In this document: positions 1 to 64,000 of the stretch, in pieces
How the letters are laid out: the number at the start of each line of letters is the position of its first letter
Position numbering within the stretch: position 1 is the stretch's first letter
NCBI RefSeq assembly: GCF_010894455.1
Contig: NZ_JAAIXY010000010.1
Span: 298,940 to 362,939, forward strand
Direction: 5' to 3'
DNA: 64,000 nt
From: Myxococcus eversor
Lineage (GTDB): Bacteria; Myxococcota; Myxococcia; Myxococcales; Myxococcaceae
Translations under genes and position numbers: made by a program
Notes under the pieces: model-generated
What the model saw: the letters and a program-made list of their open reading frames with translations, nothing else
What the model was told of the DNA's origin: nothing
Database searches by the model: none

Positions 1-1
1 G

Positions 2-1108
2 GCCGCGTCCAAGCGCCCGCGCAACGACATGCGACTGGCGCTGGGGCAGGTGTACTGGCGCGAGCGCGCCTTCGACAAGGCTCAGGCCCAGTTCGAGGAG
101 GCGCAGAAGGACCCTCGCGACTACGAGGCCTCGTGCTCCCTGGGACGGCTGCTCCTGTCGCGCGGCTTGCCGGACATGGCCCTCAAGCCCCTGACGCAGG
201 CGGTGGAGCGCAACGGCGCGCACGGCGAGTCGCGCGACGCGCTGGGCCGCACGCTGCTGGCCATGGGCCGCACGCCCGAGGCCCTCAAGCAGTTCGAGAC
301 GTGGCAGCTCGACAACCCGGGCAGCGCCGCCGCGCACAAGGGCTTCGCGCTGGCCCTCTTCCATGCCGGACGTCGCAAGGAGGCGGAAGGGGCGGCGGGT
401 CGCTCGGCGAAGCTTTCGCCCGACGACGCGGAGGCGCACCGGCTGCGCGCAGCCATCTTGTTCGCCTCGGGCGATGCCAAGGGAGGCTTCTCCGCGCTGG
501 AGCGCGCCAACAAGCTGGACCCGAAGGACCCCGACACCTTCTGCGAGATTGCCCACGCCTTCTTGCGTCAGGGCAACGTGGACAACGCGGACGCGGCCTT
601 CGCGGCGGCCCGGCGTGAGGGCTCAGATGCCACCTGTGGCCGGGTGGGCGAACTCTACGTGCAGCTCCCCAGTGGAGGCCGAGGGGCGGCTCGGACGCTG
701 GAGGACCTGGCCTCGCGTGCTCCGACTGTCTGGGACAAGGCGTTCGCCCAGGCCGCCATGGCCCGCGTGCTGTTGGGCGCAGGCGTGCTGAAAGAAGCCC
801 GGGCGGCGGCGGAAGAGGCGGTGCGGCTGGCGCCGTATCAGGGCCGTTCTCACCTGGCGTTGGGGCTGGTGGCCCTGAAGCAGCGGCAGGAGGCCGTGGC
901 GAAGGCGTCGCTCTTGAAGGCAGTGGAGCTGGAGCCCACGGACGGGCCCGCGTACCTGGCGCTGGCGGACGTGCTGGTGCGCGAGTCGGCGGAGCTGCCT
1001 CGGGCGGTGGAGTCCTACGAGGCTTTTCTCCGGCTGGCGGGTGGCAGCGAGGAGGCGGGGCGCGTAAAGAAGGCGCTGCCGTCCCTCAAGAAGAAAGCGG
1101 CTCGTTAG
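2..1108 (+). CDS. TPR-repeat protein (5' partial)
   Basis: The frame is open from the first base of the window to the TAG at 1106-1108, so the gene probably begins upstream; the ATG at 29 may be internal. The 359+ residues are a continuous run of helix-pair TPR units, with recurring Gly/Ala, Leu, Tyr and Pro at TPR positions (for example the LxxALxLDP-like ends near residues 165, 268 and 302). No signal peptide or catalytic domain is visible in the part present. TPR proteins are scaffolds for protein-protein contacts; the partner is unknown. A small membrane protein starts one base after the stop, suggesting an operon. Confidence 0.85.
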   Translation, partial: AASKRPRNDMRLALGQVYWRERAFDKAQAQFEEAQKDPRDYEASCSLGRLLLSRGLPDMALKPLTQAVERNGAHGESRDALGRTLLAMGRTPEALKQFETWQLDNPGSAAAHKGFALALFHAGRRKEAEGAAGRSAKLSPDDAEAHRLRAAILFASGDAKGGFSALERANKLDPKDPDTFCEIAHAFLRQGNVDNADAAFAAARREGSDATCGRVGELYVQLPSGGRGAARTLEDLASRAPTVWDKAFAQAAMARVLLGAGVLKEARAAAEEAVRLAPYQGRSHLALGLVALKQRQEAVAKASLLKAVELEPTDGPAYLALADVLVRESAELPRAVESYEAFLRLAGGSEEAGRVKKALPSLKKKAAR

Positions 1109-1109
1109 C

Positions 1110-1490
1110 GTGCGCCAACCTCCCTCTGGCCCTGGGCCCGAGTCCCCGCTGCTGCGCATCATGTGGGGCAACGCCTTCCTGCTCTCGGCGCTCTACCTCC
1201 TGGTGGGCATCGTGGTGGAGGGCGCTCTGCGCCTGTTCCCCTCGAAGTTCCTCCAGCGCCTGTCGCTGTCGCTGGACTCGTTGCCGGCGCGCGCGTTGGA
1301 GCTGGTCGGCGCCATGGAGCCCTTGCGCACGGCCTTCTTCAACGGCCGCATCCCCGAGTACGGGGTGCGCCTCATCTTCGGCTTCACCACGGTCGTGGTC
1401 ATCTTCCTGCTCGCCCTCGTGGTGGGCACCGTCATGGGCGGCCTGCGCTACCTCATCGCCCGCGGGATGCGCCGAGGCGGGGGCTCCTAG
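1110..1490 (+). CDS. Small two-span membrane protein, unknown function
   Basis: The 126-residue frame starts at a GTG one base after the TPR gene stop, so the two are probably co-translated. Two hydrophobic stretches (about residues 22-42 and 91-112) would cross the membrane, separated by a roughly 45-residue loop; the C-terminus is basic and Gly-rich. I do not recognise a family. Codon usage (G/C third positions) matches its neighbours, which supports real coding. The pairing with a TPR protein suggests a membrane anchor or partner, which is inference only. Confidence 0.65.
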   Translation: MRQPPSGPGPESPLLRIMWGNAFLLSALYLLVGIVVEGALRLFPSKFLQRLSLSLDSLPARALELVGAMEPLRTAFFNGRIPEYGVRLIFGFTTVVVIFLLALVVGTVMGGLRYLIARGMRRGGGS

Positions 1491-1536
1491 CCTCGTCGGC
1501 CTGACGTCGGGAGAAGCGGGCGCCTCGGAGCCTGCG

Positions 1537-3624
1537 TCAGTTGATGCCCAGCGAGCGCCGGACGCGAGGCTTGCGCGGCGCCGCCATGGGGGCCGCCTGG
1601 GGCTCATGTCCCGCGGCGCGCGCCATCAGACAGATTTCCACCACCTTGGGGCCGAATCGCTCCCAGCGGCTCTCGCCCGTGCCCTTCACCGTGAGGAAGG
1701 TTTCCCGGTCGATGGGGAGCGCCGCCGCCAGCCCGAGCAGCGTGGCGTCGTTGAAGATGATGAACGGCGCGACGCCCAGGTCCTTCGACAGCTCCTTGCG
1801 CCAGCGCCGCAGCTCCGTGGAGGCCAGCTCGCTGTAGTTCATCACCGGCTGTGACGAGGCCGCCGTGCGGGCCCGGGAAGCGGACGGTCCACCCGACGAG
1901 AGGAGCGCCGGCATCTTCGCGGGTGCGCACACGTCGCAGTTGCCGCAGGAGGTCTCCACGTCCTGCTGGCCGAAGTAGTGGAGGACGACGCCCCGCCGGC
2001 AGCGCTGCTCCCGGTCCGCGTACGCGTAGTCCGTCATCCGCCGCAGGAGCTGGAGGTTCTGCCGCTCCTGCTCCCGGACGTGGCTCAGGTCCATGCCCAG
2101 CTCGCGGAAGGGAAGCCGCGCCAGCGCCCGGATGGAGCGACCGGAGAAGGGCCGGCGCACATTCACCACGCCCGACTTCTCCAAGAGGCCCAGCGCGTGT
2201 CGCGCATCGTCCACCGACAGGCCCACGCGCCGCGCGAGGATGGTCAGCTCCGTGGTGACCTGCCGGCCCAGGGGAAACGTCTCCAACAGCGACTTCAAGA
2301 GGCGCTGTGCGTCCGCCGCATGCGGGTGCGCGGCCGGCGCCTTCTCCGTCAGCGTCAGCCCGTGCTCGCCCTCACCCCGTCCGCCGCGCTCCAGCTTCCC
2401 GGCGCGCTCGAAGATGCGCAGCGCCGCGGAGACCTCGAACTCGCTGGCGTTCACCATGCCCGCCAGCACGTGCACGCCTCGCTCGAATTCCTCCACGGAC
2501 TGGAGCACGCCCCACGTGTCCGCGAGCACCGCCTCCGAGGGGTGGTTGCCCTGGATGAGCCGCTCCTGCGTGTACACGTCCGAGTGGTTGAACAGCAGCA
2601 CCGCGCGCGCGTCGCCGCCATCCCGGCCCGCTCGGCCAATCTCCTGGTAGTACGCCTCCACCGCCCGCGGGATGTTGGCGTGCGCGACGAAGCGGATGTC
2701 CGACTTGTCGATGCCCATGCCGAACGCATTGGTGGCCACCGCCACCGCGTCCTTCGTGGACATGAAGGTGTCCTGCGCCCGCCTCCGCGCGTCGTCATCC
2801 ATGCCCGCGTGGTACAGCACCGCCTTCAGGCCTCGGCCGTGCAACTCCGCGAAGATGCCGTCCGCCGCGCGTCGCGTGGAGCAGTAGATGATGCCGCTGC
2901 CGCCCAGCGCCGCCAGCCGCGCGCAGGCCTCGTGACGATCCGTATCTCCGCCCACCTCCTGCTTGCCCAGGAAGAGGTTGGGCCGGTCGAACCCCATGGC
3001 GAACTCGCGGGGCTCCTTCATCAGCAGCACCCGGACGATGTCCGCGCGCACCTCCGGCGTGGCCGTCGCGGTGAGCGCCACCGTGCGAGGGGGGCGCAGC
3101 TTCTTGCGCACCTGGCCCAACTGCGCGTACTCCGGCCGGAAGTCGTGGCCCCACTGGGAGATGCAGTGCGCCTCGTCCACGGCGAGCAGGTCCACGCCCA
3201 CGTCCAGGAGCGTCTGGACGAAGCTCGCGCTCCGGAAGCGCTCGGGCGCCACGTACAGGAGCTTGTACTCGCCCGCGCGCAGCCGGCGCATCCGCTCCGC
3301 CCGCTCCAGGTCCGACAGCGACGAGTTGATGAAAGTGGCGCTGATGCCGCGCGCGGTGAGCTGCTCCACCTGGTCCTTCATCAACGCGATGAGCGGCGAC
3401 ACCACCAACGTCAGCCCCGGCAGCAGCGTGGCCGGCAGTTGGTAGCAGAGGCTCTTGCCCGCGCCCGTGGGCATCACCACCACGGTGTTGCGCCCGCTCA
3501 GCACGGTGGAGATGACCTCCGCCTGCCCGGGACGGAACTGGGTCAATCCGAAGTGGCGCACCAGTCCCTGCTGAGCTTCCTCGAAGTAGGGCAGGGCCAA
3601 CGGCATCGCTCGCATGTTCACCAT
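1537..3624 (-). CDS. recQ: ATP-dependent DNA helicase RecQ
   Basis: A 3'-5' DNA helicase of the RecQ family used in recombination and replication-fork repair. The 695 residues show Walker A MPTGAGKS (51-58), the DEAH box followed by CISQWGHDFRPEY (150-165), the conserved IGRAGRDG motif, the RQC zinc site (CRRG...CGNCDVC, ending near 566) and an HRDC domain (about 594-668), then a basic tail. Length is slightly above the E. coli enzyme (about 610). The start is uncertain: ATGs lie at 3624, 3615 and 3606; the second has an AGG about 9 bases upstream and is the best ribosome site. It is convergent with the preceding gene, which ends 46 bases away. Confidence 0.96.
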   Translation of the reverse strand: MVNMRAMPLALPYFEEAQQGLVRHFGLTQFRPGQAEVISTVLSGRNTVVVMPTGAGKSLCYQLPATLLPGLTLVVSPLIALMKDQVEQLTARGISATFINSSLSDLERAERMRRLRAGEYKLLYVAPERFRSASFVQTLLDVGVDLLAVDEAHCISQWGHDFRPEYAQLGQVRKKLRPPRTVALTATATPEVRADIVRVLLMKEPREFAMGFDRPNLFLGKQEVGGDTDRHEACARLAALGGSGIIYCSTRRAADGIFAELHGRGLKAVLYHAGMDDDARRRAQDTFMSTKDAVAVATNAFGMGIDKSDIRFVAHANIPRAVEAYYQEIGRAGRDGGDARAVLLFNHSDVYTQERLIQGNHPSEAVLADTWGVLQSVEEFERGVHVLAGMVNASEFEVSAALRIFERAGKLERGGRGEGEHGLTLTEKAPAAHPHAADAQRLLKSLLETFPLGRQVTTELTILARRVGLSVDDARHALGLLEKSGVVNVRRPFSGRSIRALARLPFRELGMDLSHVREQERQNLQLLRRMTDYAYADREQRCRRGVVLHYFGQQDVETSCGNCDVCAPAKMPALLSSGGPSASRARTAASSQPVMNYSELASTELRRWRKELSKDLGVAPFIIFNDATLLGLAAALPIDRETFLTVKGTGESRWERFGPKVVEICLMARAAGHEPQAAPMAAPRKPRVRRSLGIN

Positions 3625-3664
3625 CCTGGACCGGCCGTCAACGGAAACGGGGCTCCGCCCTTCT

Positions 3665-3910
3665 TCACAGCTCCAGCCCCGGCGGCACGGGGACGGCCAG
3701 GCGGGCCCTCCTCAGCGCCACCTCCAGCACTCGCAGCGCGGTGGCGTCCGGCTCCCTGCGTCCATCCACCACCACGTCGCCCTCTCGAGCGTCCACGGGC
3801 AGCTCCGAGCGCTCCACCGTGCAGGCCCGCCCGGTCTCCAGCCGCACCACCTGCGCCCGCGTGTCCTCCAACAGCTCCACCTGCACCATCCCCACCAGGC
3901 ACCCCGCCAT
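3665..3910 (-). CDS. DUF3006-like small protein
   Basis: This 81-residue protein begins at the ATG at 3910, whose A is also the last base of the radC stop (TGATG), so translation is probably coupled. The pattern VELLED...VVRLETG...VERSELP...EGDVVV matches the small beta-barrel-like DUF3006 family as I know it; a second ATG at 3889 gives a start closer to the usual family start. Function of the family is unknown. The context with RadC does not clarify it. Confidence 0.6.
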   Translation of the reverse strand: MAGCLVGMVQVELLEDTRAQVVRLETGRACTVERSELPVDAREGDVVVDGRREPDATALRVLEVALRRARLAVPVPPGLEL

Positions 3911-4695
3911 CACCCACCTCCTCCCGCCACGTTCCATTCCCGTTTCCGCTCCCACTCCCCGTCCGGCATCAGCCCCCGCTCCAGCATCGACACGAACGCC
4001 CCATCTCCCACCACCAGGTGGTCCAGCACCTTGAGGTTGAGCAGCTTCGCCCCGGCCACGAGGTGCCGCGTCAGCCCCACGTCCTGGACGCTGGGCTCCG
4101 GGTCTCCCGAGGGGTGGTTGTGTGCCAGGACGATGGCCGTCGCGCGCGATACGAGCGCCGCGGCGAACACCTCTCGGGGGTCCACCGGGCACGTGTTCAG
4201 CGTGCCCTCCGCCACCCGCGCGTCATGCACCAGCACGTTGCGCGCGTTGAAGCACAGCACGTGGAACACCTCCCGCCGCAGCGCCCCCATGACGGGCGTG
4301 AGGTACGCGTGAATCTCCCGGGGCGTGCGCAGCTTGGGACGCCGCTCTGGAGAGCGCTGGGCGCGACGGCCCAGCTCCAGCGCCGCGAGCACCTGCGCCG
4401 CTCGCCGGGGACCCAGGCCCGGCATTCCCTTCAGCTCCACCGGCTCCGCCTGCAGCAGCGCCTTGAGCCCACCGCAGCGCCTCAAGAGCGTCCCAGCCGC
4501 CTCCAGCCCACCTCGAGAACTCGCCGCCAGACCCCACGTGACGCACAGGAGCTCCGAGTCGGTGAGAGCCTGCGCCCCCAACCGGAAGAGCCGCTCCCGG
4601 GACTGCTCCATGCTCCCGGACGCGTGCACCCCCACCGACTCCTCGCCCACCGCTTCACCGCTCCCCACCCACGCCCCGCCCATGCTCCACTCCAT
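3910..4695 (-). CDS. radC: RadC family JAB-domain protein
   Basis: The protein has a helix-hairpin-helix segment (MPGLGPRRAAQVLAALELG) followed by a JAB/MPN metallopeptidase-like domain with the metal motif HNHPSGDPEPS. E(x)nH-x-H-x10-D residues of the fold are present. RadC-type proteins were once linked to DNA repair, but their biochemical role is unsettled. Length (about 261) is near the usual 220-230 plus a Gly-rich N-terminal extension. The start is uncertain: GTG 4704, ATG 4695, ATG 4683 and ATG 4611 are in frame; the ones at 4695 and 4683 have purine-rich sites. The stop overlaps the start of the DUF3006-like gene by one base. Confidence 0.9.
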   Translation of the reverse strand: MEWSMGGAWVGSGEAVGEESVGVHASGSMEQSRERLFRLGAQALTDSELLCVTWGLAASSRGGLEAAGTLLRRCGGLKALLQAEPVELKGMPGLGPRRAAQVLAALELGRRAQRSPERRPKLRTPREIHAYLTPVMGALRREVFHVLCFNARNVLVHDARVAEGTLNTCPVDPREVFAAALVSRATAIVLAHNHPSGDPEPSVQDVGLTRHLVAGAKLLNLKVLDHLVVGDGAFVSMLERGLMPDGEWERKREWNVAGGGG

Positions 4696-4869
4696 CCCGC
4701 CCACCTTCCCCGGGACGGTGCTTGAGCAAGGCGTGTGCCCGTTGTCGCTACCTGGGGCGCGGTGTGCCTACCCATCCCGGCGTGCTCGAAAGCGGCCCGG
4801 CTGGCGGACGGACACCGGTACACCACGGCCCCTCTCGACGGGTGAGAGGCGGGCGGTGCGGGCTGGGGG

Positions 4870-5328
4870 TCAGAAGCGGGAGATGGCGAAGAACGATTTG
4901 ATCTTGTCGTTCGTCTCGCGGAGCCGTTCGCTCAGCGTCCGGACGAGCGTCCAGAGGAGCACGTACGCCAGGTCCTTGTCGGTGAACATGAGCTGGTCCA
5001 GCTTGGACCTCTCGATGACCCACACCGAGCAGGAGATGTGGGCAATGGCATCCGCCGAGCGAGGGGAGTCCTCGATAATCGCCATCTCGCCGAAGTACTG
5101 GCCGGCTTCCAGGATGGCGAGCGCCTCCTCGCCTATGCCCGGCACCGACTTGGAGATGCGGACCTTGCCCCGGGAGACGACGAACATCTCCTGGCTGGCC
5201 TCCCCCTCGCGGAAGAGGAAGGCGCCCGCCGGGTAGTCCCTGGTCTGACCGAGTTGCGCCACCTTGGCGAGCTGGCCCTGGGTCAAACCCTCGAACAGCG
5301 CAACCTTCTTGAGGAGCTCGGCATCCAT
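4870..5328 (-). CDS. Cyclic nucleotide-binding domain protein
   Basis: A 152-residue protein made almost entirely of one Crp-type cyclic nucleotide-binding domain: LFEGLTQGQLAKVAQ, the GAFLFREGEAS strand, the phosphate-binding-cassette-like segment GQYFGEMAIIEDSPRSADA, and a C-terminal helix. No helix-turn-helix follows, so it is not a Crp-type transcription factor; it is more like a stand-alone sensor module. The cassette keeps FGEMAI and R-S-A, which are typical of ligand-competent domains. It is divergent from trxB with 77 bases between starts. Confidence 0.88.
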   Translation of the reverse strand: MDAELLKKVALFEGLTQGQLAKVAQLGQTRDYPAGAFLFREGEASQEMFVVSRGKVRISKSVPGIGEEALAILEAGQYFGEMAIIEDSPRSADAIAHISCSVWVIERSKLDQLMFTDKDLAYVLLWTLVRTLSERLRETNDKIKSFFAISRF

Positions 5329-5405
5329 GAGGCCAGCTTCGTATCACGCGCCCGAGGGCCTCTGGTACCTTCGCGGCCTCAACGGAATAGAGGGAGGAGC
5401 CACCC

Positions 5406-6371
5406 GTGGCGGAGGAGAAAATCAACAAGGTGACCATCATCGGCTCGGGGCCTGCGGGTTACACTGCGGCCATCTATGCCGCGCGCGCCAACCTGGAGCC
5501 GGTGGTGTTCGCCGGCGGGCCCACGCTGGAGCACCCCCAGCGCGTACCGGGCGGGCAGCTCATGGTGACCACGGACGTGGAGAACTACCCGGGGTTTCCG
5601 GAGGCCATCACCGGCCCTGAGCTGATGGACCGTTTCCAGAAGCAGGCGGAGCGCTTCGGCACGGTCATCCACATGGAGAACGTGGTGAAGGTGGACTTCA
5701 GCAAGCGCCCCTTCGTCATCGAAGGGGAGAGCATTGGCCGTGTCCTGTCGGAGACCGTCATCGTCTCCACCGGCGCCACGGCCAAGTGGCTGAGCGTCAA
5801 GGGTGAGGACACCTACAAGAACCGGGGCGTCTCCGCGTGTGCCACCTGTGACGGCGCGTTCTTCAAGAACCAGGAGGTTCTCGTCGTGGGCGGTGGTGAC
5901 ACGGCGATGGAGGAGGCCACGTACCTGGCGAAAATCGTCAAGCACGTCACCCTCATCCACCGTCGCGACTCGCTGCGCGCGTCGAAGGTGATGCAGGACC
6001 GCGCGCTCAACAACCCGAAGATTTCCTTCCTGTGGAACTCGGCGGTGGAGGAGGTCACCGGCAACGCGAAGGGAATGACGGGCGCGGTGGTGCGCAATCT
6101 GAAGACGGGGGACAGCCAGCTGCTCAACGCCACCGGCCTGTTCGTGGCCATCGGCCACACGCCGAACACGGAGCTGTTCCAGGGCATCCTGGAGACGCAC
6201 CAGGGCGGCTACCTCAAGACGGTGCCGGGCAGCACCCGGACCAACATCCCCGGCGTGTTCGCTTGTGGTGACGTGCAGGACAGCTACTACCGTCAGGCCA
6301 TCACCGCCGCCGGCACCGGCTGCATGGCGGCCATCGACGCGGAGCGCTGGCTGATTGAAGAGGGCGAGTAG
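5406..6371 (+). CDS. trxB: Thioredoxin-disulfide reductase
   Basis: A flavoprotein that reduces oxidised thioredoxin with NADPH in the cytoplasm. The 321 residues have the FAD site GSGPAG (13-18), the redox pair CATC (145-148) and the NADPH site GGGDTA (162-167), and the C-terminal FAD motif GVFACGDV. Length is the family norm. The start is a GTG preceded by AGGGAGGAG about 6 bases upstream, a strong ribosome site. A strong intrinsic terminator follows at 6401-6439, so it is probably monocistronic. Confidence 0.97.
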   Translation: MAEEKINKVTIIGSGPAGYTAAIYAARANLEPVVFAGGPTLEHPQRVPGGQLMVTTDVENYPGFPEAITGPELMDRFQKQAERFGTVIHMENVVKVDFSKRPFVIEGESIGRVLSETVIVSTGATAKWLSVKGEDTYKNRGVSACATCDGAFFKNQEVLVVGGGDTAMEEATYLAKIVKHVTLIHRRDSLRASKVMQDRALNNPKISFLWNSAVEEVTGNAKGMTGAVVRNLKTGDSQLLNATGLFVAIGHTPNTELFQGILETHQGGYLKTVPGSTRTNIPGVFACGDVQDSYYRQAITAAGTGCMAAIDAERWLIEEGE

Positions 6372-6400
6372 CCCACCCGCCACCGCGTGACGCATGCTCC

Positions 6401-6439
6401 AGGCCGGCCCGTCTTCCATGGCGGGCCGGCCTCTTTTTT
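6401..6439 (+). terminator. Intrinsic terminator of trxB
   Basis: Perfect 11-bp stem AGGCCGGCCCG (6401-6411) with CGGGCCGGCCT (6422-6432), a 10-base loop, then C and six T. It is 30 bases after the trxB stop. Confidence 0.93.
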
Positions 6440-6483
6440 CGAGCCGGGCCCCGGGCGCCGAGCAGGGACGGAACAGGACTCTC

Positions 6484-7668
6484 ATGAGCACGAAGCAGAA
6501 GACGCTGGCGGTGCACGCGGGGACGCGGCTGACGGGCAGCAAGGCGGTGCCCGTCTCGCCCCCCATCTCCGTATCGGCGGTGAGCTGGTTCGACAGCAGC
6601 GACGATTTGGACGGCGCGCTGGACGGCAAGGACTACGCCTACGCCCGCATCAGCGCTCCCAACACCACGTTGCTCGAGGAGGCGGTGGCGGCGCTGGAGG
6701 GCGCTGAATCGTGTGTGGCCTACGCCAGCGGAATGGCCGCGCTGCGCTCGCTCTTCGAAGCCCAGGACTTCCGGCTCGGCGACACGCTGGTGATGCCGGC
6801 GGATGGCTACGGCGTCACGCGCGCGCTCTACAAGAAGCTGTGCGCGGCGCTGGGTGTCGAGCTGCACGCGCTGAAGCTGACGGACGCGGGGACGGAGGCG
6901 CGCATCCGCGAGCTGAAGCCGCGACTGGTGCTGGCGGAGAGCATCAGCAATCCGCTGCTGCGCGTGGCGGACCTGCGCGGGCTGGCGAAGGCGTGCCGGG
7001 ACGTGGGCGCGGCCTTCGCGGTGGACGCGACATTCCCTTCGCCCATGGGACAGCGCGTGCTGGAGCTGGGCGCGGACTACGCGGTGCAGTCCACCAGCAA
7101 GTGGCTCAACGGGCACAGTGACGCCTTGGGCGGGACGGTGAGCGGCGCTCGCTCGCGCATCGACGTGCTGCGCGCCGCTCGAATCCTTGCGGGCGACGTG
7201 CTGGGGCCCTTCGAGGCATGGCTCACCCTGCGCGGCCTGCGCACGTTGCCGGTGCGGATGAAGGCCCACTCCGAGCACGCGGCGCACGTGGCGCGACGGC
7301 TCGCGGAGTCGCCCCTGCTGGAGCGGGTCATCTACCCGGGGCTGCCCTCGCATCCGGACCACGCGGTGGCTCGCGAGGTGCTCAAGGACGGCGGCCCCAT
7401 GGTGTCCTTCGAAATCAAGGGCGCGGGTCGTCCCGAGGCCATGCGCTTTTTGGAGGCGCTGAAGGTGGGGCGTCCGGGTCCGTCGCTCGGTGACGTGTGC
7501 ACGCTGGTGATGCACGCGGCCAGCGCCAGCGCGCGCCGGCTGACGCCCGAGGAGCGCGAGGCGGCGGGGATTCGCGAGAGCCTCATCCGCGTGTCCGTGG
7601 GCCTGGAGGACCCGGACGACGTGGTGGAGGACCTGCTCCAGGCCGTGGCGCAGGGGGTGGCGCGGTGA
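6484..7668 (+). CDS. Cys/Met metabolism PLP-dependent enzyme
   Basis: A 394-residue member of the cystathionine gamma-synthase / gamma-lyase family (fold-type I PLP enzymes acting on sulfur amino acids). Family marks are LAVHAGT near the start, AYARISAPNTTLLEEAVAALEG, the YASGMAA turn, and the PLP lysine in STSKWLNGHSD. The exact reaction (gamma-synthase, gamma-lyase or beta-lyase) cannot be told from the sequence. An upstream in-frame ATG at 6394 would run through the trxB terminator, so 6484 is chosen. The stop overlaps the GTG of moaC (GTGA), so the two are coupled. Confidence 0.88.
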   Translation: MSTKQKTLAVHAGTRLTGSKAVPVSPPISVSAVSWFDSSDDLDGALDGKDYAYARISAPNTTLLEEAVAALEGAESCVAYASGMAALRSLFEAQDFRLGDTLVMPADGYGVTRALYKKLCAALGVELHALKLTDAGTEARIRELKPRLVLAESISNPLLRVADLRGLAKACRDVGAAFAVDATFPSPMGQRVLELGADYAVQSTSKWLNGHSDALGGTVSGARSRIDVLRAARILAGDVLGPFEAWLTLRGLRTLPVRMKAHSEHAAHVARRLAESPLLERVIYPGLPSHPDHAVAREVLKDGGPMVSFEIKGAGRPEAMRFLEALKVGRPGPSLGDVCTLVMHAASASARRLTPEEREAAGIRESLIRVSVGLEDPDDVVEDLLQAVAQGVAR

Positions 7669-8156
7669 AGATGGTGGATGTCGGCGCGAAGCCGAAGACG
7701 GAGCGCGTGGCGGTGGCCACCGCGCTGTTGCGCATGCTGCCCGCCACCCGGGAGCGCATCCTCGCGGGGAAGGTGGAGAAGGGGGACGTGCTCGCCGCGG
7801 CGAGGCTCGCGGGCATCATGGCCGCCAAGCGCACCCCGGATTTCATCCCACTGTGCCATCCCATCGCCCTGTCTGGAGTCGAGGTGACACTCGAGCCCGT
7901 GAAGGAGGGACTGTCCGTCCGCGTGACGGTACGGACGGTGGACCGCACGGGCGTGGAGATGGAGGCGCTGACGTCCGCATGCGCGGCGGCGCTCACCGTC
8001 TATGACATGTGCAAGAGCGCGGACCGAGGCATGGTGCTGGAGGCAGTGCAGCTCGAGCACAAGTCCGGAGGCCGCTCGGGGACGTGGGAGCGGGAGTCGG
8101 CGAAGCAGGGGACTGCCGCAGCCAAGCCACGTCCACGCAAACGCGCGAAGGGTTGA
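7665..8156 (+). CDS. moaC: Cyclic pyranopterin monophosphate synthase MoaC
   Basis: MoaC acts with MoaA to make cyclic pyranopterin monophosphate, the first step of molybdenum cofactor synthesis. Clear family blocks are MVDVGAKPKTER at the start, KGDVLAAARLAGIMAAKRT, IPLCHPIALSGVEV, VRTVDRTGVEMEALTSAC and YDMCKSADRGM. Start is GTG 7665 (4-base overlap with the PLP enzyme) or ATG 7671. The dozen residues that usually precede MVDV (LTH..G.A) are missing, and the tail has a basic KPRPRKRAKG extension. No other mo-gene is nearby. The stop codon lies inside the first unit of a 34-bp tandem array. Confidence 0.93.
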   Translation: MKMVDVGAKPKTERVAVATALLRMLPATRERILAGKVEKGDVLAAARLAGIMAAKRTPDFIPLCHPIALSGVEVTLEPVKEGLSVRVTVRTVDRTGVEMEALTSACAAALTVYDMCKSADRGMVLEAVQLEHKSGGRSGTWERESAKQGTAAAKPRPRKRAKG

Positions 8157-8310
8157 GCACGGACGCTCTCTCGAGCGCGCGAAGGGTTGAGCGAGGACGT
8201 TCTCTCGAGCGCGCGAAGGGTTGAGCGAGGACGTTCTCTCGAGCGCGCGAAGGGTTGAGCGAGGACGTTCTCTCGAGCGCGCGAAGGGTTGAGCGAGGGC
8301 GCTTTCGCAA
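8142..8310 (+). repeat. 34-bp tandem repeat array (about five units)
   Basis: The landmark GGGTTGA occurs at 8150, 8184, 8218, 8252 and 8286, exactly 34 bases apart. The first occurrence holds the moaC stop codon. Each unit can fold a small hairpin: CGCTC-TCTC-GAGCG in unit 1, CGTTC-TCTC-GAGCG (one G.T pair) in the next three, and GCGCTT-TCGC-AAGCGC in the last. 34 is not a multiple of three, so the array is not coding. There are no spacers, so it is not CRISPR. Confidence 0.95.
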
Positions 8311-8629
8311 GCGCACAAGAACGGGAGGGGAGAGGCCCATGCCAGGAGCCCGCGTCCTCCCCGCACCGTGCCTCGGAAGGCTCGCAGGGGAGGCGCTTCG
8401 CACCGCGATGTCGAGCGCCATGCCTCCGCCCGCCGCCATGCCCGCGCATCGAGGCGCGGCACGTGCGGGCTGCCCGGTGTCCGCTTCAGGACGTGGTCAG
8501 TGTGCTCCCGAGCACTGCTCTCCCTGAACTCGTGCCCTCCAGGGCTCCCGCTTGTCGGAGCGGTCGTCCAGATTGAGCGCTCGCCACGTGCGCCCAGCAA
8601 TCGCGCGGGGCCGTAGGGGAGGTCCAAGG
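8311..8629. other. Intergenic stretch with no recognised gene
   Basis: About 320 bases between the 34-bp array and the next lipoprotein. Short open frames exist on both strands, but none has a ribosome site, family motif or the codon bias of its neighbours. I see nothing assignable here. Confidence 0.5.
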
Positions 8630-8896
8630 GTGCTCAACGTCAGGATGACTCACTCCACCCTGGGGTTCCTCGCCGTCATGGTCAGCACGGGCTGCAGCCC
8701 CGCCTCCGGAGACGGTGATGGGGCGGAGTCGCCCACGCTCGTCGCGCAGGACGCGCGCGCACGCTGCTCCCCAGAGGACTCGAGCCGCCGCTCCATCTCC
8801 AGGGACGCGAAGGGCTGCCGTCAAATCATGTTCGTCTGCGCTCCGGACGAGACGCCCTTCTTCGACGCGTGCGGCTGCGGCTGCCAGCGCAGATGA
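8630..8896 (+). CDS. Small Cys-rich lipoprotein
   Basis: An 88-residue protein starting at GTG 8630, which has GGGGAGG 7 bases upstream; ATG 8645 is an alternative. A short hydrophobic signal ends in the lipobox VSTGC, so it should be lipidated and exported. The mature part has further cysteines: C-SPEDSS, KGC, FVC and the terminal DACGCGCQ. I recall comparable small proteins ending in PFF(D/E)xCGCGC in deltaproteobacteria, but know no function. The Cys cluster could bind metal or form disulfides in the periplasm. Confidence 0.72.
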   Translation: MLNVRMTHSTLGFLAVMVSTGCSPASGDGDGAESPTLVAQDARARCSPEDSSRRSISRDAKGCRQIMFVCAPDETPFFDACGCGCQRR

Positions 8897-8903
8897 GTGC
8901 CGG

Positions 8904-9467
8904 CTAGCGCTTCCCGGCCGCGTCCTCGCGCAGCTTCTCCAGGAAGAGGGCCCCCACCACGAGCGAGTGGGTGATGTGGCCCTCCAGGATGAGCCGGGGC
9001 ACGTCCGCGCGCGGATGCAGCTCCACCGCGATGTCCTCGGACTCGTCCTGCCGGCCCGCATGGGCCCTCACGCAGTCCCGCGCCAGGAAGATGAAGCAGC
9101 GGTTGTCCTGCAGCGCGGGATTGGGATGCATCCAGCCCAGCGGCTCCACGCGGCCCGCCACGTAGCCCGTCTCCTCCTCCAACTCGCGCGCCGCCGCGGC
9201 GGCCGGGTCCTCGCCCTCCTCGACGAGCCCTCCCGCGAGCTCCAGCGTGTCCGCGCCGATGCCGAAGCGGAACTGCCGCACCAGCACCAACGAGTCCTCC
9301 GGCGTCACCGCGATGACGTTGACCCAGTCCGCGCAGATGACCCGCACGCGCGGATGCTCCTGCTCCGTCCTCGGGTCCGCCCACTTGTCCTCGCGGACCT
9401 TCATCACCTGATAGTCGTGCTCCAACCCAAGGCGCAGTCGCCGCCAGGGCTTCACCGTCTGGGACAT
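8904..9467 (-). CDS. Nudix hydrolase, ADP-ribose pyrophosphatase-like
   Basis: A 187-residue Nudix enzyme that would cleave nucleoside diphosphate-X substrates. The Nudix box (G-x5-E-x7-REL-x-EE-x-GY) is complete in GGLVEEGEDP...ARELEEETGY. The upstream VLVRQFRFGIGADTLELAGG strand is typical of the ADP-ribose/ADP-sugar pyrophosphatase subgroup, so that substrate is likely but not proven. It is convergent with the Cys-rich lipoprotein (7-base gap) and lies downstream of the SirB1-like gene in the opposite order of transcription (minus strand, 47-base gap). Confidence 0.9.
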   Translation of the reverse strand: MSQTVKPWRRLRLGLEHDYQVMKVREDKWADPRTEQEHPRVRVICADWVNVIAVTPEDSLVLVRQFRFGIGADTLELAGGLVEEGEDPAAAAARELEEETGYVAGRVEPLGWMHPNPALQDNRCFIFLARDCVRAHAGRQDESEDIAVELHPRADVPRLILEGHITHSLVVGALFLEKLREDAAGKR

Positions 9468-9514
9468 GGATGACGCTCCGGGCCCCCGACACGAGCGAGG
9501 GCCACGAGGGTTTT

Positions 9515-10381
9515 TCAGTTGAGCAGCGAGGCGCGCTCACGCAACTCGCGGGCCGTCAGCTCCAGGCGGTCGCGGTCCGGCGCCTCCGGAGACAGCTCCA
9601 GGCACCGCTCCACGTCGCGCAGCGCCGCGCGGTAAGCCCCCAGGTTGGCCAAGAGCGCCGCGCGCGTGCGCAGCTCTCCCGGATGGTCCGGCGCCAAGAG
9701 CAGGAGCAGGTCCACCACCGCCAGCCCGCGCTCACGGTCCTCGCGGCCCAGGTACACCCGCCGCAGGTTGGACAACATGCGATAGGCAATCAGCTCCACC
9801 GGCGCCGGCGCCAGCATGGCCCGGTCGAACTTGAGCTGCGGGGCCACGCGCTTGAGCAGCTCCTCGCAGCCGTGCTCGGTGAGGATGTCGCCCTGGTGGA
9901 ACGGGTCCATCAACAGCTTGTGGTCCCCCGCGTCGTGCGCGACGAGGAAGTGTCCGGGAAACGGCACTCCGTACAGGGGGATGCCCGCCCGACGCGCGAC
10001 CTCCAGATAGACGACGGACAGCGTTATCGGCAGGCCCAGCTTCCGCTCCAGCACCTGGTCCAGGAAGCTGTTCTCCGGCGAGTGGTAGTCGTCCTCGTTG
10101 CCGCGAAAGCCCTCGATGTCCGACAGCACATGGCGCAGCGCTCGAAGGGGCGCGAGCGCCTCGCCCTTGTCCGTCATCCGCTCCGTCTCCACCTGGACCC
10201 GACACGCCAGGACGTCCAGCACATGCAGACACGCGGGCGCGTCCAGCTCCGGCCTGTCCAACGTCGCGATGGCCAGCGCGGCCAGGTCCAGACGCGGTGG
10301 CTCCGCGGCCAGCGCCGACACCAACCGTTCCCGGGCCAGCGGCGGGCTGAATCCTGTGGGGATGCTCACGGCGGCAACCAC
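9515..10381 (-). CDS. SirB1-type transglutaminase-like protein with TPR tail
   Basis: A 288-residue protein with the SirB1 family core: ENSFLDQVLERKLGLPITL, VVYLEVARRAGIPLYGVPFPGHFLVAHD. This is a transglutaminase-like fold, but the cysteine expected of an active enzyme is not evident, so it may be non-catalytic. The C-terminal third (LLLLAPDHPGELRTRAALLANLGAYRAALRDVERCLEL in pieces) reads as one or two TPR units, as in other family members. Function of the family is not well established. It is the first of a run of minus-strand genes ending at 8904. Confidence 0.82.
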   Translation of the reverse strand: MVAAVSIPTGFSPPLARERLVSALAAEPPRLDLAALAIATLDRPELDAPACLHVLDVLACRVQVETERMTDKGEALAPLRALRHVLSDIEGFRGNEDDYHSPENSFLDQVLERKLGLPITLSVVYLEVARRAGIPLYGVPFPGHFLVAHDAGDHKLLMDPFHQGDILTEHGCEELLKRVAPQLKFDRAMLAPAPVELIAYRMLSNLRRVYLGREDRERGLAVVDLLLLLAPDHPGELRTRAALLANLGAYRAALRDVERCLELSPEAPDRDRLELTARELRERASLLN

Positions 10382-10423
10382 TAACCCACACCGGGCTGGA
10401 CGGCAAAGGCAGGCGGGCGAGCG

Positions 10424-10699
10424 TCAGAAGGTGGGCGGTGCATAGGGCAGCCTCCCCTTGATTTCCGCGCGCAGCCCCATCTGGGCCGAAATCAACCCCG
10501 CCAGGATTCCATCCTCGTACTCGAAAGTCGGGTGTTCCTTGAGTTCGGGGAAGTCGTGGGGATTGCGGAGCTCCTCGGGGGTGAGGTTGGGCACGGCCTC
10601 GCGGGCCAGGCGCAGCACCTTGGCCTGTTGCTGCGAAATCATCCGCTCGAAGAGCTGGGCGGACAGCTCCAGCATGTCCTGGGCCACTTCTTCCGTCAT
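10424..10699 (-). CDS. Conserved-looking 91-residue protein, unknown
   Basis: Begins MTEEVAQDMLELSAQLFERM and is mostly predicted helical and acidic, with a central segment PNLTPEELRNPHDFPELKEHP. No signal peptide, no Cys and no family I recognise. It starts 8 bases after the stop of the secreted YiiX-like gene and is on the same strand, so it is probably in that operon. Length, codon bias and position support a real gene. Confidence 0.65.
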   Translation of the reverse strand: MTEEVAQDMLELSAQLFERMISQQQAKVLRLAREAVPNLTPEELRNPHDFPELKEHPTFEYEDGILAGLISAQMGLRAEIKGRLPYAPPTF

Positions 10700-10707
10700 G
10701 TGCGTGC

Positions 10708-12282
10708 CTACTCCTGGGCGATGTCCCACTTGGCTCGGCGGTAGCTGTAACGGAAAGCGGCCTCGTCCGCCTCTTTCGCGAGCCCCTCGCCCTCCCGGCC
10801 GTCCAGGAAGGCGACGAAGTCGAGCTGGCGGTTGTCTTTCCCGTGCTCGGTGTCGAAGAGGCGCACCAACTCGTTGGCGGGCAGCGTGCGCCGGCCGACG
10901 ACGTCCACCAGCGGCACGGCGAGGCCACGCGTCTCCTTCGAGGGCGCGTAGGACTTCCACACCAGCTCCGTGCACACCAGCGTCTGGTCGGAGAAGAAGT
11001 CGAAGTCGAAGTCGTAGGGGCGGCCCTGGTACGTGAAGGCGCGGAGGATGGCGCGCGCCTTGTCCACGCGGGGCAGCCGGGGGCGCATGATGCCCAGGTA
11101 GTCCACGCGCATGCCGTGCTCCAGGCCGGTGAAGCTGACGCCCTCGCTGATGGACTCGATGATGCGGATGGGGTCGCCGTGGGCGTCCTTGCCGGAGTAC
11201 TCAGCCCACTTGGCGGGGAACGCCTGGGCCAGGTGCGCGCTGAACGAAGCGGGCTTGCCCGGGAGCGTGGCGACCCAGGCCTTCACGTCCGCGTCCTCGT
11301 CGAAGTATGCGGCCAGCTCCTGCGGGGTGCCCACGAAGAGCTCCGCGTGCGGCCAGAAGCCCGGCAGGCCGATGTTGGAGAGGTACCAGTTCTGTCGCGC
11401 CACCATGATGTCACCGGGCTCCATCCGCTTGAGCACGCCCAGCACCTGCTCGCGGGAGATGAGCGGCTGGCCGGTGCGGTGCACGCGGGTGTCACCCATC
11501 CACTCGGCCACCGCGCGCTGCACGGGGAAGAAGGCGCGCTGGGTGGAGTCCTGGGTGACGTCGACGGCGGCCTTGGCGAACATCGTGGGGCCGCGCTTGA
11601 CGAGCAGTCCCTTGGCCACCTCGCTGTTGAGCTTCATCTCCTGCATCACCCAGGGCACGCGAGGGGCGTCCAGCGCGCCGGCCTTCACCAGCAGCGGGCG
11701 GAGCTGCTCCTTGTACGTGTCTCCCGTGTAGAGCTGGGTGGTGGTGGCCACGTGGATGACCTTGTCCTTGAAGCGGGCGAAGGCGCGCGGGGGCACGCCG
11801 TACTCGGCGGAGGGCTCGTCCAGGAGGACCTCCAACTGCTTGCGGCCTCCGGTGAGCTCCGCGTAGGTGAGGCCGTGGGCCAGCTCCGTGGTGAGCGCGC
11901 CGTGGGTGAGCAGGAAGCCCCACGCGTGCTTCTTGGGCTGGGTGAGCGAGGGCACCTTCACGAAGTCCCAGTAGCGCTGGCGGATGACCTCCGTGGAGAC
12001 GAAGTAGTCGAAGAAGGTCGCCCACGTGGTGAGCAACTGCTGCTTCTGGTCCGGCGAGTACGGCACGCTCTGCTTCTGGAGGTAGAGCGCGCGCGACTGC
12101 TTCACCTCGTCCTGGAGGCGGCGCAGGCCGCGGGTGTACCGCTCGAGCTGCTCCAAGTCAGCCTGGGCCTGGGCGACGAAGGCGTCGTCGTCGAGGGCAT
12201 AGACGCTCTTGGGGGCGGCGGCCGGCGTGGCCGGCGTGCTGGCGAACACGAGCCAGGCGAGCAGCAAGGGGGCGGCGGACAT
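10708..12282 (-). CDS. Secreted YiiX/YaeF-type permuted papain-like protein
   Basis: A 524-residue protein with an N-terminal signal (about 1-23, ending ATPATPAAA). The N-terminal half is helical with Tyr/Gln-rich segments. The C-terminal part matches the permuted NlpC/P60-like fold of YiiX: GDIMVARQNW, then FWPHAELFVG with the putative catalytic His, and far downstream TLVCTELVWKSY with the putative catalytic Cys. In this permuted group His precedes Cys, as here. The likely role is cleavage of a lipid, amide or thioester bond at the envelope, but the substrate is unknown. RBS CGGAG lies 8 bases before the ATG; a longer open frame upstream is not supported. Confidence 0.8.
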   Translation of the reverse strand: MSAAPLLLAWLVFASTPATPAAAPKSVYALDDDAFVAQAQADLEQLERYTRGLRRLQDEVKQSRALYLQKQSVPYSPDQKQQLLTTWATFFDYFVSTEVIRQRYWDFVKVPSLTQPKKHAWGFLLTHGALTTELAHGLTYAELTGGRKQLEVLLDEPSAEYGVPPRAFARFKDKVIHVATTTQLYTGDTYKEQLRPLLVKAGALDAPRVPWVMQEMKLNSEVAKGLLVKRGPTMFAKAAVDVTQDSTQRAFFPVQRAVAEWMGDTRVHRTGQPLISREQVLGVLKRMEPGDIMVARQNWYLSNIGLPGFWPHAELFVGTPQELAAYFDEDADVKAWVATLPGKPASFSAHLAQAFPAKWAEYSGKDAHGDPIRIIESISEGVSFTGLEHGMRVDYLGIMRPRLPRVDKARAILRAFTYQGRPYDFDFDFFSDQTLVCTELVWKSYAPSKETRGLAVPLVDVVGRRTLPANELVRLFDTEHGKDNRQLDFVAFLDGREGEGLAKEADEAAFRYSYRRAKWDIAQE

Positions 12283-12474
12283 GGGCGGGGCTCCGGGCGA
12301 CAGGGGCGGCGGACAGGACTCTACCTCGGGAGGTGCCGGGGCGGCTGGCCCCCTGGTCGGCCAGGGGAGGGGAGGGGGACGGCCGGGTGGTCCGGTGCGA
12401 GCGCCGTCCCCAGATTCCTCGTACCCAGTGACGCACGCCCGGGCCTCGCGGGCCGGGCAGAAAGGCAGCCGCAG

Positions 12475-12792
12475 ATGGCATTCGGAACCGCGGAAGACCC
12501 CGGGCTCTCCATCACCCCTCACATCGACTCGGTGGACTACCCGTCGACGCGGGAGGAGCTCGTGGAGTCCGCCGAGGATGGCGGGGCCACCGTCGACATC
12601 ATCAACGTCCTCAAGTGCCTGCCGAGCAGCGAGTACGCGTCGCGCGAGGCGGTGATGCGAGACCTGGCGGAGGCGGCGCGGCGCTTCTCCCAGGGCGGGC
12701 TCCCCGATGATGACGGCGTGCGGCGGGACAGGCGCAACATCGGGCGGGACTTGATGGAGAACGCGCCCGACGGCAGCACGCGTCACCCCTGA
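12475..12792 (+). CDS. DUF2795 protein
   Basis: A 105-residue protein matching the DUF2795 pattern: IDSVDYPSTREELVESAEDGG then VLKCLPSSEYASREAVMRDLAEAARRF. The family is a short helical domain seen once or twice in small bacterial proteins of unknown function; the tail (GGLPDDDGVRRDRRNIGRDL) is charged. The ribosome site before ATG 12475 is weak (AAAGGCAGCC). It is divergent from the YiiX-like gene, with 192 bases between starts. Confidence 0.75.
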   Translation: MAFGTAEDPGLSITPHIDSVDYPSTREELVESAEDGGATVDIINVLKCLPSSEYASREAVMRDLAEAARRFSQGGLPDDDGVRRDRRNIGRDLMENAPDGSTRHP

Positions 12793-12859
12793 GGGACGGA
12801 CCTTGGAATCGAGGAAGCGCTCGCGGGCGCTGGCCGTTTCTGCCAGCGTTCGCGGGCGC

Positions 12860-13759
12860 ATGCGTCCAGGACTCCTGCTGAGCTGTCTCGTGCTGTCGCT
12901 GACGTCCGCTTGTCGGAAGCCGTCCCCGCTGCGGGTGCCCGTGCCCACGGTGACGCCCCGGGTGCGCGTGACGTTCCAACCCCCGGTCGACCGGGTCCTC
13001 ACTGAGTCCCAGCGCGGCGTCCGCGTCGTCGAGAAGGCCGGCGGCGTGGTGCGCGAGGAGGCGGATTTGACCACCGAGTCCCGCTTCACCCCCAACGAGG
13101 GCGGCTGGCTGCTCACGCAGTCGGTGACGCACGCGAAGCAGTCGCGCGCTGGGGTGGAGGTGGAGGGCTGGGTGGACGACGTGCTCCTGCGCTTCGCGCT
13201 GCGGTTGCGACTGGCGGCGGATGGCACCTTCGTGAAGCTGGTGGCTCCCGAGGCCGCGGCGGAGGCGGTGCGACAGTCGGTGCCTGCGGGCGTGGACGCG
13301 ATGCCGCTGTTGCGCTTCTTCGGCGCGGAGGCGCTGGAGAACCGCACGCGGCGCGAGTGGGAGGCGAAGTTCGGCGGCCTGTTCCAGCGCCATCTGTCGG
13401 AGGGGCAACGCACCTGGGCGGTGGACTGGCTGCCGGCAGGCGACACTCAGGTGGCGTATGTGCTGGAGCGCACCGTGCAGGGGACTCGGGACACGGAGTA
13501 CGGTGACGCGGTGGTGCTGAGCCTTCGGTGCCTGGACACGGTGCCGGAGGATGCGCCGGATGATTTGTCGGATGCGTGGGTGGCGGCGGGGCGGCCGGAG
13601 CTGACGCCGGGCGTGACGTGCCAGGGTGAGCAGGTGGTGGCGTACGGCCGCTTCGTGCCGGTGAGCCGCGAGCTCACGGTGAAGGCGCGGGTGGACGGGG
13701 CGGCGTGGACGGTGACGATGGAATCGCGAGCACAGGGGCTTCAAGAGGAGGCGCGATGA
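12860..13759 (+). CDS. Lipoprotein, unknown function
   Basis: Begins MRPGLLLSCLVLSLTSAC, a short lipoprotein signal with lipobox LTSAC; an upstream in-frame TTG at 12803 would add a basic leader and is less likely. The mature 280 residues are beta-rich with a threonine/valine pattern and no domain that I recognise. The stop overlaps the ATG of the CoA-binding protein (ATGA), so the two are co-translated. An outer-membrane or periplasmic location is expected from the signal. Confidence 0.75.
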   Translation: MRPGLLLSCLVLSLTSACRKPSPLRVPVPTVTPRVRVTFQPPVDRVLTESQRGVRVVEKAGGVVREEADLTTESRFTPNEGGWLLTQSVTHAKQSRAGVEVEGWVDDVLLRFALRLRLAADGTFVKLVAPEAAAEAVRQSVPAGVDAMPLLRFFGAEALENRTRREWEAKFGGLFQRHLSEGQRTWAVDWLPAGDTQVAYVLERTVQGTRDTEYGDAVVLSLRCLDTVPEDAPDDLSDAWVAAGRPELTPGVTCQGEQVVAYGRFVPVSRELTVKARVDGAAWTVTMESRAQGLQEEAR

Positions 13760-14199
13760 GCTGGGAAGAGAACCTCATCAGGGACGAAGCGGGCGTGGAG
13801 CGCGTGGTGAAGAGCGCTCGGCGGGTGGCGGTGCTGGGCATCAAGACGGAGCAGCAGTCGGGGCAGCCCGCCTTCTACGTGCCGGACTATCTGGCGAGCG
13901 CGGGCGTGGAGGTGGTGCCCGTGCCCGTCTACTACCCGGACGTGACGCACATCCTCGGCAAGCCGGTGTTCCGCAGGGTGGCGGACGTGCCGGGCGAGGT
14001 GGACCTGGTGGACGTCTTCCGACGGCCGCAGGACATCGACGCGCACGTGGAGGACCTCATCGCCAAGAAGCCGAAGGCGGTGTGGTTCCAGACCGGCATC
14101 CGCAACGACGCGGCGGCGGAGAAGCTGGCGCGAGCGGGCATCCAGGTGGTGCAGGACCGCTGCCTGATGGTGGACCACCGGCGCTACGGCGGGCGCTGA
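13756..14199 (+). CDS. CoA-binding domain protein (YccU type)
   Basis: A 147-residue Rossmann-fold protein of the CoA_binding_2 family: RRVAVLGIKTEQQSGQPAF, VPDYLASAGVEVVPV, GKPVFRRVADVPGEVDLVDVFRRP and VWFQTGIRNDAAAEKL. The family is related to the CoA-binding domain of succinyl-CoA synthetase, but the role of the stand-alone form is unknown. The ATG is embedded in the stop of the preceding lipoprotein (ATGA), a translational-coupling arrangement. Confidence 0.88.
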   Translation: MSWEENLIRDEAGVERVVKSARRVAVLGIKTEQQSGQPAFYVPDYLASAGVEVVPVPVYYPDVTHILGKPVFRRVADVPGEVDLVDVFRRPQDIDAHVEDLIAKKPKAVWFQTGIRNDAAAEKLARAGIQVVQDRCLMVDHRRYGGR

Positions 14200-14226
14200 A
14201 GGCCGAGCGCGCCCGCGAGGGGCGGC

Positions 14227-15114
14227 TCACCACTGCGCCTGGGCGAATGGCACCGGCGGCCGGGCCAGGGAGACGGCGGCGGACAGGCGCGCCTGGTCCA
14301 GGGCGTCGAAGCCGCGCTCCATGGTGGTGGGCGTCACCGGGGGCAGGTTGGAGACGACGACGTAGACGGGAATCTGCCGGCCCTCCAGCACGGTGAGCTG
14401 GAGGCGGAAGTGGTCCCTTCGCAGCGCGGCCGAGCCCGCCGCGAGCCCCTGCGCGTACGCCATGGGCCCACCCACCACCTTGCGCGTCTTGCTCGGCAGG
14501 AAGTGCACGAGGATGGCGTCCAAGTCCTTCCCCACGCTGCTGTCGTGCAGCGACAGCGCGGGCGCCTTGTCGACGAGCCCGCCGTCCCAGTACAGGTTGC
14601 CCTCCAGCGGCACCGCGCGGAACAGGCCCGGGTACGCACAGGTGGCGTGGACGCGCGGGGCCAGCTCGCCCGTGGTGAACACCTCGTGGTTGCCCAGCGT
14701 CAGGTTCGCGCCGACGAGGAGCAGCGGGTGCGGCAGGTCCTCGAACGTCCTCGCGCCCAGCGTGTCCTCGAGCAGCCTGCGGAAGCGCGCGCCCTTGAGC
14801 AGGCCCGTGAGGCCGTGGCCGCTGGCGTCCGCGTTCATCACCGCGCCAATCGGGTCCGGGTCCCAGAAGTTGGCCCGCGTCTGGCGCAGCACCAGCTCCT
14901 CAATCGCGTGCACCGGCATGCCCGCCGCCGCGTAGGCCGCCACCATGCCGCCCGCGCTCGTCCCCGCGTACGCATGCGGCTTGAGCCCCGAGCTCGCCAG
15001 CCCCTTGAGGAAGCCGGCGTGCCCGTAGAAGCCGAAGTAGCCCGCGGAGAGGACCAATCCGAACCGCTTGCCTTGGAGGAGCTGGTGCAGGGAGGGAGAA
15101 GCCATGTCCCACAT
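14227..15114 (-). CDS. Patatin-like phospholipase family protein
   Basis: A 295-residue patatin-type acyl hydrolase. The nucleophile elbow AGTSAGG places Ser53, and the dyad Asp is in YWDGGLVD. The oxyanion segment is LSAGYFGFYGHAG rather than the usual GGGxxG, but retains the small residues. Start is ATG 15114, with ATG 15105 as an alternative. It is transcribed away from the ArsR-methyltransferase gene, 84 bases away, and converges on the CoA-binding gene. Substrate is unknown; no signal peptide is visible. Confidence 0.85.
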   Translation of the reverse strand: MWDMASPSLHQLLQGKRFGLVLSAGYFGFYGHAGFLKGLASSGLKPHAYAGTSAGGMVAAYAAAGMPVHAIEELVLRQTRANFWDPDPIGAVMNADASGHGLTGLLKGARFRRLLEDTLGARTFEDLPHPLLLVGANLTLGNHEVFTTGELAPRVHATCAYPGLFRAVPLEGNLYWDGGLVDKAPALSLHDSSVGKDLDAILVHFLPSKTRKVVGGPMAYAQGLAAGSAALRRDHFRLQLTVLEGRQIPVYVVVSNLPPVTPTTMERGFDALDQARLSAAVSLARPPVPFAQAQW

Positions 15115-15172
15115 CTACCACTGTCCGCCATGAAGCACGCGGTGCGTCGAAAGTCCGCTGGCCACCAGCGGG

Positions 15173-15192
15173 GCATCGACATATGTTGATGC
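15173..15192. promoter_or_regulatory. 20-bp palindrome, candidate operator for the ArsR-type regulator
   Basis: GCATCGACATATGTTGATGC is a perfect inverted repeat except for one pair (G at position 6 against T at 15). It ends 6 bases before the ATG at 15199 and sits between the divergent patatin and ArsR-methyltransferase genes. ArsR-family dimers bind A/T-centred palindromes of this size, so autoregulation of the regulator-metH operon is a reasonable inference. It also covers the place a Shine-Dalgarno would be, and none is visible. Confidence 0.7.
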
Positions 15193-15198
15193 GGCGAT

Positions 15199-16095
15199 AT
15201 GGAAGCCCTCTCCCAATCCTTCCGGGCCCTCGGAGACCCGACGCGGCTGCGCATCCTCCGGCTGGTGTCGGAGGCGCCGCTGAACGTGACGGAGCTGGTG
15301 TCGCTGGTGGGTGTGGCGCAGTCGTCGGTGTCGCACCACCTGGGGAAGCTCAAGGGGCTGGGGCTCATCCGCGAGGAGCGGCAGGCGGGCTTCAGCTACT
15401 ACTCGCTGGCGCTGGAGGGGGATGACACCCGTTGGCCCCTCATCCGGCTGGCGCGAGAGGCCGAGGACGCGGCGGGTGATTCGGCGCGGCTGATGGACCT
15501 GCTTCGTGCGCGCGAGGACCGGCAGGCGCTCAACGAGCGGCTCCTGGAGCCGGGCCAGTCCTGGTTCCTGTGGGCGGGCGCGCTGGCGTCGCTCTTGCCG
15601 CCCCTGGACGTGGCGGACTTCGGCTGTGGCACAGGGGTGTTGAGCGTGGCCATTGCCCGCTGGGCGCGGCACGTGTGGGCCATCGACCAGAACGCGGAGG
15701 CGTTGGAGCAGGCGCGCGCGCGGGCCGGGCGTGAGCAGGCCACCAACGTCACCTTCCTGTGCGAGGACCTGCAGCGGCTGTCGCTTGCGTCGGGGCGGAT
15801 GGACCTCGTGGTGATTTCGCAGAGCCTCCACCACGTGGAGGACCCCGCCAGCGTGTTGGCGGAGGCGGCGCGGCTGCTCAGGCCGGGTGGCCGGTTGGTG
15901 TTGTTGGAGTTGATGCCGCACGAGGAGCGCTGGGTGGTGGAGCGGCTGGGCCACCGCCACCTGGGCTTCGAGCCGGCGCAGTTGGAGACGGCGCTGCGTG
16001 AGCGGGGCTTCGCGTCGCTCACCCGCGAGGCGCATGCCCGCGACGGTGCCAGCCCCTTTCGAGTCTTTCTGCTGACTGGAGTGAAGCCATCATGA
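15199..16095 (+). CDS. ArsR-type HTH regulator fused to a SAM-dependent methyltransferase domain
   Basis: Residues 1-75 form an ArsR winged helix-turn-helix: FRALGDPTRLRILRLVSEAP, VAQSSVSHHLGKLKGLGLI and the EERQAGFSYYSL wing. Residues 125-298 form a class I methyltransferase fold with the SAM-binding loop VADFGCGTGVLSVA, acidic WAIDQNAEAL, and SQSLHHVEDP. The gene overlaps metH by ATGA. ArsR regulators that sense S-adenosylhomocysteine and control metH-type genes (SahR) are known, so this fusion is likely a SAM/SAH-responsive regulator of methionine synthesis. Whether the C-terminal domain still methylates something is unknown. Confidence 0.88.
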   Translation: MEALSQSFRALGDPTRLRILRLVSEAPLNVTELVSLVGVAQSSVSHHLGKLKGLGLIREERQAGFSYYSLALEGDDTRWPLIRLAREAEDAAGDSARLMDLLRAREDRQALNERLLEPGQSWFLWAGALASLLPPLDVADFGCGTGVLSVAIARWARHVWAIDQNAEALEQARARAGREQATNVTFLCEDLQRLSLASGRMDLVVISQSLHHVEDPASVLAEAARLLRPGGRLVLLELMPHEERWVVERLGHRHLGFEPAQLETALRERGFASLTREAHARDGASPFRVFLLTGVKPS

Positions 16096-19000
16096 CGAGT
16101 CCCACTGCCCTTCCGCCCCCTTCTGGAGAGAACGGTCGCCGCGTGGAGGCCCTGCGCACCGCGATGCGTGAGCGCGTGCTGGTGCTGGACGGCGCCATGG
16201 GCACGCTGCTGCAGCAGCTGGACCTCAAGGCCGCGGACTTCGGCGGCGCCGAGTTCGAGGGCTGCAACGAGAACCTGGTCCTCACCCGGCCGGACATCAT
16301 CCGGGACATCCACGCGCGCTACTTCGCGGCGGGCGCGGACGTGACGGAGACGGACAGCTTCGGCGGCACGCCGATTGTCCTCAACGAGTTCGGCCTGGGG
16401 CACAAGGCGCTCGAAATCAACGAGGCCTCCGCGCGACTGGCGCGTGAAGCCGCCGCCGAGGCCGAGGCGAAGGACGGGCGGATCCGCTGGGTGGCGGGCT
16501 CGGTGGGGCCCACCACCAAGGCCATCAGCGTCACCGGAGGCATCACCTTCGAGGAGCTGATAGAGAACTTCGCGGTGCAGGCCGAGGGCCTCGCGCTCGG
16601 CGGCTCCGACTACCTCCTGGTGGAGACGGCGCAGGACACGCGCAACATCAAGGCGGCGCTGCTGGGCATCGACCGCGCGTTCCGCAAGCTGGGCTACTCG
16701 TTGCCGGTGGCGGTGTCTGGCACCATCGAACCCATGGGGACGATGCTCGCGGGACAGAGCGTGGAGAGCCTGGCCGCGTCGCTGGAGCACGTGGAGTTGC
16801 TGTATCTGGGGCTCAACTGCGCCACGGGTCCGGACTTCATGACGGACCACCTGCGCTCGCTGGCGGCGCTGAGCTCGTTCCCGGTGTCGTGCGTGCCCAA
16901 CGCGGGCCTGCCGGACGAGAACGGCAACTACCTGGAGACGCCGGAGATGCTCGCGCGCTCGCTCACGCGCTTCTGTGAGCAGGGCTGGCTCAACGTGGTG
17001 GGCGGTTGTTGCGGCACGCAGGAGGGCCACATCCGCGCGCTGTCCCAGGCGGTGAAGGGTCTGAAGCCGCGCTCGTCCCTGCCCAAGCCTCGCTCCACGC
17101 TGTCCGGCGTGGACTACCTGGAGGTGACGGACGAATTGCGCCCGGTCATTGTCGGCGAGCGCACCAACGTCATCGGCAGCAAGAAGTTCAAGGAGCTCAT
17201 CGTCGCGGGGCAGATAGAGGACGCCTCGGAGATTGCCCGCGCGCAGGTGAAGCGAGGCGCGCAGGTCATCGACATCTGCCTGGCGAATCCGGACCGGGAA
17301 GAGCTGGACGACATGCGCGAGTTCCTGGAGGTGGTCATCAAGAAGGTGCGCGTGCCCTTGATGATTGACTCCACCGACGAGCGCGTCATCGAGATGGCCC
17401 TGACGTACAGCCAGGGCAAGGCCATCATCAACTCCGTCAACCTGGAAGACGGAGAGGAGCGCTTCGAGAAGGTGGTGCCGCTGGCGCGACGCTTCGGCGC
17501 GGCGCTGGTGGTGGGCTGCATCGACGAGATTGGCATGGCCGTGACGCGCCAGCGAAAGCTGGAGGTCGCGGAGCGCTCGTTCGAGCTCTTGACGAAGAAG
17601 TACGGCATGAAGGCGGAGGACCTGTACTTCGACCCGCTCGTCTTCCCGTGCGCCTCTGGCGACGCTCAGTACACGGGCAGCGGCGTGGAGACGGTGGAGG
17701 GCGTGCGGCTCATCAAGCAGCGCTTCCCGCAGTGCCGCTCCGTGCTGGGCATCTCCAACGTGTCCTTCGGTCTGCCGACGGCGGGCCGCGAGGTGCTCAA
17801 CTCCGTCTTCCTGTACCACTGCGTCCAGGCGGGCCTGGACATGGCGCTGGTCAACTCGGAGAAGCTGGAGCGGTACGCGTCCCTGCCCGAGGAGGAGCGG
17901 AAGCTCGCGGAGGACCTGCTCTACAACCGGGGCACGGACCCGGTGACGCCGTTCGCCGCGCACTTCCGCGAGCGCAAGCCCCCCAAGGCGCAGGTGAGCA
18001 CGCTGCCGCTGGAGGAGCGGCTCCAGCGCTACATCATCGAGGGCTCGCGCGACGGGCTCTTCGCGGACCTGGAAGCGGCGATGGCGAAGTACGCGCCGCT
18101 GGAAATCATCAACGGGCCGTTGATGAAGGGCATGGACGAGGTGGGCCGGCTCTTCGCCGCCAACGAGCTGATTGTCGCGGAGGTGCTCCAGAGCGCCGAG
18201 TCGATGAAGGCGGCGGTGGGCTTCCTGGAGCCGCACATGAGCTCCGCCCAGGCGGCGATGCGCGGCAAGATTGTCCTGGCCACGGTGAAGGGTGACGTCC
18301 ACGACATCGGGAAGAACCTGGTGGAGATCATCCTCGCCAACAACGGCTTCCACGTGGTGAACCTGGGCATCAAGGTGCCGCCCGAGCAGTTGGTGAAGGC
18401 GGTGCGTGAGCACAAGCCGGACATCGTCGGCCTGTCGGGACTCCTGGTGAAGAGCGCGCACCAGATGGTGGCCACTGCGGAGGACTTGAGGCGCGCGGGC
18501 GTGGACGTGCCGATTCTGGTGGGCGGCGCGGCGCTCAGCCGCAACTTCGTGGACCGCAACATCGCTCCGGCATACGGCGGCGGCACGGTGGCCTATGCGC
18601 AGGACGCGATGAGCGGCCTGGACCTGGCGAAGCAGATTGTCGACCCGTCCTCGCACGCGAAGCTGCGCGGTGAGCTGAGCGAGCGCCGCGTGAAGCTGGC
18701 GCAAGAGGTGAAGGAGCGTCCTCGCGTGGAGGCTCCGACGTCGCGTGCGCGCAGCGCGGAGATTCGCATCCTGGACACGGTGCCCTCCGCGCCGGACTGG
18801 GAGCGGCACGTGCTGACGAACACGCCGCTGGACCACATCTGGAAGTTCATCAACCCCGTCATGTTGTACGGCCGGCACCTGGGCCTGCGCTCGTCGTCGC
18901 GTGCACTGGGCACTCCGGCGGAGGCGGAGCTGGCGAAGACGGAGGAGGGGCGCAAGGCGCTGGCGCTGAAGGAGGCGGTGGAGGAGCTCAAGGGCATGCT

Positions 19001-19601
19001 GCGCGGCGGGCTGATGCAGGCGCGCGCGGTGTTCCAGTTCTTCAAGGCGGGCAGCGACGGCAACCGGGTGGTGCTCTTCGATGGGAGCACCGGCAAGGAA
19101 GCGGCGAGCTTCGAGTTCCCCCGGCAGGACCGAGAGGGCGGCCTGTGCCTGGCCGACTACCTGCGTCCGCTGGAGCGCGGCGTGCCCACGGACAACGTGG
19201 GGATGTTCGTGGTGACCGCGGGCTCGGGCATCCGTGAGCTGGCCGAGGGCCTCAAGGCCAAGGGCGAGTTCTTGAAGATGCACGCGGTGCAGGCGCTCGC
19301 GCTGGAGACGGCGGAGGGCTACGCGGAGCTGCTGCACACGCAGTTACGCAGCATGTGGGGCACGCCGGACAAGCCGGACATGACGATGCTGGAGCGCTTC
19401 CGCGCGGAGTACGCGGGCAAGCGCTACTCGTTCGGCTATCCCGCGTGTCCTCGACTGGAGGACCAGTCCAAGCTCTTCGTCGCGCTGCGCCCGGAGGACA
19501 TCGGCGTGCAGCTCACCGACGGTTGCATGATGGAGCCGGAGGCGTCCGTGTCCGCCATCGTCTTCCACCATCCGCAGGCGTCGTACTTCTCCGTGACGTG
19601 A
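16092..19601 (+). CDS. metH: Cobalamin-dependent methionine synthase
   Basis: Transfers the methyl group of methyltetrahydrofolate to homocysteine through cobalamin. The 1169 residues contain all modules: the homocysteine barrel (about 20-330; DGAMGT at 33-38, zinc ligands Cys243, Cys306 and Cys307), the folate barrel (about 345-620; GERTNVIGSKKF), the cobalamin module (about 650-890; DVHDIGKN at 735-742 with axial His737) and the SAM reactivation domain (about 930-1169; YSFGYPACPRLEDQ). Nothing is truncated. It is co-translated with the ArsR-methyltransferase regulator. Confidence 0.98.
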   Translation: MTSPTALPPPSGENGRRVEALRTAMRERVLVLDGAMGTLLQQLDLKAADFGGAEFEGCNENLVLTRPDIIRDIHARYFAAGADVTETDSFGGTPIVLNEFGLGHKALEINEASARLAREAAAEAEAKDGRIRWVAGSVGPTTKAISVTGGITFEELIENFAVQAEGLALGGSDYLLVETAQDTRNIKAALLGIDRAFRKLGYSLPVAVSGTIEPMGTMLAGQSVESLAASLEHVELLYLGLNCATGPDFMTDHLRSLAALSSFPVSCVPNAGLPDENGNYLETPEMLARSLTRFCEQGWLNVVGGCCGTQEGHIRALSQAVKGLKPRSSLPKPRSTLSGVDYLEVTDELRPVIVGERTNVIGSKKFKELIVAGQIEDASEIARAQVKRGAQVIDICLANPDREELDDMREFLEVVIKKVRVPLMIDSTDERVIEMALTYSQGKAIINSVNLEDGEERFEKVVPLARRFGAALVVGCIDEIGMAVTRQRKLEVAERSFELLTKKYGMKAEDLYFDPLVFPCASGDAQYTGSGVETVEGVRLIKQRFPQCRSVLGISNVSFGLPTAGREVLNSVFLYHCVQAGLDMALVNSEKLERYASLPEEERKLAEDLLYNRGTDPVTPFAAHFRERKPPKAQVSTLPLEERLQRYIIEGSRDGLFADLEAAMAKYAPLEIINGPLMKGMDEVGRLFAANELIVAEVLQSAESMKAAVGFLEPHMSSAQAAMRGKIVLATVKGDVHDIGKNLVEIILANNGFHVVNLGIKVPPEQLVKAVREHKPDIVGLSGLLVKSAHQMVATAEDLRRAGVDVPILVGGAALSRNFVDRNIAPAYGGGTVAYAQDAMSGLDLAKQIVDPSSHAKLRGELSERRVKLAQEVKERPRVEAPTSRARSAEIRILDTVPSAPDWERHVLTNTPLDHIWKFINPVMLYGRHLGLRSSSRALGTPAEAELAKTEEGRKALALKEAVEELKGMLRGGLMQARAVFQFFKAGSDGNRVVLFDGSTGKEAASFEFPRQDREGGLCLADYLRPLERGVPTDNVGMFVVTAGSGIRELAEGLKAKGEFLKMHAVQALALETAEGYAELLHTQLRSMWGTPDKPDMTMLERFRAEYAGKRYSFGYPACPRLEDQSKLFVALRPEDIGVQLTDGCMMEPEASVSAIVFHHPQASYFSVT

Positions 19602-19613
19602 GAGGCGCGAGCG

Positions 19614-19655
19614 GCCCGGGAGGGAGTGCGGTTCCGTCCCGGGCATCGTTCTTTT
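19614..19655 (+). terminator. Probable terminator after metH
   Basis: Inverted repeat GCCCGGGA (19614-19621) and TCCCGGGC (19637-19644) followed by ATCGTTCTTTT. It lies 13 bases after the metH stop. The stem is 8 bp and the T tract is interrupted. Confidence 0.7.
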
Positions 19656-19699
19656 CGTGATGTGAGCGGAGGTGCCGTGAGGCCGAGCGGCCTGGCTCG

Positions 19700-20302
19700 T
19701 CAGAACCGGCCGCCCAGGCTGAGCCCCGCTGTGAAGAGGTCTCCGTCATCCTCGGCGCCAGGGGCGAAGTCTCCGCCGCCCGCGAACACGCGATAGGTGG
19801 CGCGCGCCCCGGCCGTCACCCCGTTGTAGCGGTACTCAATCCCGGCGGTGAGTGGCACCTCGGCCAGGAAGGTGTCGTCGAACTGGCGCGCGTTGGCCTC
19901 CGACGTCGCGTCCAGGTAGGTGACGCCCACGCCCGCGCCCAGGAAGGGCTTCCAGCGCTCGCGCACGGTGGGCCCCATCTTGGCCAACGCTCCCACGTTG
20001 TGACGCCACAGTGTCGCGTTGTCGATGTCCGCGAAGCCATTGGCGGAGCCCTCGTAGCCCAACTCCAGGCCCACCGCGGGCAAGAGCTGCGCATCTGCCT
20101 GGAGCCCCAGGAACGTGCCCACGTCCGTCTCCGTACCCAGGTCGCCGGTGTAGGCCGTGACACCGCCTCGGACGGTGAGGCCGGGGGCGCCGAAGAACGG
20201 AGCCGGCTGCTGCTTGCGCGGCGAGTCCTCCTTCGCGAGGGAGGGGGCTGCCCAGCCCAGGGTCGCCAGCAGGGCACCTGTTCGCCAGATTGGAAGCAGC
20301 AT
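19700..20302 (-). CDS. Outer-membrane beta-barrel family protein
   Basis: A 200-residue protein with a signal peptide (about 1-24, LGWAAPSLAKE) and a series of alternating-hydrophobicity strands ending in the aromatic GLSLGGRF, typical of small outer-membrane barrels. Strands such as LTVRGGVTAYTGDLG, VGLELGYEGSA and PFLGAGVGVTYL recall the OmpA-like or OmpW-like 8-strand type. The ATG at 20302 has a very strong site, AGGAGGAGG 9 bases upstream. Function unknown; structural or porin-like role is inferred. Confidence 0.8.
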   Translation of the reverse strand: MLLPIWRTGALLATLGWAAPSLAKEDSPRKQQPAPFFGAPGLTVRGGVTAYTGDLGTETDVGTFLGLQADAQLLPAVGLELGYEGSANGFADIDNATLWRHNVGALAKMGPTVRERWKPFLGAGVGVTYLDATSEANARQFDDTFLAEVPLTAGIEYRYNGVTAGARATYRVFAGGGDFAPGAEDDGDLFTAGLSLGGRF

Positions 20303-20435
20303 GTCGGTTTCCTCCTCCTTCGGACGCCCCTGGGGGCCTCCGGCGAGGATGAGGTCGCCTCGTTCGGAGAAGGCCCGGCGCCCGGGGGAGCCCGAGGTGC
20401 CCCGCTGGCGGAGGGAGCGGGTAGACTCCCCGGCC

Positions 20436-21527
20436 ATGAGCGCCCCGAACATCCGCCGAGCCGTCCAGTTGCTGCCCGCCTGTGCGACGACGGGCATTGG
20501 AAGCCTGCCCCATACGCAGGTGGAGCTGGGGCTCCAGGTCGCCCTGTCGATGGACATCCCGTTCCTCCCGCAGCTCCCCGTGGGAAAGCCCTCGGAGCTG
20601 ATGATTCCAGCGGCGCTCGAGGGCCTGCCGGGCCTGCGCTTCGACGAGGAGGGCCTGTGCACCGTGGACCTGAAGGCCTGGGAGGAAGGGCGCGGCGAGT
20701 TCGAAGCGAAGCTGGACGCGGCCCTCGCAGCGGGGACGCTGGAGGCGTACGAGCCCACCCCCGAGGCCTGCCGCGCGTGGCGCCCGTTCCTATGGGAAGT
20801 GGAGCATCGCAAGCTGGCGTTCGCGAAGGCGCAGCTCGCGGGCCCGTTCACGGTGCGCTCGGTGGCTCGCACGGACTCGGGCCTGTCCGCACTGGAGGTG
20901 CCGGGGTTGGACCAGGTGATTTTCCGACTGGTGCTGGCGCGCTCGCTGGCGATGGTGAAGGCGCTGCGGCGCGCGGGCACCACGCCGCTGTTCTTCCTGG
21001 ACGAGCCGGGGCTCTATGCCTTTCAGCGCATCAACCCGCGCCACCTGCTGGCGCTCCAGGAGCTGAAGTTGCTGGTGGTGGCGCTCCAGCGTGAAGGCGC
21101 GCTGGTGGGGCTGCACTGCTGCGGCAACACGGACTGGGCCGCGCTGCTGGACGTGCAGCCGGACCTGTTGTCGCTGGACGTGAGGCTGTCGCTCGACGCG
21201 ATGCTGGAGGAGGGCGAGGCGCTGGAGCGCTACCTGAACTCTGGCGCGACGCTGAGCCTGGGCATCATCCCCACGGACCTGGCGTCGACGTACGAGGTGA
21301 CGGAGCTGGCGGACTCGGTGGAGGCCTCGCTGAAGGCCGCGCTGCCTCGCGGCTTCACGTTCCCCCGGGCGGTGTCGACGGTGTTGCTGACGCCCGCGTG
21401 CGGATTGGCGATGCGCTCGGTGTTGGACGCGGAGCGAGTCCTCGCCGAGCTGAAGGTGGCGCAGCGGAGGCTGCGTGGAGCGCTCGAAGCCGAGCGCCCC
21501 GTGCTGCACTCGCCGCCTCCACACTGA
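20436..21527 (+). CDS. MetE/UROD-superfamily methionine synthase-like protein
   Basis: A 363-residue single-barrel protein of the cobalamin-independent methionine synthase (MetE C-domain) / uroporphyrinogen decarboxylase superfamily. The N-terminal TTGIGSLPHT is the substrate loop seen in MetE-like enzymes; GLHCCGNTDW gives a His-Cys pair and TPACGLAMRS a further Cys, matching the MetE-type zinc ligands. It lacks the N-terminal MetE domain (whole MetE is about 750). Such short forms can act as folate-independent methyl transferases to homocysteine. Its closeness to metH supports a role in methyl transfer, but the methyl donor is unknown. Divergent from the beta-barrel gene. Confidence 0.78.
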   Translation: MSAPNIRRAVQLLPACATTGIGSLPHTQVELGLQVALSMDIPFLPQLPVGKPSELMIPAALEGLPGLRFDEEGLCTVDLKAWEEGRGEFEAKLDAALAAGTLEAYEPTPEACRAWRPFLWEVEHRKLAFAKAQLAGPFTVRSVARTDSGLSALEVPGLDQVIFRLVLARSLAMVKALRRAGTTPLFFLDEPGLYAFQRINPRHLLALQELKLLVVALQREGALVGLHCCGNTDWAALLDVQPDLLSLDVRLSLDAMLEEGEALERYLNSGATLSLGIIPTDLASTYEVTELADSVEASLKAALPRGFTFPRAVSTVLLTPACGLAMRSVLDAERVLAELKVAQRRLRGALEAERPVLHSPPPH

Positions 21528-21538
21528 GGGCGGTGTGA

Positions 21539-21751
21539 CTACTGACGGCCGAGCTTCAGCTCACGTTCGGCCTGTTGCCAGTCCTGGTCGTGACTCCCGT
21601 GGTTGCCGCCGCGCGCCAGATAGATTTCATAGGCGCGCCGGGCAATCTGCTCATGCGGAATGGGGCCGCGTGAGGCCTTGGCGTCGTTGGAGTGTTCCGT
21701 GGGCTGCGTCGCCGTCTGCGGGGTCGGCTTGTGGGTACTGTTGCGAGCCAT
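21539..21751 (-). CDS. DUF2934 small protein
   Basis: A 70-residue protein whose C-terminal half, IARRAYEIYLARGGNHGSHD followed by DWQQAERELK, is the DUF2934 signature. The N-terminus is polar and Thr/Gln-rich, probably disordered. The ATG at 21751 has GGAGG 7 bases upstream, so the longer frame starting further up is rejected. The family has no assigned function. Confidence 0.8.
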   Translation of the reverse strand: MARNSTHKPTPQTATQPTEHSNDAKASRGPIPHEQIARRAYEIYLARGGNHGSHDQDWQQAERELKLGRQ

Positions 21752-21935
21752 CGAGGCGCCTCCGGGAAAGGGCGCGCGAAGATTGAGCCTCGGTGGGTGC
21801 TCGCGAAAGCGACCCGGTGCGTCGGAGGTTGGCGACGCGACACGACGTGGCAGGCCGTGTCGCACGGTGGACAACCGGACCCACGCGTGACGTGGATGTG
21901 GCGTGACTCGCGAGACAGGGCAAGCAGGCACGGCC

Positions 21936-23285
21936 CTACTTCAGCGCGGTCATCGCCGCGTCGAGCGCGCGCTGCATCGCGGTGCTCATGCCGAGCGTCG
22001 CCGCCTCGGAGGGCGTGCACCAGCGAAGCTCCTGGAACGCCGCCGAGCGGGTGGGGCGCAGCGGGCCCGAGACGCGATAGAGGCGCAGCGTGAGGTCGCG
22101 GTGGGTGAGCTGGCGCTTCACCGACCCCAGCATTGCCTCCAGCTTCACGCCCACCCCCAGCGCGGCGGTGAGGCGAAGCGTGGTCTCCGGCTCGGTGGCG
22201 TCCTCGTCCACCTCGACGGCGGGAAGCTCCCACAATCCGCCGAAGAGGCCGGAGTCCGCGCGCCGGGCGAACAGCAACGTGTCCGCGTGGGCCCAGACGG
22301 CGAGGGCCAGTGTCAGCTTCTTCGGCGCGGCGCGAATCTTGGCGGGAGGCAGCTCATCCACGCGGCCCTTGCGGAAGGCGACGCAGCCGGTGCGCACGGG
22401 GCACAGCAGGCACAGCGGGTTCTCCGGACGGCACGTCGTGGCGCCGTGCTCCATGAGGGCCTGGTTGAAGTCACCGGGCCTCTCTCCCTTGACCAGCAGG
22501 GTGGCGAGGTCCCAGAGCGTGGCCTCGCGCTCGCGGTCGCCGGGGAGGCCCTCGACTTCGAAGAGGCGCGACAGCACGCGAGCGACGTTGCCATCGACGA
22601 GCGGAGCTTCCTCCCCGAAGGCGATGGAGGCCACGGCGCCGGAGGTGTAGCGGCCGAAGCCGGGGAGGGTGAGCAACTCCTCGGCGGTGGAGGGCAGCTT
22701 GCCGCCAAAGCGCGACACCATCTCCTGGGCGGCGCGGTGCAGGTTGCGAGCGCGCGAGTAGTAGCCCAGGCCCTTCCAGCCAGAGAGCACGTCATCCAAC
22801 GGCGCGGAGGCGAGGGCGAGCAGGGTGGGGAAGCGCTTGAGGAAGCGCTCCCAGTAAGGAATGACGGTGGCCACCTGCGTCTGCTGGAGCATGACCTCGC
22901 TCAGCCAGATGGCGTACGGGTCCTTCGTCCGGCGCCAGGGCAGGTCACGCTTGTTCCGGTCGTACCAATCCAGCAACGGCCCACGGACCGAGGCGAGGTG
23001 CGCGGCACTCGGAGTCACCGTGGGAACACGGGACGACACGGCGGTGCGCGGCGGGCGACCGCGCTTCGCACGGGGAGGCTCCATGGGAGGCGCCGCGTCG
23101 ACGAGATCCGAGGACTTGTCGAGCGTGGCTCCAGGCGTGCGCGGCGGACGCCCCCGGCGGGGACGAACCGAGTCCTGCTCCGTCACGGGACCATTCGGGG
23201 TCGCCGCACCCAGGTCGAGCATCCCGAGCTGTGTCTGGACGACCGGAGTGGCGGCGCGCTTCGCGGGGCGACTGCGGGGACTCAT
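21936..23285 (-). CDS. mutY: Adenine DNA glycosylase MutY with N-terminal AT-hook extension
   Basis: Removes adenine mispaired with 8-oxoguanine. In 449 residues: catalytic Glu130 (WLSEVMLQQTQV), helix-hairpin-helix LPGFGRYTSGAV, catalytic Asp231 (DGNVARVLSR), the four 4Fe-4S cysteines 285, 292, 295 and 301 (C-x6-C-x2-C-x5-C), and a C-terminal Nudix-like recognition domain (about 325-449). The first 100 residues are an extra, basic, Pro-rich segment with two RGRPPR motifs (about 44-49 and 75-80) like AT-hooks. Start is ATG 23285, overlapping the SDR gene stop (ATGA). Confidence 0.95.
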   Translation of the reverse strand: MSPRSRPAKRAATPVVQTQLGMLDLGAATPNGPVTEQDSVRPRRGRPPRTPGATLDKSSDLVDAAPPMEPPRAKRGRPPRTAVSSRVPTVTPSAAHLASVRGPLLDWYDRNKRDLPWRRTKDPYAIWLSEVMLQQTQVATVIPYWERFLKRFPTLLALASAPLDDVLSGWKGLGYYSRARNLHRAAQEMVSRFGGKLPSTAEELLTLPGFGRYTSGAVASIAFGEEAPLVDGNVARVLSRLFEVEGLPGDREREATLWDLATLLVKGERPGDFNQALMEHGATTCRPENPLCLLCPVRTGCVAFRKGRVDELPPAKIRAAPKKLTLALAVWAHADTLLFARRADSGLFGGLWELPAVEVDEDATEPETTLRLTAALGVGVKLEAMLGSVKRQLTHRDLTLRLYRVSGPLRPTRSAAFQELRWCTPSEAATLGMSTAMQRALDAAMTALK

Positions 23286-24136
23286 GCGTCTTTCTTCACG
23301 GGGTTTGCCATGCGGTGGGCAACACGGTCGAACAGGCCGGGGACGAACCGGTTGGCCAGTACCATGACGCGGCCAGGGAGGGTGAGGATGGTGTCGCGCC
23401 GTCCGCGCACGCTCGCGCGCACCATCGAAGCGGCGACCTCCTCCGACGACATGGCCTTCAACGGAACGGCCTCCTGCGCCCAGCCCTCCGCGTTCAACCG
23501 GTGCTCGCGAAACTCGCTCTCGGTAAAGCCCGGGGACACGAGCAGCACGCGGATGCCCTCCGTCGCCAGCTCCGTGCGCAGCGACTCCGTCATCGCGTTC
23601 ACCGCGGCCTTCGACGCGCAGTACCCGCCCAGCAGCGGCAACCCGCGATGTCCCAACACGGAGCTGACATTCACCACCTGCGCCCCGCGCCGTCCGCGCA
23701 AGAGAGGCAGCGCGGCGCGAGTCACCCGCCACAGCGCGAACACGTTCAGCTCGAAGACCTGTCGGAGCTGCTCCTCGCTGATGGACGCCAGCGGCCCGTA
23801 AAGGCCCTGGCCCGCGTTGTTCACCAGCACGTCCAGCCCACCGAAGGCGGCCTGCGTCTCACGCATGAGGCGCTCCACATCCTCGCTGCGCGTCACGTCG
23901 CACCGCACGGACAGTGCCCTGACGCCGAGTGACTCCACTTCACGGGCCGCGTCCTCCAGGCGCTCCAGCCGCCGGGCGGCGAGCACGATATTCGCCCCCG
24001 CCGCCGCGTAGGCCCGAGCCGCCGCGCGGCCGATGCCGCTGGAAGCTCCCGTGATGAGGACCACTCGCTCCTTGAAGGGTTGGCTCTTCATGGTGCCGGA
24101 GACCATACTCTTGGGGTAACCCACCCGGACTGTCAT
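23282..24136 (-). CDS. Short-chain dehydrogenase/reductase
   Basis: A classical SDR oxidoreductase: cofactor loop TGASSGIG (29-36), AARRLERL after beta-2, NNAGQG, and the active-site YCASK with an upstream Ser (NVSSVLG). The Arg at AARR suggests NADP preference. The C-terminal LPGRVMVLANRFVPGLFDRV is long and hydrophobic, as in membrane-associated SDRs. Start could be 24136 or the ATG at 24091, which gives a more usual N-terminus (MKSQPFKERVVLITG). Substrate unknown. It is the first gene of a coupled pair with mutY. Confidence 0.9.
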   Translation of the reverse strand: MTVRVGYPKSMVSGTMKSQPFKERVVLITGASSGIGRAAARAYAAAGANIVLAARRLERLEDAAREVESLGVRALSVRCDVTRSEDVERLMRETQAAFGGLDVLVNNAGQGLYGPLASISEEQLRQVFELNVFALWRVTRAALPLLRGRRGAQVVNVSSVLGHRGLPLLGGYCASKAAVNAMTESLRTELATEGIRVLLVSPGFTESEFREHRLNAEGWAQEAVPLKAMSSEEVAASMVRASVRGRRDTILTLPGRVMVLANRFVPGLFDRVAHRMANPVKKDA

Positions 24137-24215
24137 TCAACCTACCCCGAGGGCTCGTTTCCTCGCCTGTTCCCCTTCTGGTGGAGCGAGCGAACGCCTA
24201 GGATGCGCCGCTTCC

Positions 24216-25190
24216 ATGCGGCGCCCCCCTCTCAGCAACGACTTCTCCTGGTCCAAGAGCCGCCACGAGAAGTTCTCCGAATGCCTGCGCTCCTACTACT
24301 TCTATTACTACCGCTCGTGGGGCGGCTGGGAGCCGGACGCGCCGAGGGACGTGCGGGAGCTGTACGTGCTGAAGAAGCTGGCCAACCGCTTCAGTTGGGC
24401 GGGCAGCATCGTGCACGAGCAGATCAAGGACGTGCTGCTGGACTGGCGCGCGGGGCGCACCGTCGACCCGGCCGCGGTGGAAGCGCGGGCCCGCAAGGTG
24501 ATGCAGGACGACTTCCGCCACTCGCGCGGGAAGCTCTACTGGACGCAGAAGTACCGCAAGCCCTTCACCGGACTCGTCGAGCACGAGTACGGCGAGACGC
24601 TGGCCGACGAAGCCTGGAAACAGAACTGGGAGACGGTGCGCGCGGCGCTGGCGTGGTTCTTCACGTCGCGCTGGCCCGTCATCGCCAAGGGCCTCAAGCC
24701 CGAGCAGTGGCTGGAGGTGGACGCGGGCTTCGACTTCGCCCACTTCACGCTGAACGGGCTGAAGGTGTTCGCCATCCCCGACTTCGCCTTCGTCGACGCG
24801 GACGGTACGCCCGTCGTGGTGGACTGGAAGACGGGCAAGTCGCGCGACGGCTATGACGAGCAGGTGCTCGGCTATGCGCTCTACGTGTCGCAGCGCTACC
24901 GCTTCCCGGTGGAGAAGGTGCGCGCGTCGCTGGTGTATCTCAACGAGGGCAAGGAGCACGACGTCCAGGTGGACCTGGGCGCCATGGAGTCCTTCCACCA
25001 GCACTTCGAGACGAGCGTGGCGAAGATGCGCGCGCTCTTGAAGGACCCCGCGACGAACACGCCGCTGGACGCGTCCGCCTTTCCAGTGTCGGAGTCCCTG
25101 TCGCCGTGCATGCGCTGCGTGTTCCGCCGTCCCTGCGGGCGCGAGGCCGCCGTGGTGGCGCAGCAGGCCGCGCCCCAGCAGGTGGCGTGA
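24216..25190 (+). CDS. Stand-alone PD-(D/E)XK nuclease, RecB/Cas4-like
   Basis: A 324-residue protein with the nuclease motifs: His67 (SIVHEQI), PD at 188-189 (AIPDFAFVD), D203-W-K205 (VVVDWKTGK) and Q216-x3-Y220 (EQVLGY). This H, D, DxK, QxxxY set matches the RecB/Cas4 nuclease type. The N-terminal SKSRHEKFSECLRSYYFYYY is an unusual aromatic segment like the entry of AddB/Cas4 proteins. Three C-terminal Cys (PCMRCVFRRPCG) are suggestive of the partial iron-sulfur site seen in such proteins. No helicase or cas gene is adjacent, so its pathway is unknown. It ends 4 bases from tcdA (convergent). Confidence 0.82.
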   Translation: MRRPPLSNDFSWSKSRHEKFSECLRSYYFYYYRSWGGWEPDAPRDVRELYVLKKLANRFSWAGSIVHEQIKDVLLDWRAGRTVDPAAVEARARKVMQDDFRHSRGKLYWTQKYRKPFTGLVEHEYGETLADEAWKQNWETVRAALAWFFTSRWPVIAKGLKPEQWLEVDAGFDFAHFTLNGLKVFAIPDFAFVDADGTPVVVDWKTGKSRDGYDEQVLGYALYVSQRYRFPVEKVRASLVYLNEGKEHDVQVDLGAMESFHQHFETSVAKMRALLKDPATNTPLDASAFPVSESLSPCMRCVFRRPCGREAAVVAQQAAPQQVA

Positions 25191-25194
25191 GGCG

Positions 25195-26082
25195 CTAGCG
25201 GGTGGAGGCCAGCCGGCGCACGACGACGCCGGCCGCGTTCATCCCGAAGCACGACGTGACGAAGGACACGCTGCCATCAATCTGCGTGCGGTGGTCGCAC
25301 GTGTGGAAGTCGTTGTCGTTCGGGCACACGCAGAGGAAGCCATCGGTGGCGTCGTCGTAATTGAGGGCCACCGGCATGCGCCGCGCTTCGATGGAGTAGA
25401 CGGCGGTGATGCCGGTGTGCCGGTCCGTCTCCACGCCGTACTTGCGCTTGAGCAGCTTGCGGATGTCCTTGGCGAACGGGTCCATGTGCGTCTCGGACAG
25501 GTCCTCCACGCGAATGGCAGTGGGGTCCAGTCGCGCGGCGGCGCCCATGGAGCTGACCACCGGAATGCCCAGCGACACGCAGCGGTGCAACAGGTGCAGC
25601 TTCGCCTTCACGTTGTCGATGGCGTCGACGACGAAGTCGTACTGGCCGGCCTGGAGCATCTGCTCGGCGATTTCCTCGCGGTAGAACTCGCGCACCGCTT
25701 CGATGCGGGCCTCCGGGTTGATTTCCCGGCAGCGCTGCGCCATCAGCTCCGCCTTCGGCTTGCCCACGGCCTTCACCGTCGCGTGGAGCTGGCGGTTGGT
25801 GTTGGTGACGCACACGTCATCGTGGTCCACCAGCGTGAGGTGGCCGATGCCGCTGCGCACCAGGCCCTCGGCCGCGTAGCTGCCCACGCCGCCCAGGCCG
25901 AACACCACCACGCGCGCATTGGCCAGCCGCTCCATCGCCGTGTCGCCCAGCAGTCGACCCGTGCGGTCGAAGCGCCGGGACAGCTTGAAGGGACGGGCGA
26001 GCGAGCCTGTCGCCACATTCGGCGGGGTGGCGGGCTGGGGCTCGGGCTGAGGAGGGGCGGGCGGTGGGGGCTGCGGGTTCAT
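25195..26082 (-). CDS. tcdA: tRNA threonylcarbamoyladenosine dehydratase-like (ThiF/MoeB family)
   Basis: An E1-like adenylating enzyme of the TcdA/CsdL group, which cyclises t6A at tRNA position 37. It shows the nucleotide loop VVVFGLGGVGSYAAEGLVRSG in part, LVDHDDVCVTNTNRQLHA, DAIDNVKAKLHLL and a conserved C-terminal RMPVALNYDD. TcdA proteins lack the usual CxxC zinc motifs, as here. The first 22 residues are an unusual proline/glutamine stretch (PQPPPPAPPQPEPQP), probably a disordered tail. 28 bases separate it from tatD, upstream on the same strand. Confidence 0.87.
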   Translation of the reverse strand: MNPQPPPPAPPQPEPQPATPPNVATGSLARPFKLSRRFDRTGRLLGDTAMERLANARVVVFGLGGVGSYAAEGLVRSGIGHLTLVDHDDVCVTNTNRQLHATVKAVGKPKAELMAQRCREINPEARIEAVREFYREEIAEQMLQAGQYDFVVDAIDNVKAKLHLLHRCVSLGIPVVSSMGAAARLDPTAIRVEDLSETHMDPFAKDIRKLLKRKYGVETDRHTGITAVYSIEARRMPVALNYDDATDGFLCVCPNDNDFHTCDHRTQIDGSVSFVTSCFGMNAAGVVVRRLASTR

Positions 26083-26110
26083 GGGAGTCCTCTATAACGC
26101 GACCGCTCGC

Positions 26111-26908
26111 CTACCGCGAAGCGGGGGGAAAACCTTCCCGGAACAGGCGGCGGGCATTCTCGGTCGTCCGCTGGGCGACCTCGTCCAGGGGCTCCCCCCG
26201 CACGCGCGCCATCCCCTCCAGGATGTGGGGCAGGTAGGCCGGCTCGGAGCGGCCTCCCCGGTGGGGGGTGGGCGCCTGGTCCGGCGCGTCCGTCTCCGCC
26301 ATCAGCCGCTCCAGGGGGATGGCGCGCAGCGCGTCCAGCGGCTTGCGTGCCTCCGCCCAGGTCACCGCGCCCGCGAAGGAGAAGTGGCAGCCCTTCTGGA
26401 GATAGAACTTCGCCAGCTCCACGCCGCCGCTGTAGCTGTGCATGAGCACGCCCGCCTCCGGCATCTCCTCCTGCTTGAGCAGGTCCATGAGCGCCGGATG
26501 GAGCCGGTGACAATGCATCAACACCGGAAGCTGGTACTTGCGCGCGAGCGCCAGGTGGCGCCGGAGCACCGACACCTGCCGCTCCAGCGGCGCGCCGGGG
26601 AGGGATGGACCGTCGAGTCCACACTCGCCCACTGCCACCGCGCCGCCCTTCGCCAAGAGCGCGTCGAGCAGCTCCAGCGCCGCGTCGTCCTCCGCTGGAG
26701 TCATCTCCGGCAGGAGCTGGGGATGGATGCCCAGGCCCACCTGGATGCGAGCCTCCTGTCGGGACAACTCCAACAGGGGCTCCCAGTCGTGCGTGCCGAT
26801 GCCGGGGATGAGGATTCCCTGAAGGCCCGCGGCCCAGGCTCGCTCCAGCACGAGGGTCCGGTCCTCATCGAATCGAGTCGCGTCGAGATGGCAGTGGGTG
26901 TCGATCAT
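26111..26908 (-). CDS. TatD-family metal-dependent hydrolase
   Basis: A 265-residue amidohydrolase-type TIM barrel with the metal site DTHCHLD (3-9), GEC/LD after beta-4, the HCHR pair and HSYSGG, and ETDAPDQAPTPHRG near the C-terminus. TatD proteins are DNases, often 3'-5' exonucleases, but members differ, so the substrate is not certain. Start ATG 26908. Probably co-transcribed with tcdA. Confidence 0.9.
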   Translation of the reverse strand: MIDTHCHLDATRFDEDRTLVLERAWAAGLQGILIPGIGTHDWEPLLELSRQEARIQVGLGIHPQLLPEMTPAEDDAALELLDALLAKGGAVAVGECGLDGPSLPGAPLERQVSVLRRHLALARKYQLPVLMHCHRLHPALMDLLKQEEMPEAGVLMHSYSGGVELAKFYLQKGCHFSFAGAVTWAEARKPLDALRAIPLERLMAETDAPDQAPTPHRGGRSEPAYLPHILEGMARVRGEPLDEVAQRTTENARRLFREGFPPASR

Positions 26909-26999
26909 TCATCACGCCGTGGGCAATCGCCGTTCATTCAGGAACACGCTCGAGCAACCCACCCTGGGGGCCCATCGCCGTCATCCACCCGAGGCTATA

Positions 27000-27021
27000 C
27001 CCCTCCATTCTTTTGGAGGGG
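27000..27021 (+). promoter_or_regulatory. Hairpin burying the Shine-Dalgarno of the next gene
   Basis: Perfect 8-bp stem CCCCTCCA (27000-27007) and TGGAGGGG (27014-27021) with loop TTCTTT. The 3' arm contains GGAGGGG, the ribosome-binding site of the lipoprotein that starts at 27030. The stem would block translation unless melted or bound. It has no T tract of terminator type. Confidence 0.75.
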
Positions 27022-27029
27022 CATTCAAT

Positions 27030-28538
27030 ATGAACAAGCGAGTTGTCGGTGCGCTGTGTTGCGCGCTGTGGGTACTCTCGTCGGGCTGTTCCGACGAGTG
27101 CGTCGACCAGTTCGACTGCCGCACGGACAAGGGCCAACCCGCCGAGGGGCAGGAGTGGGTTTGTACCGGCGACAACAAGTGTGAGCAGCGTCCCATCGCC
27201 GTCGTCGATCCGGACCCGGACGCGGGAGAGCCGGACGCGGGCGTGCCGGAGGTGGATGCGGGTGTTCCGGATGCGGGCGTGCCCGACGCGGGCGAGCTGG
27301 ATGCGGGGCCGGTGGACGGTGGAGGTCAGGGCACGGCGGGCAAGGGTGAGAGCTGCGCGGCCTCGGGGGACTGCATCGCGGGCCTGCGCTGTGAAGGCAC
27401 TCCGCTGACGTGCCAGGCGCAGCAGATCGCGGTGACGGGACGTGACGACGCGGGCGTCTCCAAGGCGCTGTCCATGCGCTACGACACGCCGGGCGTGACG
27501 GTGCTGTCGGAAGGGGACAGCGACAGCCGCTACCCGCGCTGGGGGCCGGGCGGCACGCGTGTCTCCTTCGCGCAGGGCGCAGTGGACACCTCCGCGGAGA
27601 AGGTCGCTGGCAACCTGACGGTGCGCGACCTCCCGCTCGTCGCGGGGCAGGCACAGGTCCTCGCCGATGGTGGCTCGGGCAATACGGAGAGCTTCCGCTC
27701 CATGGAGTGGGAGCCGAGCAGCTACATCGCCTGGGTGCGCCAGAACGGCAGCAGCCGCTCTGGCATCTCCGTGGTGACCACGGATGCGGCCGGTGGCGTG
27801 GTGACGCAGGCCACGACGACAGGCGCGTTCCCCGACTGGGCCGCCGACGGCACGACCTTCGTCTACAACATCATGGGGGAGGGATTGTTGACCTCCACGC
27901 TCGGCGCCGCGCCGACGCCGCTGACGAGCGCGGGGACCACCGCGGAGCAGGCGCACTACAACCGCGCCAACGCCCAGCTCCTGTACCTCGCCAACCCGAA
28001 CAACGAGACGGTGGTCTTCTCCGGGGACCCCACCCCCGTGCCGCTGTTCCGGCTGTACTCGGTCAACGTGACGGGGGGAGCCCAGCCCCAGCTCGTCGCG
28101 GACGTCTCCTCGGAGGCGGCCACGGACGGCGCCATCAACACGTTCATCGCCAGCCCCATCTGGTCCCCGGACGGGACCTGGTCCGCGTACGTGCGCGCGT
28201 ACTACTTCAAGCCCACCACAGGAGATGCGGTGCTGTGCGGCGGAGCCCCGTCGCCGTGCGAGACGCGCCCGGGCAACGTCATCTTCCTGCGCGCCATCAA
28301 CCCGGCGGATGGCACCGCCAGCACCACCGAGGTGCGGCTCGCGGATGACGGCACGCTCCCGTCGTTCTCTCCGGACGGCCGCTTCGTCGCCTTCATCAAG
28401 ATGGGCCAGCTCAACGTCCAGCAGATCGACCCGGCCACCGGCGCTCCGGTGAACGCGGCCATCGTCCATCCGAGGGCGGGCTACACCCTCCAGACGAGTG
28501 ACAGCGACGACCACCGGCCGCGCTGGCAGCCCCGGTAG
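27030..28538 (+). CDS. TolB-like beta-propeller lipoprotein
   Basis: A 502-residue lipoprotein: signal ending in LSSGC, then a Cys-rich segment (DECVDQFDC, VCTGDNKC), a low-complexity (V)PDAG repeat stretch (about 66-96), an EGF-like Cys block (GESCAASGDCIAGLRCEGTPLTC in pieces) and a propeller domain with PD40/WD40-like strands: RYPRWGPGGTRVSF, FPDWAADGTTFVY, SPIWSPDGTWSAY and LPSFSPDGRFVAF. Start ATG 27030 has GGAGGGG 8 bases upstream, inside a hairpin. TolB-like propellers bind proteins at the cell surface. The last codons and stop form the first part of a 115-bp tandem array. Confidence 0.85.
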   Translation: MNKRVVGALCCALWVLSSGCSDECVDQFDCRTDKGQPAEGQEWVCTGDNKCEQRPIAVVDPDPDAGEPDAGVPEVDAGVPDAGVPDAGELDAGPVDGGGQGTAGKGESCAASGDCIAGLRCEGTPLTCQAQQIAVTGRDDAGVSKALSMRYDTPGVTVLSEGDSDSRYPRWGPGGTRVSFAQGAVDTSAEKVAGNLTVRDLPLVAGQAQVLADGGSGNTESFRSMEWEPSSYIAWVRQNGSSRSGISVVTTDAAGGVVTQATTTGAFPDWAADGTTFVYNIMGEGLLTSTLGAAPTPLTSAGTTAEQAHYNRANAQLLYLANPNNETVVFSGDPTPVPLFRLYSVNVTGGAQPQLVADVSSEAATDGAINTFIASPIWSPDGTWSAYVRAYYFKPTTGDAVLCGGAPSPCETRPGNVIFLRAINPADGTASTTEVRLADDGTLPSFSPDGRFVAFIKMGQLNVQQIDPATGAPVNAAIVHPRAGYTLQTSDSDDHRPRWQPR

Positions 28539-28869
28539 TCCAGTTCCTCACGGTGCTCGGCCCGCGTTCCGGTGAAGTGTCCGGAGCGCGGGCCTTCCGT
28601 CCTCCGCGCGCGGAGCGTCGGGTCTTGCTCGGCCGAGCTGGCAGCCCCGGTAGTCCAGGCTCTCGAGGGGCTCTGCCCGCGTCCCGGTGAGGTGTCCGGA
28701 GCGCGGGCCTTCCGTCCTCCGCGCGCGACGTGCCGGGCCTTGTTCGGCCACGATGGCAGCCCCAGTAGTCCATGCTCTCAAGGGGCTCGGCCCGCGTCCC
28801 GGTGAGGTGTCCGGAGCGCGGGCCCTCCGTCCTCCGCGCGCGACGCGTCGGGCCTTGCGGCTCGGAGTG
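28525..28869 (+). repeat. 115-bp tandem repeat, three units, carrying strong hairpins
   Basis: The landmark GGCAGCCCCRGTAGTCCA starts at 28525, 28640 and 28755, exactly 115 bases apart. In unit 1 GGCAGCCCCGGTAG is the end of the propeller gene (Gln-Pro-Arg-stop). Each unit carries a long hairpin: GGCCCGCGTTCCGG with CCGGAGCGCGGGCC around an 8-base loop in unit 1 (14 bp, one G.T), nearly the same in the others. No T tract follows. Likely a triplicated 3'-end/termination element. Confidence 0.95.
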
Positions 28870-28931
28870 TCACCGGAACAGGCAGGGGCCCATGGCCCGC
28901 CATCCGTGGGGCCGTGCCCTGGAGGACTCGG

Positions 28932-29183
28932 ATGAAGACTGGCCTCGTGATGCTCGGTGTCCTGCTGTCCGCCGGCTGCGCTTCCGTGCGGACCGCGCGG
29001 CTGGACGGTGGCGGCGGTGGCACCGTGGCCGCTGACCCGCACCCGGACGCGGAGCCTGTGCGCCTGGAGACGCGGGCGGGCACCTTCCTGGTGCACCCGA
29101 ACAACGCCGAGGACTTCTCGCGTGCACTCGCGGGCGAGCCCACCCTGCAGCACTACACCAGCGAGCTGCTGGCGGCGGACTGA
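28932..29183 (+). CDS. Small lipoprotein
   Basis: An 83-residue protein starting MKTGLVMLGVLLSAGCASV, with lipobox LSAGC. A GGAGG 6 bases upstream supports ATG 28932 over the in-frame ATG at 28914. The mature part has a Gly run then a polar domain (VRLETRAGTFLVHPNNAEDF) that I cannot assign. It follows the 115-bp array on the same strand. Confidence 0.7.
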   Translation: MKTGLVMLGVLLSAGCASVRTARLDGGGGGTVAADPHPDAEPVRLETRAGTFLVHPNNAEDFSRALAGEPTLQHYTSELLAAD

Positions 29184-29254
29184 CGCCCAGGGCTCCCGGC
29201 CACGTCCCCGAGTCGAGGGCGCGGCCCGGGCGAGCCTTGTGGCGCCGTCGTGCT

Positions 29255-29497
29255 TCAGCCCACGACGACGATGCGGCGCCCCAGCGCGCGCGCCATCTGG
29301 GGCGAGGTCATCACCTCCAGCGCTTCACCGAGCTCACCACCGGCCGTGTCGAAGGCCGCGGCGATGACTTCCCCCAAGGTGAGCTGGGCCTTCTCAGCGG
29401 CCACCCGGGCCCGCTGAGCCGTCCGCCGGAGCGCCGGCATCACCCGGCGACCCTGCCTGCGGACCGTGACGCTCTTGCGTGTCGTCCTCTTGGCCAT
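29255..29497 (-). CDS. Basic 80-residue protein, unknown
   Basis: Begins MAKRTTRKSVTVRRQGRRV: the first 35 residues are very basic and the rest is an amphipathic helical domain (AEKAQLTLGEVIAAAFDTAGGELGEALEVM in pieces). It has a purine-rich GGGAGGAG just before the ATG. The basic N-terminus suggests nucleic-acid contact, as in small DNA-binding proteins, but no family is recognised. It is divergent from the zinc-ribbon gene at 29905. Confidence 0.6.
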   Translation of the reverse strand: MAKRTTRKSVTVRRQGRRVMPALRRTAQRARVAAEKAQLTLGEVIAAAFDTAGGELGEALEVMTSPQMARALGRRIVVVG

Positions 29498-29904
29498 GTG
29501 CTCCTCCCACCACGCGGTTCAGCGCGGGTGAGTACACCTGGGGTCTGACATATGCAGACGAGGTGCCAGTCGGCAGGTCACCTGGCAGGTAACACGCACT
29601 ACGGGTTTTCCCTGTGATGAAGCAGGGTTCCAGGTTCACCACCCCACGGTAAACGTCGGGGTTGGGAACCGATTCCTCGTTCTGTCGAGATTTTTCGTTC
29701 AGCCAGCCCTGGAATCTCGACGTTTCGTTCAAGAGTTGAGAGTCGGCCAGAAGCCGCAAGGACTGCGAGTGTGCTCAGTCTTGAATGACTCAGGTGTCAT
29801 TGAAGCCCCGCCCTTTTGGTCGAAAAATTGGCAGTGCGGGGTAGGGACTGACACGCGAGTCGCGCTCTCGTGGGAGGAGTGTTCAGTGCGGTATACGCCG
29901 GCCC
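29498..29904. promoter_or_regulatory. AT-richer divergent intergenic region with many inverted repeats
   Basis: About 407 bases without a gene, visibly less GC-rich than the flanks. It holds GTCTG...CAGAC (29543-29559), the 11-bp palindrome CAGGTCACCTG (29574-29584), a 9-bp inverted repeat GTCGAGATT/AATCTCGAC (29684-29692, 29713-29721), TTTCGTTCA twice 30 bases apart (29693, 29723), and TTGAATGAC/GTCATTGAA (29781-29804, one mismatch). CAGGT or ACCTG occurs at 29536, 29574, 29580, 29586, 29631 and 29791. No clear -35/-10 pair is assigned. Confidence 0.6.
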
Positions 29905-30987
29905 ATGCCTCAGACCCTCTGCCCGAGCTGCGGTCATAGCCCCATCCCCCGGGGTGCCACTGCCTGTCCTTCCTGCGGCGAGCCCTTCGACCATCTGCAG
30001 TCGTACAAGAAGGCCGGTCGCACGCCGCTGGCCAGGCTGGGGGACGCGGTGGACGACGACGCCACGGTGTTCGGTGGCGACCTGGTGACGAGCGCGGTGT
30101 CCGCGCATCCGGGCCCCGTGGCGGGCGTGCTGGGCGCGAGCGCGGCGGCGTGGTTCCTGCGCGCGGGCGGAGTGGTGGGCTCACTCCAGGACCCGTCGTG
30201 GACGTACGGGCTGGTGGCGCTGGACCTGGTGCTCGCGCTGGTGCTGATGCTCAACCGGGGCCCCGCGAAGGGGCTCGCGCAGACGGGGCTGGTGGTGCAA
30301 CTGCTGGCCACGGCGTGGCTCGCGCGCGCGGCGCCGACGGCTCCGGTGCACGTGGCCTACTTCGTGTTGGGTGTGGTGGCGCTGACGCTGGTGGTGGGCG
30401 AGCCGGGCGTGGCGCGGCGGCACGCGGGTCTGGGCCTGGGGCTCGCGGTGGCGCTGGTATCGGCGGCGCTGCTCGCGATGCCGGGGACCGTGACGCCCGG
30501 TGGCGGAGGGGGTGTCCGGCAGCTCCTGGTGGGCAGTGAGCTGGGGTACCGGCTGGAGCTGCCCGTGGGCTGGGAGCGGCTGACGCGCGAGCAGCTCTCC
30601 ACGCACCTGCGGCTGCCCACGGCGACGCTGCACGGCAGTGGCGTCGGTTTCGGCGACGCGGCGCGAGGGCGCTATGGCCTGCTGTGGGTGGAGCGCACGC
30701 CGGGCGTGTCACTGGCGACGGGGTGTCAGGGCCTGCTGCGCTCGCTGGGAGGCGCATCGGACGCGCCGTTGACGCGGCCTGCTCCGACGGCGCTGGGCGG
30801 ACGCACGCAGCTCTACGCGCTGAACACGTCGGCGGGAGCGCGAGGCACGTTGGGTTGCGGGCTCCTGGCGGATGGTCGACTGGTGGGGCTCGCCGTGGTC
30901 GCCGCCGGGTCGGGTGATGCACAGACGGGCGAGGCGCAGGGGGCCGCGGCCTTCGCGGCGGTGGGCGAGGGCCTCGCGTTGCAGTAA
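29905..30987 (+). CDS. Zinc-ribbon membrane protein
   Basis: A 360-residue protein with an N-terminal zinc ribbon (CPSCGHSPIPRGATACPSCG, Cys pairs near 6/9 and 21/24), a linker, then four hydrophobic spans (about 68-200: GVLGASAAAWFLRAGGVVG, LVALDLVLALVLML, GLVVQLLATAWLA, FVLGVVALTLVVG, GLGLGLAVALVSAALLA in part) and a C-terminal soluble domain of about 145 residues that begins with YRLELPVGWERLT. The C-domain resembles the PsbP/MOG1-like 'PVGW' fold seen after membrane spans. Function unknown. No strong ribosome site is seen before the ATG. Confidence 0.75.
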   Translation: MPQTLCPSCGHSPIPRGATACPSCGEPFDHLQSYKKAGRTPLARLGDAVDDDATVFGGDLVTSAVSAHPGPVAGVLGASAAAWFLRAGGVVGSLQDPSWTYGLVALDLVLALVLMLNRGPAKGLAQTGLVVQLLATAWLARAAPTAPVHVAYFVLGVVALTLVVGEPGVARRHAGLGLGLAVALVSAALLAMPGTVTPGGGGGVRQLLVGSELGYRLELPVGWERLTREQLSTHLRLPTATLHGSGVGFGDAARGRYGLLWVERTPGVSLATGCQGLLRSLGGASDAPLTRPAPTALGGRTQLYALNTSAGARGTLGCGLLADGRLVGLAVVAAGSGDAQTGEAQGAAAFAAVGEGLALQ

Positions 30988-31000
30988 AGGGCGGCCCGCC

Positions 31001-31963
31001 ATGAACGTTCAGGTCCTCTTCCACGACAACTGCTTCGACGGTGCCGCGAGCGCCGCGGTGTTCTCCCGCTTCTACCGGGAGCGAGTCCGCGCGGACGCGG
31101 CCTTTGGCTACCAGGGGCTGAATCACAAGCCGGGCGCGGAGGGCATCGACCCGGCGGTGTTCACCGGCGAGGAGAACGTCATCGTCGACTTCCGCTACAG
31201 CCAGGACGCGCGGCTGACGTGGTGGTTCGACCACCATGCCTCCGCCTTCCAGCAGCCGGGGGACGAGGCGCACTTCCGCGCGGACACCAGCGGGCGCAAG
31301 TTCCACGACGGACACCGCAAGAGCTGCACGAAGTACCTGGCGGACGTGGCGCACGAGCGCTTCGGCTGGGACGCTTCGTCGCTCTCGGACCTCATCCACT
31401 GGGCGGAAATCATCGACGGCGCGCAGTTCCCTTCGCCGCGGATGGCGGTGGCGTTGGAGGAGCCCGCGCTGCGCATCATGACGGTGCTGGAGGCGAACAA
31501 GGACCCGGCGCTCATCCCCGAGGTCATCCGGCGCATGCAGTCGGAGTCGCTCGCGGAGCTCGCCGCCTCGCCGCTCATCGCCACGCCGCTGGCCCCGCTG
31601 CTCTCGCGTCACCAGGGCCACATCGAGCTGGTGCGAGCGAAGGCCCGCTACGAGCGCGGCGTCGTCTTCTTCGACCTGGTGGACGAGGGCGTGGACAGCC
31701 TCAACAAGTTCATCGCGTACGCGCTCTATCCGGACGCGCGCTACACGCTGTGGGTGGGCAAGGGCGCGGCGCGCGCCAAGGTGTCCATCGGCTCGAACCC
31801 GTGGAAGCCGGAGCTGCGCAAGCACGACCTGTCCGCGATTGCGGGCCGGTTCGGTGGCGGCGGGCACCCGGTGGTGGCGGCGGCCAGCTTCAAGGCGGAC
31901 CAGTCAGACAAGGCCCGCGCCGCGTACCAGGAGATTCTCGCGGAGCTGTCCACCGCGGGCTGA
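31001..31963 (+). CDS. DHH-family phosphoesterase
   Basis: A 320-residue metal-dependent phosphoesterase: LFHDNCFDGAASAAV with the first metal Asp, VIVDFRYS, the DHH signature WWFDHHAS, and a DHHA1-type end IAGRFGGGGHPVVAAASF. This layout is that of NrnA/exopolyphosphatase-like DHH proteins, so oligoribonucleotide or polyphosphate breakdown is likely; the exact substrate is not known. Starts 13 bases after the zinc-ribbon gene on the same strand. Confidence 0.87.
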   Translation: MNVQVLFHDNCFDGAASAAVFSRFYRERVRADAAFGYQGLNHKPGAEGIDPAVFTGEENVIVDFRYSQDARLTWWFDHHASAFQQPGDEAHFRADTSGRKFHDGHRKSCTKYLADVAHERFGWDASSLSDLIHWAEIIDGAQFPSPRMAVALEEPALRIMTVLEANKDPALIPEVIRRMQSESLAELAASPLIATPLAPLLSRHQGHIELVRAKARYERGVVFFDLVDEGVDSLNKFIAYALYPDARYTLWVGKGAARAKVSIGSNPWKPELRKHDLSAIAGRFGGGGHPVVAAASFKADQSDKARAAYQEILAELSTAG

Positions 31964-31976
31964 CGGAGGCGCTGCG

Positions 31977-32558
31977 CTACCGGCGCTCGAAGAACGAGAA
32001 GCCGGCCCGCCGCAGCAGTCGCACCACCGTCACCATGGGCAGTCCCTGCACGTTGGCGCGGTCTCCCTCCAGGCGCGCCAGCAGCGCCTGTCCCGCGCCT
32101 TCCACGCGGTAGCTGCCGCAGCAGCCCTCCCACTCGTTCAGGTCCAGGTAGCGCTCCAACTCGTCGGGCGTCACCGCGTGGAAGGTGAGGCGGGCCGTCT
32201 CCACGGCTTCCTCGAGGTGTCCGTCGGGGCCGACGAGGCAGACGCCGGTGTGGATGTCGTGGGTGTGGCCCAATAGCTTGCCGAGCTGTGTGCGCGCGGC
32301 GTCGCGGTCCTCGGGCTTGGTGAGTGCCTCGCCAGCGACTTCGACGAGCTGGTCGGCGCCCAGTACCCAGGCGTCCGGGTGGCGCGCGTGGACCGCACGG
32401 GCCTTACGGGCCGCCAGCTCTCGCACGGCTTCCTTGGCGGACAGGTGGGGAGCCACCGTCTCGTCCACGCCGGGGGACGAGGTGCGATAGGGCAGGCCCA
32501 GGCCATCCATCAACGCACGGCGGGCGCTGGACGTGGACGCCAGAATCAAGTCTTTCAT
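31977..32558 (-). CDS. Maf-family nucleotide pyrophosphatase
   Basis: A 193-residue Maf protein: [42 protein letters not shown], the [11 protein letters not shown] segment and [10 protein letters not shown]. These house-cleaning enzymes hydrolyse non-canonical or modified NTPs; the LGADQL form (rather than GADT) is that of the YceF subgroup that prefers m7GTP. It converges on the DHH gene (13-base gap). Its start is 6 bases from a 79-bp tandem array. Confidence 0.92.
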
Positions 32559-32564
32559 GGGGCG

Positions 32565-32808
32565 CCCACCCTAGTTCACCCGAGCGCGGGAGGGGCGTCG
32601 CCTGCCGACCGAGCCTGCACGTCCCCGCTTCCTGGCCACGAGGTGATGCATGGTCCACCCGGGCGCGGGAGGAGCGCCGCCCGCCGAGCGGGCATGCACG
32701 TCCCCGTTTCCCAGTCACGAGGTGATGCATGGTCCACCCGGGCGCGGGAGGAGCGCCGCCCGCCGAGCGGGCATGCACGTCCCCGCTTCCCGGCCACGAG
32801 GTGATGCC
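32565..32808. repeat. 79-bp tandem repeat, three units, filling a divergent promoter region
   Basis: The landmark AGGTGATGC occurs at 32641, 32720 and 32799, 79 bases apart; unit 1 (32565-32643) is more diverged. Units 2 and 3 carry the hairpin GCCCGC-CGA-GCGGGC. The array takes nearly all of the space between maf (minus) and the TPR-zincin gene (plus), ending 16 bases before that gene's ATG. Confidence 0.93.
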
Positions 32809-32823
32809 GTAGCCTGATGCCCC

Positions 32824-34032
32824 ATGTCGCGGCGCGGTCTGCTCGCCCTCTGCCTCCTCCTCACCGCGTGTAAGCGGAACGCCTCGGCCCCGGACACGGG
32901 AGACGCCGGTCCGCCGGAGGTGTCCGCGGTGAAGGCCCCGGCGGCCAACGCCGCTCCGGTGGAAGGTGCCTCGCGTCCGGTGCAGCCACTCGCGGTGTGT
33001 CGCGCGCAAGGCAGCTCTCCCTTGGATGCGGCGCGCGGGTACTACGACGGGGGCCATTTCGAGGAGGCGCTGTCCTGCGCGGCGCAGGCGGCGGCCCTGG
33101 AGCCGGACCTGGCTGCGGCCCATGCCGAGCGCGGCGTGGCGCTGGCCGCGCTGGGCCGGGAGCCGGAGGCCCAGCTCGCCTTCGCGCGGGCGCTCGCCAT
33201 CGACCCCGGAGACTCGGACGCGCTGTTGGGCGCGGCGCACCTGTACGCGGTGCAACTGCCCTCCACGCGCGAGCGGGACGAGTTGGGCACGCTCTACGCC
33301 GAGCGAGGTCTGTCCCACCCCGGCACGCCTCCGGAATTGATTCCCCACCTGGCGCTGGTGGCGGCCATGGCCTTCAACGATTTGGGCCAGGCGGAAGAGG
33401 CCCTGGCGCGCGCGGCCATCGTCCTGGCCCGGGAGCCGGGAAGCAGGGAAGCGCTCTACGAGCGAGCCCTGGCCCTCTTCGAACTGTGTCGCTTCTCCGA
33501 GGCGAAGACGGCCTTCCTGTCGCTCGTCTCCGACGCGGAGCGCGCCGCGCACGCGCACCAGCACCTGGGCCTGTTGCTGGAGCGCGAGGGCAAGTGGAAG
33601 CAGGCGCAGGCGCACTTCGAGAAGGCCCGGAGCCTGGCGCCCGAGGACTTCCCGACGCCGCCCCTGCCTGGCGAGGACGCCTTCCGCGTGGACGTGGCGC
33701 GCGCCGTGTCCGAGCTGCCCGTGGACATGCGGAGCGACCTGGAGGGCGTGCCCGTCACCGCCGAGGAGCTGCCGTCCGAGAGCGACCTGCTGGCCAACCA
33801 GCCTCCTCTGTCGCCCACCATCCTTGGATTGTTCAGGGGGCCGCCTCTGGGCGCGCCGTGCGACGGAACGGAGACGCCGTGCCGCTCCGTGGTGCTCTAC
33901 CGACGCAACCTGGCGAGGGCCGTGCGCACGCCGGCGGAGCTGCGCGAGCAGATTCGCGTGACATTGCTGCACGAAATCGGGCATCTGCGAGGGGAGGACG
34001 ATGAAGAACTGGCCGCGCGCGGCCTGGAGTGA
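32824..34032 (+). CDS. Lipoprotein with TPRs and C-terminal zincin-like protease domain
   Basis: A 402-residue protein: lipoprotein signal MSRRGLLALCLLLTAC (lipobox LLTAC), Ala/Pro linker, TPR units (about 65-275; YYDGGHFEEALSCAAQA, AERGVALAALGREPEAQLAF, YERALALFELCRFSEAKTAF) and a C-terminal domain (about 305-402) with GLFRGPPLG, VVLYRRNLAR and TLLHEIGHLRGEDDEEL. The HEIGH (383-387) and the following DDEEL match the Zincin_1 family, usually a free 120-residue protein. The fusion would place a putative metallopeptidase on the envelope. The stop overlaps the next start by GTGA. Confidence 0.84.
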   Translation: MSRRGLLALCLLLTACKRNASAPDTGDAGPPEVSAVKAPAANAAPVEGASRPVQPLAVCRAQGSSPLDAARGYYDGGHFEEALSCAAQAAALEPDLAAAHAERGVALAALGREPEAQLAFARALAIDPGDSDALLGAAHLYAVQLPSTRERDELGTLYAERGLSHPGTPPELIPHLALVAAMAFNDLGQAEEALARAAIVLAREPGSREALYERALALFELCRFSEAKTAFLSLVSDAERAAHAHQHLGLLLEREGKWKQAQAHFEKARSLAPEDFPTPPLPGEDAFRVDVARAVSELPVDMRSDLEGVPVTAEELPSESDLLANQPPLSPTILGLFRGPPLGAPCDGTETPCRSVVLYRRNLARAVRTPAELREQIRVTLLHEIGHLRGEDDEELAARGLE

Positions 34033-35225
34033 CGCGAATGGCCATCCCCGTAACGCTTCCCGTTGCACGTACGACTCCCAAGGGCGCGAAGTCCCTGCGC
34101 ACCGGAAACCCCTGGCTGTACCGCACCGAACTGGCCGCCCCGCCCGACGTGACGGGCCCTGGCGCGGTGGTGCTGGTGGTGGACTCGCAGGGCAACCCCA
34201 TCGGTCAGGCCCTCTATGCGCGGCGCTCCCCGCTGGCGCTGCGGCTGCTGACGCGCAAGCCTCCTCGCGAGCAGCCGGTGAACGACCTTTTCTTCCGTCG
34301 TCGCCTGGAGGCCGCGCTCGCGCGCAGGGCCTCGCTGTCCGGCCGCGACGGCCTGCGACTGGTGCATGGTGAGTCGGACCAGCTGCCCGGCCTCTTCGTG
34401 GACCGCTACGGCAAGGGCCTGACGCTCCAGACGCTCTCCGAGGGCATGGACGCCCGCAAGGAGTCCCTCGCGAAGATGCTGGTGGAGCTCACCGGCGCCA
34501 CCCACGTGGTGTGCCGCGACGACGCCTCCGGCCGCGACTTCGAGGGTCTGCCTCGCGAGTCGCGCTTCCTGCACGGCGAGGGCGAGTCGCGCTTCACGTA
34601 CCACGAGGGTGACAACCGCTTCGAAGTGGACCTGCTGGGCGACATGAAGACGGGCGCGTTCCTGGACCAGGTGGACAACCATCTGCGTGCCGGAGAGCTG
34701 GCGCGGGGCGAGGCGCTGGACCTCTTCAGCTACCACGGTGGGTTCGCGCTGGCCCTGGCTCGCAACAGCGAGTCGGTGCTCGCGGTGGAGCAGGACGAGA
34801 AGGCAGCCGCGCGCATCGGCGACAACGCCCGCGCCAACAACCGGACGAACGTCAGCGTGGAGAACGCCAACGCCTTCGATGTGCTCAAGCGCTTCGACTC
34901 ACAGAGCCGACGCTTCGACACCATCGTGTTGGACCCGCCGGGGCTCGCCAAGCGCCGCGAGGGCCTGGAGACCGCACTGCGCGCCTACCACGAGCTGAAC
35001 CTGCGCGCGCTGCGGTGCCTGAAGCCGGACGGACTGCTCGTCACCTGCTCGTGCTCGGGCAAGTTGGACCGCGCGGGCTTCGAGGAGATGCTGCTCGGTG
35101 CCGCGGCGGACGCCAAGCGCCCGATTCAGATTCTGGAGCGCCGGGGCGCGGGCCTGGACCACCCGGTGCTCGGTGGGTTGGGGGAGACGGAGTATCTCAA
35201 GGCCCTCTACGTGCGCGCCCTCTAA
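34029..35225 (+). CDS. RlmI-like class I rRNA methyltransferase
   Basis: A 398-residue protein with an N-terminal PUA-type RNA-binding domain (about 14-90; LRTGNPWLYRTEL) and a class I methyltransferase: DLFSYHGGFALALA (SAM loop), AVEQDEKAAARIGDN and FDTIVLDPPGLAKR (catalytic DPP). E. coli RlmI makes m5C in 23S rRNA; this family match is good but the target base is not provable. CSCSG near residue 340 carries the conserved Cys of the fold. Start GTG 34029 (GTGA overlap) or ATG 34038. Confidence 0.88.
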   Translation: MTRMAIPVTLPVARTTPKGAKSLRTGNPWLYRTELAAPPDVTGPGAVVLVVDSQGNPIGQALYARRSPLALRLLTRKPPREQPVNDLFFRRRLEAALARRASLSGRDGLRLVHGESDQLPGLFVDRYGKGLTLQTLSEGMDARKESLAKMLVELTGATHVVCRDDASGRDFEGLPRESRFLHGEGESRFTYHEGDNRFEVDLLGDMKTGAFLDQVDNHLRAGELARGEALDLFSYHGGFALALARNSESVLAVEQDEKAAARIGDNARANNRTNVSVENANAFDVLKRFDSQSRRFDTIVLDPPGLAKRREGLETALRAYHELNLRALRCLKPDGLLVTCSCSGKLDRAGFEEMLLGAAADAKRPIQILERRGAGLDHPVLGGLGETEYLKALYVRAL

Positions 35226-35252
35226 CCGCGCGCACGGGGACGACGGGGCTGC

Positions 35253-35795
35253 TCAAGACAGCCCCAGCTCCTTGCGCAGCTTGCCCACGATCTTGAAGTA
35301 CTCGGTTCGGGGGAAGGGGACATTGAGGATGTGGAAGTCCTTCTTGGCCAACCCCACGCAGCCGAAGCAGTAGTTGCAGTCCTGCAGGTTGCGGCAGAGC
35401 ACCAGGTACGCGCTGGTGGTGCAGTTCTCGCTCTGCAGACAGTAGGCGCACGCGTGACAGCTCTTGCACTCCACGCAGTGCGAGCAGTTGTTGCACAGCT
35501 CGCACCGCGTGCAGTGGGTGCACTGGAAGCAGCTGTCGCAGTCCTTGCAGAACATGCAGTTGGCGCAGCGTTGACAGCCCTCACACGCGTAGGAGCCCGG
35601 GTTGCCGGGGTCCGACGCGTAGCTCTTGGTGAGCTTCTGCAACTGCTCCAGGAACTCCCGCTTGCCGAGCGCCGACACCAGCGCGCGCGCCGCCTTCTCC
35701 GCGGCGAGCGGATCCACTGCGTCTGGCCGCGTACCTTTCTCCTTCACCACCCGGGACACTCCTTGCCCGTCTTTGGGGCTCTCTTCTGGGCTCAC
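35253..35795 (-). CDS. Protein with cysteine at every third residue (17 in register)
   Basis: A 180-residue protein. Residues 71-119 have Cys at 71, 74, 77 and so on to 119 without a break: 17 cysteines at exact 3-residue spacing. Five more follow (125, 134, 140, 143, 146). The N-terminus (1-60) is helical and charged; the last 35 residues (KKDFHILNVPFPRTEYFKIV) are a conserved-looking tail. No signal peptide. CxxCxxC repeats could hold Fe-S clusters or zinc, or form a solenoid; I know no assigned function. The ATG overlaps the stop of an upstream lipoprotein (ATGA). Confidence 0.85.
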   Translation of the reverse strand: MSPEESPKDGQGVSRVVKEKGTRPDAVDPLAAEKAARALVSALGKREFLEQLQKLTKSYASDPGNPGSYACEGCQRCANCMFCKDCDSCFQCTHCTRCELCNNCSHCVECKSCHACAYCLQSENCTTSAYLVLCRNLQDCNYCFGCVGLAKKDFHILNVPFPRTEYFKIVGKLRKELGLS

Positions 35796-36355
35796 TGAAG
35801 CCGGGCCAGCCCGGCCAGGTCGATTCCTCGCGCCACCCGCCGCACCTCCACCGTCCCCGGGAAGCCTCGGCTGGTGACGGCCACCACGAAGCGGTCCCCC
35901 ACCAGGAGATTGGCCTCCGCCAGCGACTCCTCCGCGTCGTATCTCACGAAGCCCACCGCGTCCTTCCAGTGGATGGGCGCCGCCGGGTCGCTGGGTGCCC
36001 GGCCCTTGGCCCGCTCCGCCGCGTCGCGGATGGCCTGCCCAATCTTCTCGCCCATCGTGGTGTCCACGATGCGCACCTTCACCTCTCGCCCCTCACCTCG
36101 GGTGAACAGGCGCTCGGCCTCGGACACCGACACCTCGCCGTACTTGCCGGTGGAGCCCTGCGTCCGTGCGACGGTGAAGCCTTCCAGTTCCTCTGGGAGG
36201 AAGGGGGCCAGCGACTTGAAGTACACGCAGGGCGCGCTCGCGGCGGGCACGGAGGCTTCCACCTCGCCCATGGCGGCGTCACGCTCCATGCATCCGACAC
36301 CGGGAGCGAGCGCGAGCAGGGCGGCGGTGAGGCGGAGGAGAAAGTTGTCGCGCAC
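35792..36355 (-). CDS. Lipoprotein, partner of the Cys-repeat protein
   Basis: A 187-residue protein starting at GTG 36355: MRDNFLLRLTAALLALAPGV then GC, a lipoprotein-like signal (lipobox PGVGC). A longer frame from 36409 would overlap the pcrA start and is rejected. The mature domain (AAPIHWKDAVGFVRYDAEES, ANLLVGDRFVVAVTSRGFPG) is not recognised. It starts 34 bases from pcrA (divergent) and is co-translated with the Cys-repeat protein, so the two probably work together. Confidence 0.72.
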   Translation of the reverse strand: MRDNFLLRLTAALLALAPGVGCMERDAAMGEVEASVPAASAPCVYFKSLAPFLPEELEGFTVARTQGSTGKYGEVSVSEAERLFTRGEGREVKVRIVDTTMGEKIGQAIRDAAERAKGRAPSDPAAPIHWKDAVGFVRYDAEESLAEANLLVGDRFVVAVTSRGFPGTVEVRRVARGIDLAGLARLQ

Positions 36356-36389
36356 GGACGAATCAAAGGGTATCCCCGGCCCGCGCGCA

Positions 36390-38453
36390 ATGGACCTCTC
36401 GAAGCTCAACCCTCCTCAGCGCGAGGCCGTGGTTACCCTCCAGGGGCCCTTGCTGGTCCTCGCGGGCGCTGGCAGCGGCAAGACTCGCGTCATCACCCAC
36501 CGCATCGTCCACCTGCTCGACGAGCGACCAGACCACATCCTGGCTCGCAACATCCTCGCCGTCACCTTCACCAACAAGGCGGCCACGGAGATGAAGGAGC
36601 GCCTGGTCCACATGGCCGGGCCGCGTGCGCAGGGAGTGCTGGTGTGCACCTTCCACGCCTTTGGCGCGGAGATGCTCCGCGAGGATATCCACCGCCTGGG
36701 GTGGCCCAAGAAGTTCGCCATTGCCGACATGGGCGACCAGCTGGCCATCATCCGCCGCGCCATGCGCGAGCACCGCATCGACGACCGCTCCTTCGACGCG
36801 CGCAAGGTGCTCAACCTCATCTCCAAGGCGAAGAACTCCGGCAAGGCCCCGGAGCCCAAGCCGGAGGGCATCGGCGATGACTACGACCTCATCACCCACA
36901 TGGTGTACCCGGACTACCAGCTCGCGCTGAAGGCGCAGGGCTCGGTGGACTTCGATGACCTGCTCCTGCTGCCCGCGCGCCTGTTGCGCGAGCACTCGGA
37001 CCTCTACGTCAAGTACACGCGCCGTTTCCGCTATCTGCTGGTGGACGAGTTCCAGGACACCAACCTGGCCCAGTTGGACGTGCTCAAGCTGATGGCCGGC
37101 GAGTCGCGCAACGTGTGCGCGGTGGGTGACGACGACCAGTGCATCTACTCGTGGCGCGGCGCGGAGGTGCGCAACATCCTCCACTTCGACCACTTCTTCC
37201 CGGGCAGCAAGGAAGTGCGGCTGGAGCAGAACTATCGCTCCGTGCAGATGGTGCTGGACGCGGCCAACGCCGTCATCGCGAAGAACCCCGAGCGCAAGGC
37301 CAAGCAGATGTGGACCGACCGCAAGGGCGGTCCCAAGGTCAAGATCGTGGCGTGCCCCAATGACGAGGAGGAGGCCCGCTTCGTCGCGCACGAAATCCAG
37401 AAGCACGTGTCGCTGGGCGTCCCCGAGGACGACATCGCGGTGCTCTACCGGACCAACGGCCAGTCCCACCCGGTGGAGGAGATGCTGCGCGAGAAGGGCA
37501 TCCCCTACGAGGTTGTCGGTGGCAGCGAGTTCTTCGACCGGCGCGAGGTGAAGGACGTCATCGCGTACTTCAAGGTCATCGTGAACCGGCTGGACGAAAT
37601 CTCCCTCATGCGCATCGTCAACGTCCCGTCCCGGGGCATTGGCGACGTGACGATGGAGCGGCTGCACGGGCACTCGCGCTCCGAGGGCGTCACCCTGTGG
37701 ACGGTGATGCGCAAGGCCACCGAGTACGAGGACCTGCCCCCCGGCGCCGGCGAGAAGGTCCGCGAGTTCGTCGAGCTGGTGGAGCGCTACCGCGCGGCCT
37801 ACGAGCACGGCCAACTTGCCACCGTGACGCGCAAGCTGCTGGAGGAGATTGGCTTCCGCGAGGCCACCCGCGCCCACGCGCCCAGCGCCACCAGCGCGGA
37901 CAAGAAGCTCAAGGGCGTGGACGGGGTGCTCGGCTCGCTGGAGCGCTTCGAGAAACGCGAGGGCCCCAAGGCCAGCCTCCTGACGTACCTCAACCGCCTC
38001 AGCCTGGACACCAAGCAGGAGGAGGACGAGGACGTGCCCGGCGCCAACCGCCGCGTCACCCTGATGACGGTGCACGCCTCCAAGGGCCTGGAGTACCGGC
38101 TCGTCTTCTTCATCGGCATGGAGGAGGACCTGATGCCCCACGGTGGCATGCAGGGCGAGGCGCAGAACCTCGAGGAGGAGCGCCGCCTCTGCTACGTGGG
38201 CATCACCCGCGCCAAGGAGACGCTGTACCTCACCCGCGCCGTCACCCGGGTGAAGCGCGGCAAGGAGGTGCCCCGGACGCCCTCCCGTTTCCTGGAGGAC
38301 CTGCCCGCCGAGGTCGCCGAGCACGTCGCCATGGATGCGCCGCGTCAAGGCGACCCCACGCCAGAGGAGAAGAACTTCTTCGCGAACCTGAAGGAGCGCT
38401 TCAAGAAGCCGGCGCCCGGGGCTCCGGGGGGCGGTGGGGTGCCCGGGCGGTAG
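36390..38453 (+). CDS. UvrD/PcrA/Rep superfamily I DNA helicase
   Basis: A 687-residue 3'-5' helicase: motif I AGAGSGKT (25-32), motif II LLVDEFQDTN, motif III VGDDDQCIYSWRGA, LEQNYRS (IV), TVHASKGLEY (V) and RRLCYVGITRAKE (VI). Used in repair and in removing RecA or RNA polymerase. Length fits Rep or PcrA (about 670-740). A disordered Pro/Gly end (PAPGAPGGGGVPGR) may bind partners. The 5' part of the long upstream frame overlaps an opposite gene, so ATG 36390 is chosen. Confidence 0.95.
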   Translation: MDLSKLNPPQREAVVTLQGPLLVLAGAGSGKTRVITHRIVHLLDERPDHILARNILAVTFTNKAATEMKERLVHMAGPRAQGVLVCTFHAFGAEMLREDIHRLGWPKKFAIADMGDQLAIIRRAMREHRIDDRSFDARKVLNLISKAKNSGKAPEPKPEGIGDDYDLITHMVYPDYQLALKAQGSVDFDDLLLLPARLLREHSDLYVKYTRRFRYLLVDEFQDTNLAQLDVLKLMAGESRNVCAVGDDDQCIYSWRGAEVRNILHFDHFFPGSKEVRLEQNYRSVQMVLDAANAVIAKNPERKAKQMWTDRKGGPKVKIVACPNDEEEARFVAHEIQKHVSLGVPEDDIAVLYRTNGQSHPVEEMLREKGIPYEVVGGSEFFDRREVKDVIAYFKVIVNRLDEISLMRIVNVPSRGIGDVTMERLHGHSRSEGVTLWTVMRKATEYEDLPPGAGEKVREFVELVERYRAAYEHGQLATVTRKLLEEIGFREATRAHAPSATSADKKLKGVDGVLGSLERFEKREGPKASLLTYLNRLSLDTKQEEDEDVPGANRRVTLMTVHASKGLEYRLVFFIGMEEDLMPHGGMQGEAQNLEEERRLCYVGITRAKETLYLTRAVTRVKRGKEVPRTPSRFLEDLPAEVAEHVAMDAPRQGDPTPEEKNFFANLKERFKKPAPGAPGGGGVPGR

Positions 38454-38504
38454 GGTGGGGTGGGGGCGGCAGGCGAGCATTCCAGGGCCGAGGCCCCGCC
38501 AACC

Positions 38505-38648
38505 TTGACTTGATCCTCCATGCCGACTAGGAGGGTCGGCCTTTCCAGGCCTCCGTGGAGTTTCGACGGCGGACCTGCGGTTGGTTAGGCACGTTCAGCG
38601 GTCCCCCGGCATGCACCTGGCGGCCGCGAGAAGTTTGGAGTGCAAGAA
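38505..38648 (+). promoter_or_regulatory. Promoter and leader of the rplM-rpsI operon
   Basis: A -35/-10-like pair TTGACT (38505-38510), 17 bases, then TAGGAG (38528-38533) precedes the operon. The leader holds a GGCCT-TTCC-AGGCC hairpin (38538-38551) and GGAG 9 bases before ATG 38649. L13 autoregulation through its leader is known in E. coli; whether this leader does that is inference. Confidence 0.5.
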
Positions 38649-39095
38649 ATGTCGCAGAAGACCTACAGCGCGAAGGCTGGGGACATCAAGCGCCAGTGGC
38701 ACGTCGTTGACGTGTCCGACAAGGTGCTGGGCCGCGCGGCGAGCCAGATTGCCACCCTCCTCAAGGGCAAGCACAAGGCCATCTACACGCCGTCCATCGA
38801 CACGGGCGACCACGTCATCGTCATCAACGCCGACAAGGTGAAGGTGACGGGAACGAAGGAGCAGGACAAGCTCTACTACCGGCACTCCCGTGCGGGTTTC
38901 CCGGGTGGCTTGAAGATCACCAACCTGGAGAAGCTCCGTCAGCGTCACCCCGAGGACGTCATCCTCAACGCCGTGCGTCGCATGATGCCCCGCAACGCGC
39001 TGGGCCGGCAGATGATGACGAAGCTGAAGGTCTACGCAGGTGACACCCACCCGCACGCCGCCCAGAAGCCGGCCGCGTTCGCGGTCGAGGCGTAA
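38649..39095 (+). CDS. rplM: 50S ribosomal protein L13
   Basis: A 148-residue ribosomal protein: [65 protein letters not shown] and [19 protein letters not shown] are the family blocks. ATG 38649 with TTTGGAG upstream is preferred to GTG 38640. rpsI follows 14 bases later, the standard rplM-rpsI order. Confidence 0.98.
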
Positions 39096-39109
39096 GGGAG
39101 ACAACGTCC

Positions 39110-39511
39110 ATGCCCATTCACCAAGAGCTCGGTTTCTACGCCACCGGCCGCCGCAAGGAAGCCACCGCCCGCGTGTGGCTCCGTCCCGGCACGGGTCAGG
39201 TCACCGTCAACGGTCGGGAGATCAACGACTACTTCGGTCGTGAGACCTCGAAGATGGTGCTCAATCAGCCCCTCGAGATCCTCGAGCAGAAGGGGAAGCT
39301 CGACGTCACCGTGAACGTTCGCGGCGGCGGTCTCTCCGGTCAGGCCGGTGCCATCCGTCACGGCATCGCCCGCGCCCTGTGCGCCTTCAACCCGGAGTTC
39401 CGTCCGGCGCTGAAGAAGGCCGGCTTCCTCACCCGCGATGCTCGCGCGGTCGAGCGCAAGAAGTACGGTCAGCCGGGCGCGCGTCGCCGGTTCCAGTTCT
39501 CCAAGCGCTAA
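39110..39511 (+). CDS. rpsI: 30S ribosomal protein S9
   Basis: A 133-residue S9: [48 protein letters not shown] and the C-terminal tail RRRFQFSKR, whose last Lys-Arg reaches the P-site tRNA. Complete. A terminator follows 30 bases later. Confidence 0.98.
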
Positions 39512-39542
39512 CCGCTCAGGTTGGTCGCTCGGTTGTCTCCCG

Positions 39543-39583
39543 CGGCGGAGGCTCTCTCACGAGGGTCTCCGCCGTGGTGTTTT
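39543..39583 (+). terminator. Terminator of rplM-rpsI
   Basis: Stem CGGCGGAG (39543-39550) with CTCCGCCG (39567-39574), then TGGTGTTTT. It separates the ribosomal operon from the pilT-like gene. Confidence 0.85.
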
Positions 39584-39647
39584 CCGGGACTCACTGCTTC
39601 CCTCGGTCGCTTCGGCGCGGGGGCGTCTGCTACGATTCCAGGCGCCC

Positions 39648-41033
39648 ATGGAACTGAATGAGATTCTGCAGATCGCCCTGCGCGGCGGTGCCTCCGACAT
39701 TCATCTCAAGGCAGGTCTGCCACCCATGTTCCGGGTGGATGGCTCGCTGGTGCCGTTGAAGGACGGTCGTCGCCTCCCTCCCGAGGAGGTGGCGCGCATG
39801 GCCTTCGGCATCATGAACGAGTTCCAGAAGGAGAAGTTCAAGTCGAGCAACGAGGTGGACCTGGCGTACGGCGTTCCGGGCCTGGGTCGCTTCCGCGTGA
39901 ACGTCTTCCAGCAGCGAGGCACCGTGGGCGCGGTGCTGCGTGTCATCCCGTTCAAGGTGATGACCATGCAGGACCTGTTGTTGCCGCAGGTGCTGGCGAA
40001 GATTTGTGGTGAGGAGCGCGGCCTGGTCCTGGTGACGGGGACGACGGGCTCGGGCAAGTCCACGACGCTGGCGGCGATGATCGACCACATCAACGCCAAC
40101 GAGACCAGTCACATCATGACGATTGAGGACCCCATCGAGTTCCTCATCCGGGACAAGCGCTCCATCGTGAACCAGCGCGAAGTGGGCGTGGACACGATGA
40201 GCTTCGCGCAGGCGCTCAAGAGCGCGCTGCGGCAGGACCCGGACGTCATCCTCGTGGGCGAAATGCGAGACCACGAGACCATCGAAACGGCGCTGCACGC
40301 GGCGGAGACGGGCCACCTCGTCATGTCGACGCTGCACACGCTGGACGCGACGGAGACCGTCAACCGCATCGTCTCCGCCTTCCCTCCGCACCAGCAGAAG
40401 CAGGTGCGCATCCAGCTCGCGAGCGTGCTCAAGGGCGTGGTCAGCCAGCGCCTGGTGCCGCGCGCGGACGGCAAGGGCCGCGTGGCCGCCGTCGAAGTGC
40501 TGCGAGTCACCGCGCGCGTGCGTGAGCTCATCGAGGACAAGGACCGGACGAAGGAGATTCACGACGCCATCGCCCAGGGCACCGACTCGTACGGCATGCA
40601 GACCTTCGACCAGTCGTTGATGAGCCTGGTTCGGCAGGGGCTGGTGACTTACGAGGAGGCCCACCGCCAGGCGTCCAACCCGGACGACTTCGCGCTGCGC
40701 TTCTCCGGCATCAGCGGCACGTCCGACTCGAAGTGGGACAACTTCGACGCCAAGCCCGGCGATGCCCGCCCGATTCCCGGCTCCGCCGCCTTCGCGCAGA
40801 AGGGAGCGCCCACGGGGGCCGCCGCGCCGCCTCCGGCTGCTCCGCCCACGCCGGTGCCCGCCCAGGCCCAGCGTCCGGCGCCGCCCACGGCTCCCCCCGC
40901 CGCGCGTCCGCCCGCACCCGCCCAGGCCGCGCGTCCTCCGGCGCCCGCGCCCCCTCGTCCGGCGCCCGCGCCCGCCGCGGCTCCCGCGCCAGCGGCGGGT
41001 GGGGACGACGACTTCCAGATCGAACGCTTCTGA
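39648..41033 (+). CDS. PilT-type ATPase with Pro/Ala-rich tail
   Basis: A 461-residue secretion-type ATPase of the PilT family, the motor that retracts type IV pili. Walker A GTTGSGKST (about 130-138), the Asp-box IMTIEDPIEF, Walker B region DVILVGEMRDHETI and the His-box TGHLVMSTLHTLDA are intact. The core ends near 370; about 85 further residues are Pro/Ala-rich (PAPPTAPPAARPPAPAQAAR style) ending in DDDFQIERF. Myxobacteria carry several pilT paralogues, so this may not be the main retraction motor. Start ATG 39648. Confidence 0.9.
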   Translation: MELNEILQIALRGGASDIHLKAGLPPMFRVDGSLVPLKDGRRLPPEEVARMAFGIMNEFQKEKFKSSNEVDLAYGVPGLGRFRVNVFQQRGTVGAVLRVIPFKVMTMQDLLLPQVLAKICGEERGLVLVTGTTGSGKSTTLAAMIDHINANETSHIMTIEDPIEFLIRDKRSIVNQREVGVDTMSFAQALKSALRQDPDVILVGEMRDHETIETALHAAETGHLVMSTLHTLDATETVNRIVSAFPPHQQKQVRIQLASVLKGVVSQRLVPRADGKGRVAAVEVLRVTARVRELIEDKDRTKEIHDAIAQGTDSYGMQTFDQSLMSLVRQGLVTYEEAHRQASNPDDFALRFSGISGTSDSKWDNFDAKPGDARPIPGSAAFAQKGAPTGAAAPPPAAPPTPVPAQAQRPAPPTAPPAARPPAPAQAARPPAPAPPRPAPAPAAAPAPAAGGDDDFQIERF

Positions 41034-41330
41034 GCGCTGGAGCCGGGCCCATCCATTTCACCGGATGGGCCGGTTCGGTCCGCGCGACGCGCTCCACGCG
41101 GGCGCCATTCCGCACTGTCCGATGGGACGGTTTGCCTGGGTGAGTCGCTCTGCGCAGGAGCTGATTCGCTGAGTGGTGGTCGAGCCCATCCGTTTCACCG
41201 GATGGGCCGGCCTGGCCTGGGCGAATCGCTCCGAGCGGACGCCATTCCGCCCGGCCTGATGGGACGGTTCGCTTGGGTGATTCGTGCTGAGCGGGAGCCG
41301 CTCCGTTTCACCGGGTGAGCCGGCACGCCT
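41031..41330 (+). repeat. Degenerate tandem repeat (about 137 and 113 bp) with strong hairpins
   Basis: Three related units start with CTGAG at 41030, 41169 and 41287; in the first the TGA is the pilT stop. Unit 1 folds GGCCCATCC-ATTTCACC-GGATGGGCC (41046-41071), unit 2 GCCCATCC-GTTTCACC-GGATGGGC (41184-41207); unit 3 is imperfect. A second shared block is CGCCATTCCGC...GATGGGACGGTT. No gene lies between 41034 and 41482; the remainder (41331-41482) shows nothing assignable. Confidence 0.85.
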
Positions 41331-41482
41331 GAGTGTGCGCATCGAGAGGTCGCGTCGCCCATTTCAGCGGACGAGCGGGCCCGTTCGAGCGCCCCAGTCC
41401 AGCGGATCCGCAAGGGCAGGGGCCTCGCTGCTCAGGGTGGATCCGCGAAACGGGCCTGGCCTCGACGTAAAGCGCGACGTCG

Positions 41483-42220
41483 CTACGCGTCTTCCTCGCC
41501 CAGCATGGCGCGCAGGCGCGACAGGCGCAGCGGTCCCATCAGGCCCTCTCGCGCGAGCACCTGGAGGAGCTGAGCGGCGGCGTGCACCTTGGCCTCCTGC
41601 TCCTCCTCGGGCTTGTTGGAGATCTCCGCGTCGAACAGCGCTTCGATGTGCTCGGGGTTGACGGGCGCGGGCCCTTCCTCCCAGGCGATGTCGAACAGCG
41701 CGCGGGCCATCGTCTCGCGCACCTTGCGCTCGGCGTCGTTCGGCGCGCCCTTCACGAACCCGAGGAAGAGGGCGTCCACCGCCTCCTTGGTGAGCGCCGC
41801 CAGCGCGGGCACCTCACCCAGGGACTCCTTCACGTACTCACGGTCGAACGAGTCCACGTCCTGCGCGTAGCCGAAGGCCTCCTCCAGGAGGATGGAGGCG
41901 ATGAACGCGTCCGTCTCCTCGTCACTGGCGCCTTCCTCGGCCAGCGCCGCGCGGGCCTTGCGGGCCGGCTCGCCCAGCTCCTCGTCGTCCAGCAGCGCGC
42001 GCGCCGACGCATGGGCAGCCAGCAGCACGAGCGCGGCCTGGGCATCCGAGGACAGGACGCGGCCTCCCACGTCCATCAGGATGGACGTCTGGCGCGGGTG
42101 TGCCTTGGCGGCCTCGGTGAAGGACTTCTCCTCCGGGGCGAGGAACTCTCCCGCCTGTTGCTTGCGGAGCGTCTCCTTCGCGACATCGGCGGTGAGGAAG
42201 CGGGCGAGGACAGGGTGCAT
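41483..42220 (-). CDS. Conserved-looking helical protein, unknown
   Basis: A 245-residue acidic, all-helix protein starting MHPVLARFLTADVAKETLRK. An in-frame GTG at 42238 would extend it by 6 residues. No signal, membrane span or family motif is visible; the sequence is dominated by Ala, Glu and Leu (for example LLLAAHASARALLDDEELGE). Not a coiled coil by obvious heptads. It diverges from recX with 35 bases between starts. Confidence 0.7.
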   Translation of the reverse strand: MHPVLARFLTADVAKETLRKQQAGEFLAPEEKSFTEAAKAHPRQTSILMDVGGRVLSSDAQAALVLLAAHASARALLDDEELGEPARKARAALAEEGASDEETDAFIASILLEEAFGYAQDVDSFDREYVKESLGEVPALAALTKEAVDALFLGFVKGAPNDAERKVRETMARALFDIAWEEGPAPVNPEHIEALFDAEISNKPEEEQEAKVHAAAQLLQVLAREGLMGPLRLSRLRAMLGEEDA

Positions 42221-42255
42221 GCCCGCGCCTGTTACCACATGCTACGTATCCCGCC

Positions 42256-42759
42256 ATGCTCTCGGAGGATGAAGGACCGGAGGCCGTCCAGCGCGCCACG
42301 GATGCGGGGCTCAAGCTGCTGGCCGCCCGAGCCCGCACCCGGCACGAGTTGCTCCAGGCCCTGGAGCGCAAGGGCTTCCCCACCTCTGTACGAGAAGCCG
42401 CGCTCGCCCGGCTCCAGGGCTGGGGTTACCTCGATGACGTTCGCTTCGGCCACGAGCGCGCCGCCTCCCTCTTGAGCGGGGGCAAGGGGCCCGCGGCCGT
42501 CCTCCATCGCCTCCACGCGCATGGGTTGTCCGAGGAGGAGGCCCGTGGCGCGCTCGACGCCGCCCGCGCCACGGTGGAGTTCGACGCCGTCGCCGCGGCG
42601 CGCACCGCCCTGGAGAAGCGCGGACTGTCGGCTCGCCCACCCGACGGGAAGGCATGGGCCCGCGCCGCACGGTTCCTGTCGGGTCGGGGATTCTCCCAGG
42701 ACGTCATCCATCAGCTCCTGGGCGAACCTTCGCTGGACCCCTCGGGGCCGGACGAATAG
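42256..42759 (+). CDS. recX: Regulatory protein RecX
   Basis: A 167-residue RecX protein, which binds RecA filaments and limits recombination. The family blocks are present: LKLLAARARTRHELLQALERKG, LARLQGWGYLDDVRFGHERA, GLSEEEARGALD, and a C-terminal third RFLSGRGFSQDVIHQLLG. recA is not in the window. bamD follows 10 bases later on the same strand. Confidence 0.87.
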   Translation: MLSEDEGPEAVQRATDAGLKLLAARARTRHELLQALERKGFPTSVREAALARLQGWGYLDDVRFGHERAASLLSGGKGPAAVLHRLHAHGLSEEEARGALDAARATVEFDAVAAARTALEKRGLSARPPDGKAWARAARFLSGRGFSQDVIHQLLGEPSLDPSGPDE

Positions 42760-42769
42760 CGTGGTGCCG

Positions 42770-43546
42770 ATGCGTTCCGCCGTCGCCTTCCTGACCACCG
42801 TCCTGCTGTTCACCTCCGGCTGCGCCGCCCTCTCCGGCAGCCAGGGCGGAGACCCCGACTACGCCGTCACCGCCGAGGAGAACCTCCTGCTCGGCAGCGA
42901 GGCCCTGGAGAACAAGGACTTCCTCAAGGCCCAGAAGTACTTCGAGTACGTCCGCGCCAAGTTCCCCTACCAGGAAGCCGCGCGCGAGGCGGAGCTGCGA
43001 CTGGCGGACGTGGACTTCGACCGCGAGGCCTTCCCGGAAGCCCGGGACCAGTACCAGTCCTTCATCAAGCTCCACCCCACCCACCCCAAGGTGGACTACG
43101 CGGCCTTCCGCTCCGCCCTCACCCACGTGGAGGACTACCCCTCCGACTTCTTCGCCCTCCCGCCCTCGGAGGAGAAGGACCAGGCCGAGATTCGCGCGGG
43201 GCTGTCCACCATGGAGGAGTTCCTCCGCCAGTATCCGGATTCGCAGTACGCCCCGGAGGCCAAGCAGCACGCGGACGAGGCCCGCAAGCGGCTGGCCGAG
43301 CACGAGCTGTACGTGGCCCGCTTCTACACGAAGCGCGAGCGCTGGAAGGCCGTCGCCCAGCGCCTGGAGGGGCTGCTCGTCAAGTACCCGGGCACGCCCG
43401 TCGAGGAGGAGGCCCTCTTCGACCTCCACGAGGCGTACGTGAAGCTGAATGACCCGAAGCGCGCGGAGGAGACGCTGCGCCAGGTGCTGCGCCGCCTGCC
43501 CGGGACTCCCGCCGCGGAGAAGGCCCAGCGCATGCTGGGCACGTGA
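42770..43546 (+). CDS. bamD: Outer membrane assembly lipoprotein BamD
   Basis: A 258-residue lipoprotein (lipobox FTSGC) with TPR units in the BamD order: EALENKDFLKAQKYFEYVRA, FPYQEAAREAELRLADVDFD, FPEARDQYQSFIKLHPTHPK, and ELYVARFYTKRERWKAVAQR. BamD helps BamA insert beta-barrels in the outer membrane. ATG 42770 is preferred; GTG 42761 or 42764 would add 2-3 residues. The stop overlaps the next start (GTGA). Confidence 0.92.
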   Translation: MRSAVAFLTTVLLFTSGCAALSGSQGGDPDYAVTAEENLLLGSEALENKDFLKAQKYFEYVRAKFPYQEAAREAELRLADVDFDREAFPEARDQYQSFIKLHPTHPKVDYAAFRSALTHVEDYPSDFFALPPSEEKDQAEIRAGLSTMEEFLRQYPDSQYAPEAKQHADEARKRLAEHELYVARFYTKRERWKAVAQRLEGLLVKYPGTPVEEEALFDLHEAYVKLNDPKRAEETLRQVLRRLPGTPAAEKAQRMLGT

Positions 43547-44247
43547 GGACGACGGAGGAGTGGAGCCGTCTGGGCGGCCTGGTCATCGCCGGACTGGCGG
43601 TGCTCGCCGCCTGCGCGGTGCTCGTCCCCCGGCTCCTGGGTTTCGCCGCCGGGCCCGAGGCGGAGGTCATCACCGCCCTGAAGCGCACCGAGGCCTACGG
43701 GCTTTCCCTGCCCATCCCCCACTCGGCCATTCCGCTCACCTCCCAGGAGGTCCACTTCGCCCGAATCACGGTGACGGTGGAGCCCGGGGCGAAGCGGGCG
43801 GAGGCCTTCGCCACGCTCGACTTCGAGGGAAGGCTGGGCGCCACCCAGGTGGGCACGGCCGGGGTGGAGCGGGTGCCCTTCGTCTTGAAGGACGGTGACT
43901 GGACGCCGGAGCCCTCCGCCGCGCCCCGACTGGTGGCCGTCGTCGCCGCGCTGGAGGCCCGCCGCCGCGCGCTCGAGGCGGCGGACGCGGAGGCCCTGGG
44001 CCGACTGTTGGCGCCTGGAAATCCCGGAGTGGCGGGACCCGAATGGGACGAGCTGAAGATGTTGCGAGGACGCGTCTATCGGGCGGAGGCGTGGTACATC
44101 CGCCTGGAGCGGGAAGAAGCGGTCGTCACGGAGCACTGGCGGCTGCAGGGCTCTCTCCCGTCGAGGCCGGTGGACACCCGGGGCCAACGGTCTCTGTCGC
44201 TCACGCTTCACGGTGATGAATTCTTGTTTTCGCCCGGGCTCATGTAG
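43543..44247 (+). CDS. Single-span membrane protein, unknown
   Basis: A 234-residue protein starting at a GTG in the bamD stop. One N-terminal span (LGGLVIAGLAVLAACAVLV, about 10-30) anchors a soluble domain of about 200 residues with alternating strands (ITVTVEPGAKRAEAFATLDF). A type I orientation with periplasmic domain is likely. I know no family. Co-translation with bamD suggests an envelope role, which is inference. Confidence 0.72.
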   Translation: MRTTEEWSRLGGLVIAGLAVLAACAVLVPRLLGFAAGPEAEVITALKRTEAYGLSLPIPHSAIPLTSQEVHFARITVTVEPGAKRAEAFATLDFEGRLGATQVGTAGVERVPFVLKDGDWTPEPSAAPRLVAVVAALEARRRALEAADAEALGRLLAPGNPGVAGPEWDELKMLRGRVYRAEAWYIRLEREEAVVTEHWRLQGSLPSRPVDTRGQRSLSLTLHGDEFLFSPGLM

Positions 44248-44288
44248 GCTACCTGCGTCGGAGGCAGGGCCCGAGGACGGGCCGAGTC

Positions 44289-45011
44289 ATGGAAGAGCCC
44301 CTCAAGCAGCTACTGACCCTCGGGCGCGGCTACTTCGAGAAGAAGCAGTACGCCCAGGCCGAGCAGTACCTCGCGAAAATCGTCGAGCAGAATCCGACGT
44401 TCGCGGACGTATTCAACATGCTCGGCATCATCTACCACGACCAGGGCCAGTTCGCCCGGGCGCAGCGGGCGTTCGAGTCCGCGCTGAACCTGAATCCGGC
44501 GTACACCGAAGCGGCGCTGAACCTGGCGGTCATCTACAACGACATGGGGAAGTACGCCGAGGCGAAGGAGGTCTACCAGGCCGCCTTGTCCCGGCAGAAG
44601 ACCGGCCCCGGTGAGTTGGACCCCTACGTCGAGAAGAAGATCGCCAACATGTACGGCGAGATTGGCGACGTCTACGCGTCGAGTGGCGCGTGGCAGAAGG
44701 CGATTGAGGAGTATCGTCGCGCGCTGGGCCTGTGTCCCCAGTTCGTGGACATCCGCCTCAAGCTGGGCAACGCCCTGCGAGACGCGGGTGACAACGTGGC
44801 GGCCATCGCCGAGTACGAGCAGGTCATCACGCAGAACCCAGCCTTCATCCCGGGCCGTATCCAGTACGGCGTGGCGCTGTACTCCGCTGGACGCAGGGCG
44901 GAGGCGGTGCAGGTGTGGGAGGACGTGCTGGCGCGCAGCCCCGACAACAAGAGCGCGCAGATGTATCTCAACCTGGTGAAGGACCCCGGCAAGGTGGAGC
45001 AGGCGGGTTGA
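44289..45011 (+). CDS. TPR protein
   Basis: A 240-residue cytoplasmic protein of consecutive TPRs: GRGYFEKKQYAQAEQYLAKI, MLGIIYHDQGQFARAQRAF, NLAVIYNDMGKYAEAKEVY and YRRALGLCPQFVDIRLKLGN. There is no signal peptide. The stop overlaps the start of the FHA-DUF4388 gene by one base (TGATG), so the two are a coupled pair. Likely a scaffold for the FHA protein. Confidence 0.85.
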   Translation: MEEPLKQLLTLGRGYFEKKQYAQAEQYLAKIVEQNPTFADVFNMLGIIYHDQGQFARAQRAFESALNLNPAYTEAALNLAVIYNDMGKYAEAKEVYQAALSRQKTGPGELDPYVEKKIANMYGEIGDVYASSGAWQKAIEEYRRALGLCPQFVDIRLKLGNALRDAGDNVAAIAEYEQVITQNPAFIPGRIQYGVALYSAGRRAEAVQVWEDVLARSPDNKSAQMYLNLVKDPGKVEQAG

Positions 45012-45952
45012 TGACCATGGATATCGCGAAGACCTATGCCCTGAAGTTCATCTCCGGGAAGTACCAGGGCGGAGAGTTCCCGCTGAAGGCGGAGAAGCAG
45101 ATCGTCATCGGCCGCTCCAGCGAGCTGGACATGGTGCTCGTCGAGGACATGGTCTCGCGCAAGCACGCGAAGATCAGCTTCTCGGGTGGGAAGATCACCA
45201 TCGAGGACCTCGGCTCCACCAACGGCACCTTCGTCAACGGCGAGAAGGTGAAGCAGGCCGGGCTCAAGGAGGGGGACCGCATCCTCATCGGGACCTCCAT
45301 CCTCAAGCTCGTGCACCAGGGCGTTGACGGCGCCAACGTGGACGAGGGCATGGCCAAGCTGAAGTTGGAGGAGGCCGCCGCCGCCCAGGCCGCGCGGACC
45401 ACCACCAAGGGCAGCTCCATGACGGGGAAGATTGAGGAAATCCCCCTGCCGGACCTGCTCCAGCTCTTCCACACCTCCAAGAAGAACGGCGTGCTGGTCG
45501 TCAACAGCGCCCAGGAGGGGAAGATCTACCTGCGCCAGGGTCGCGTGTACTACGCGGTCATCGGCGACAACCACAACCTGGGTCCGCAGAAGAGCTTCAA
45601 CCGCATCATCACCTGGGAGCAGGGCGACTTCGAGCTGCGTCCGGCGGACAGCCAGGAGTTCATGGTGGAGCTGGACTCGTCCACGGAGGCGCTGCTGATG
45701 GACGCGCTCCGTCAGCTCGACGAGCTCAAGCGCCTCCAGCCGAGCCTGCCGCCTCCGGAAGCGATGCTCCAGCTGGTCGTCCCGCTGGCGCCGCCGCTCA
45801 AGGAGCTGACGCCGGAGCTGTTGGACGTGCTCCAGCTCGTCATCAACCAGGGGACCCTGGTGGGTGTGTTGGATCGCGCGGACGCGGACGACGTCGTCAC
45901 GGCCGAAGGGCTGGTCCAGCTCCTCAAGCGCGAGTACGTGCGCATCATCTGA
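45011..45952 (+). CDS. FHA domain and DUF4388 protein
   Basis: A 313-residue protein: FHA domain (about 8-105) with the phosphothreonine-binding residues Gly34-Arg35, SRKH (49-52) and STNGTF (69-74), followed by a DUF4388 domain (about 138-260; LPDLLQLFHTSKKNGVLVV, GKIYLRQGRVYYAV, GDFELRPAD). DUF4388 occurs in gliding and signalling proteins of delta-proteobacteria. FHA binding implies control by a Ser/Thr kinase, of which myxobacteria have many. ATG 45011 or 45017 both possible. Confidence 0.88.
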   Translation: MTMDIAKTYALKFISGKYQGGEFPLKAEKQIVIGRSSELDMVLVEDMVSRKHAKISFSGGKITIEDLGSTNGTFVNGEKVKQAGLKEGDRILIGTSILKLVHQGVDGANVDEGMAKLKLEEAAAAQAARTTTKGSSMTGKIEEIPLPDLLQLFHTSKKNGVLVVNSAQEGKIYLRQGRVYYAVIGDNHNLGPQKSFNRIITWEQGDFELRPADSQEFMVELDSSTEALLMDALRQLDELKRLQPSLPPPEAMLQLVVPLAPPLKELTPELLDVLQLVINQGTLVGVLDRADADDVVTAEGLVQLLKREYVRII

Positions 45953-45962
45953 GTCGTACACA

Positions 45963-45989
45963 GGGCCCGCCCCTCATCCGGGCGGGTCC
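45963..45989 (+). terminator. Hairpin after the FHA gene
   Basis: GGGCCCGCCC (45963-45972) with GGGCGGGTCC (45980-45989), one G.T pair. No T tract; it is 18 bases before selD. Could be a terminator or a leader hairpin. Confidence 0.45.
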
Positions 45990-46006
45990 GAAAAGGGGAA
46001 CACGCC

Positions 46007-47065
46007 GTGGCGGACGCGAAGTCGGTGAAGCGCCTGCGCCTCACCGAGCTGAGTCACTGCGCGGGTTGCGCGGCGAAGCTCAAGGCCGGGGACCTGTCGA
46101 AAATCCTGGGGGGACTGAAGTCCTCCCGTGGCCCCCAGGCCCTGGTGGGCTTCAACACGAACGACGACGCGGCCGTGTACCGCCTCGCGCCCGGCCTGGC
46201 CGTGGTGGAGACGGTGGACTTCTTCCCACCCGTGGTCGACGACCCGTTCCAGTTCGGCGCCATCGCCGCGGCGAATGCGCTGTCGGATATCTACGCGATG
46301 GGGGCGAAGCCGCTGTTCGCGCTCAATCTCGTGGGCTTCCCGGACGGCCTGCCGCTGTCGGTGCTCTCCAAGATTCTGGCGGGGGGGCAGTCCAAGGTGG
46401 AGGAGGCGGGCATCTCCATCCTCGGCGGCCACAGCATCAGAGACCCGGAGCCCAAGTACGGCCTGGCCGTCACCGGCGTGGTGCATCCGAAGAAGGTGCT
46501 CACCAACGCGGGCGCGAAGCCGGGCGACGTGCTGCTGCTCACCAAGCCGCTGGGCACGGGCATCGCCACCACGGCCATCAAACGCGGGCTCGCCTCGAAG
46601 CAGCTCCAGAAGCGCGTCATCGCGGTGATGACCACGCTCAACCGCGCCGCCGGCGAGGTCTTCGCGTCGGGCCGGTTCAAGGTGAACGCGCTCACGGACG
46701 TGACGGGCTACGGGCTGTTGGGCCACCTGTTGGAGATGATGACCGGCGCGAAGACGCGCGCGGCCATCGACCTGGAGCGCATCCCCCTCATCGCCGAGGT
46801 GCCCGCGCTGGCCGAGGCGGGGGTGGTTCCGGGGGGCACCCGGTCCAACCTGGCCCACGTCCAGAAGAAGGTCCGCTTCCCCAAGGGACTGCCGGAGGCG
46901 ATTCAGTGGGTGCTCGCCGACGCGCAGACCAACGGGGGCCTTCTGGCCAGCGTGCCCGCCAGCGACGCGCTCAAGGCCCTCAAGGCCCTGGACAAGGCGG
47001 GCGTGGACGCGGCCCTCATCGGTGAAGTGCGGGCGGGCCGCCCCGCCATCGAAGTCATCGGCTGA
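46007..47065 (+). CDS. selD: Selenide, water dikinase SelD
   Basis: Makes selenophosphate from selenide and ATP. The active-site segment is SHCAGCAAKL: the Cys of the GCAAK form is present, as in Cys-type SelD, not selenocysteine. Other blocks are DDAAVYRL, VDFFPPVVDDPFQFGAIAAA, NALSDIYAMGAKP, GGHSIRD and DVTGYGLLGHLLEMM. Complete at 352 residues. selA, selB and the Sec tRNA are not in the window, so use could be selenoproteins or selenouridine. Start GTG 46007 with GGGGAA upstream. Confidence 0.95.
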   Translation: MADAKSVKRLRLTELSHCAGCAAKLKAGDLSKILGGLKSSRGPQALVGFNTNDDAAVYRLAPGLAVVETVDFFPPVVDDPFQFGAIAAANALSDIYAMGAKPLFALNLVGFPDGLPLSVLSKILAGGQSKVEEAGISILGGHSIRDPEPKYGLAVTGVVHPKKVLTNAGAKPGDVLLLTKPLGTGIATTAIKRGLASKQLQKRVIAVMTTLNRAAGEVFASGRFKVNALTDVTGYGLLGHLLEMMTGAKTRAAIDLERIPLIAEVPALAEAGVVPGGTRSNLAHVQKKVRFPKGLPEAIQWVLADAQTNGGLLASVPASDALKALKALDKAGVDAALIGEVRAGRPAIEVIG

Positions 47066-47124
47066 AGCAGGGCAGGGCGGGAGTTCGCGCCCGGGGTGGG
47101 GCTCCGCTAGCATTCCACCCCGGC

Positions 47125-47934
47125 ATGCCGCTGTCCCCCCGCCCCCTCCTGGCCCTCGTCGCCTTCCTCTGGCTCGTCCCCGTCACCGCCGGTGCCGGCG
47201 AGCGCCCCGCGCGCATCGTCATCGACCCGGGGCACGGCGGAATCAAGGAGGGCGCGAAGGGGCCGGGTGCGCTGCGCGAGAAGGAAGTGGCGCTGCAGAT
47301 TGCCCACCGGCTGCGCTCGAAGCTGGAGGCCGCAGGGGGCGAGGTCTACCTGACGCGGGAACGAGACGCGCTGGTGTCGCTCACGGAGCGCGTGTCGATG
47401 ACGAACGACCACGGCGCGGACCTCTTCATCTCCATCCACGCCAACTCCATGCCCACGCCCCGCATGCGCGCGCGCACCGAGGGCGTGGAGACCTACTTCC
47501 TGTCCGCGAGCGCCTCGGGCGAGGCGGCCCTGGCGGTGGCGGACCGGGAGAACGCGGAGGCGCCGATGTCCCGCGTTTCGCGCGGTGACTCGACGCTGGC
47601 GCTCATCCTCCAGGACCTGGTCCGCACGGAGGCGCACTCGGACTCCTCCCGGCTGGCCTATGCCATCCACCCCCGGCTCGTCTCACGCACGCGCGCGGCG
47701 GACCGGGGCGTACAGCAGGCGCCCTTCTTCGTGCTGTCGGGTGTGGAGTGTCCGGCCGTGCTCGTCGAGGTGGGCTACATCTCCCATCCAGAGGAGGGCG
47801 TGCGGTTGGGGCGGGACGACTACCAGGAGAAGCTGGCCGAGGCCATCAGCGAGGGCGTGCTCGCCTTCCTGCGAGAGACGCGTCGGCGGGATGCCGCCAG
47901 GCCCGCCCAGGTGGCAGGCCCCGTCTCCCACTGA
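47125..47934 (+). CDS. N-acetylmuramoyl-L-alanine amidase
   Basis: A 269-residue exported hydrolase: signal MPLSPRPLLALVAFLWLVPV...AGAGE, then the Amidase_3 domain. Zinc and catalytic motifs are VIDPGHGGIKEG (His), ALREKEVALQIAHRL (Glu), FISIHANSM (His) and VLVEVGYISHPEE (Glu). It cleaves the lactyl-Ala bond of peptidoglycan. The rph-rdgB pair follows on the same strand after 87 bases. Confidence 0.93.
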   Translation: MPLSPRPLLALVAFLWLVPVTAGAGERPARIVIDPGHGGIKEGAKGPGALREKEVALQIAHRLRSKLEAAGGEVYLTRERDALVSLTERVSMTNDHGADLFISIHANSMPTPRMRARTEGVETYFLSASASGEAALAVADRENAEAPMSRVSRGDSTLALILQDLVRTEAHSDSSRLAYAIHPRLVSRTRAADRGVQQAPFFVLSGVECPAVLVEVGYISHPEEGVRLGRDDYQEKLAEAISEGVLAFLRETRRRDAARPAQVAGPVSH

Positions 47935-48021
47935 GTGGACAGGCGGGCGAGGCGGACGACACGCGCGTGTCGCGGCTCTGGTAGAGAAGGGACGCTCGCT
48001 TCACTTCCCCAGGAGCCCGCC

Positions 48022-48735
48022 GTGCGTTCCTTCCAACGTGGTGCGCTGGACCTTCGCCCCGTCATCATCACCCCCGGAGTGTCCCGCTATGCGGAGGGCT
48101 CCGTGCAGGTGGAGTTCGGCCACACCAAGGTGCTCATCACATGCTCCACCGAGGAGCGCGTCCCCCCGCACCTCATGGGCAAGGGCACCGGCTGGGTGAC
48201 GGCCGAGTACGGCATGCTCCCTCGTGCCACGCACACGCGCAACCATCGCGAGGCGGCCAAGGGAAAGCAGACGGGCCGCACCATGGAGATTCAGCGGCTC
48301 ATCGGCCGCTCCCTGCGCGCCGCGGTGGACCTGTCCACGCTGGGCGTGCGCACCCTCACGCTGGACTGTGACGTGATTCAGGCGGACGGCGGCACGCGCA
48401 CCGCCTCGATTACCGGGGCCTATGTGGCGCTGGTGCTCGCGCTGCGGTCGCTGCAGAAGGCGGGCACCCTCACCAAGACGCCCAAGCTGACGCCCATGGC
48501 CGCGGTCTCCGTGGGCGTGGTGAACGGCGAGGTGCGCGTGGACCTGGACTACGAGGAGGACTCGAAGGCGGACGTGGACCTGAACATCGTCGCCACGGGG
48601 GACGGGCGCATGGTGGAGGTGCAGGGCACCGCCGAGCACCAGCTCTTCGACCGCAAGACGATGGACGCGATGCTCGACGGGGGCCTGGCCGCCATCCAGC
48701 AACTCGTCGTCGCGCAGGCCAAGGCCCTCGAATGA
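48022..48735 (+). CDS. rph: Ribonuclease PH
   Basis: Phosphorolytic 3' trimming of tRNA precursors. The 237 residues start at GTG 48022 with AGGAG 7 bases upstream; [20 protein letters not shown] matches the family start. Family blocks: [72 protein letters not shown]. Its stop overlaps the rdgB start (ATGA), the usual rph-rdgB order. Six tRNA genes follow within 3 kb. Confidence 0.97.
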
Positions 48736-49337
48736 CGCCGGGCAAGTCGAAGCTCCTCTTCGCCACCACCAACAAGGGAAAGCTGCGCGAGCTGCGGGAG
48801 CTGGTGGGGGACTCGGTGGAGGTGGTGTCGCTGGCGGACCTGGCGCCCATCCCCGAGCCCGAGGAGGACGGCGACACCTTCGAGGCCAACGCCGTGAAGA
48901 AGGCGTTGGAGTACGCCCGGGCCACCGGCCTGCCCGCGCTGGCGGACGACTCCGGGCTGTGCGTGGACGCGCTGGACGGCCGGCCCGGCGTGTTGTCCGC
49001 CCGGTACGCGCCGGGAGACGACAAGGCCCGGTACCAGAAGCTGCTCGCCGAGCTGACCGGGGTGCCCGACGCGAAGCGCACGGCGTCGTTCCGCTGCGCG
49101 CTGGCGCTGGCGTGGCCGGATGGCAGGACGCACGTGGAGGAGGGGCGGTGCGAAGGCCGCATCGGCCATGCGCCGAGCGGGACGCATGGCTTCGGTTATG
49201 ACCCCATCTTCATGTTTCCGGACAGTGGCCGGACGATGGCGGAGTTGACCCCGGAGGAGAAGTCCGCCGTGTCGCACCGGGGCGCGGCCTTCCGGAAGAT
49301 GAAGCCGAAGCTGCTGATGCTCTCCACGGGCACTTGA
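48732..49337 (+). CDS. rdgB: Non-canonical purine NTP pyrophosphatase RdgB/HAM1
   Basis: A 201-residue house-cleaning enzyme that removes dITP, XTP and similar. It has [65 protein letters not shown] and [10 protein letters not shown]. Co-translated with rph by an ATGA overlap. Confidence 0.96.
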
Positions 49338-49407
49338 GCGGGCCCGTCAGGCACGTTGTCCTTGCGCGTCCGTTCGCGATGGTTCAACAATGCCGGACTC
49401 TACTTTT

Positions 49408-49481
<74 letters not shown>

Positions 49482-49517
49482 TTTTAAGTAGCGATGTGGA
49501 AGCAGGCGGCCCGGCCA

Positions 49518-49594
49518 GCTCCAATAGCTCAGCTGGATAGAGCACCGACCTTCTAAGTCGGGGGTCGCAGGTTCGAGTCCTGCTTGGGGCGCCA
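49518..49594 (+). tRNA. tRNA-Arg (TCT)
   Basis: Acceptor GCTCCAA/TTGGGGC (one G.T), anticodon stem CCGAC/GTCGG with loop CTTCTAA giving TCT. It is the only one of the six whose CCA is encoded (49592-49594). Confidence 0.96.
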
Positions 49595-49677
49595 ACCTGG
49601 CTGCCGTGACATTTGGGCCTTGTACTGGCCCGGCTTTCCACGGTAGGGAAGCCACGCTTCAAACGCCGTTGCGGAAC

Positions 49678-49752
49678 GGCGGCCATAGCTCAACTGGTTA
49701 GAGCGCTGGACTGTGACTCCAGAGGTTGCCGGTTCGACCCCGGTTGGCCGCC
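49678..49752 (+). tRNA. tRNA-His (GTG)
   Basis: Anticodon stem CTGGA/TCCAG with loop CTGTGAC giving GTG. An extra 5' G (49678) opposite C at 49752 is the G-1:C73 pair of tRNA-His; acceptor GCGGCCA/TGGCCGC. Followed by CA, so CCA is not fully encoded. Confidence 0.95.
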
Positions 49753-49775
49753 CACGTTTTTCCTCTCCGTACTCT

Positions 49776-49849
49776 GCGCTCGTAGCTCAACTGGATAGAG
49801 CACTGGGCTTCGAACCCAGGGGTTGGGGGTTCAAGTCCCTCCGAGCGCG
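49776..49849 (+). tRNA. tRNA-Arg (TCG)
   Basis: Acceptor GCGCTCG/CGAGCGC, discriminator G, anticodon stem CTGGG/CCCAG with loop CTTCGAA giving TCG. CCA is not encoded. Last of the four-gene cluster, 24 bases after tRNA-His. Confidence 0.95.
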
Positions 49850-49943
49850 CTCCAGTAGCCCCGTCACTCCGATGATCCGCGCCCGAGCAACGGCGCTCCG
49901 GAGCGACTCCCGCACCACTCACCCCGTGGAGCCGCGTGGCCCG

Positions 49944-49972
49944 TCCTCCGCCGAGGCCCTTCCGGCGGAGGA
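49944..49972. terminator. Inverted repeat between tRNA-Arg and the recT-like gene
   Basis: TCCTCCGCCG (49944-49953) with CGGCGGAGGA (49963-49972), perfect 10-bp stem, 9-base loop. It lies between convergent transcription units and could stop both, but neither side has a T tract. Confidence 0.5.
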
Positions 49973-50000
49973 GGACTTCACGTCGCCATCCGGGCGTGGC

Positions 50001-51104
50001 TCAGACGCCGTGCGAGGCGCCGTTGCCCTTGTCCGCGGTGGGCACGCGGCAGCGCAGCTCCGTCTCCGCCTCCAGCGCGAGCAGGTTCTCCCGCATCGCC
50101 TTGGCCCAGCGCGCGCGGGGCTGCTCCATCAGCTTCTCGTTCGCCAGTTCGATGCTCTCGCTCAGCTCCTCGTCGGAGAGCTCCGAAGCCGTCTTCCCCT
50201 TGTACGGGCCGAAGGCCACCACCACGGCGCTGGCCTTGGGGCTCTGGCGCGGCGCGGGCGGCTCGACGGGGTGGGGGGCTTCAGCGGCATCCACCTCCAC
50301 CGCCCTCGCCGATTCCTTGGGGGGAAGCGGCGCCAGCGGCACGTCGACGTCCAGTCGCTGCGGCTTCTCCTCCCTGGCGGGCGCGGCGGGCAGGGTGGGG
50401 AAGGACGCCTTCACGGGGCCAGGACGCGCGCCCAGCACCTCGTAGGCGCCCGTGGGCTCCGCGTGGCTTGGGGCCGCCGGCTCGAAGTCGTCCGCCGGCA
50501 TCTCCTCGCGGACGTACAGGCCTCCGAAGGCCTCGGGATACGCCTTGCGCAGCGCCGCCACCCGGGCGCACTTCTCAATCATCGTCGTGGGAATCTTGGC
50601 CCACAGCGGCGTCTGCTGGACGTAGCCGCTGAAGTCCAGCCACACCACGACGGGCAGCTTTCCGTCGCGCACCACGCGGGACCAGCCCCCCACCAGCGCG
50701 CCCTTGCGCTTGGCCGGGTTGAAGCGGTGCACGACCTCGCCCTTGCCCTGGTCCACGACGATGTCGTCCTCGGCGAACACCGCACTCGCCTGGATGCCCT
50801 TGAAGTCCGGGAAGCGCTCGGCCCGGGCGAGCATGCCGGCCTCGGAGGGCTGGAACTCGTACTTGTTCACCCAGTTGGGCCGCTCGCGGTTGCCGATGTT
50901 CTGCCGGCGGGCCACGCAGAAGGCCTCCTTGAGGAGGGGGTCCAACCCGCTGCGCTTGCACTGCTCGATGAAGAGGGCGAACTCGTCCTCGCTGATTCCC
51001 CTCGGGCAGATGGTGCGTCGAATCAGCTCCATCCGCTCCCGGCTCCAGCCGCCGTGGGCCAGGCCCGCTTCTTCCACCTTGGGGGACATGTTGGCTTCAG
51101 TCAC
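50001..51104 (-). CDS. RecT/Bet-type single-strand annealing protein
   Basis: A 367-residue protein starting at GTG 51104, with AGGAG about 9 bases upstream; ATG 51089 is an alternative. Residues 20-205 match the phage Bet/RecT family: TICPRGISEDEFALFIEQCK, RSGLDPLLKEAFCVARR, EGGWSRV-like LVGGWSRVVRDG, and TTMIEKCARVAALRKAYPEA then FGGLYVREEM. Then a Pro/Ala/Glu linker (206-295) and a C-terminal domain (296-350) with VVAFGPYKGKTASELSDEEL. Such proteins anneal single strands in homologous recombination, usually beside a phage exonuclease; none is adjacent here. The C-terminal domain is not in lambda Bet. Confidence 0.88.
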   Translation of the reverse strand: MTEANMSPKVEEAGLAHGGWSRERMELIRRTICPRGISEDEFALFIEQCKRSGLDPLLKEAFCVARRQNIGNRERPNWVNKYEFQPSEAGMLARAERFPDFKGIQASAVFAEDDIVVDQGKGEVVHRFNPAKRKGALVGGWSRVVRDGKLPVVVWLDFSGYVQQTPLWAKIPTTMIEKCARVAALRKAYPEAFGGLYVREEMPADDFEPAAPSHAEPTGAYEVLGARPGPVKASFPTLPAAPAREEKPQRLDVDVPLAPLPPKESARAVEVDAAEAPHPVEPPAPRQSPKASAVVVAFGPYKGKTASELSDEELSESIELANEKLMEQPRARWAKAMRENLLALEAETELRCRVPTADKGNGASHGV

Positions 51105-51136
51105 TGTCGTCTCTCCTGCATGCGTCTGCGCGAAAA

Positions 51137-51159
51137 GGGCGGACGACCTCCGTCCGCCC
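51137..51159 (-). promoter_or_regulatory. Terminator-like hairpin in the recT-like leader
   Basis: GGGCGGAC (51137-51144) and GTCCGCCC (51152-51159) form a perfect 8-bp stem with a 7-base loop. Read on the minus strand it is followed at once by TTTT, and the recT-like ribosome site lies about 20 bases further on. This is the layout of a leader attenuator, though it may be an upstream terminator. Confidence 0.55.
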
Positions 51160-51409
51160 GCCTGTGCCTCGGCGGTGCACCCGTGCGAATCCCGAATAAG
51201 GGGCCGTGCGTGCCTGTTCGCTCCGGTGGACTGGTCGCGAAAAGGCCCGACGTGGCCTCGTTCAACAGCGGTGCTGGGAGCGTGTTTCATCCCCGCGTGG
51301 CCCCACGGTTGCGCCAGCCCGTGGGGCGGGCGGCGCGGCGTCACCCGGACTCGGCGTCTCCGAGGGGTGATCGCTCCGCGTGGGAATGCAGGGGGGACGA
51401 AAATACTTT

Positions 51410-51438
51410 TTGACAGCGCGGGCGGCCTTCTGTAGTTA
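51410..51438 (+). promoter_or_regulatory. Sigma-70-type promoter of tRNA-Lys
   Basis: TTGACA (51410-51415), 17 bases, TAGTTA (51433-51438). Predicted start near 51446, 40 bases before tRNA-Lys. The -35 is perfect. Confidence 0.8.
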
Positions 51439-51485
51439 CCGCCGCCACTTGGACGTCACGCAGCCGACGGGCCAAGCGCAGTGCC

Positions 51486-51558
51486 GGGAGCGTAGCTCAA
51501 TTGGCAGAGCAATGGACTCTTAATCCATAGGTTGTGGGTTCGATTCCCTCCGCTCTCA
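51486..51558 (+). tRNA. tRNA-Lys (CTT)
   Basis: Acceptor GGGAGCG/CGCTCTC (one G.T), discriminator A, anticodon stem ATGGA/TCCAT with loop CTCTTAA giving CTT. CCA not encoded; its own promoter and terminator flank it. Confidence 0.96.
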
Positions 51559-51560
51559 TG

Positions 51561-51600
51561 ACGGGGTCTCTCCAGAAATGGAGAGGCCCCGTTTGTTTTT
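51561..51600 (+). terminator. Intrinsic terminator of tRNA-Lys
   Basis: 14-bp stem ACGGGGTCTCTCCA with TGGAGAGGCCCCGT (one G.T), loop GAAA, then TTGTTTTT. Two bases after the tRNA-Lys end. Confidence 0.95.
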
Positions 51601-51675
51601 CCGCACTGCGCCGCCGCCTGCTGACGTCCAGCGGACGTTTCGCGGTATGTACGGAACACGGCACGCGGCGCATCC

Positions 51676-51757
51676 GGGCGGGTGGCGAAACTGGTAGACG
51701 CGCCAGACTTAGGATCTGGTACCGCAAGGTGTGAGGGTTCGAGTCCCTCCTCGCCCA
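51676..51757 (+). tRNA. tRNA-Leu (TAG)
   Basis: 82 bases with the long variable arm of a class II tRNA. Acceptor GGGCGGG/CTCGCCC (one G.T), discriminator A, anticodon stem CCAGA/TCTGG with loop CTTAGGA giving TAG. CCA not encoded. 101 bases before tig. Confidence 0.95.
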
Positions 51758-51858
51758 TTTCGCGTTGACCCGTTCGTGCCTATCCCCTAAACGCGCACGT
51801 CCCACTTATCCGGCGCCGCTCGGGACGATTGTCCGAGGCGGCGGCGAGCGAGGCCCGT

Positions 51859-53136
51859 ATGAAGGTCCAGGTCGAAGAGCTCTCTCCCGTTGAGAAGAAG
51901 CTCTCCATCGAGGTCGAGTCCGCCCGCGTGGCGGAAGAGCTGAACCGCGCTTATTCCGCGTTGAGCAAGCAGGTGAAGCTGCCGGGCTTCCGCCAGGGCA
52001 AGGTCCCCCGCCGCATCCTGGAGCAGCGCTTCAAGGATCAAATCGAGGACGAGGTCATCCAGCGCGTGGTGCAGAGCGCCTACCTGGATGCCGTGCGCGA
52101 GCACAACGTCGAGGTCGTCGCCAGCCCGCAGGTGACGAACCAGGGCCTGAAGGCCGACGCTCCGTTCAGCTTCGAGGCCCGGGTGGAGGTCAAGCCCAAG
52201 GTCGAGGCGAAGGAGTACGCGGAGCTGCCCCTGACGAAGACGGAAGTGTCCGTCACCGACGAGCAGGTCAACGAGCAGCTGGACCGCATGCGCCAGTCGC
52301 TGAGCCGGCTGGAGCCCGTGGCGGACCGCGACTCGGCGGCCTCCGGCGACTACGCCACCGTGGACTACGACGCCACCGTGGACGGCCAGCCGTTCACCGG
52401 CAGCAAGGCCGAGGGCATCACCGTCCAGGTGCAGCCCGGTGAGCTGGTCGAGTCCAAGATCGCCGCCCTGGAGGGCGTCAAGGTGGGCGAGTCCAAGGAC
52501 ATCGACTACGCCTTCCCCGCGGACTACCGGGTGGAGGAAGTGAAGGGGAAGACGGGCCGCTTCCACGTCACCCTCAAGGAGCTGAAGAAGGAGATCAGCC
52601 CCGAGCTGAACGACGACTTCGCCAAGGAGACGGGAATCGCGCAGACGATGGAGGAGCTGCGCGGCAAGCTGCGCACCGACATGGAGAAGGCGCGCCGTTC
52701 GCAAGCGGACAACGACGAGCGCGAGGCCCTGGTGAAGGTGCTCGTGGAGCGCAACCCGTTCGAGGTTCCTCGCGCCATGGTGGAGCGCGCCATGGACTCC
52801 ATGCTGCGGGGCGCCCTGCAGCAGCTGCAGCGCTCGGGCGTGGACCCCAGCCGCCTGAACCTGGACTTCAACCGGCTGCGCGAGGAGATGCGCGAGAAGG
52901 CCCTCCAGGAAGTGAAGGGCACGCTGCTGCTGGAGTCCATCGCCCTCAAGGAGGGCGTGCAGGCGTCCGACACCGACGTGGACGCGCGCATCGAACAGCT
53001 CGCCGTGGAGGCGGGCCAGCCCGTGGCCGCCGTGAAGAAGTACTTCAAGGGTCCGGACGAGCGCCTCGGGTTGTCTCTGCGACTGCGCGAGGAAAAGACG
53101 ATTGAATTCCTGAAGGGCCGGGCGAAGTATTCCTGA
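51859..53136 (+). CDS. tig: Trigger factor
   Basis: The 425-residue ribosome-associated chaperone. N-domain (1-115) carries the ribosome contact loop [16 protein letters not shown]; the FKBP-like domain (about 155-240) follows, and the helical C-domain (about 265-425). ATG 51859 is preferred over TTG 51829, which would add 10 non-conserved residues; GAGCGAGG is upstream. clpP follows after 55 bases, the common tig-clpP-clpX order. Confidence 0.97.
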
Positions 53137-53191
53137 GGTTCTTTTCCGAGCCGTCTCCTAAGAGCTTCAGAGCCCGCTACTCGAGGTCGAC

Positions 53192-53812
53192 ATGCCCTTC
53201 ATGCCCGTTCCCTACGTCATCGAGCAGACGCACCGCGGTGAGCGCTCGTACGACATCTACAGCCGGCTCCTGAAGGACCGCATCATCATGCTGGGCACCG
53301 AAATCGACGATGACGTGGCCAACGTCATCGTCGCCCAGCTGTTGTTCCTCGAGTCCGAAGACCCGGACAAGGACATCAACATCTACATCAACTCGCCGGG
53401 CGGCTCCGTGACGGCGGGCATGGCCATCTACGACACGATGCAGTACGTCAAGCCGCCGGTGTCCACCATCTGCGTGGGCCAGGCGGCGTCGATGGGGGCC
53501 GTGCTCCTGCTCGCCGGGACGAAGGGCAAGCGCTACACGCTGCCCTCCAGCCGCATCATGATCCACCAGCCCCTGGGCGGGGTGCGGGGCCAGGCCACGG
53601 ATATCGAAATCCAGGCCCGGGAAATCCTCCGGATGAAGGCGAAGCTCAACGACATCATCGTCAAGCACACCGGGCAGACCATCGAGCGAGTCGAGAAGGA
53701 CACGGATCGCGACTACTTCATGGGCGCCACGGAGGCGAAAGCCTACGGAATCGTGGATGAAATCCAGAACCCGAGGAAGGTCGTCGGGCTGGGCAAGGAC
53801 GAGAAGAAGTAG
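53192..53812 (+). CDS. clpP: ATP-dependent Clp protease proteolytic subunit
   Basis: The 206-residue serine protease core that pairs with ClpX or ClpA. The triad is Ser100 (GQAASMGA), His125 (IMIHQPLGG) and Asp174 (DTDRDYF). The N-terminal [20 protein letters not shown] is the standard propeptide and axial-loop region. A terminator lies between it and clpX. Confidence 0.98.
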
Positions 53813-53844
53813 CGGTTCGCCGGGGCTTGACGCCTCGGCCGGTG

Positions 53845-53887
53845 GCCGGAGCCGCGGGAATTCGTCCCCGCGTCTCCGGCTTTCTGC
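53845..53887 (+). terminator. Terminator between clpP and clpX
   Basis: Stem GCCGGAG (53845-53851) with CTCCGGC (53874-53880) and an inner GCGGG/CCCGC; followed by TTTCTGCTTTCTG. It would separate clpP from clpX transcription. Confidence 0.85.
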
Positions 53888-54027
53888 TTTCTGCGCCGAC
53901 CCACTCTCCCTGTTAAGTACCGGGAAGGCGCGTGGACGTCCCTGATGGGGGCTGACTAGATTGCTTTGAGGCCGGGTTGGGTGGCGCGAGGCAGGGTGGC
54001 GGCTTTACAGGCGCAGCGAGGGATTTC

Positions 54028-55311
<1,284 letters not shown>

Positions 55312-55322
55312 CGCGGCAAGAC

Positions 55323-55349
55323 GGGGCCGCCTCTTCCAGGGGCGGTCCC
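55323..55349 (+). terminator. Hairpin after clpX
   Basis: GGGGCCGCC (55323-55331) with GGCGGTCCC (55341-55349), one G.T pair. Eleven bases after the clpX stop; no T tract, so a weak or factor-assisted terminator. Confidence 0.5.
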
Positions 55350-55486
55350 TCGAGATGTGACGGGGCGCGTCAAGGGCCAGGAAGCAGGCCCGACGCGCCC
55401 CACGCATTCTGTCGGGAGGGCCGGCCTGCCAGGCGGCCCACGGTTTTTGTGGGACGGGCCTGGGGCTTTCTGTATGTGCTGGCTCC

Positions 55487-57673
55487 ATGACACGGCTGCC
55501 CTTGCCCGCCTTGTTGTTGATGCTCTCTGCCTGCGCTGGCTCGAAGCCGGCGGAACGGGAGGCGGCCCCGGTGGGGACGCGAGCCCAGGAGGAACACTCG
55601 CGCATGGCATACCCGGCGACACGGGTGGACGCGGTGGTGGACACGGTGCACGGCGTGACGGTGCCGGACGCCTACCGCTGGCTGGAAGACGAGAAGGCTC
55701 CCGACGTCCAGGCGTGGATGAAGGCGCAGGACGCCGTCGCGCGCGAGGCCCTGGCGAAGATGCCTGGCCGGGACGCGCTGGTGAAGCGCTTCCGCGAGCT
55801 GTTCTACGTGGACTCCATCTCCATCCCCGCCCGGCGCGCGGGCCGCTACTTCTACATCCGCACCCACAAGGACAAGGAGAAGGCGGTCCTCTACTGGCGT
55901 GACGGCGAGAAGGGCGCGGAGAAAGTCCTCCTGGACCCCAACGGCTGGAGCCAGGATGGCTCCGTGTCACTGGGTACGTGGGCTCCCTCATGGGACGGCA
56001 AGAAGCTCGTCTTCGCGCAGAAGCCCAACGCGGCGGACGAGGCCGTGCTGCACGTGGTGGACGTGGACTCGGGCCAGTGGTCGAAGGTGGACGTCATCGA
56101 GGGCGCCAAGTACGCGCAGCCCCGTTGGACGCCGGACGGCAAGGGCTTCTATTACGAGTGGCTGCCCTCGGACGCCTCCATCCCCGTGGACGCGCGGCCG
56201 GGCTACACCACGCTGCGCTTCCACTCGCTGGGCGAGGACCCGAAGAAGGACGCGCTGGTGCACCCGCACACGGGTGACCCGACCACCTTCCTCCAGGGTG
56301 ACTTGAGCCGCGATGGCCAGTTCCTCTTCGTCTACATCCTCCGGGGCTGGAACGAGAACGACGTCTACTGGAAGCGGCCCGGTGAGAAGGACTTCCGCCT
56401 GCTCGTGAAGGGGCAGGGCGCCCGCTACAACGTGGTGGCCTGGAAGGGCCGCTTCTACGTCAACACCGACGAGGGCGCCCCGCGCCAGCGCGTGTTCGAG
56501 GTGGACCCGGCCAGGTCCGAGCGCTCGGCGTGGAAGGAAATCGTCCCCGAGGACCCGGTGGCCTCGCTCCAGAACATGAACATCGTCGGGGAGCACCTGG
56601 CGCTGGAGTACATGAAGGACGCCACCACCGTCATCCGCGTGGCGACGCTGCGGGGCAAGCCCGTGCGCGAGGTGGAACTGCCGGGGGTGGGCGCGGCCTC
56701 CAACCTGTCCGGCCTGGAGGACGAGGACGAGGCGTACTTCGTCTTCACGTCCTTCACCACGCCCCGGCGCGTCTACAAGACGTCCGTCCAGAGCGGGAAG
56801 TCCCAGCTGTGGGCCCAGGTGGAGCTGCCCATGGACCCGGCGGCCTACACCGTGGACCAGGTCTTCTACCCCTCCAAGGACGGCACCCGCGTGCCCATGT
56901 TCCTGGTGTACCGGAAGGGCCTGAAGCGGGACGGGAACGCCCCCACGCTGCTGTACGGGTATGGCGGCTTCAACGTGAACATGGAGGCCAACTTCCGAGC
57001 CAGCATCCTGCCCTGGCTGGACGCGGGAGGGGTGTATGCGGTGGCCAACCTGCGCGGAGGCGGCGAGTACGGCACGGCCTGGCACGAGGCGGGCCGCCAG
57101 GCGAACAAGCAGAACGTCTTCGACGACTTCCACGCCGCCGCCGAGTACCTCATCCGCGAGCAGTACACCCAGCCCCGGAAGCTGGCCATCCAGGGAGGCA
57201 GCAACGGCGGCCTGCTGGTGGGGGCGGCCATGACTCAGCGCCCGGAGCTGTACGGCGCGGTGGTGTGCCAGGTGCCCCTGCTGGACATGGTGCGCTACCA
57301 CCTCTTCGGAAGCGGGCGGACGTGGATTCCGGAGTACGGGACGGCGGAGAAGGCCGAGGACTTCCGGACGCTGCACGCCTACTCGCCCTACCACCATGTC
57401 CGGCCGGACGTGCGCTACCCCGCGCTGTTGATGATGTCCGCGGACCACGACGACCGGGTGGACCCCATGCACGCTCGCAAGTTCGTGGCGGCGGTGCAGA
57501 ACGCACCTGGCGGCCTGTCACCCGCCCTGCTGCGCATCGAAATGAACGCGGGACATGGTGGCGCGGACCAGGTGGCCAAGAGCATTGAATCCAGCGCGGA
57601 CCAGTACGCGTTCTTGTTCCAGGCGTTGGAGGTGGGAGGGCTCCAGGGTGGGCAGGCAGCGCAGGGCCGCTGA
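55487..57673 (+). CDS. Secreted prolyl oligopeptidase (S9) lipoprotein
   Basis: A 728-residue serine peptidase with lipobox MLSAC at the N-terminus (usual family about 700). The beta-propeller domain (about 90-460) is followed by the alpha/beta hydrolase domain with nucleophile GGSNGG (Ser572), the Asp region SADHDDRVDP and the His region NAGHGGADQ. These enzymes cut short peptides after proline. The lipid anchor would place it on the outer or inner membrane. Independent of clpX by the 175-base gap; lon is next. Confidence 0.93.
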   Translation: MTRLPLPALLLMLSACAGSKPAEREAAPVGTRAQEEHSRMAYPATRVDAVVDTVHGVTVPDAYRWLEDEKAPDVQAWMKAQDAVAREALAKMPGRDALVKRFRELFYVDSISIPARRAGRYFYIRTHKDKEKAVLYWRDGEKGAEKVLLDPNGWSQDGSVSLGTWAPSWDGKKLVFAQKPNAADEAVLHVVDVDSGQWSKVDVIEGAKYAQPRWTPDGKGFYYEWLPSDASIPVDARPGYTTLRFHSLGEDPKKDALVHPHTGDPTTFLQGDLSRDGQFLFVYILRGWNENDVYWKRPGEKDFRLLVKGQGARYNVVAWKGRFYVNTDEGAPRQRVFEVDPARSERSAWKEIVPEDPVASLQNMNIVGEHLALEYMKDATTVIRVATLRGKPVREVELPGVGAASNLSGLEDEDEAYFVFTSFTTPRRVYKTSVQSGKSQLWAQVELPMDPAAYTVDQVFYPSKDGTRVPMFLVYRKGLKRDGNAPTLLYGYGGFNVNMEANFRASILPWLDAGGVYAVANLRGGGEYGTAWHEAGRQANKQNVFDDFHAAAEYLIREQYTQPRKLAIQGGSNGGLLVGAAMTQRPELYGAVVCQVPLLDMVRYHLFGSGRTWIPEYGTAEKAEDFRTLHAYSPYHHVRPDVRYPALLMMSADHDDRVDPMHARKFVAAVQNAPGGLSPALLRIEMNAGHGGADQVAKSIESSADQYAFLFQALEVGGLQGGQAAQGR

Positions 57674-57711
57674 CACCCCAGGCGGACATCCGAGTCGGCT
57701 CCGGGTGTTCC

Positions 57712-57753
57712 CTTGAAGGCAGCAAGTGGTTCCCCAATGTTGAGGCGGGGAAC
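57712..57753 (+). promoter_or_regulatory. Heat-shock (sigma-32-like) promoter of lon with overlapping inverted repeat
   Basis: CTTGAAG (57712-57718), 13 bases, CCCCAATG (57732-57739) matches the sigma-32 pattern CTTGAAA-N13-CCCCAT. An inverted repeat GTTCCCC (57729-57735) and GGGGAAC (57747-57753) overlaps the -10 and the expected start. The start of lon is 57872. Confidence 0.8.
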
Positions 57754-57871
57754 GGCGTCTGAATTCGACGTGTTATAGACATGCTTCACCCCGGGTCAGC
57801 GCTCGTCGGGCGAGCAACCGGGCAACTCTTCAGGGGCCTACCCTCCCGGTAGGCCAGCAGGTGGCGGATAC

Positions 57872-60322
<2,451 letters not shown>

Positions 60323-60362
60323 CGCCGGGGTGACAGCGGAGGAGCTTCCTCCGTGAGGTACC

Positions 60363-60415
60363 GAAGCCAGGATGCCGGCCGACCAGGAGTCGCCGGTCTC
60401 CTGGCTTCTCCTTTT
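60363..60415 (+). terminator. Terminator of lon
   Basis: Perfect 10-bp outer stem GAAGCCAGGA (60363-60372) with TCCTGGCTTC (60399-60408), an inner CCGGC/GCCGG stem, then TCCTTTT. Confidence 0.88.
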
Positions 60416-60450
60416 CGGGGGAGCGGCGCTTCGGGGTACAACGTGCTCCG

Positions 60451-62151
60451 GTGGCTCCTCGCGCGCGACTCGCCTGGTGGTGTCTCTTGCTGGCCTGGGT
60501 GACCGGGGCATGCGGGCCGTGCGGCTTCCAGCCCGACGCGGGCGTCAAGGTGGTGGTGCCCGCGATGCCCACCACGCTCGACTGGAGTCACTCGGACCCC
60601 GAGAGCTGGGCCAACTATCCGGTGATGCTGGCCACGCAGCGGGGGCTCACGGTTCTCGGCGCGGACCACTCGGTGCAACCTGGGTTGGCGGAGCGCTGGG
60701 AGCGGGCTCGCGACGAGAAGGGCCGCGAGGTCTACGTCTTCCACCTGCGGCGGGATGTGCACTGGTCGGACGGCTCGTTGCTCACCGCTCGCGACTTCGT
60801 CGTGGGGTGGAGGCGTGCGCTGCGAGGGCGTGAGCGCGGGGAGATGGCGGACCTGGATGGCGCGTCGGAGGTGCTGGCGCTCCAGGAGCGCATGGCTCTG
60901 GAGGCGGAGGTCCGCGCGGCGATGGAGCGCGTGGGCGTGGAGGCCGTGGATGCGCACACCCTGCGAGTGACGCTGGTGCATCCGCGCAGCTACTTCCTGG
61001 CCCGCGTGGCCAACGTCTACATCTTCTATCCGGCGCCCGCCGCGGACCTGGAGGGCAGGGCGGACGAGGAGGTCCGCGACTACTTCGACCGGCCTCGGGA
61101 TGGGCGTCCGCTGGCACTGGGGCCGTACCGCGTGGAGAGCTGGGACCGCGCGGGCGAGCGGGTGCGGCTGGTGTACAACCCGCGCTCCGCGTTTCCTCCG
61201 CCGATGGTGCCCGGTGAGGCGCCCGTGCCCGTCATCACGTTGATGAAGTCGGAGATTGGCCCGGCGCTGTATGAGCGGGGCCGCGTGGACTTCGTGTTCG
61301 TGGACAGCGCGGCGGCGCTGCGTGTGAAGCGGCCCGGGGATTTGCAGCGCGAGCCGTTGCTGTCGACGTACTACCTGGCCTTCAACACAGAGCGCGCTCC
61401 GCTGGACAGGCCCGAGGTTCGTCGCGCGTTGTCGCGGGCGCTGGACCGCGAGGCGCTGGTGGCGGGGTTGCTGCCGGCGGCGCGTCCGTCGCATGTGCTG
61501 TTGCCTCCGGAGCTTCCGGGGGCGGCTTCGACGGAGGAGGCGGCGCGCCTGCCGCACTACGAGCCAGAGCGCGCGAAGCAGGAGCTGGCCGGAGTGGCTG
61601 GGTTGGAGCGGCCGTTGCGGCTCGTGTATCGCTCGGGCGACAACTTCGTGCCGGAGGTCGCCATCGCGGAGCGCGTGGCGGCGCAGTTGGCTCGCGTGGG
61701 TGTGCAGGTGGTGTTGGAGGCGCGGTCGGACTTCACGGCGGAGGTGGCGCGGCGCACGGCGCAGGGGCCTCGCGCGTATGACCTGTATCTGCGCCGGTTG
61801 GGCGGGGACTACGCGCACCCGAATACGTTCTTCACGCTCTTCGAGCGCGAGGGCAACCATCAGACGGGCTGGGAGACGCAGGCGGGTGGTGAGCCGATGG
61901 GCCGCTTCGAGCGATTGCTGGAGGCGGCGGATGGAGAGGCGGATGAGGCTCGCGCTCATGCGCTGTACACCCAGGCGCAGGAGGTGCTGGTGGGGGAGCA
62001 GGCGGTGATTGCGCCCATCTATCACCCGGACCGCTACTACCGTGCTCGGGCCACGCTGCAGGGCCTGGACGTGGACCCGTTCAACTTCCTGGCGCTGCGC
62101 ACGCTGCGGCAATCCACTCCGGAACCGAAGCAGGCCGAGGTGGTGCCATGA
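60451..62151 (+). CDS. Peptide ABC transporter substrate-binding lipoprotein
   Basis: A 566-residue SBP_bac_5 family protein (DppA/OppA type) that captures peptides or related solutes. Signal MAPRARLAWWCLLLAWVTGA then Cys gives the lipobox VTGAC. Family blocks: VFHLRRDVHWSDGSLLTARD, YYLAFNTERAPLDRPEVRRA, SRALDREALV, YDLYLRRLGGDYAHP. Start GTG 60451. The stop overlaps the ATG of the first micro-frame (ATGA). First gene of the transporter operon. Confidence 0.92.
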   Translation: MAPRARLAWWCLLLAWVTGACGPCGFQPDAGVKVVVPAMPTTLDWSHSDPESWANYPVMLATQRGLTVLGADHSVQPGLAERWERARDEKGREVYVFHLRRDVHWSDGSLLTARDFVVGWRRALRGRERGEMADLDGASEVLALQERMALEAEVRAAMERVGVEAVDAHTLRVTLVHPRSYFLARVANVYIFYPAPAADLEGRADEEVRDYFDRPRDGRPLALGPYRVESWDRAGERVRLVYNPRSAFPPPMVPGEAPVPVITLMKSEIGPALYERGRVDFVFVDSAAALRVKRPGDLQREPLLSTYYLAFNTERAPLDRPEVRRALSRALDREALVAGLLPAARPSHVLLPPELPGAASTEEAARLPHYEPERAKQELAGVAGLERPLRLVYRSGDNFVPEVAIAERVAAQLARVGVQVVLEARSDFTAEVARRTAQGPRAYDLYLRRLGGDYAHPNTFFTLFEREGNHQTGWETQAGGEPMGRFERLLEAADGEADEARAHALYTQAQEVLVGEQAVIAPIYHPDRYYRARATLQGLDVDPFNFLALRTLRQSTPEPKQAEVVP

Positions 62152-62222
62152 CGACGCATGTGGCGCTGTCCGCGACGTTGCCGCGCCTGATGGATTCGCA
62201 GCGCTTCGAGATGACGCCATGA
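62148..62222 (+). CDS. 24-codon micro-frame, coupled at both ends
   Basis: ATG 62148 sits in the stop of the binding-protein gene (ATGA) and its own stop overlaps the next ATG (ATGA). Product MTTHVALSATLPRLMDSQRF plus EMTP. Part of it (HVALSATL) is repeated in the next micro-frame. May be a coupling peptide or an accident of a duplication. Confidence 0.45.
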   Translation: MTTHVALSATLPRLMDSQRFEMTP

Positions 62223-62305
62223 GGCTCGGGCTCTTGTCGCATGTGGCGCTGGCCACGTCGTTGCTGCTCCCGGTCGAGGCGCGGCGCGCCGAGGTGTGGC
62301 CATGA
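62219..62305 (+). CDS. 28-codon micro-frame, hydrophobic, coupled at both ends
   Basis: Begins in the stop of the preceding micro-frame and ends in the start of the permease (ATGA at both). Product MRLGLLSHVALATSLLLPVE plus ARRAEVWP: a positively charged start, a hydrophobic core and a basic end, like a tiny membrane peptide. Shares HVALATSL with the micro-frame before. Confidence 0.5.
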   Translation: MRLGLLSHVALATSLLLPVEARRAEVWP

Positions 62306-63186
62306 GGTCGGTGCTCCAGAAGCTGGCGCGACAGCTCGTGCTGGTGCCGCTCGTGGCGGTGGCCTCGTACTTCCTCATGGCGATGTTGCCGCTCACCACC
62401 GAGAGCGAAGCGAAGCGGCAGGTGTCACCGGAGCTGGCGGCTTCGTATCGACGGGACCTGGGTATCGGCGAGCCGCTGGGCTTCCTTCGGCCTTGGCAGA
62501 AGCTCTGGCGCGGCGAGCGGCTGGGCACGAGCGCGCAAGGTGTCACCGGCGACGAACTGGCGCGCAAGCTGTCCGGCAGCGTCGGCGTGGGACTGCTCGC
62601 ACTGCCCCTGGCGCTGACCTGGGCGCTCGGCTTCGCGATGGTGCGCACGCGCTGGCGTCGGGGCCGATGGGCCGCGCTCGGCGATGTCGTGCCCGCGCTG
62701 GCTTTCGGCACCCCTGTCTTCATCCCCGCGCTCCTGCTGGCTCCCTCCGTGGTGGAGCGGGGCAACATGCTGCCGGAGCTTTGCGCCGCGCTCGTCACAT
62801 CCATCTGGCCGGGCATCTTCCTGGGCACCCTGGTGGGGGACGCGCTGGAGACGGAGCTGTCTCGCGACTACGTGCGCACCGCGCTGGGCAAGGGACTCGC
62901 TCCCGGCACCGTGCTGCGTCGTCACGTGTTGCCCAATGTCCTGCCCGCGTTGCTGGACGCGATAGGGCCCGTGGCGACGGCCCTGCTCGCCGGTTCGTTC
63001 GCGGCCGAGCGCGTGCTGGGCCTCCCGTACTTCGGTCAGCTCTATGTGCTGGCCGTCCTCAACAAGCAGGTGGCCGTCGTCGTGGTGGCCACCACCACCT
63101 TTGCTTCGCTGCTCGTCGTCGTCAGCCTCGCCGTCGAGTTGACCCGGTACGCGGTGGACCCTCGCTCGCGGGAGGCTCGCGCGTGA
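62302..63186 (+). CDS. Peptide ABC transporter permease, DppB/OppB type
   Basis: A 294-residue inner-membrane permease with about six spans (LVLVPLVAVASYFLMAMLPL, GSVGVGLLALPLALTWALGF, FGTPVFIPALLLAP, ELCAALVTSIWPGIFLGTLV, PVATALLAGSFAAERVLGLP, VVVVATTTFASLLVVVSLAV). The ABC-contact loop LSRDYVRTALGKGLAPGTVL (EAA-type) is present. Start ATG 62302 or GTG 62296. Partner of the OppC-type permease downstream. Confidence 0.92.
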   Translation: MRSVLQKLARQLVLVPLVAVASYFLMAMLPLTTESEAKRQVSPELAASYRRDLGIGEPLGFLRPWQKLWRGERLGTSAQGVTGDELARKLSGSVGVGLLALPLALTWALGFAMVRTRWRRGRWAALGDVVPALAFGTPVFIPALLLAPSVVERGNMLPELCAALVTSIWPGIFLGTLVGDALETELSRDYVRTALGKGLAPGTVLRRHVLPNVLPALLDAIGPVATALLAGSFAAERVLGLPYFGQLYVLAVLNKQVAVVVVATTTFASLLVVVSLAVELTRYAVDPRSREARA

Positions 63187-63314
63187 GGCTTGTTCCTGCA
63201 ATCACGTGCTCCGGAGCGGAGTCGTGTGACTCGCTGACTCAGCGCGCGTGTCGCCCTTGCTCCGTGCGCCAGAAGTCGGATGCCGCGCTGGTCCGATACA
63301 GGGGGCTCGCATGA
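63183..63314 (+). CDS. 43-codon micro-frame between the two permeases
   Basis: Starts at a GTG inside the DppB stop (GTGA) and ends with a TGA overlapping the ATG of the DppC gene (ATGA). The product MRLVPAITCSGAESCDSLTQ then RACRPCSVRQK has four Cys and no family match. It may be a real small protein or an operon spacer that keeps ribosomes running. Confidence 0.5.
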   Translation: MRLVPAITCSGAESCDSLTQRACRPCSVRQKSDAALVRYRGLA

Positions 63315-64000
63315 ACCGCGTCCCCGCGCGCGCCTGCTTCGGACTCCTCCTGCTCGTGGGCCTCGGGGTGCTGAGCCTCGTGGCCGGACGCCTGTTCCCC
63401 GAGGTGCTCGCCAGCACCTGTCCCCTGGGCGAGGACCCGATGCGGCCGGACCGCACCGTGTGCGAGCTGGCCTTCGGTGGACTCTGGGTGTCCCTCGCCG
63501 TGGGCCTGTGCGCGGGCGGACTCTCCACGCTCATCGGCCTCATCGTCGCGGCCGTGGCACGACTCGTTGGCGGCGCCTGGGAGCAGGCCCTGCTGCGCGG
63601 CGTGGACGCCGTCTTCGCCCTGCCCGATGTGCTCGTGGTGATGGTGCTCCAACTCGCGGGCCAGTCCCTCGCGGACGCGGGACACAGCGGTGGCCTGGGC
63701 CCCTTCGGATTGATGGTGGCCTCTCTCGCGCTCGTCGGCTGGGCGGGCCCCGCTCGCATGTTCCGCAACCGGCTCGCCACGCTGGAGGGACAGGAGTTCG
63801 TCGCCGCGGCCCGCGCGCTCGGCGGTGGCGGAGTCCACGTGCTGCGCGTCCACCTGTGGCCCGCGCTGCGGCCCTTCGCGCTCGCCGTGTTCCTCAGCCG
63901 CCTGCCCACCGCCATCCTCACCGAGTCCACCGTGAGCTTCTTCGGCATCGCCCGCATGGAGCCCATGTCCCTGGGGCGATATCTGGGCACCAGCTACGCG
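63311..64000 (+). CDS. Peptide ABC transporter permease, DppC/OppC type (3' partial)
   Basis: Open from ATG 63311 to the end of the window (230 codons). It has an N-terminal span (FGLLLLVGLGVLSLVAGRLF), a loop with LGEDPMRPDRT, four more spans (ELAFGGLWVSLAVGLCAGGL, LVVMVLQLAGQS region, FGLMVASLALVGWAGPARMF) and the ABC-contact loop EGQEFVAAARALGGGGVHVL. ESTVSFFGIA is the conserved OppC motif near the end. The gene continues beyond the window; an ATPase subunit should follow. Confidence 0.9.
   Translation, partial: MNRVPARACFGLLLLVGLGVLSLVAGRLFPEVLASTCPLGEDPMRPDRTVCELAFGGLWVSLAVGLCAGGLSTLIGLIVAAVARLVGGAWEQALLRGVDAVFALPDVLVVMVLQLAGQSLADAGHSGGLGPFGLMVASLALVGWAGPARMFRNRLATLEGQEFVAAARALGGGGVHVLRVHLWPALRPFALAVFLSRLPTAILTESTVSFFGIARMEPMSLGRYLGTSYA

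Follow-up and report, generated by a model that had tools for sequence, protein, structure and literature searches.

A myxobacterial protein with cysteine at every third residue is predicted to share the fold of beetle antifreeze proteins

Introduction

Pentapeptide repeat proteins are slender cytosolic beta-solenoids with 20-residue coils of four five-residue sides, and they are not known to carry a cysteine register. The antifreeze proteins of beetles are built on the repeat TCTxSxNCxxAx, in which C, S, C and A stand at every third position and which winds into right-handed 12-residue coils with disulfides between residues i and i+6; a stag-beetle homologue has antifreeze activity only once its cysteines are oxidised (PMC8038014). 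The locus described here lies in a 64,000-nucleotide stretch of Myxococcus eversor DNA (the window) and encodes a protein with cysteine at every third residue, which by prediction adopts the same 12-residue coil. It differs from the beetle coil in having thiols in all four inward columns and in lacking the ice-binding face.

Results

The gene and its cysteine register

The protein has cysteines at residues 71, 74 and so on to 119, a run of 17 in exact i+3 register that had been reported in a preliminary description; both the run and its position hold, and the gene is on the minus strand (Table 1). The five 'more' cysteines of that description (125, 134, 140, 143 and 146) are present too, but they are not extras, as they share the same three-residue register and place 22 of the 22 cysteines in phase. 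The other register positions up to residue 149 are S122, S128, L131, L137 and L149. Four consecutive coils (71–80, 83–92, 95–104 and 107–116) have Cys at all four inward positions. Chance or composition is ruled out as the source of the run, the longest i+3 series in 100,000 shuffles of the protein being 7 (in two shuffles) against the 17 observed, and a six-frame scan of the window finds runs of at least six Cys at i+3 in this gene alone. The gene is under purifying selection, with dN/dS values of 0.04–0.44 against nine relatives.

Table 1. Positions of the Cys-register gene, its parts and the upstream frame in the window
Feature	Coordinates	Strand	Residues	Basis or remarks
Upstream frame, putative lipoprotein (LLALAPGVGC)	35792..36409	-		Stop overlaps the GTG start of the Cys-register gene; found in 27/73 loci
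Cys-register solenoid protein gene	35253..35795	-	180 aa	GTG start; 22 Cys; open reading frame, relatives, purifying selection
Predicted N-terminal helix ahead of the first coil	35613..35663	-	45–61	AlphaFold2
Whole predicted solenoid, ~7 12-residue coils	35349..35594	-	68–149	Alignment, model, substitutions, period
Run of 17 Cys at exact 3-residue spacing	35439..35585	-	71–119	Cys positions, predicted strands, coil table
C-terminal cap xKKDFHILNxPFxRxEYFxxVxxL	35277..35348	-	150–173	Alignment; most conserved stretch

Family and distribution

Exact peptide patterns run in one scan of genome_contigs yield 73 related loci, with titles that name Myxococcota, a few that say only 'Deltaproteobacteria', and one Comamonas. 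The genome searches covered the window's own genome and the phylum Myxococcota, and there the family profile (E up to 1e-4) is positive in 127 of 195 genomes, with a best match of 1.3e-41 or better in every positive genome; by a count of the search table, 93 of the 96 genomes of the window's own family are positive. All positive genomes have one match except a single one with an additional weak partial match (126 of 127 with one), so that the function should be accessible by deletion. A possible second copy in the window's own genome, the sole other match there, has an E-value of 0.32 and 22% identity and was taken as noise. Genome G188 has two TAG codons reported within the match, which sit 5′ of the likely start, and its gene reads intact. 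The record titled Comamonas sp. KCTC 72670 contains a Myxococcus-type gene (83% identity) and the lipoprotein neighbour (78%), and probably bears a wrong name or includes contaminating DNA.

Searched at E up to 1, Pfam and NCBIfam contain no family that the window protein matches, which agrees with the preliminary remark that the register is unlike that of a zinc finger or a ferredoxin. A Pfam scan of 50 of the 74 proteins (window plus relatives) gives six families, one member each, the best at E 0.0051; a RING-like family (E 0.064) and Anamorsin_N (E 0.037), a methyltransferase-like domain, are each matched weakly by a single member. Plasmid records return only four weak matches to the window protein (E 0.2–0.9), and the relative with 13 cysteines (L062), used as query, matches no phage or plasmid record at E up to 0.1. 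Among the titles and abstract openings listed in a literature search, none concerned the myxobacterial Cys-register family.

Conservation and substitution along the register

Conservation across Myxococcota, on which the preliminary description had staked its reading, is borne out: the register is unbroken in the 74 aligned proteins (window plus 73), which have no indel and zero gaps from residue 60 to 178. The 28 register columns comprise 2,072 cells, of which 1447 are Cys (70%), 345 Ser (17%), 227 Leu (11%), 33 Val, 7 Met, 7 Ala, 4 Thr and 2 Gly, with charged residues and His at zero; Ala is thus scarce. Off the register, Cys occupies one of 3,996 cells. As the residue varies and the register itself does not break, the constraint falls on the position more than on the thiol. 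What replaces Cys differs from column to column. In columns 71+6k the replacements are mostly L/V/M (254, versus 43 S/A/T) and in columns 74+6k mostly S/A/T (262, versus 13 L/V/M), both sets of counts including related sequences repeatedly, so that their P value is inflated.

The number of register cysteines per protein ranges from 13 to 22 and is odd in 35 of 74. Nine of them (71, 74, 77, 95, 98, 125, 140, 143 and 146) are present in at least 68 of the 74 proteins, C77 and C143 in all 74; because these nine are near-invariant and Ala is rare in the register, thiol chemistry may matter, and a thiol-specific role is possible. Position 149, at i+6 from C143, is Leu in 74/74. The cap residues K152, D153, F154, I156, L157, N158, F167 and L173 are likewise identical in every protein.

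Changes at register positions were also compared for co-occurrence on the branches of a quick tree made without the register columns, using 500 randomisations. Same-direction changes on the same branch number 4 at a separation of 6 residues (7.6 expected), 10 at separation 3 (7.2 expected; 91/500 randomisations as high) and 10 at separation 12 (6.6 expected; 65/500 as high), and opposite-direction changes at separation 3 number 9 (5.4 expected; 42/500). No pairing partner is prominent over the register separations.

Ahead of coil 1 the window protein reaches a peak 15-residue hydropathy of 0.89, and the same measure has a median of 0.27 in 69 relatives (four of the 73 having been left out as misread frames); the value for L062 is 1.66, with an uncertain start codon. 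As there is no strongly hydrophobic N-terminal segment, the window protein is probably cytoplasmic and its thiols would be reduced.

Twelve-residue period and predicted fold

A 12-residue period is evident outside the register, where the similarity of non-register columns is +0.11 at a lag of 12, -0.21 at 24 and -0.34 at 36, and between -0.81 and -1.16 at the remaining eight lags tested. As 12 residues contain four register positions, a coil with four inward side chains is implied. Columns that recur with the same period form a ladder of aromatic and His residues: 82 (Phe in 74), 94 (His 54, Tyr 20), 106 (His 71), 118 (Tyr 54, His 19), 130 (Tyr 72) and 142 (Tyr 74 of 74).

AlphaFold2, run on 50 aligned sequences (the window protein and 49 of the 73 loci), gives a model of the window protein with an overall pLDDT of 75.7 and block means of 89–97 over residues 71 to 140. 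Its strands lie 12 residues apart (70–72, 82–84, 94–96, 106–108, 118–120 and 130–132). The N-terminal 24 residues and the region beyond 150 are weak, with a confidence of 52–63 in the cap, and the five models differ in mean pLDDT from 50 to 76. A second AlphaFold2 model, of L062 (13 Cys, 37 sequences), again has 12-residue coils, so that the structure prediction proposed in the preliminary description yields a solenoid in both cases.

Compared with the PDB by VIA-align, the L062 model is closest to 1ezg, an antifreeze protein of the beetle Tenebrio molitor (Z 10.2, rmsd 2.6, 82/82 residues); the next unrelated row has Z 7.1 and the NMR structure 1l1i of the Tenebrio protein Z 7.0. The window model is closest to 1l1i (Z 7.2, rmsd 3.6, 84/84 residues), effectively tied with the runner-up, antigen 43b (Z 6.8). 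Foldseek finds no PDB match to the window model at E up to 0.001; an unrelated SV2A entry heads its list and the beetle protein is 39th, at E 1.8; other 12-residue or metal-binding solenoids that Foldseek places low may have escaped. The family profile has 1ezg as its best match among PDB sequences, a weak one (E 0.0035; composition bias of 35 bits). Training on the PDB may have taught AlphaFold2 the beetle fold, and the fold assignment is based on VIA-align, the period and the residue pattern taken together; on these the window protein is very probably a beta-solenoid with 12-residue coils and the beetle-antifreeze fold.

The match to the beetle protein and the residue make-up of the register both point to an inward orientation of every third residue. 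The solenoid of the preliminary description is thus retained as a prediction, but not its placing of the cysteines on one face: they fill all four inward columns, as a 12-residue coil puts every third residue inward.

Gene neighbourhood

The upstream frame and the Cys-register gene overlap at GTGA, which makes translational coupling plausible. The upstream frame is a putative lipoprotein as read from its N-terminus LLALAPGVGC; it has no NCBIfam match, and in Pfam only a weak Cecropin match below the cut-off (E 0.025). The co-translation with a lipoprotein noted earlier is therefore consistent with the overlap but limited to a lineage, and the upstream frame, present at 27 of 73 loci, is rejected as an obligate partner. 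Many Myxococcaceae loci share a UvrD-like (42/73) and an RlmI-like neighbour (40/73), which give no functional lead. A dtd gene (D-aminoacyl-tRNA deacylase; PF02580, E 1.1e-55 for the L064 copy) lies directly 3′ of the gene in 19 of the 73 loci, all of them within L053–L075. In 19 of the 19 the distance between the stop of the Cys-register gene and the start of dtd is -4 to +16 nt, which suggests an operon of the two in that lineage. Neither the lipoprotein nor the UvrD-like, RlmI-like or dtd neighbour is common to the whole family.

Phage and viral proteins

At E up to 1 a tblastn search returns 18 phage records, of which 13 are Campylobacter phages; the best has E 3e-6. Three phage proteins tested belong to phrog_15341, a group from Campylobacter and other phages labelled in PHROG as of unknown function. 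The profile of this group finds the window protein (E 2.5e-8) as well as 50 of the 50 family members scanned, over residues 69–149 and only 85 of 276 profile positions, so that the match reflects composition in part. In phrog_15341, as in the myxobacterial family, cysteines recur every three residues: the CP220 protein has them at 27 of 27 register positions and the WX1 protein at 41 of 43. The register in 18 phage and viral-contig proteins (three of them tested against PHROG) is more purely Cys, at 488 of 493 positions, a figure inflated by the Cys-delimited stretches. The phage proteins differ in having no clear 12-residue period and a different N-terminus, and the cap is missing in the three tested. 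The N-terminal region resembling VDxNxNxW...EEA in the CP220, WX1 and viral-contig proteins is not in the window protein, and a Vibrio member of phrog_15341 also lacks it.

Records of Campylobacter phage CPt10 already carry insect antifreeze and TNFR motif notes, and the every-third-Cys pattern has therefore been seen before in annotation. Foldseek with the window model matches H6SUK4 of Campylobacter virus IBB35, named Caib/baif (E 3.7e-5, 32% identity), and the 'TNFR-Cys' protein A0A5B8IEK9 of Mimiviridae sp. ChoanoV1 (E 3e-8, 31% identity); the TM-scores are only 0.27–0.40, both targets are predicted models, and the names are annotation labels.

The period-3 Cys pattern in viral_contigs gives at least 120 stretches, 80 of which (L094–L173) were examined. 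They contain 88 frames with at least nine Cys; 15 were kept as protein-like and 73, mostly low-complexity repeats or shadow frames, were dropped by eye. The 18 proteins counted above are the 15 kept frames and three proteins from other loci. Scanning viral_contigs with the alignment returned 91 stretches and no confirmed relative. Patescibacterial and viral proteins with a similar NCFGCVGL..K.Y.IFN cap are candidate distant relatives, and patterns for this cap find 0 and 6 stretches in viral_contigs, none of the six reading as a relative.

In the viral-contig proteins of L110 and L140 a long CxxC register is fused with a C-terminal part containing WHTC.TTHCRAGWVVHLAG; Pfam gives no match for the L110 protein, and that of L144, read over its similar beginning, is perhaps alike. 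Flavobacterium phage FL-1 has a similar frame with CRAGWVVQLAG (L077:3719-3943) close to a repeat gene. Where FL-1 matches the window protein by tblastn, the annotated frame (L077:3239-3583) encodes a different three-residue repeat (APIAPVAPVAS...), and the match itself lies in another frame. Two register frames of L151 end in CSFCVGGVQFTEDEYRKI and, in the second, CSFFVGNVQFTEDEYRKI, and the register protein of L141 ends in QKNHMAFNKKVSEERYDEILGELRKI. As read, these L151 and L141 ends resemble the myxobacterial cap FGCVGL..KDFHILN..F.R.EYF, and a cap is possibly shared.

Discussion

The explanation that we favour is that of a cytoplasmic scaffold with a thiol core and the beetle fold, docking a partner through its ladder and cap; taken whole, we rate its chances as even. 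The protein would be a small cytoplasmic beta-solenoid with the beetle-antifreeze fold, of about seven coils with four inward side chains each, and its reduced thiols would mainly pack a core that has no room for most side chains. That Cys gives way to Leu/Val in two of the inward columns and to Ser in the remaining two suggests this role for the thiols. The part in use would be the outside of the rigid rod, where the Phe/His/Tyr ladder (82, 94, 106, 118, 130 and 142) and the invariant cap may be where a partner protein or another copy docks. As judged from the sequences, the substitution pattern and the odd cysteine totals speak for a packing role in the core rather than for fixed metal clusters or obligatory disulfides. 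Against docking, the neighbours shift between lineages (lipoprotein frame and dtd alike), and the cap, as the proposed docking site, is modelled at low confidence. The nearly all-Cys register of the phage and viral proteins, among the matches listed and with the inflation noted above, speaks against packing.

The cysteines could instead act by their chemistry. In a disulfide-clamped solenoid or thiol redox buffer, Cys 71+12k and 77+12k would pair across the core, permanently or under oxidative stress, as do the within-coil i,i+6 disulfides of the Tenebrio antifreeze protein and as the stag-beetle homologue needs in order to be active (PMC8038014). Both members of the equivalent pair are Cys in 69, 52, 58, 43 and 61 of the 74 proteins in coils 1 to 5. 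We nevertheless consider this unlikely, as disulfides would tie cysteines in pairs and the odd totals and the unenriched co-loss at separation 6 count against that; moreover one partner is missing at 107/113 in 31 of 74, invariant C143 faces Leu at 149, and the window protein is probably cytoplasmic. A thiol-lined metal store, in which reduced all-Cys coils would bind soft metal ions, Cu(I) or Zn for example, in a stack of Cys4 layers, similar in principle to Csp3, is a shade less probable again. It would account for the four consecutive all-Cys coils of the window protein and for the nine near-invariant cysteines, and a rigid thiol-lined core storing Cu(I) in the cytosol has a precedent in Csp (PMC7558416). 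Of the 74 proteins, 58, 41, 50 and 32 retain Cys at all four inward positions of coils 1, 2, 3 and 4, which speaks for the store; 2 do so in coil 5 and none in coil 6. Fixed metal clusters would tie cysteines into sets, and this incomplete retention speaks against them. The other register cysteines are often lost singly to Ser, Leu or Val, down to the total of 13, and no metal transporter, chaperone or regulator is found among the few adjacent genes identified, most genes at the related loci being unannotated. A more specific version, to which we give a rather small chance, has the four all-Cys coils forming a thiol-lined tube with a single file of soft metal ions, a protein-sheathed metal-thiolate column. 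In a reduced cytoplasm each layer would contribute four thiols, successive layers lying roughly one strand spacing from each other, and the C-terminal coils that bear Leu and Ser would shut the tube at one end. An electron wire, with Fe-S centres or redox centres of another kind along the CxxC register, is very improbable: the regular CxxC spacing and the near-invariant Cys at both ends are all that favours it, and the predicted coil, by the beetle match, is probably too thin for clusters. Ferredoxin families are unmatched (Pfam and NCBIfam for the window protein, Pfam for 50 members), and mid-register Cys are exchanged for Ser or Leu in relatives. Conserved four-Cys ligand sets may lie among the nine, which include 71-74-77 and 140-143-146, but many register cysteines are lost singly. 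The chain of CxxC ligands in the preliminary description fares poorly for the same reason, one-at-a-time replacement by Ser or Leu/Val being a better fit to core packing, and its metal store or electron wire is not supported.

The neighbourhood and the fold offer two further candidate roles. An accessory subunit of Dtd in translation quality control would explain why dtd adjoins so closely in all 19 loci, but dtd is not found in the stretches of the other 54 of 73 loci (some of them short), the window has RlmI-like and UvrD-like neighbours instead, and a gene may share an operon with a housekeeping gene by accident; we regard this role as improbable. A bacterial ice-binding protein is hardly credible, even though the predicted fold equals that of the beetle antifreeze protein. 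Columns 82, 94, 106, 118, 130 and 142 contain no Thr in the 74 proteins, only F, H, Y, Q, L and N; the ladder occupies the place of the beetle Thr ice-binding rank, an equivalence deduced from strand positions. Nor is the N-terminus of the window protein strongly hydrophobic, and the Pfam insect antifreeze model (PF02420 type) is unmatched at E up to 1 in the 50 members scanned.

A fold solved in a beetle antifreeze protein recurs, by prediction, as a single-copy gene under selection in Myxococcota. This suggests that thin solenoids with a cysteine core serve more widely as a building block, also in phages and perhaps in giant viruses, and raises the question of how such a thiol core stays reduced, oxidised or metal-filled inside the cytoplasm.

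Comparison with known systems

Among pentapeptide repeat proteins, Qnr, MfpA and AlbG align with the window model by VIA-align at Z 4.4–4.9, and the myxobacterial coil, with a period of 12, is unlike their 20-residue coils. The copper storage protein Csp3 resembles the proposed metal store in being a rigid cytosolic protein with a thiol-lined core (PMC7558416), whereas Csp1 and Csp3 are four-helix bundles and the myxobacterial models are beta-solenoids.

The closest system is the Tenebrio molitor antifreeze protein (1ezg, 1l1i), which has the same 12-residue coils with every third residue inward and the same alternation of two Cys columns (here Leu/Val if not Cys) with two small-residue columns, Ser/Ala in the beetle and Cys or Ser in the myxobacterial protein. 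The latter differs in having Cys in the Ser/Ala columns as well and odd Cys totals, in lacking Thr in the first ice-binding rank and any apparent secretion signal, and in adding a helix ahead of the coils and, at the C-terminus, a conserved cap. The insect and myxobacterial proteins are probably not homologous; on this reading, the pattern of cysteine at every third residue is the beetle coil with Cys in its Ser/Ala columns too.
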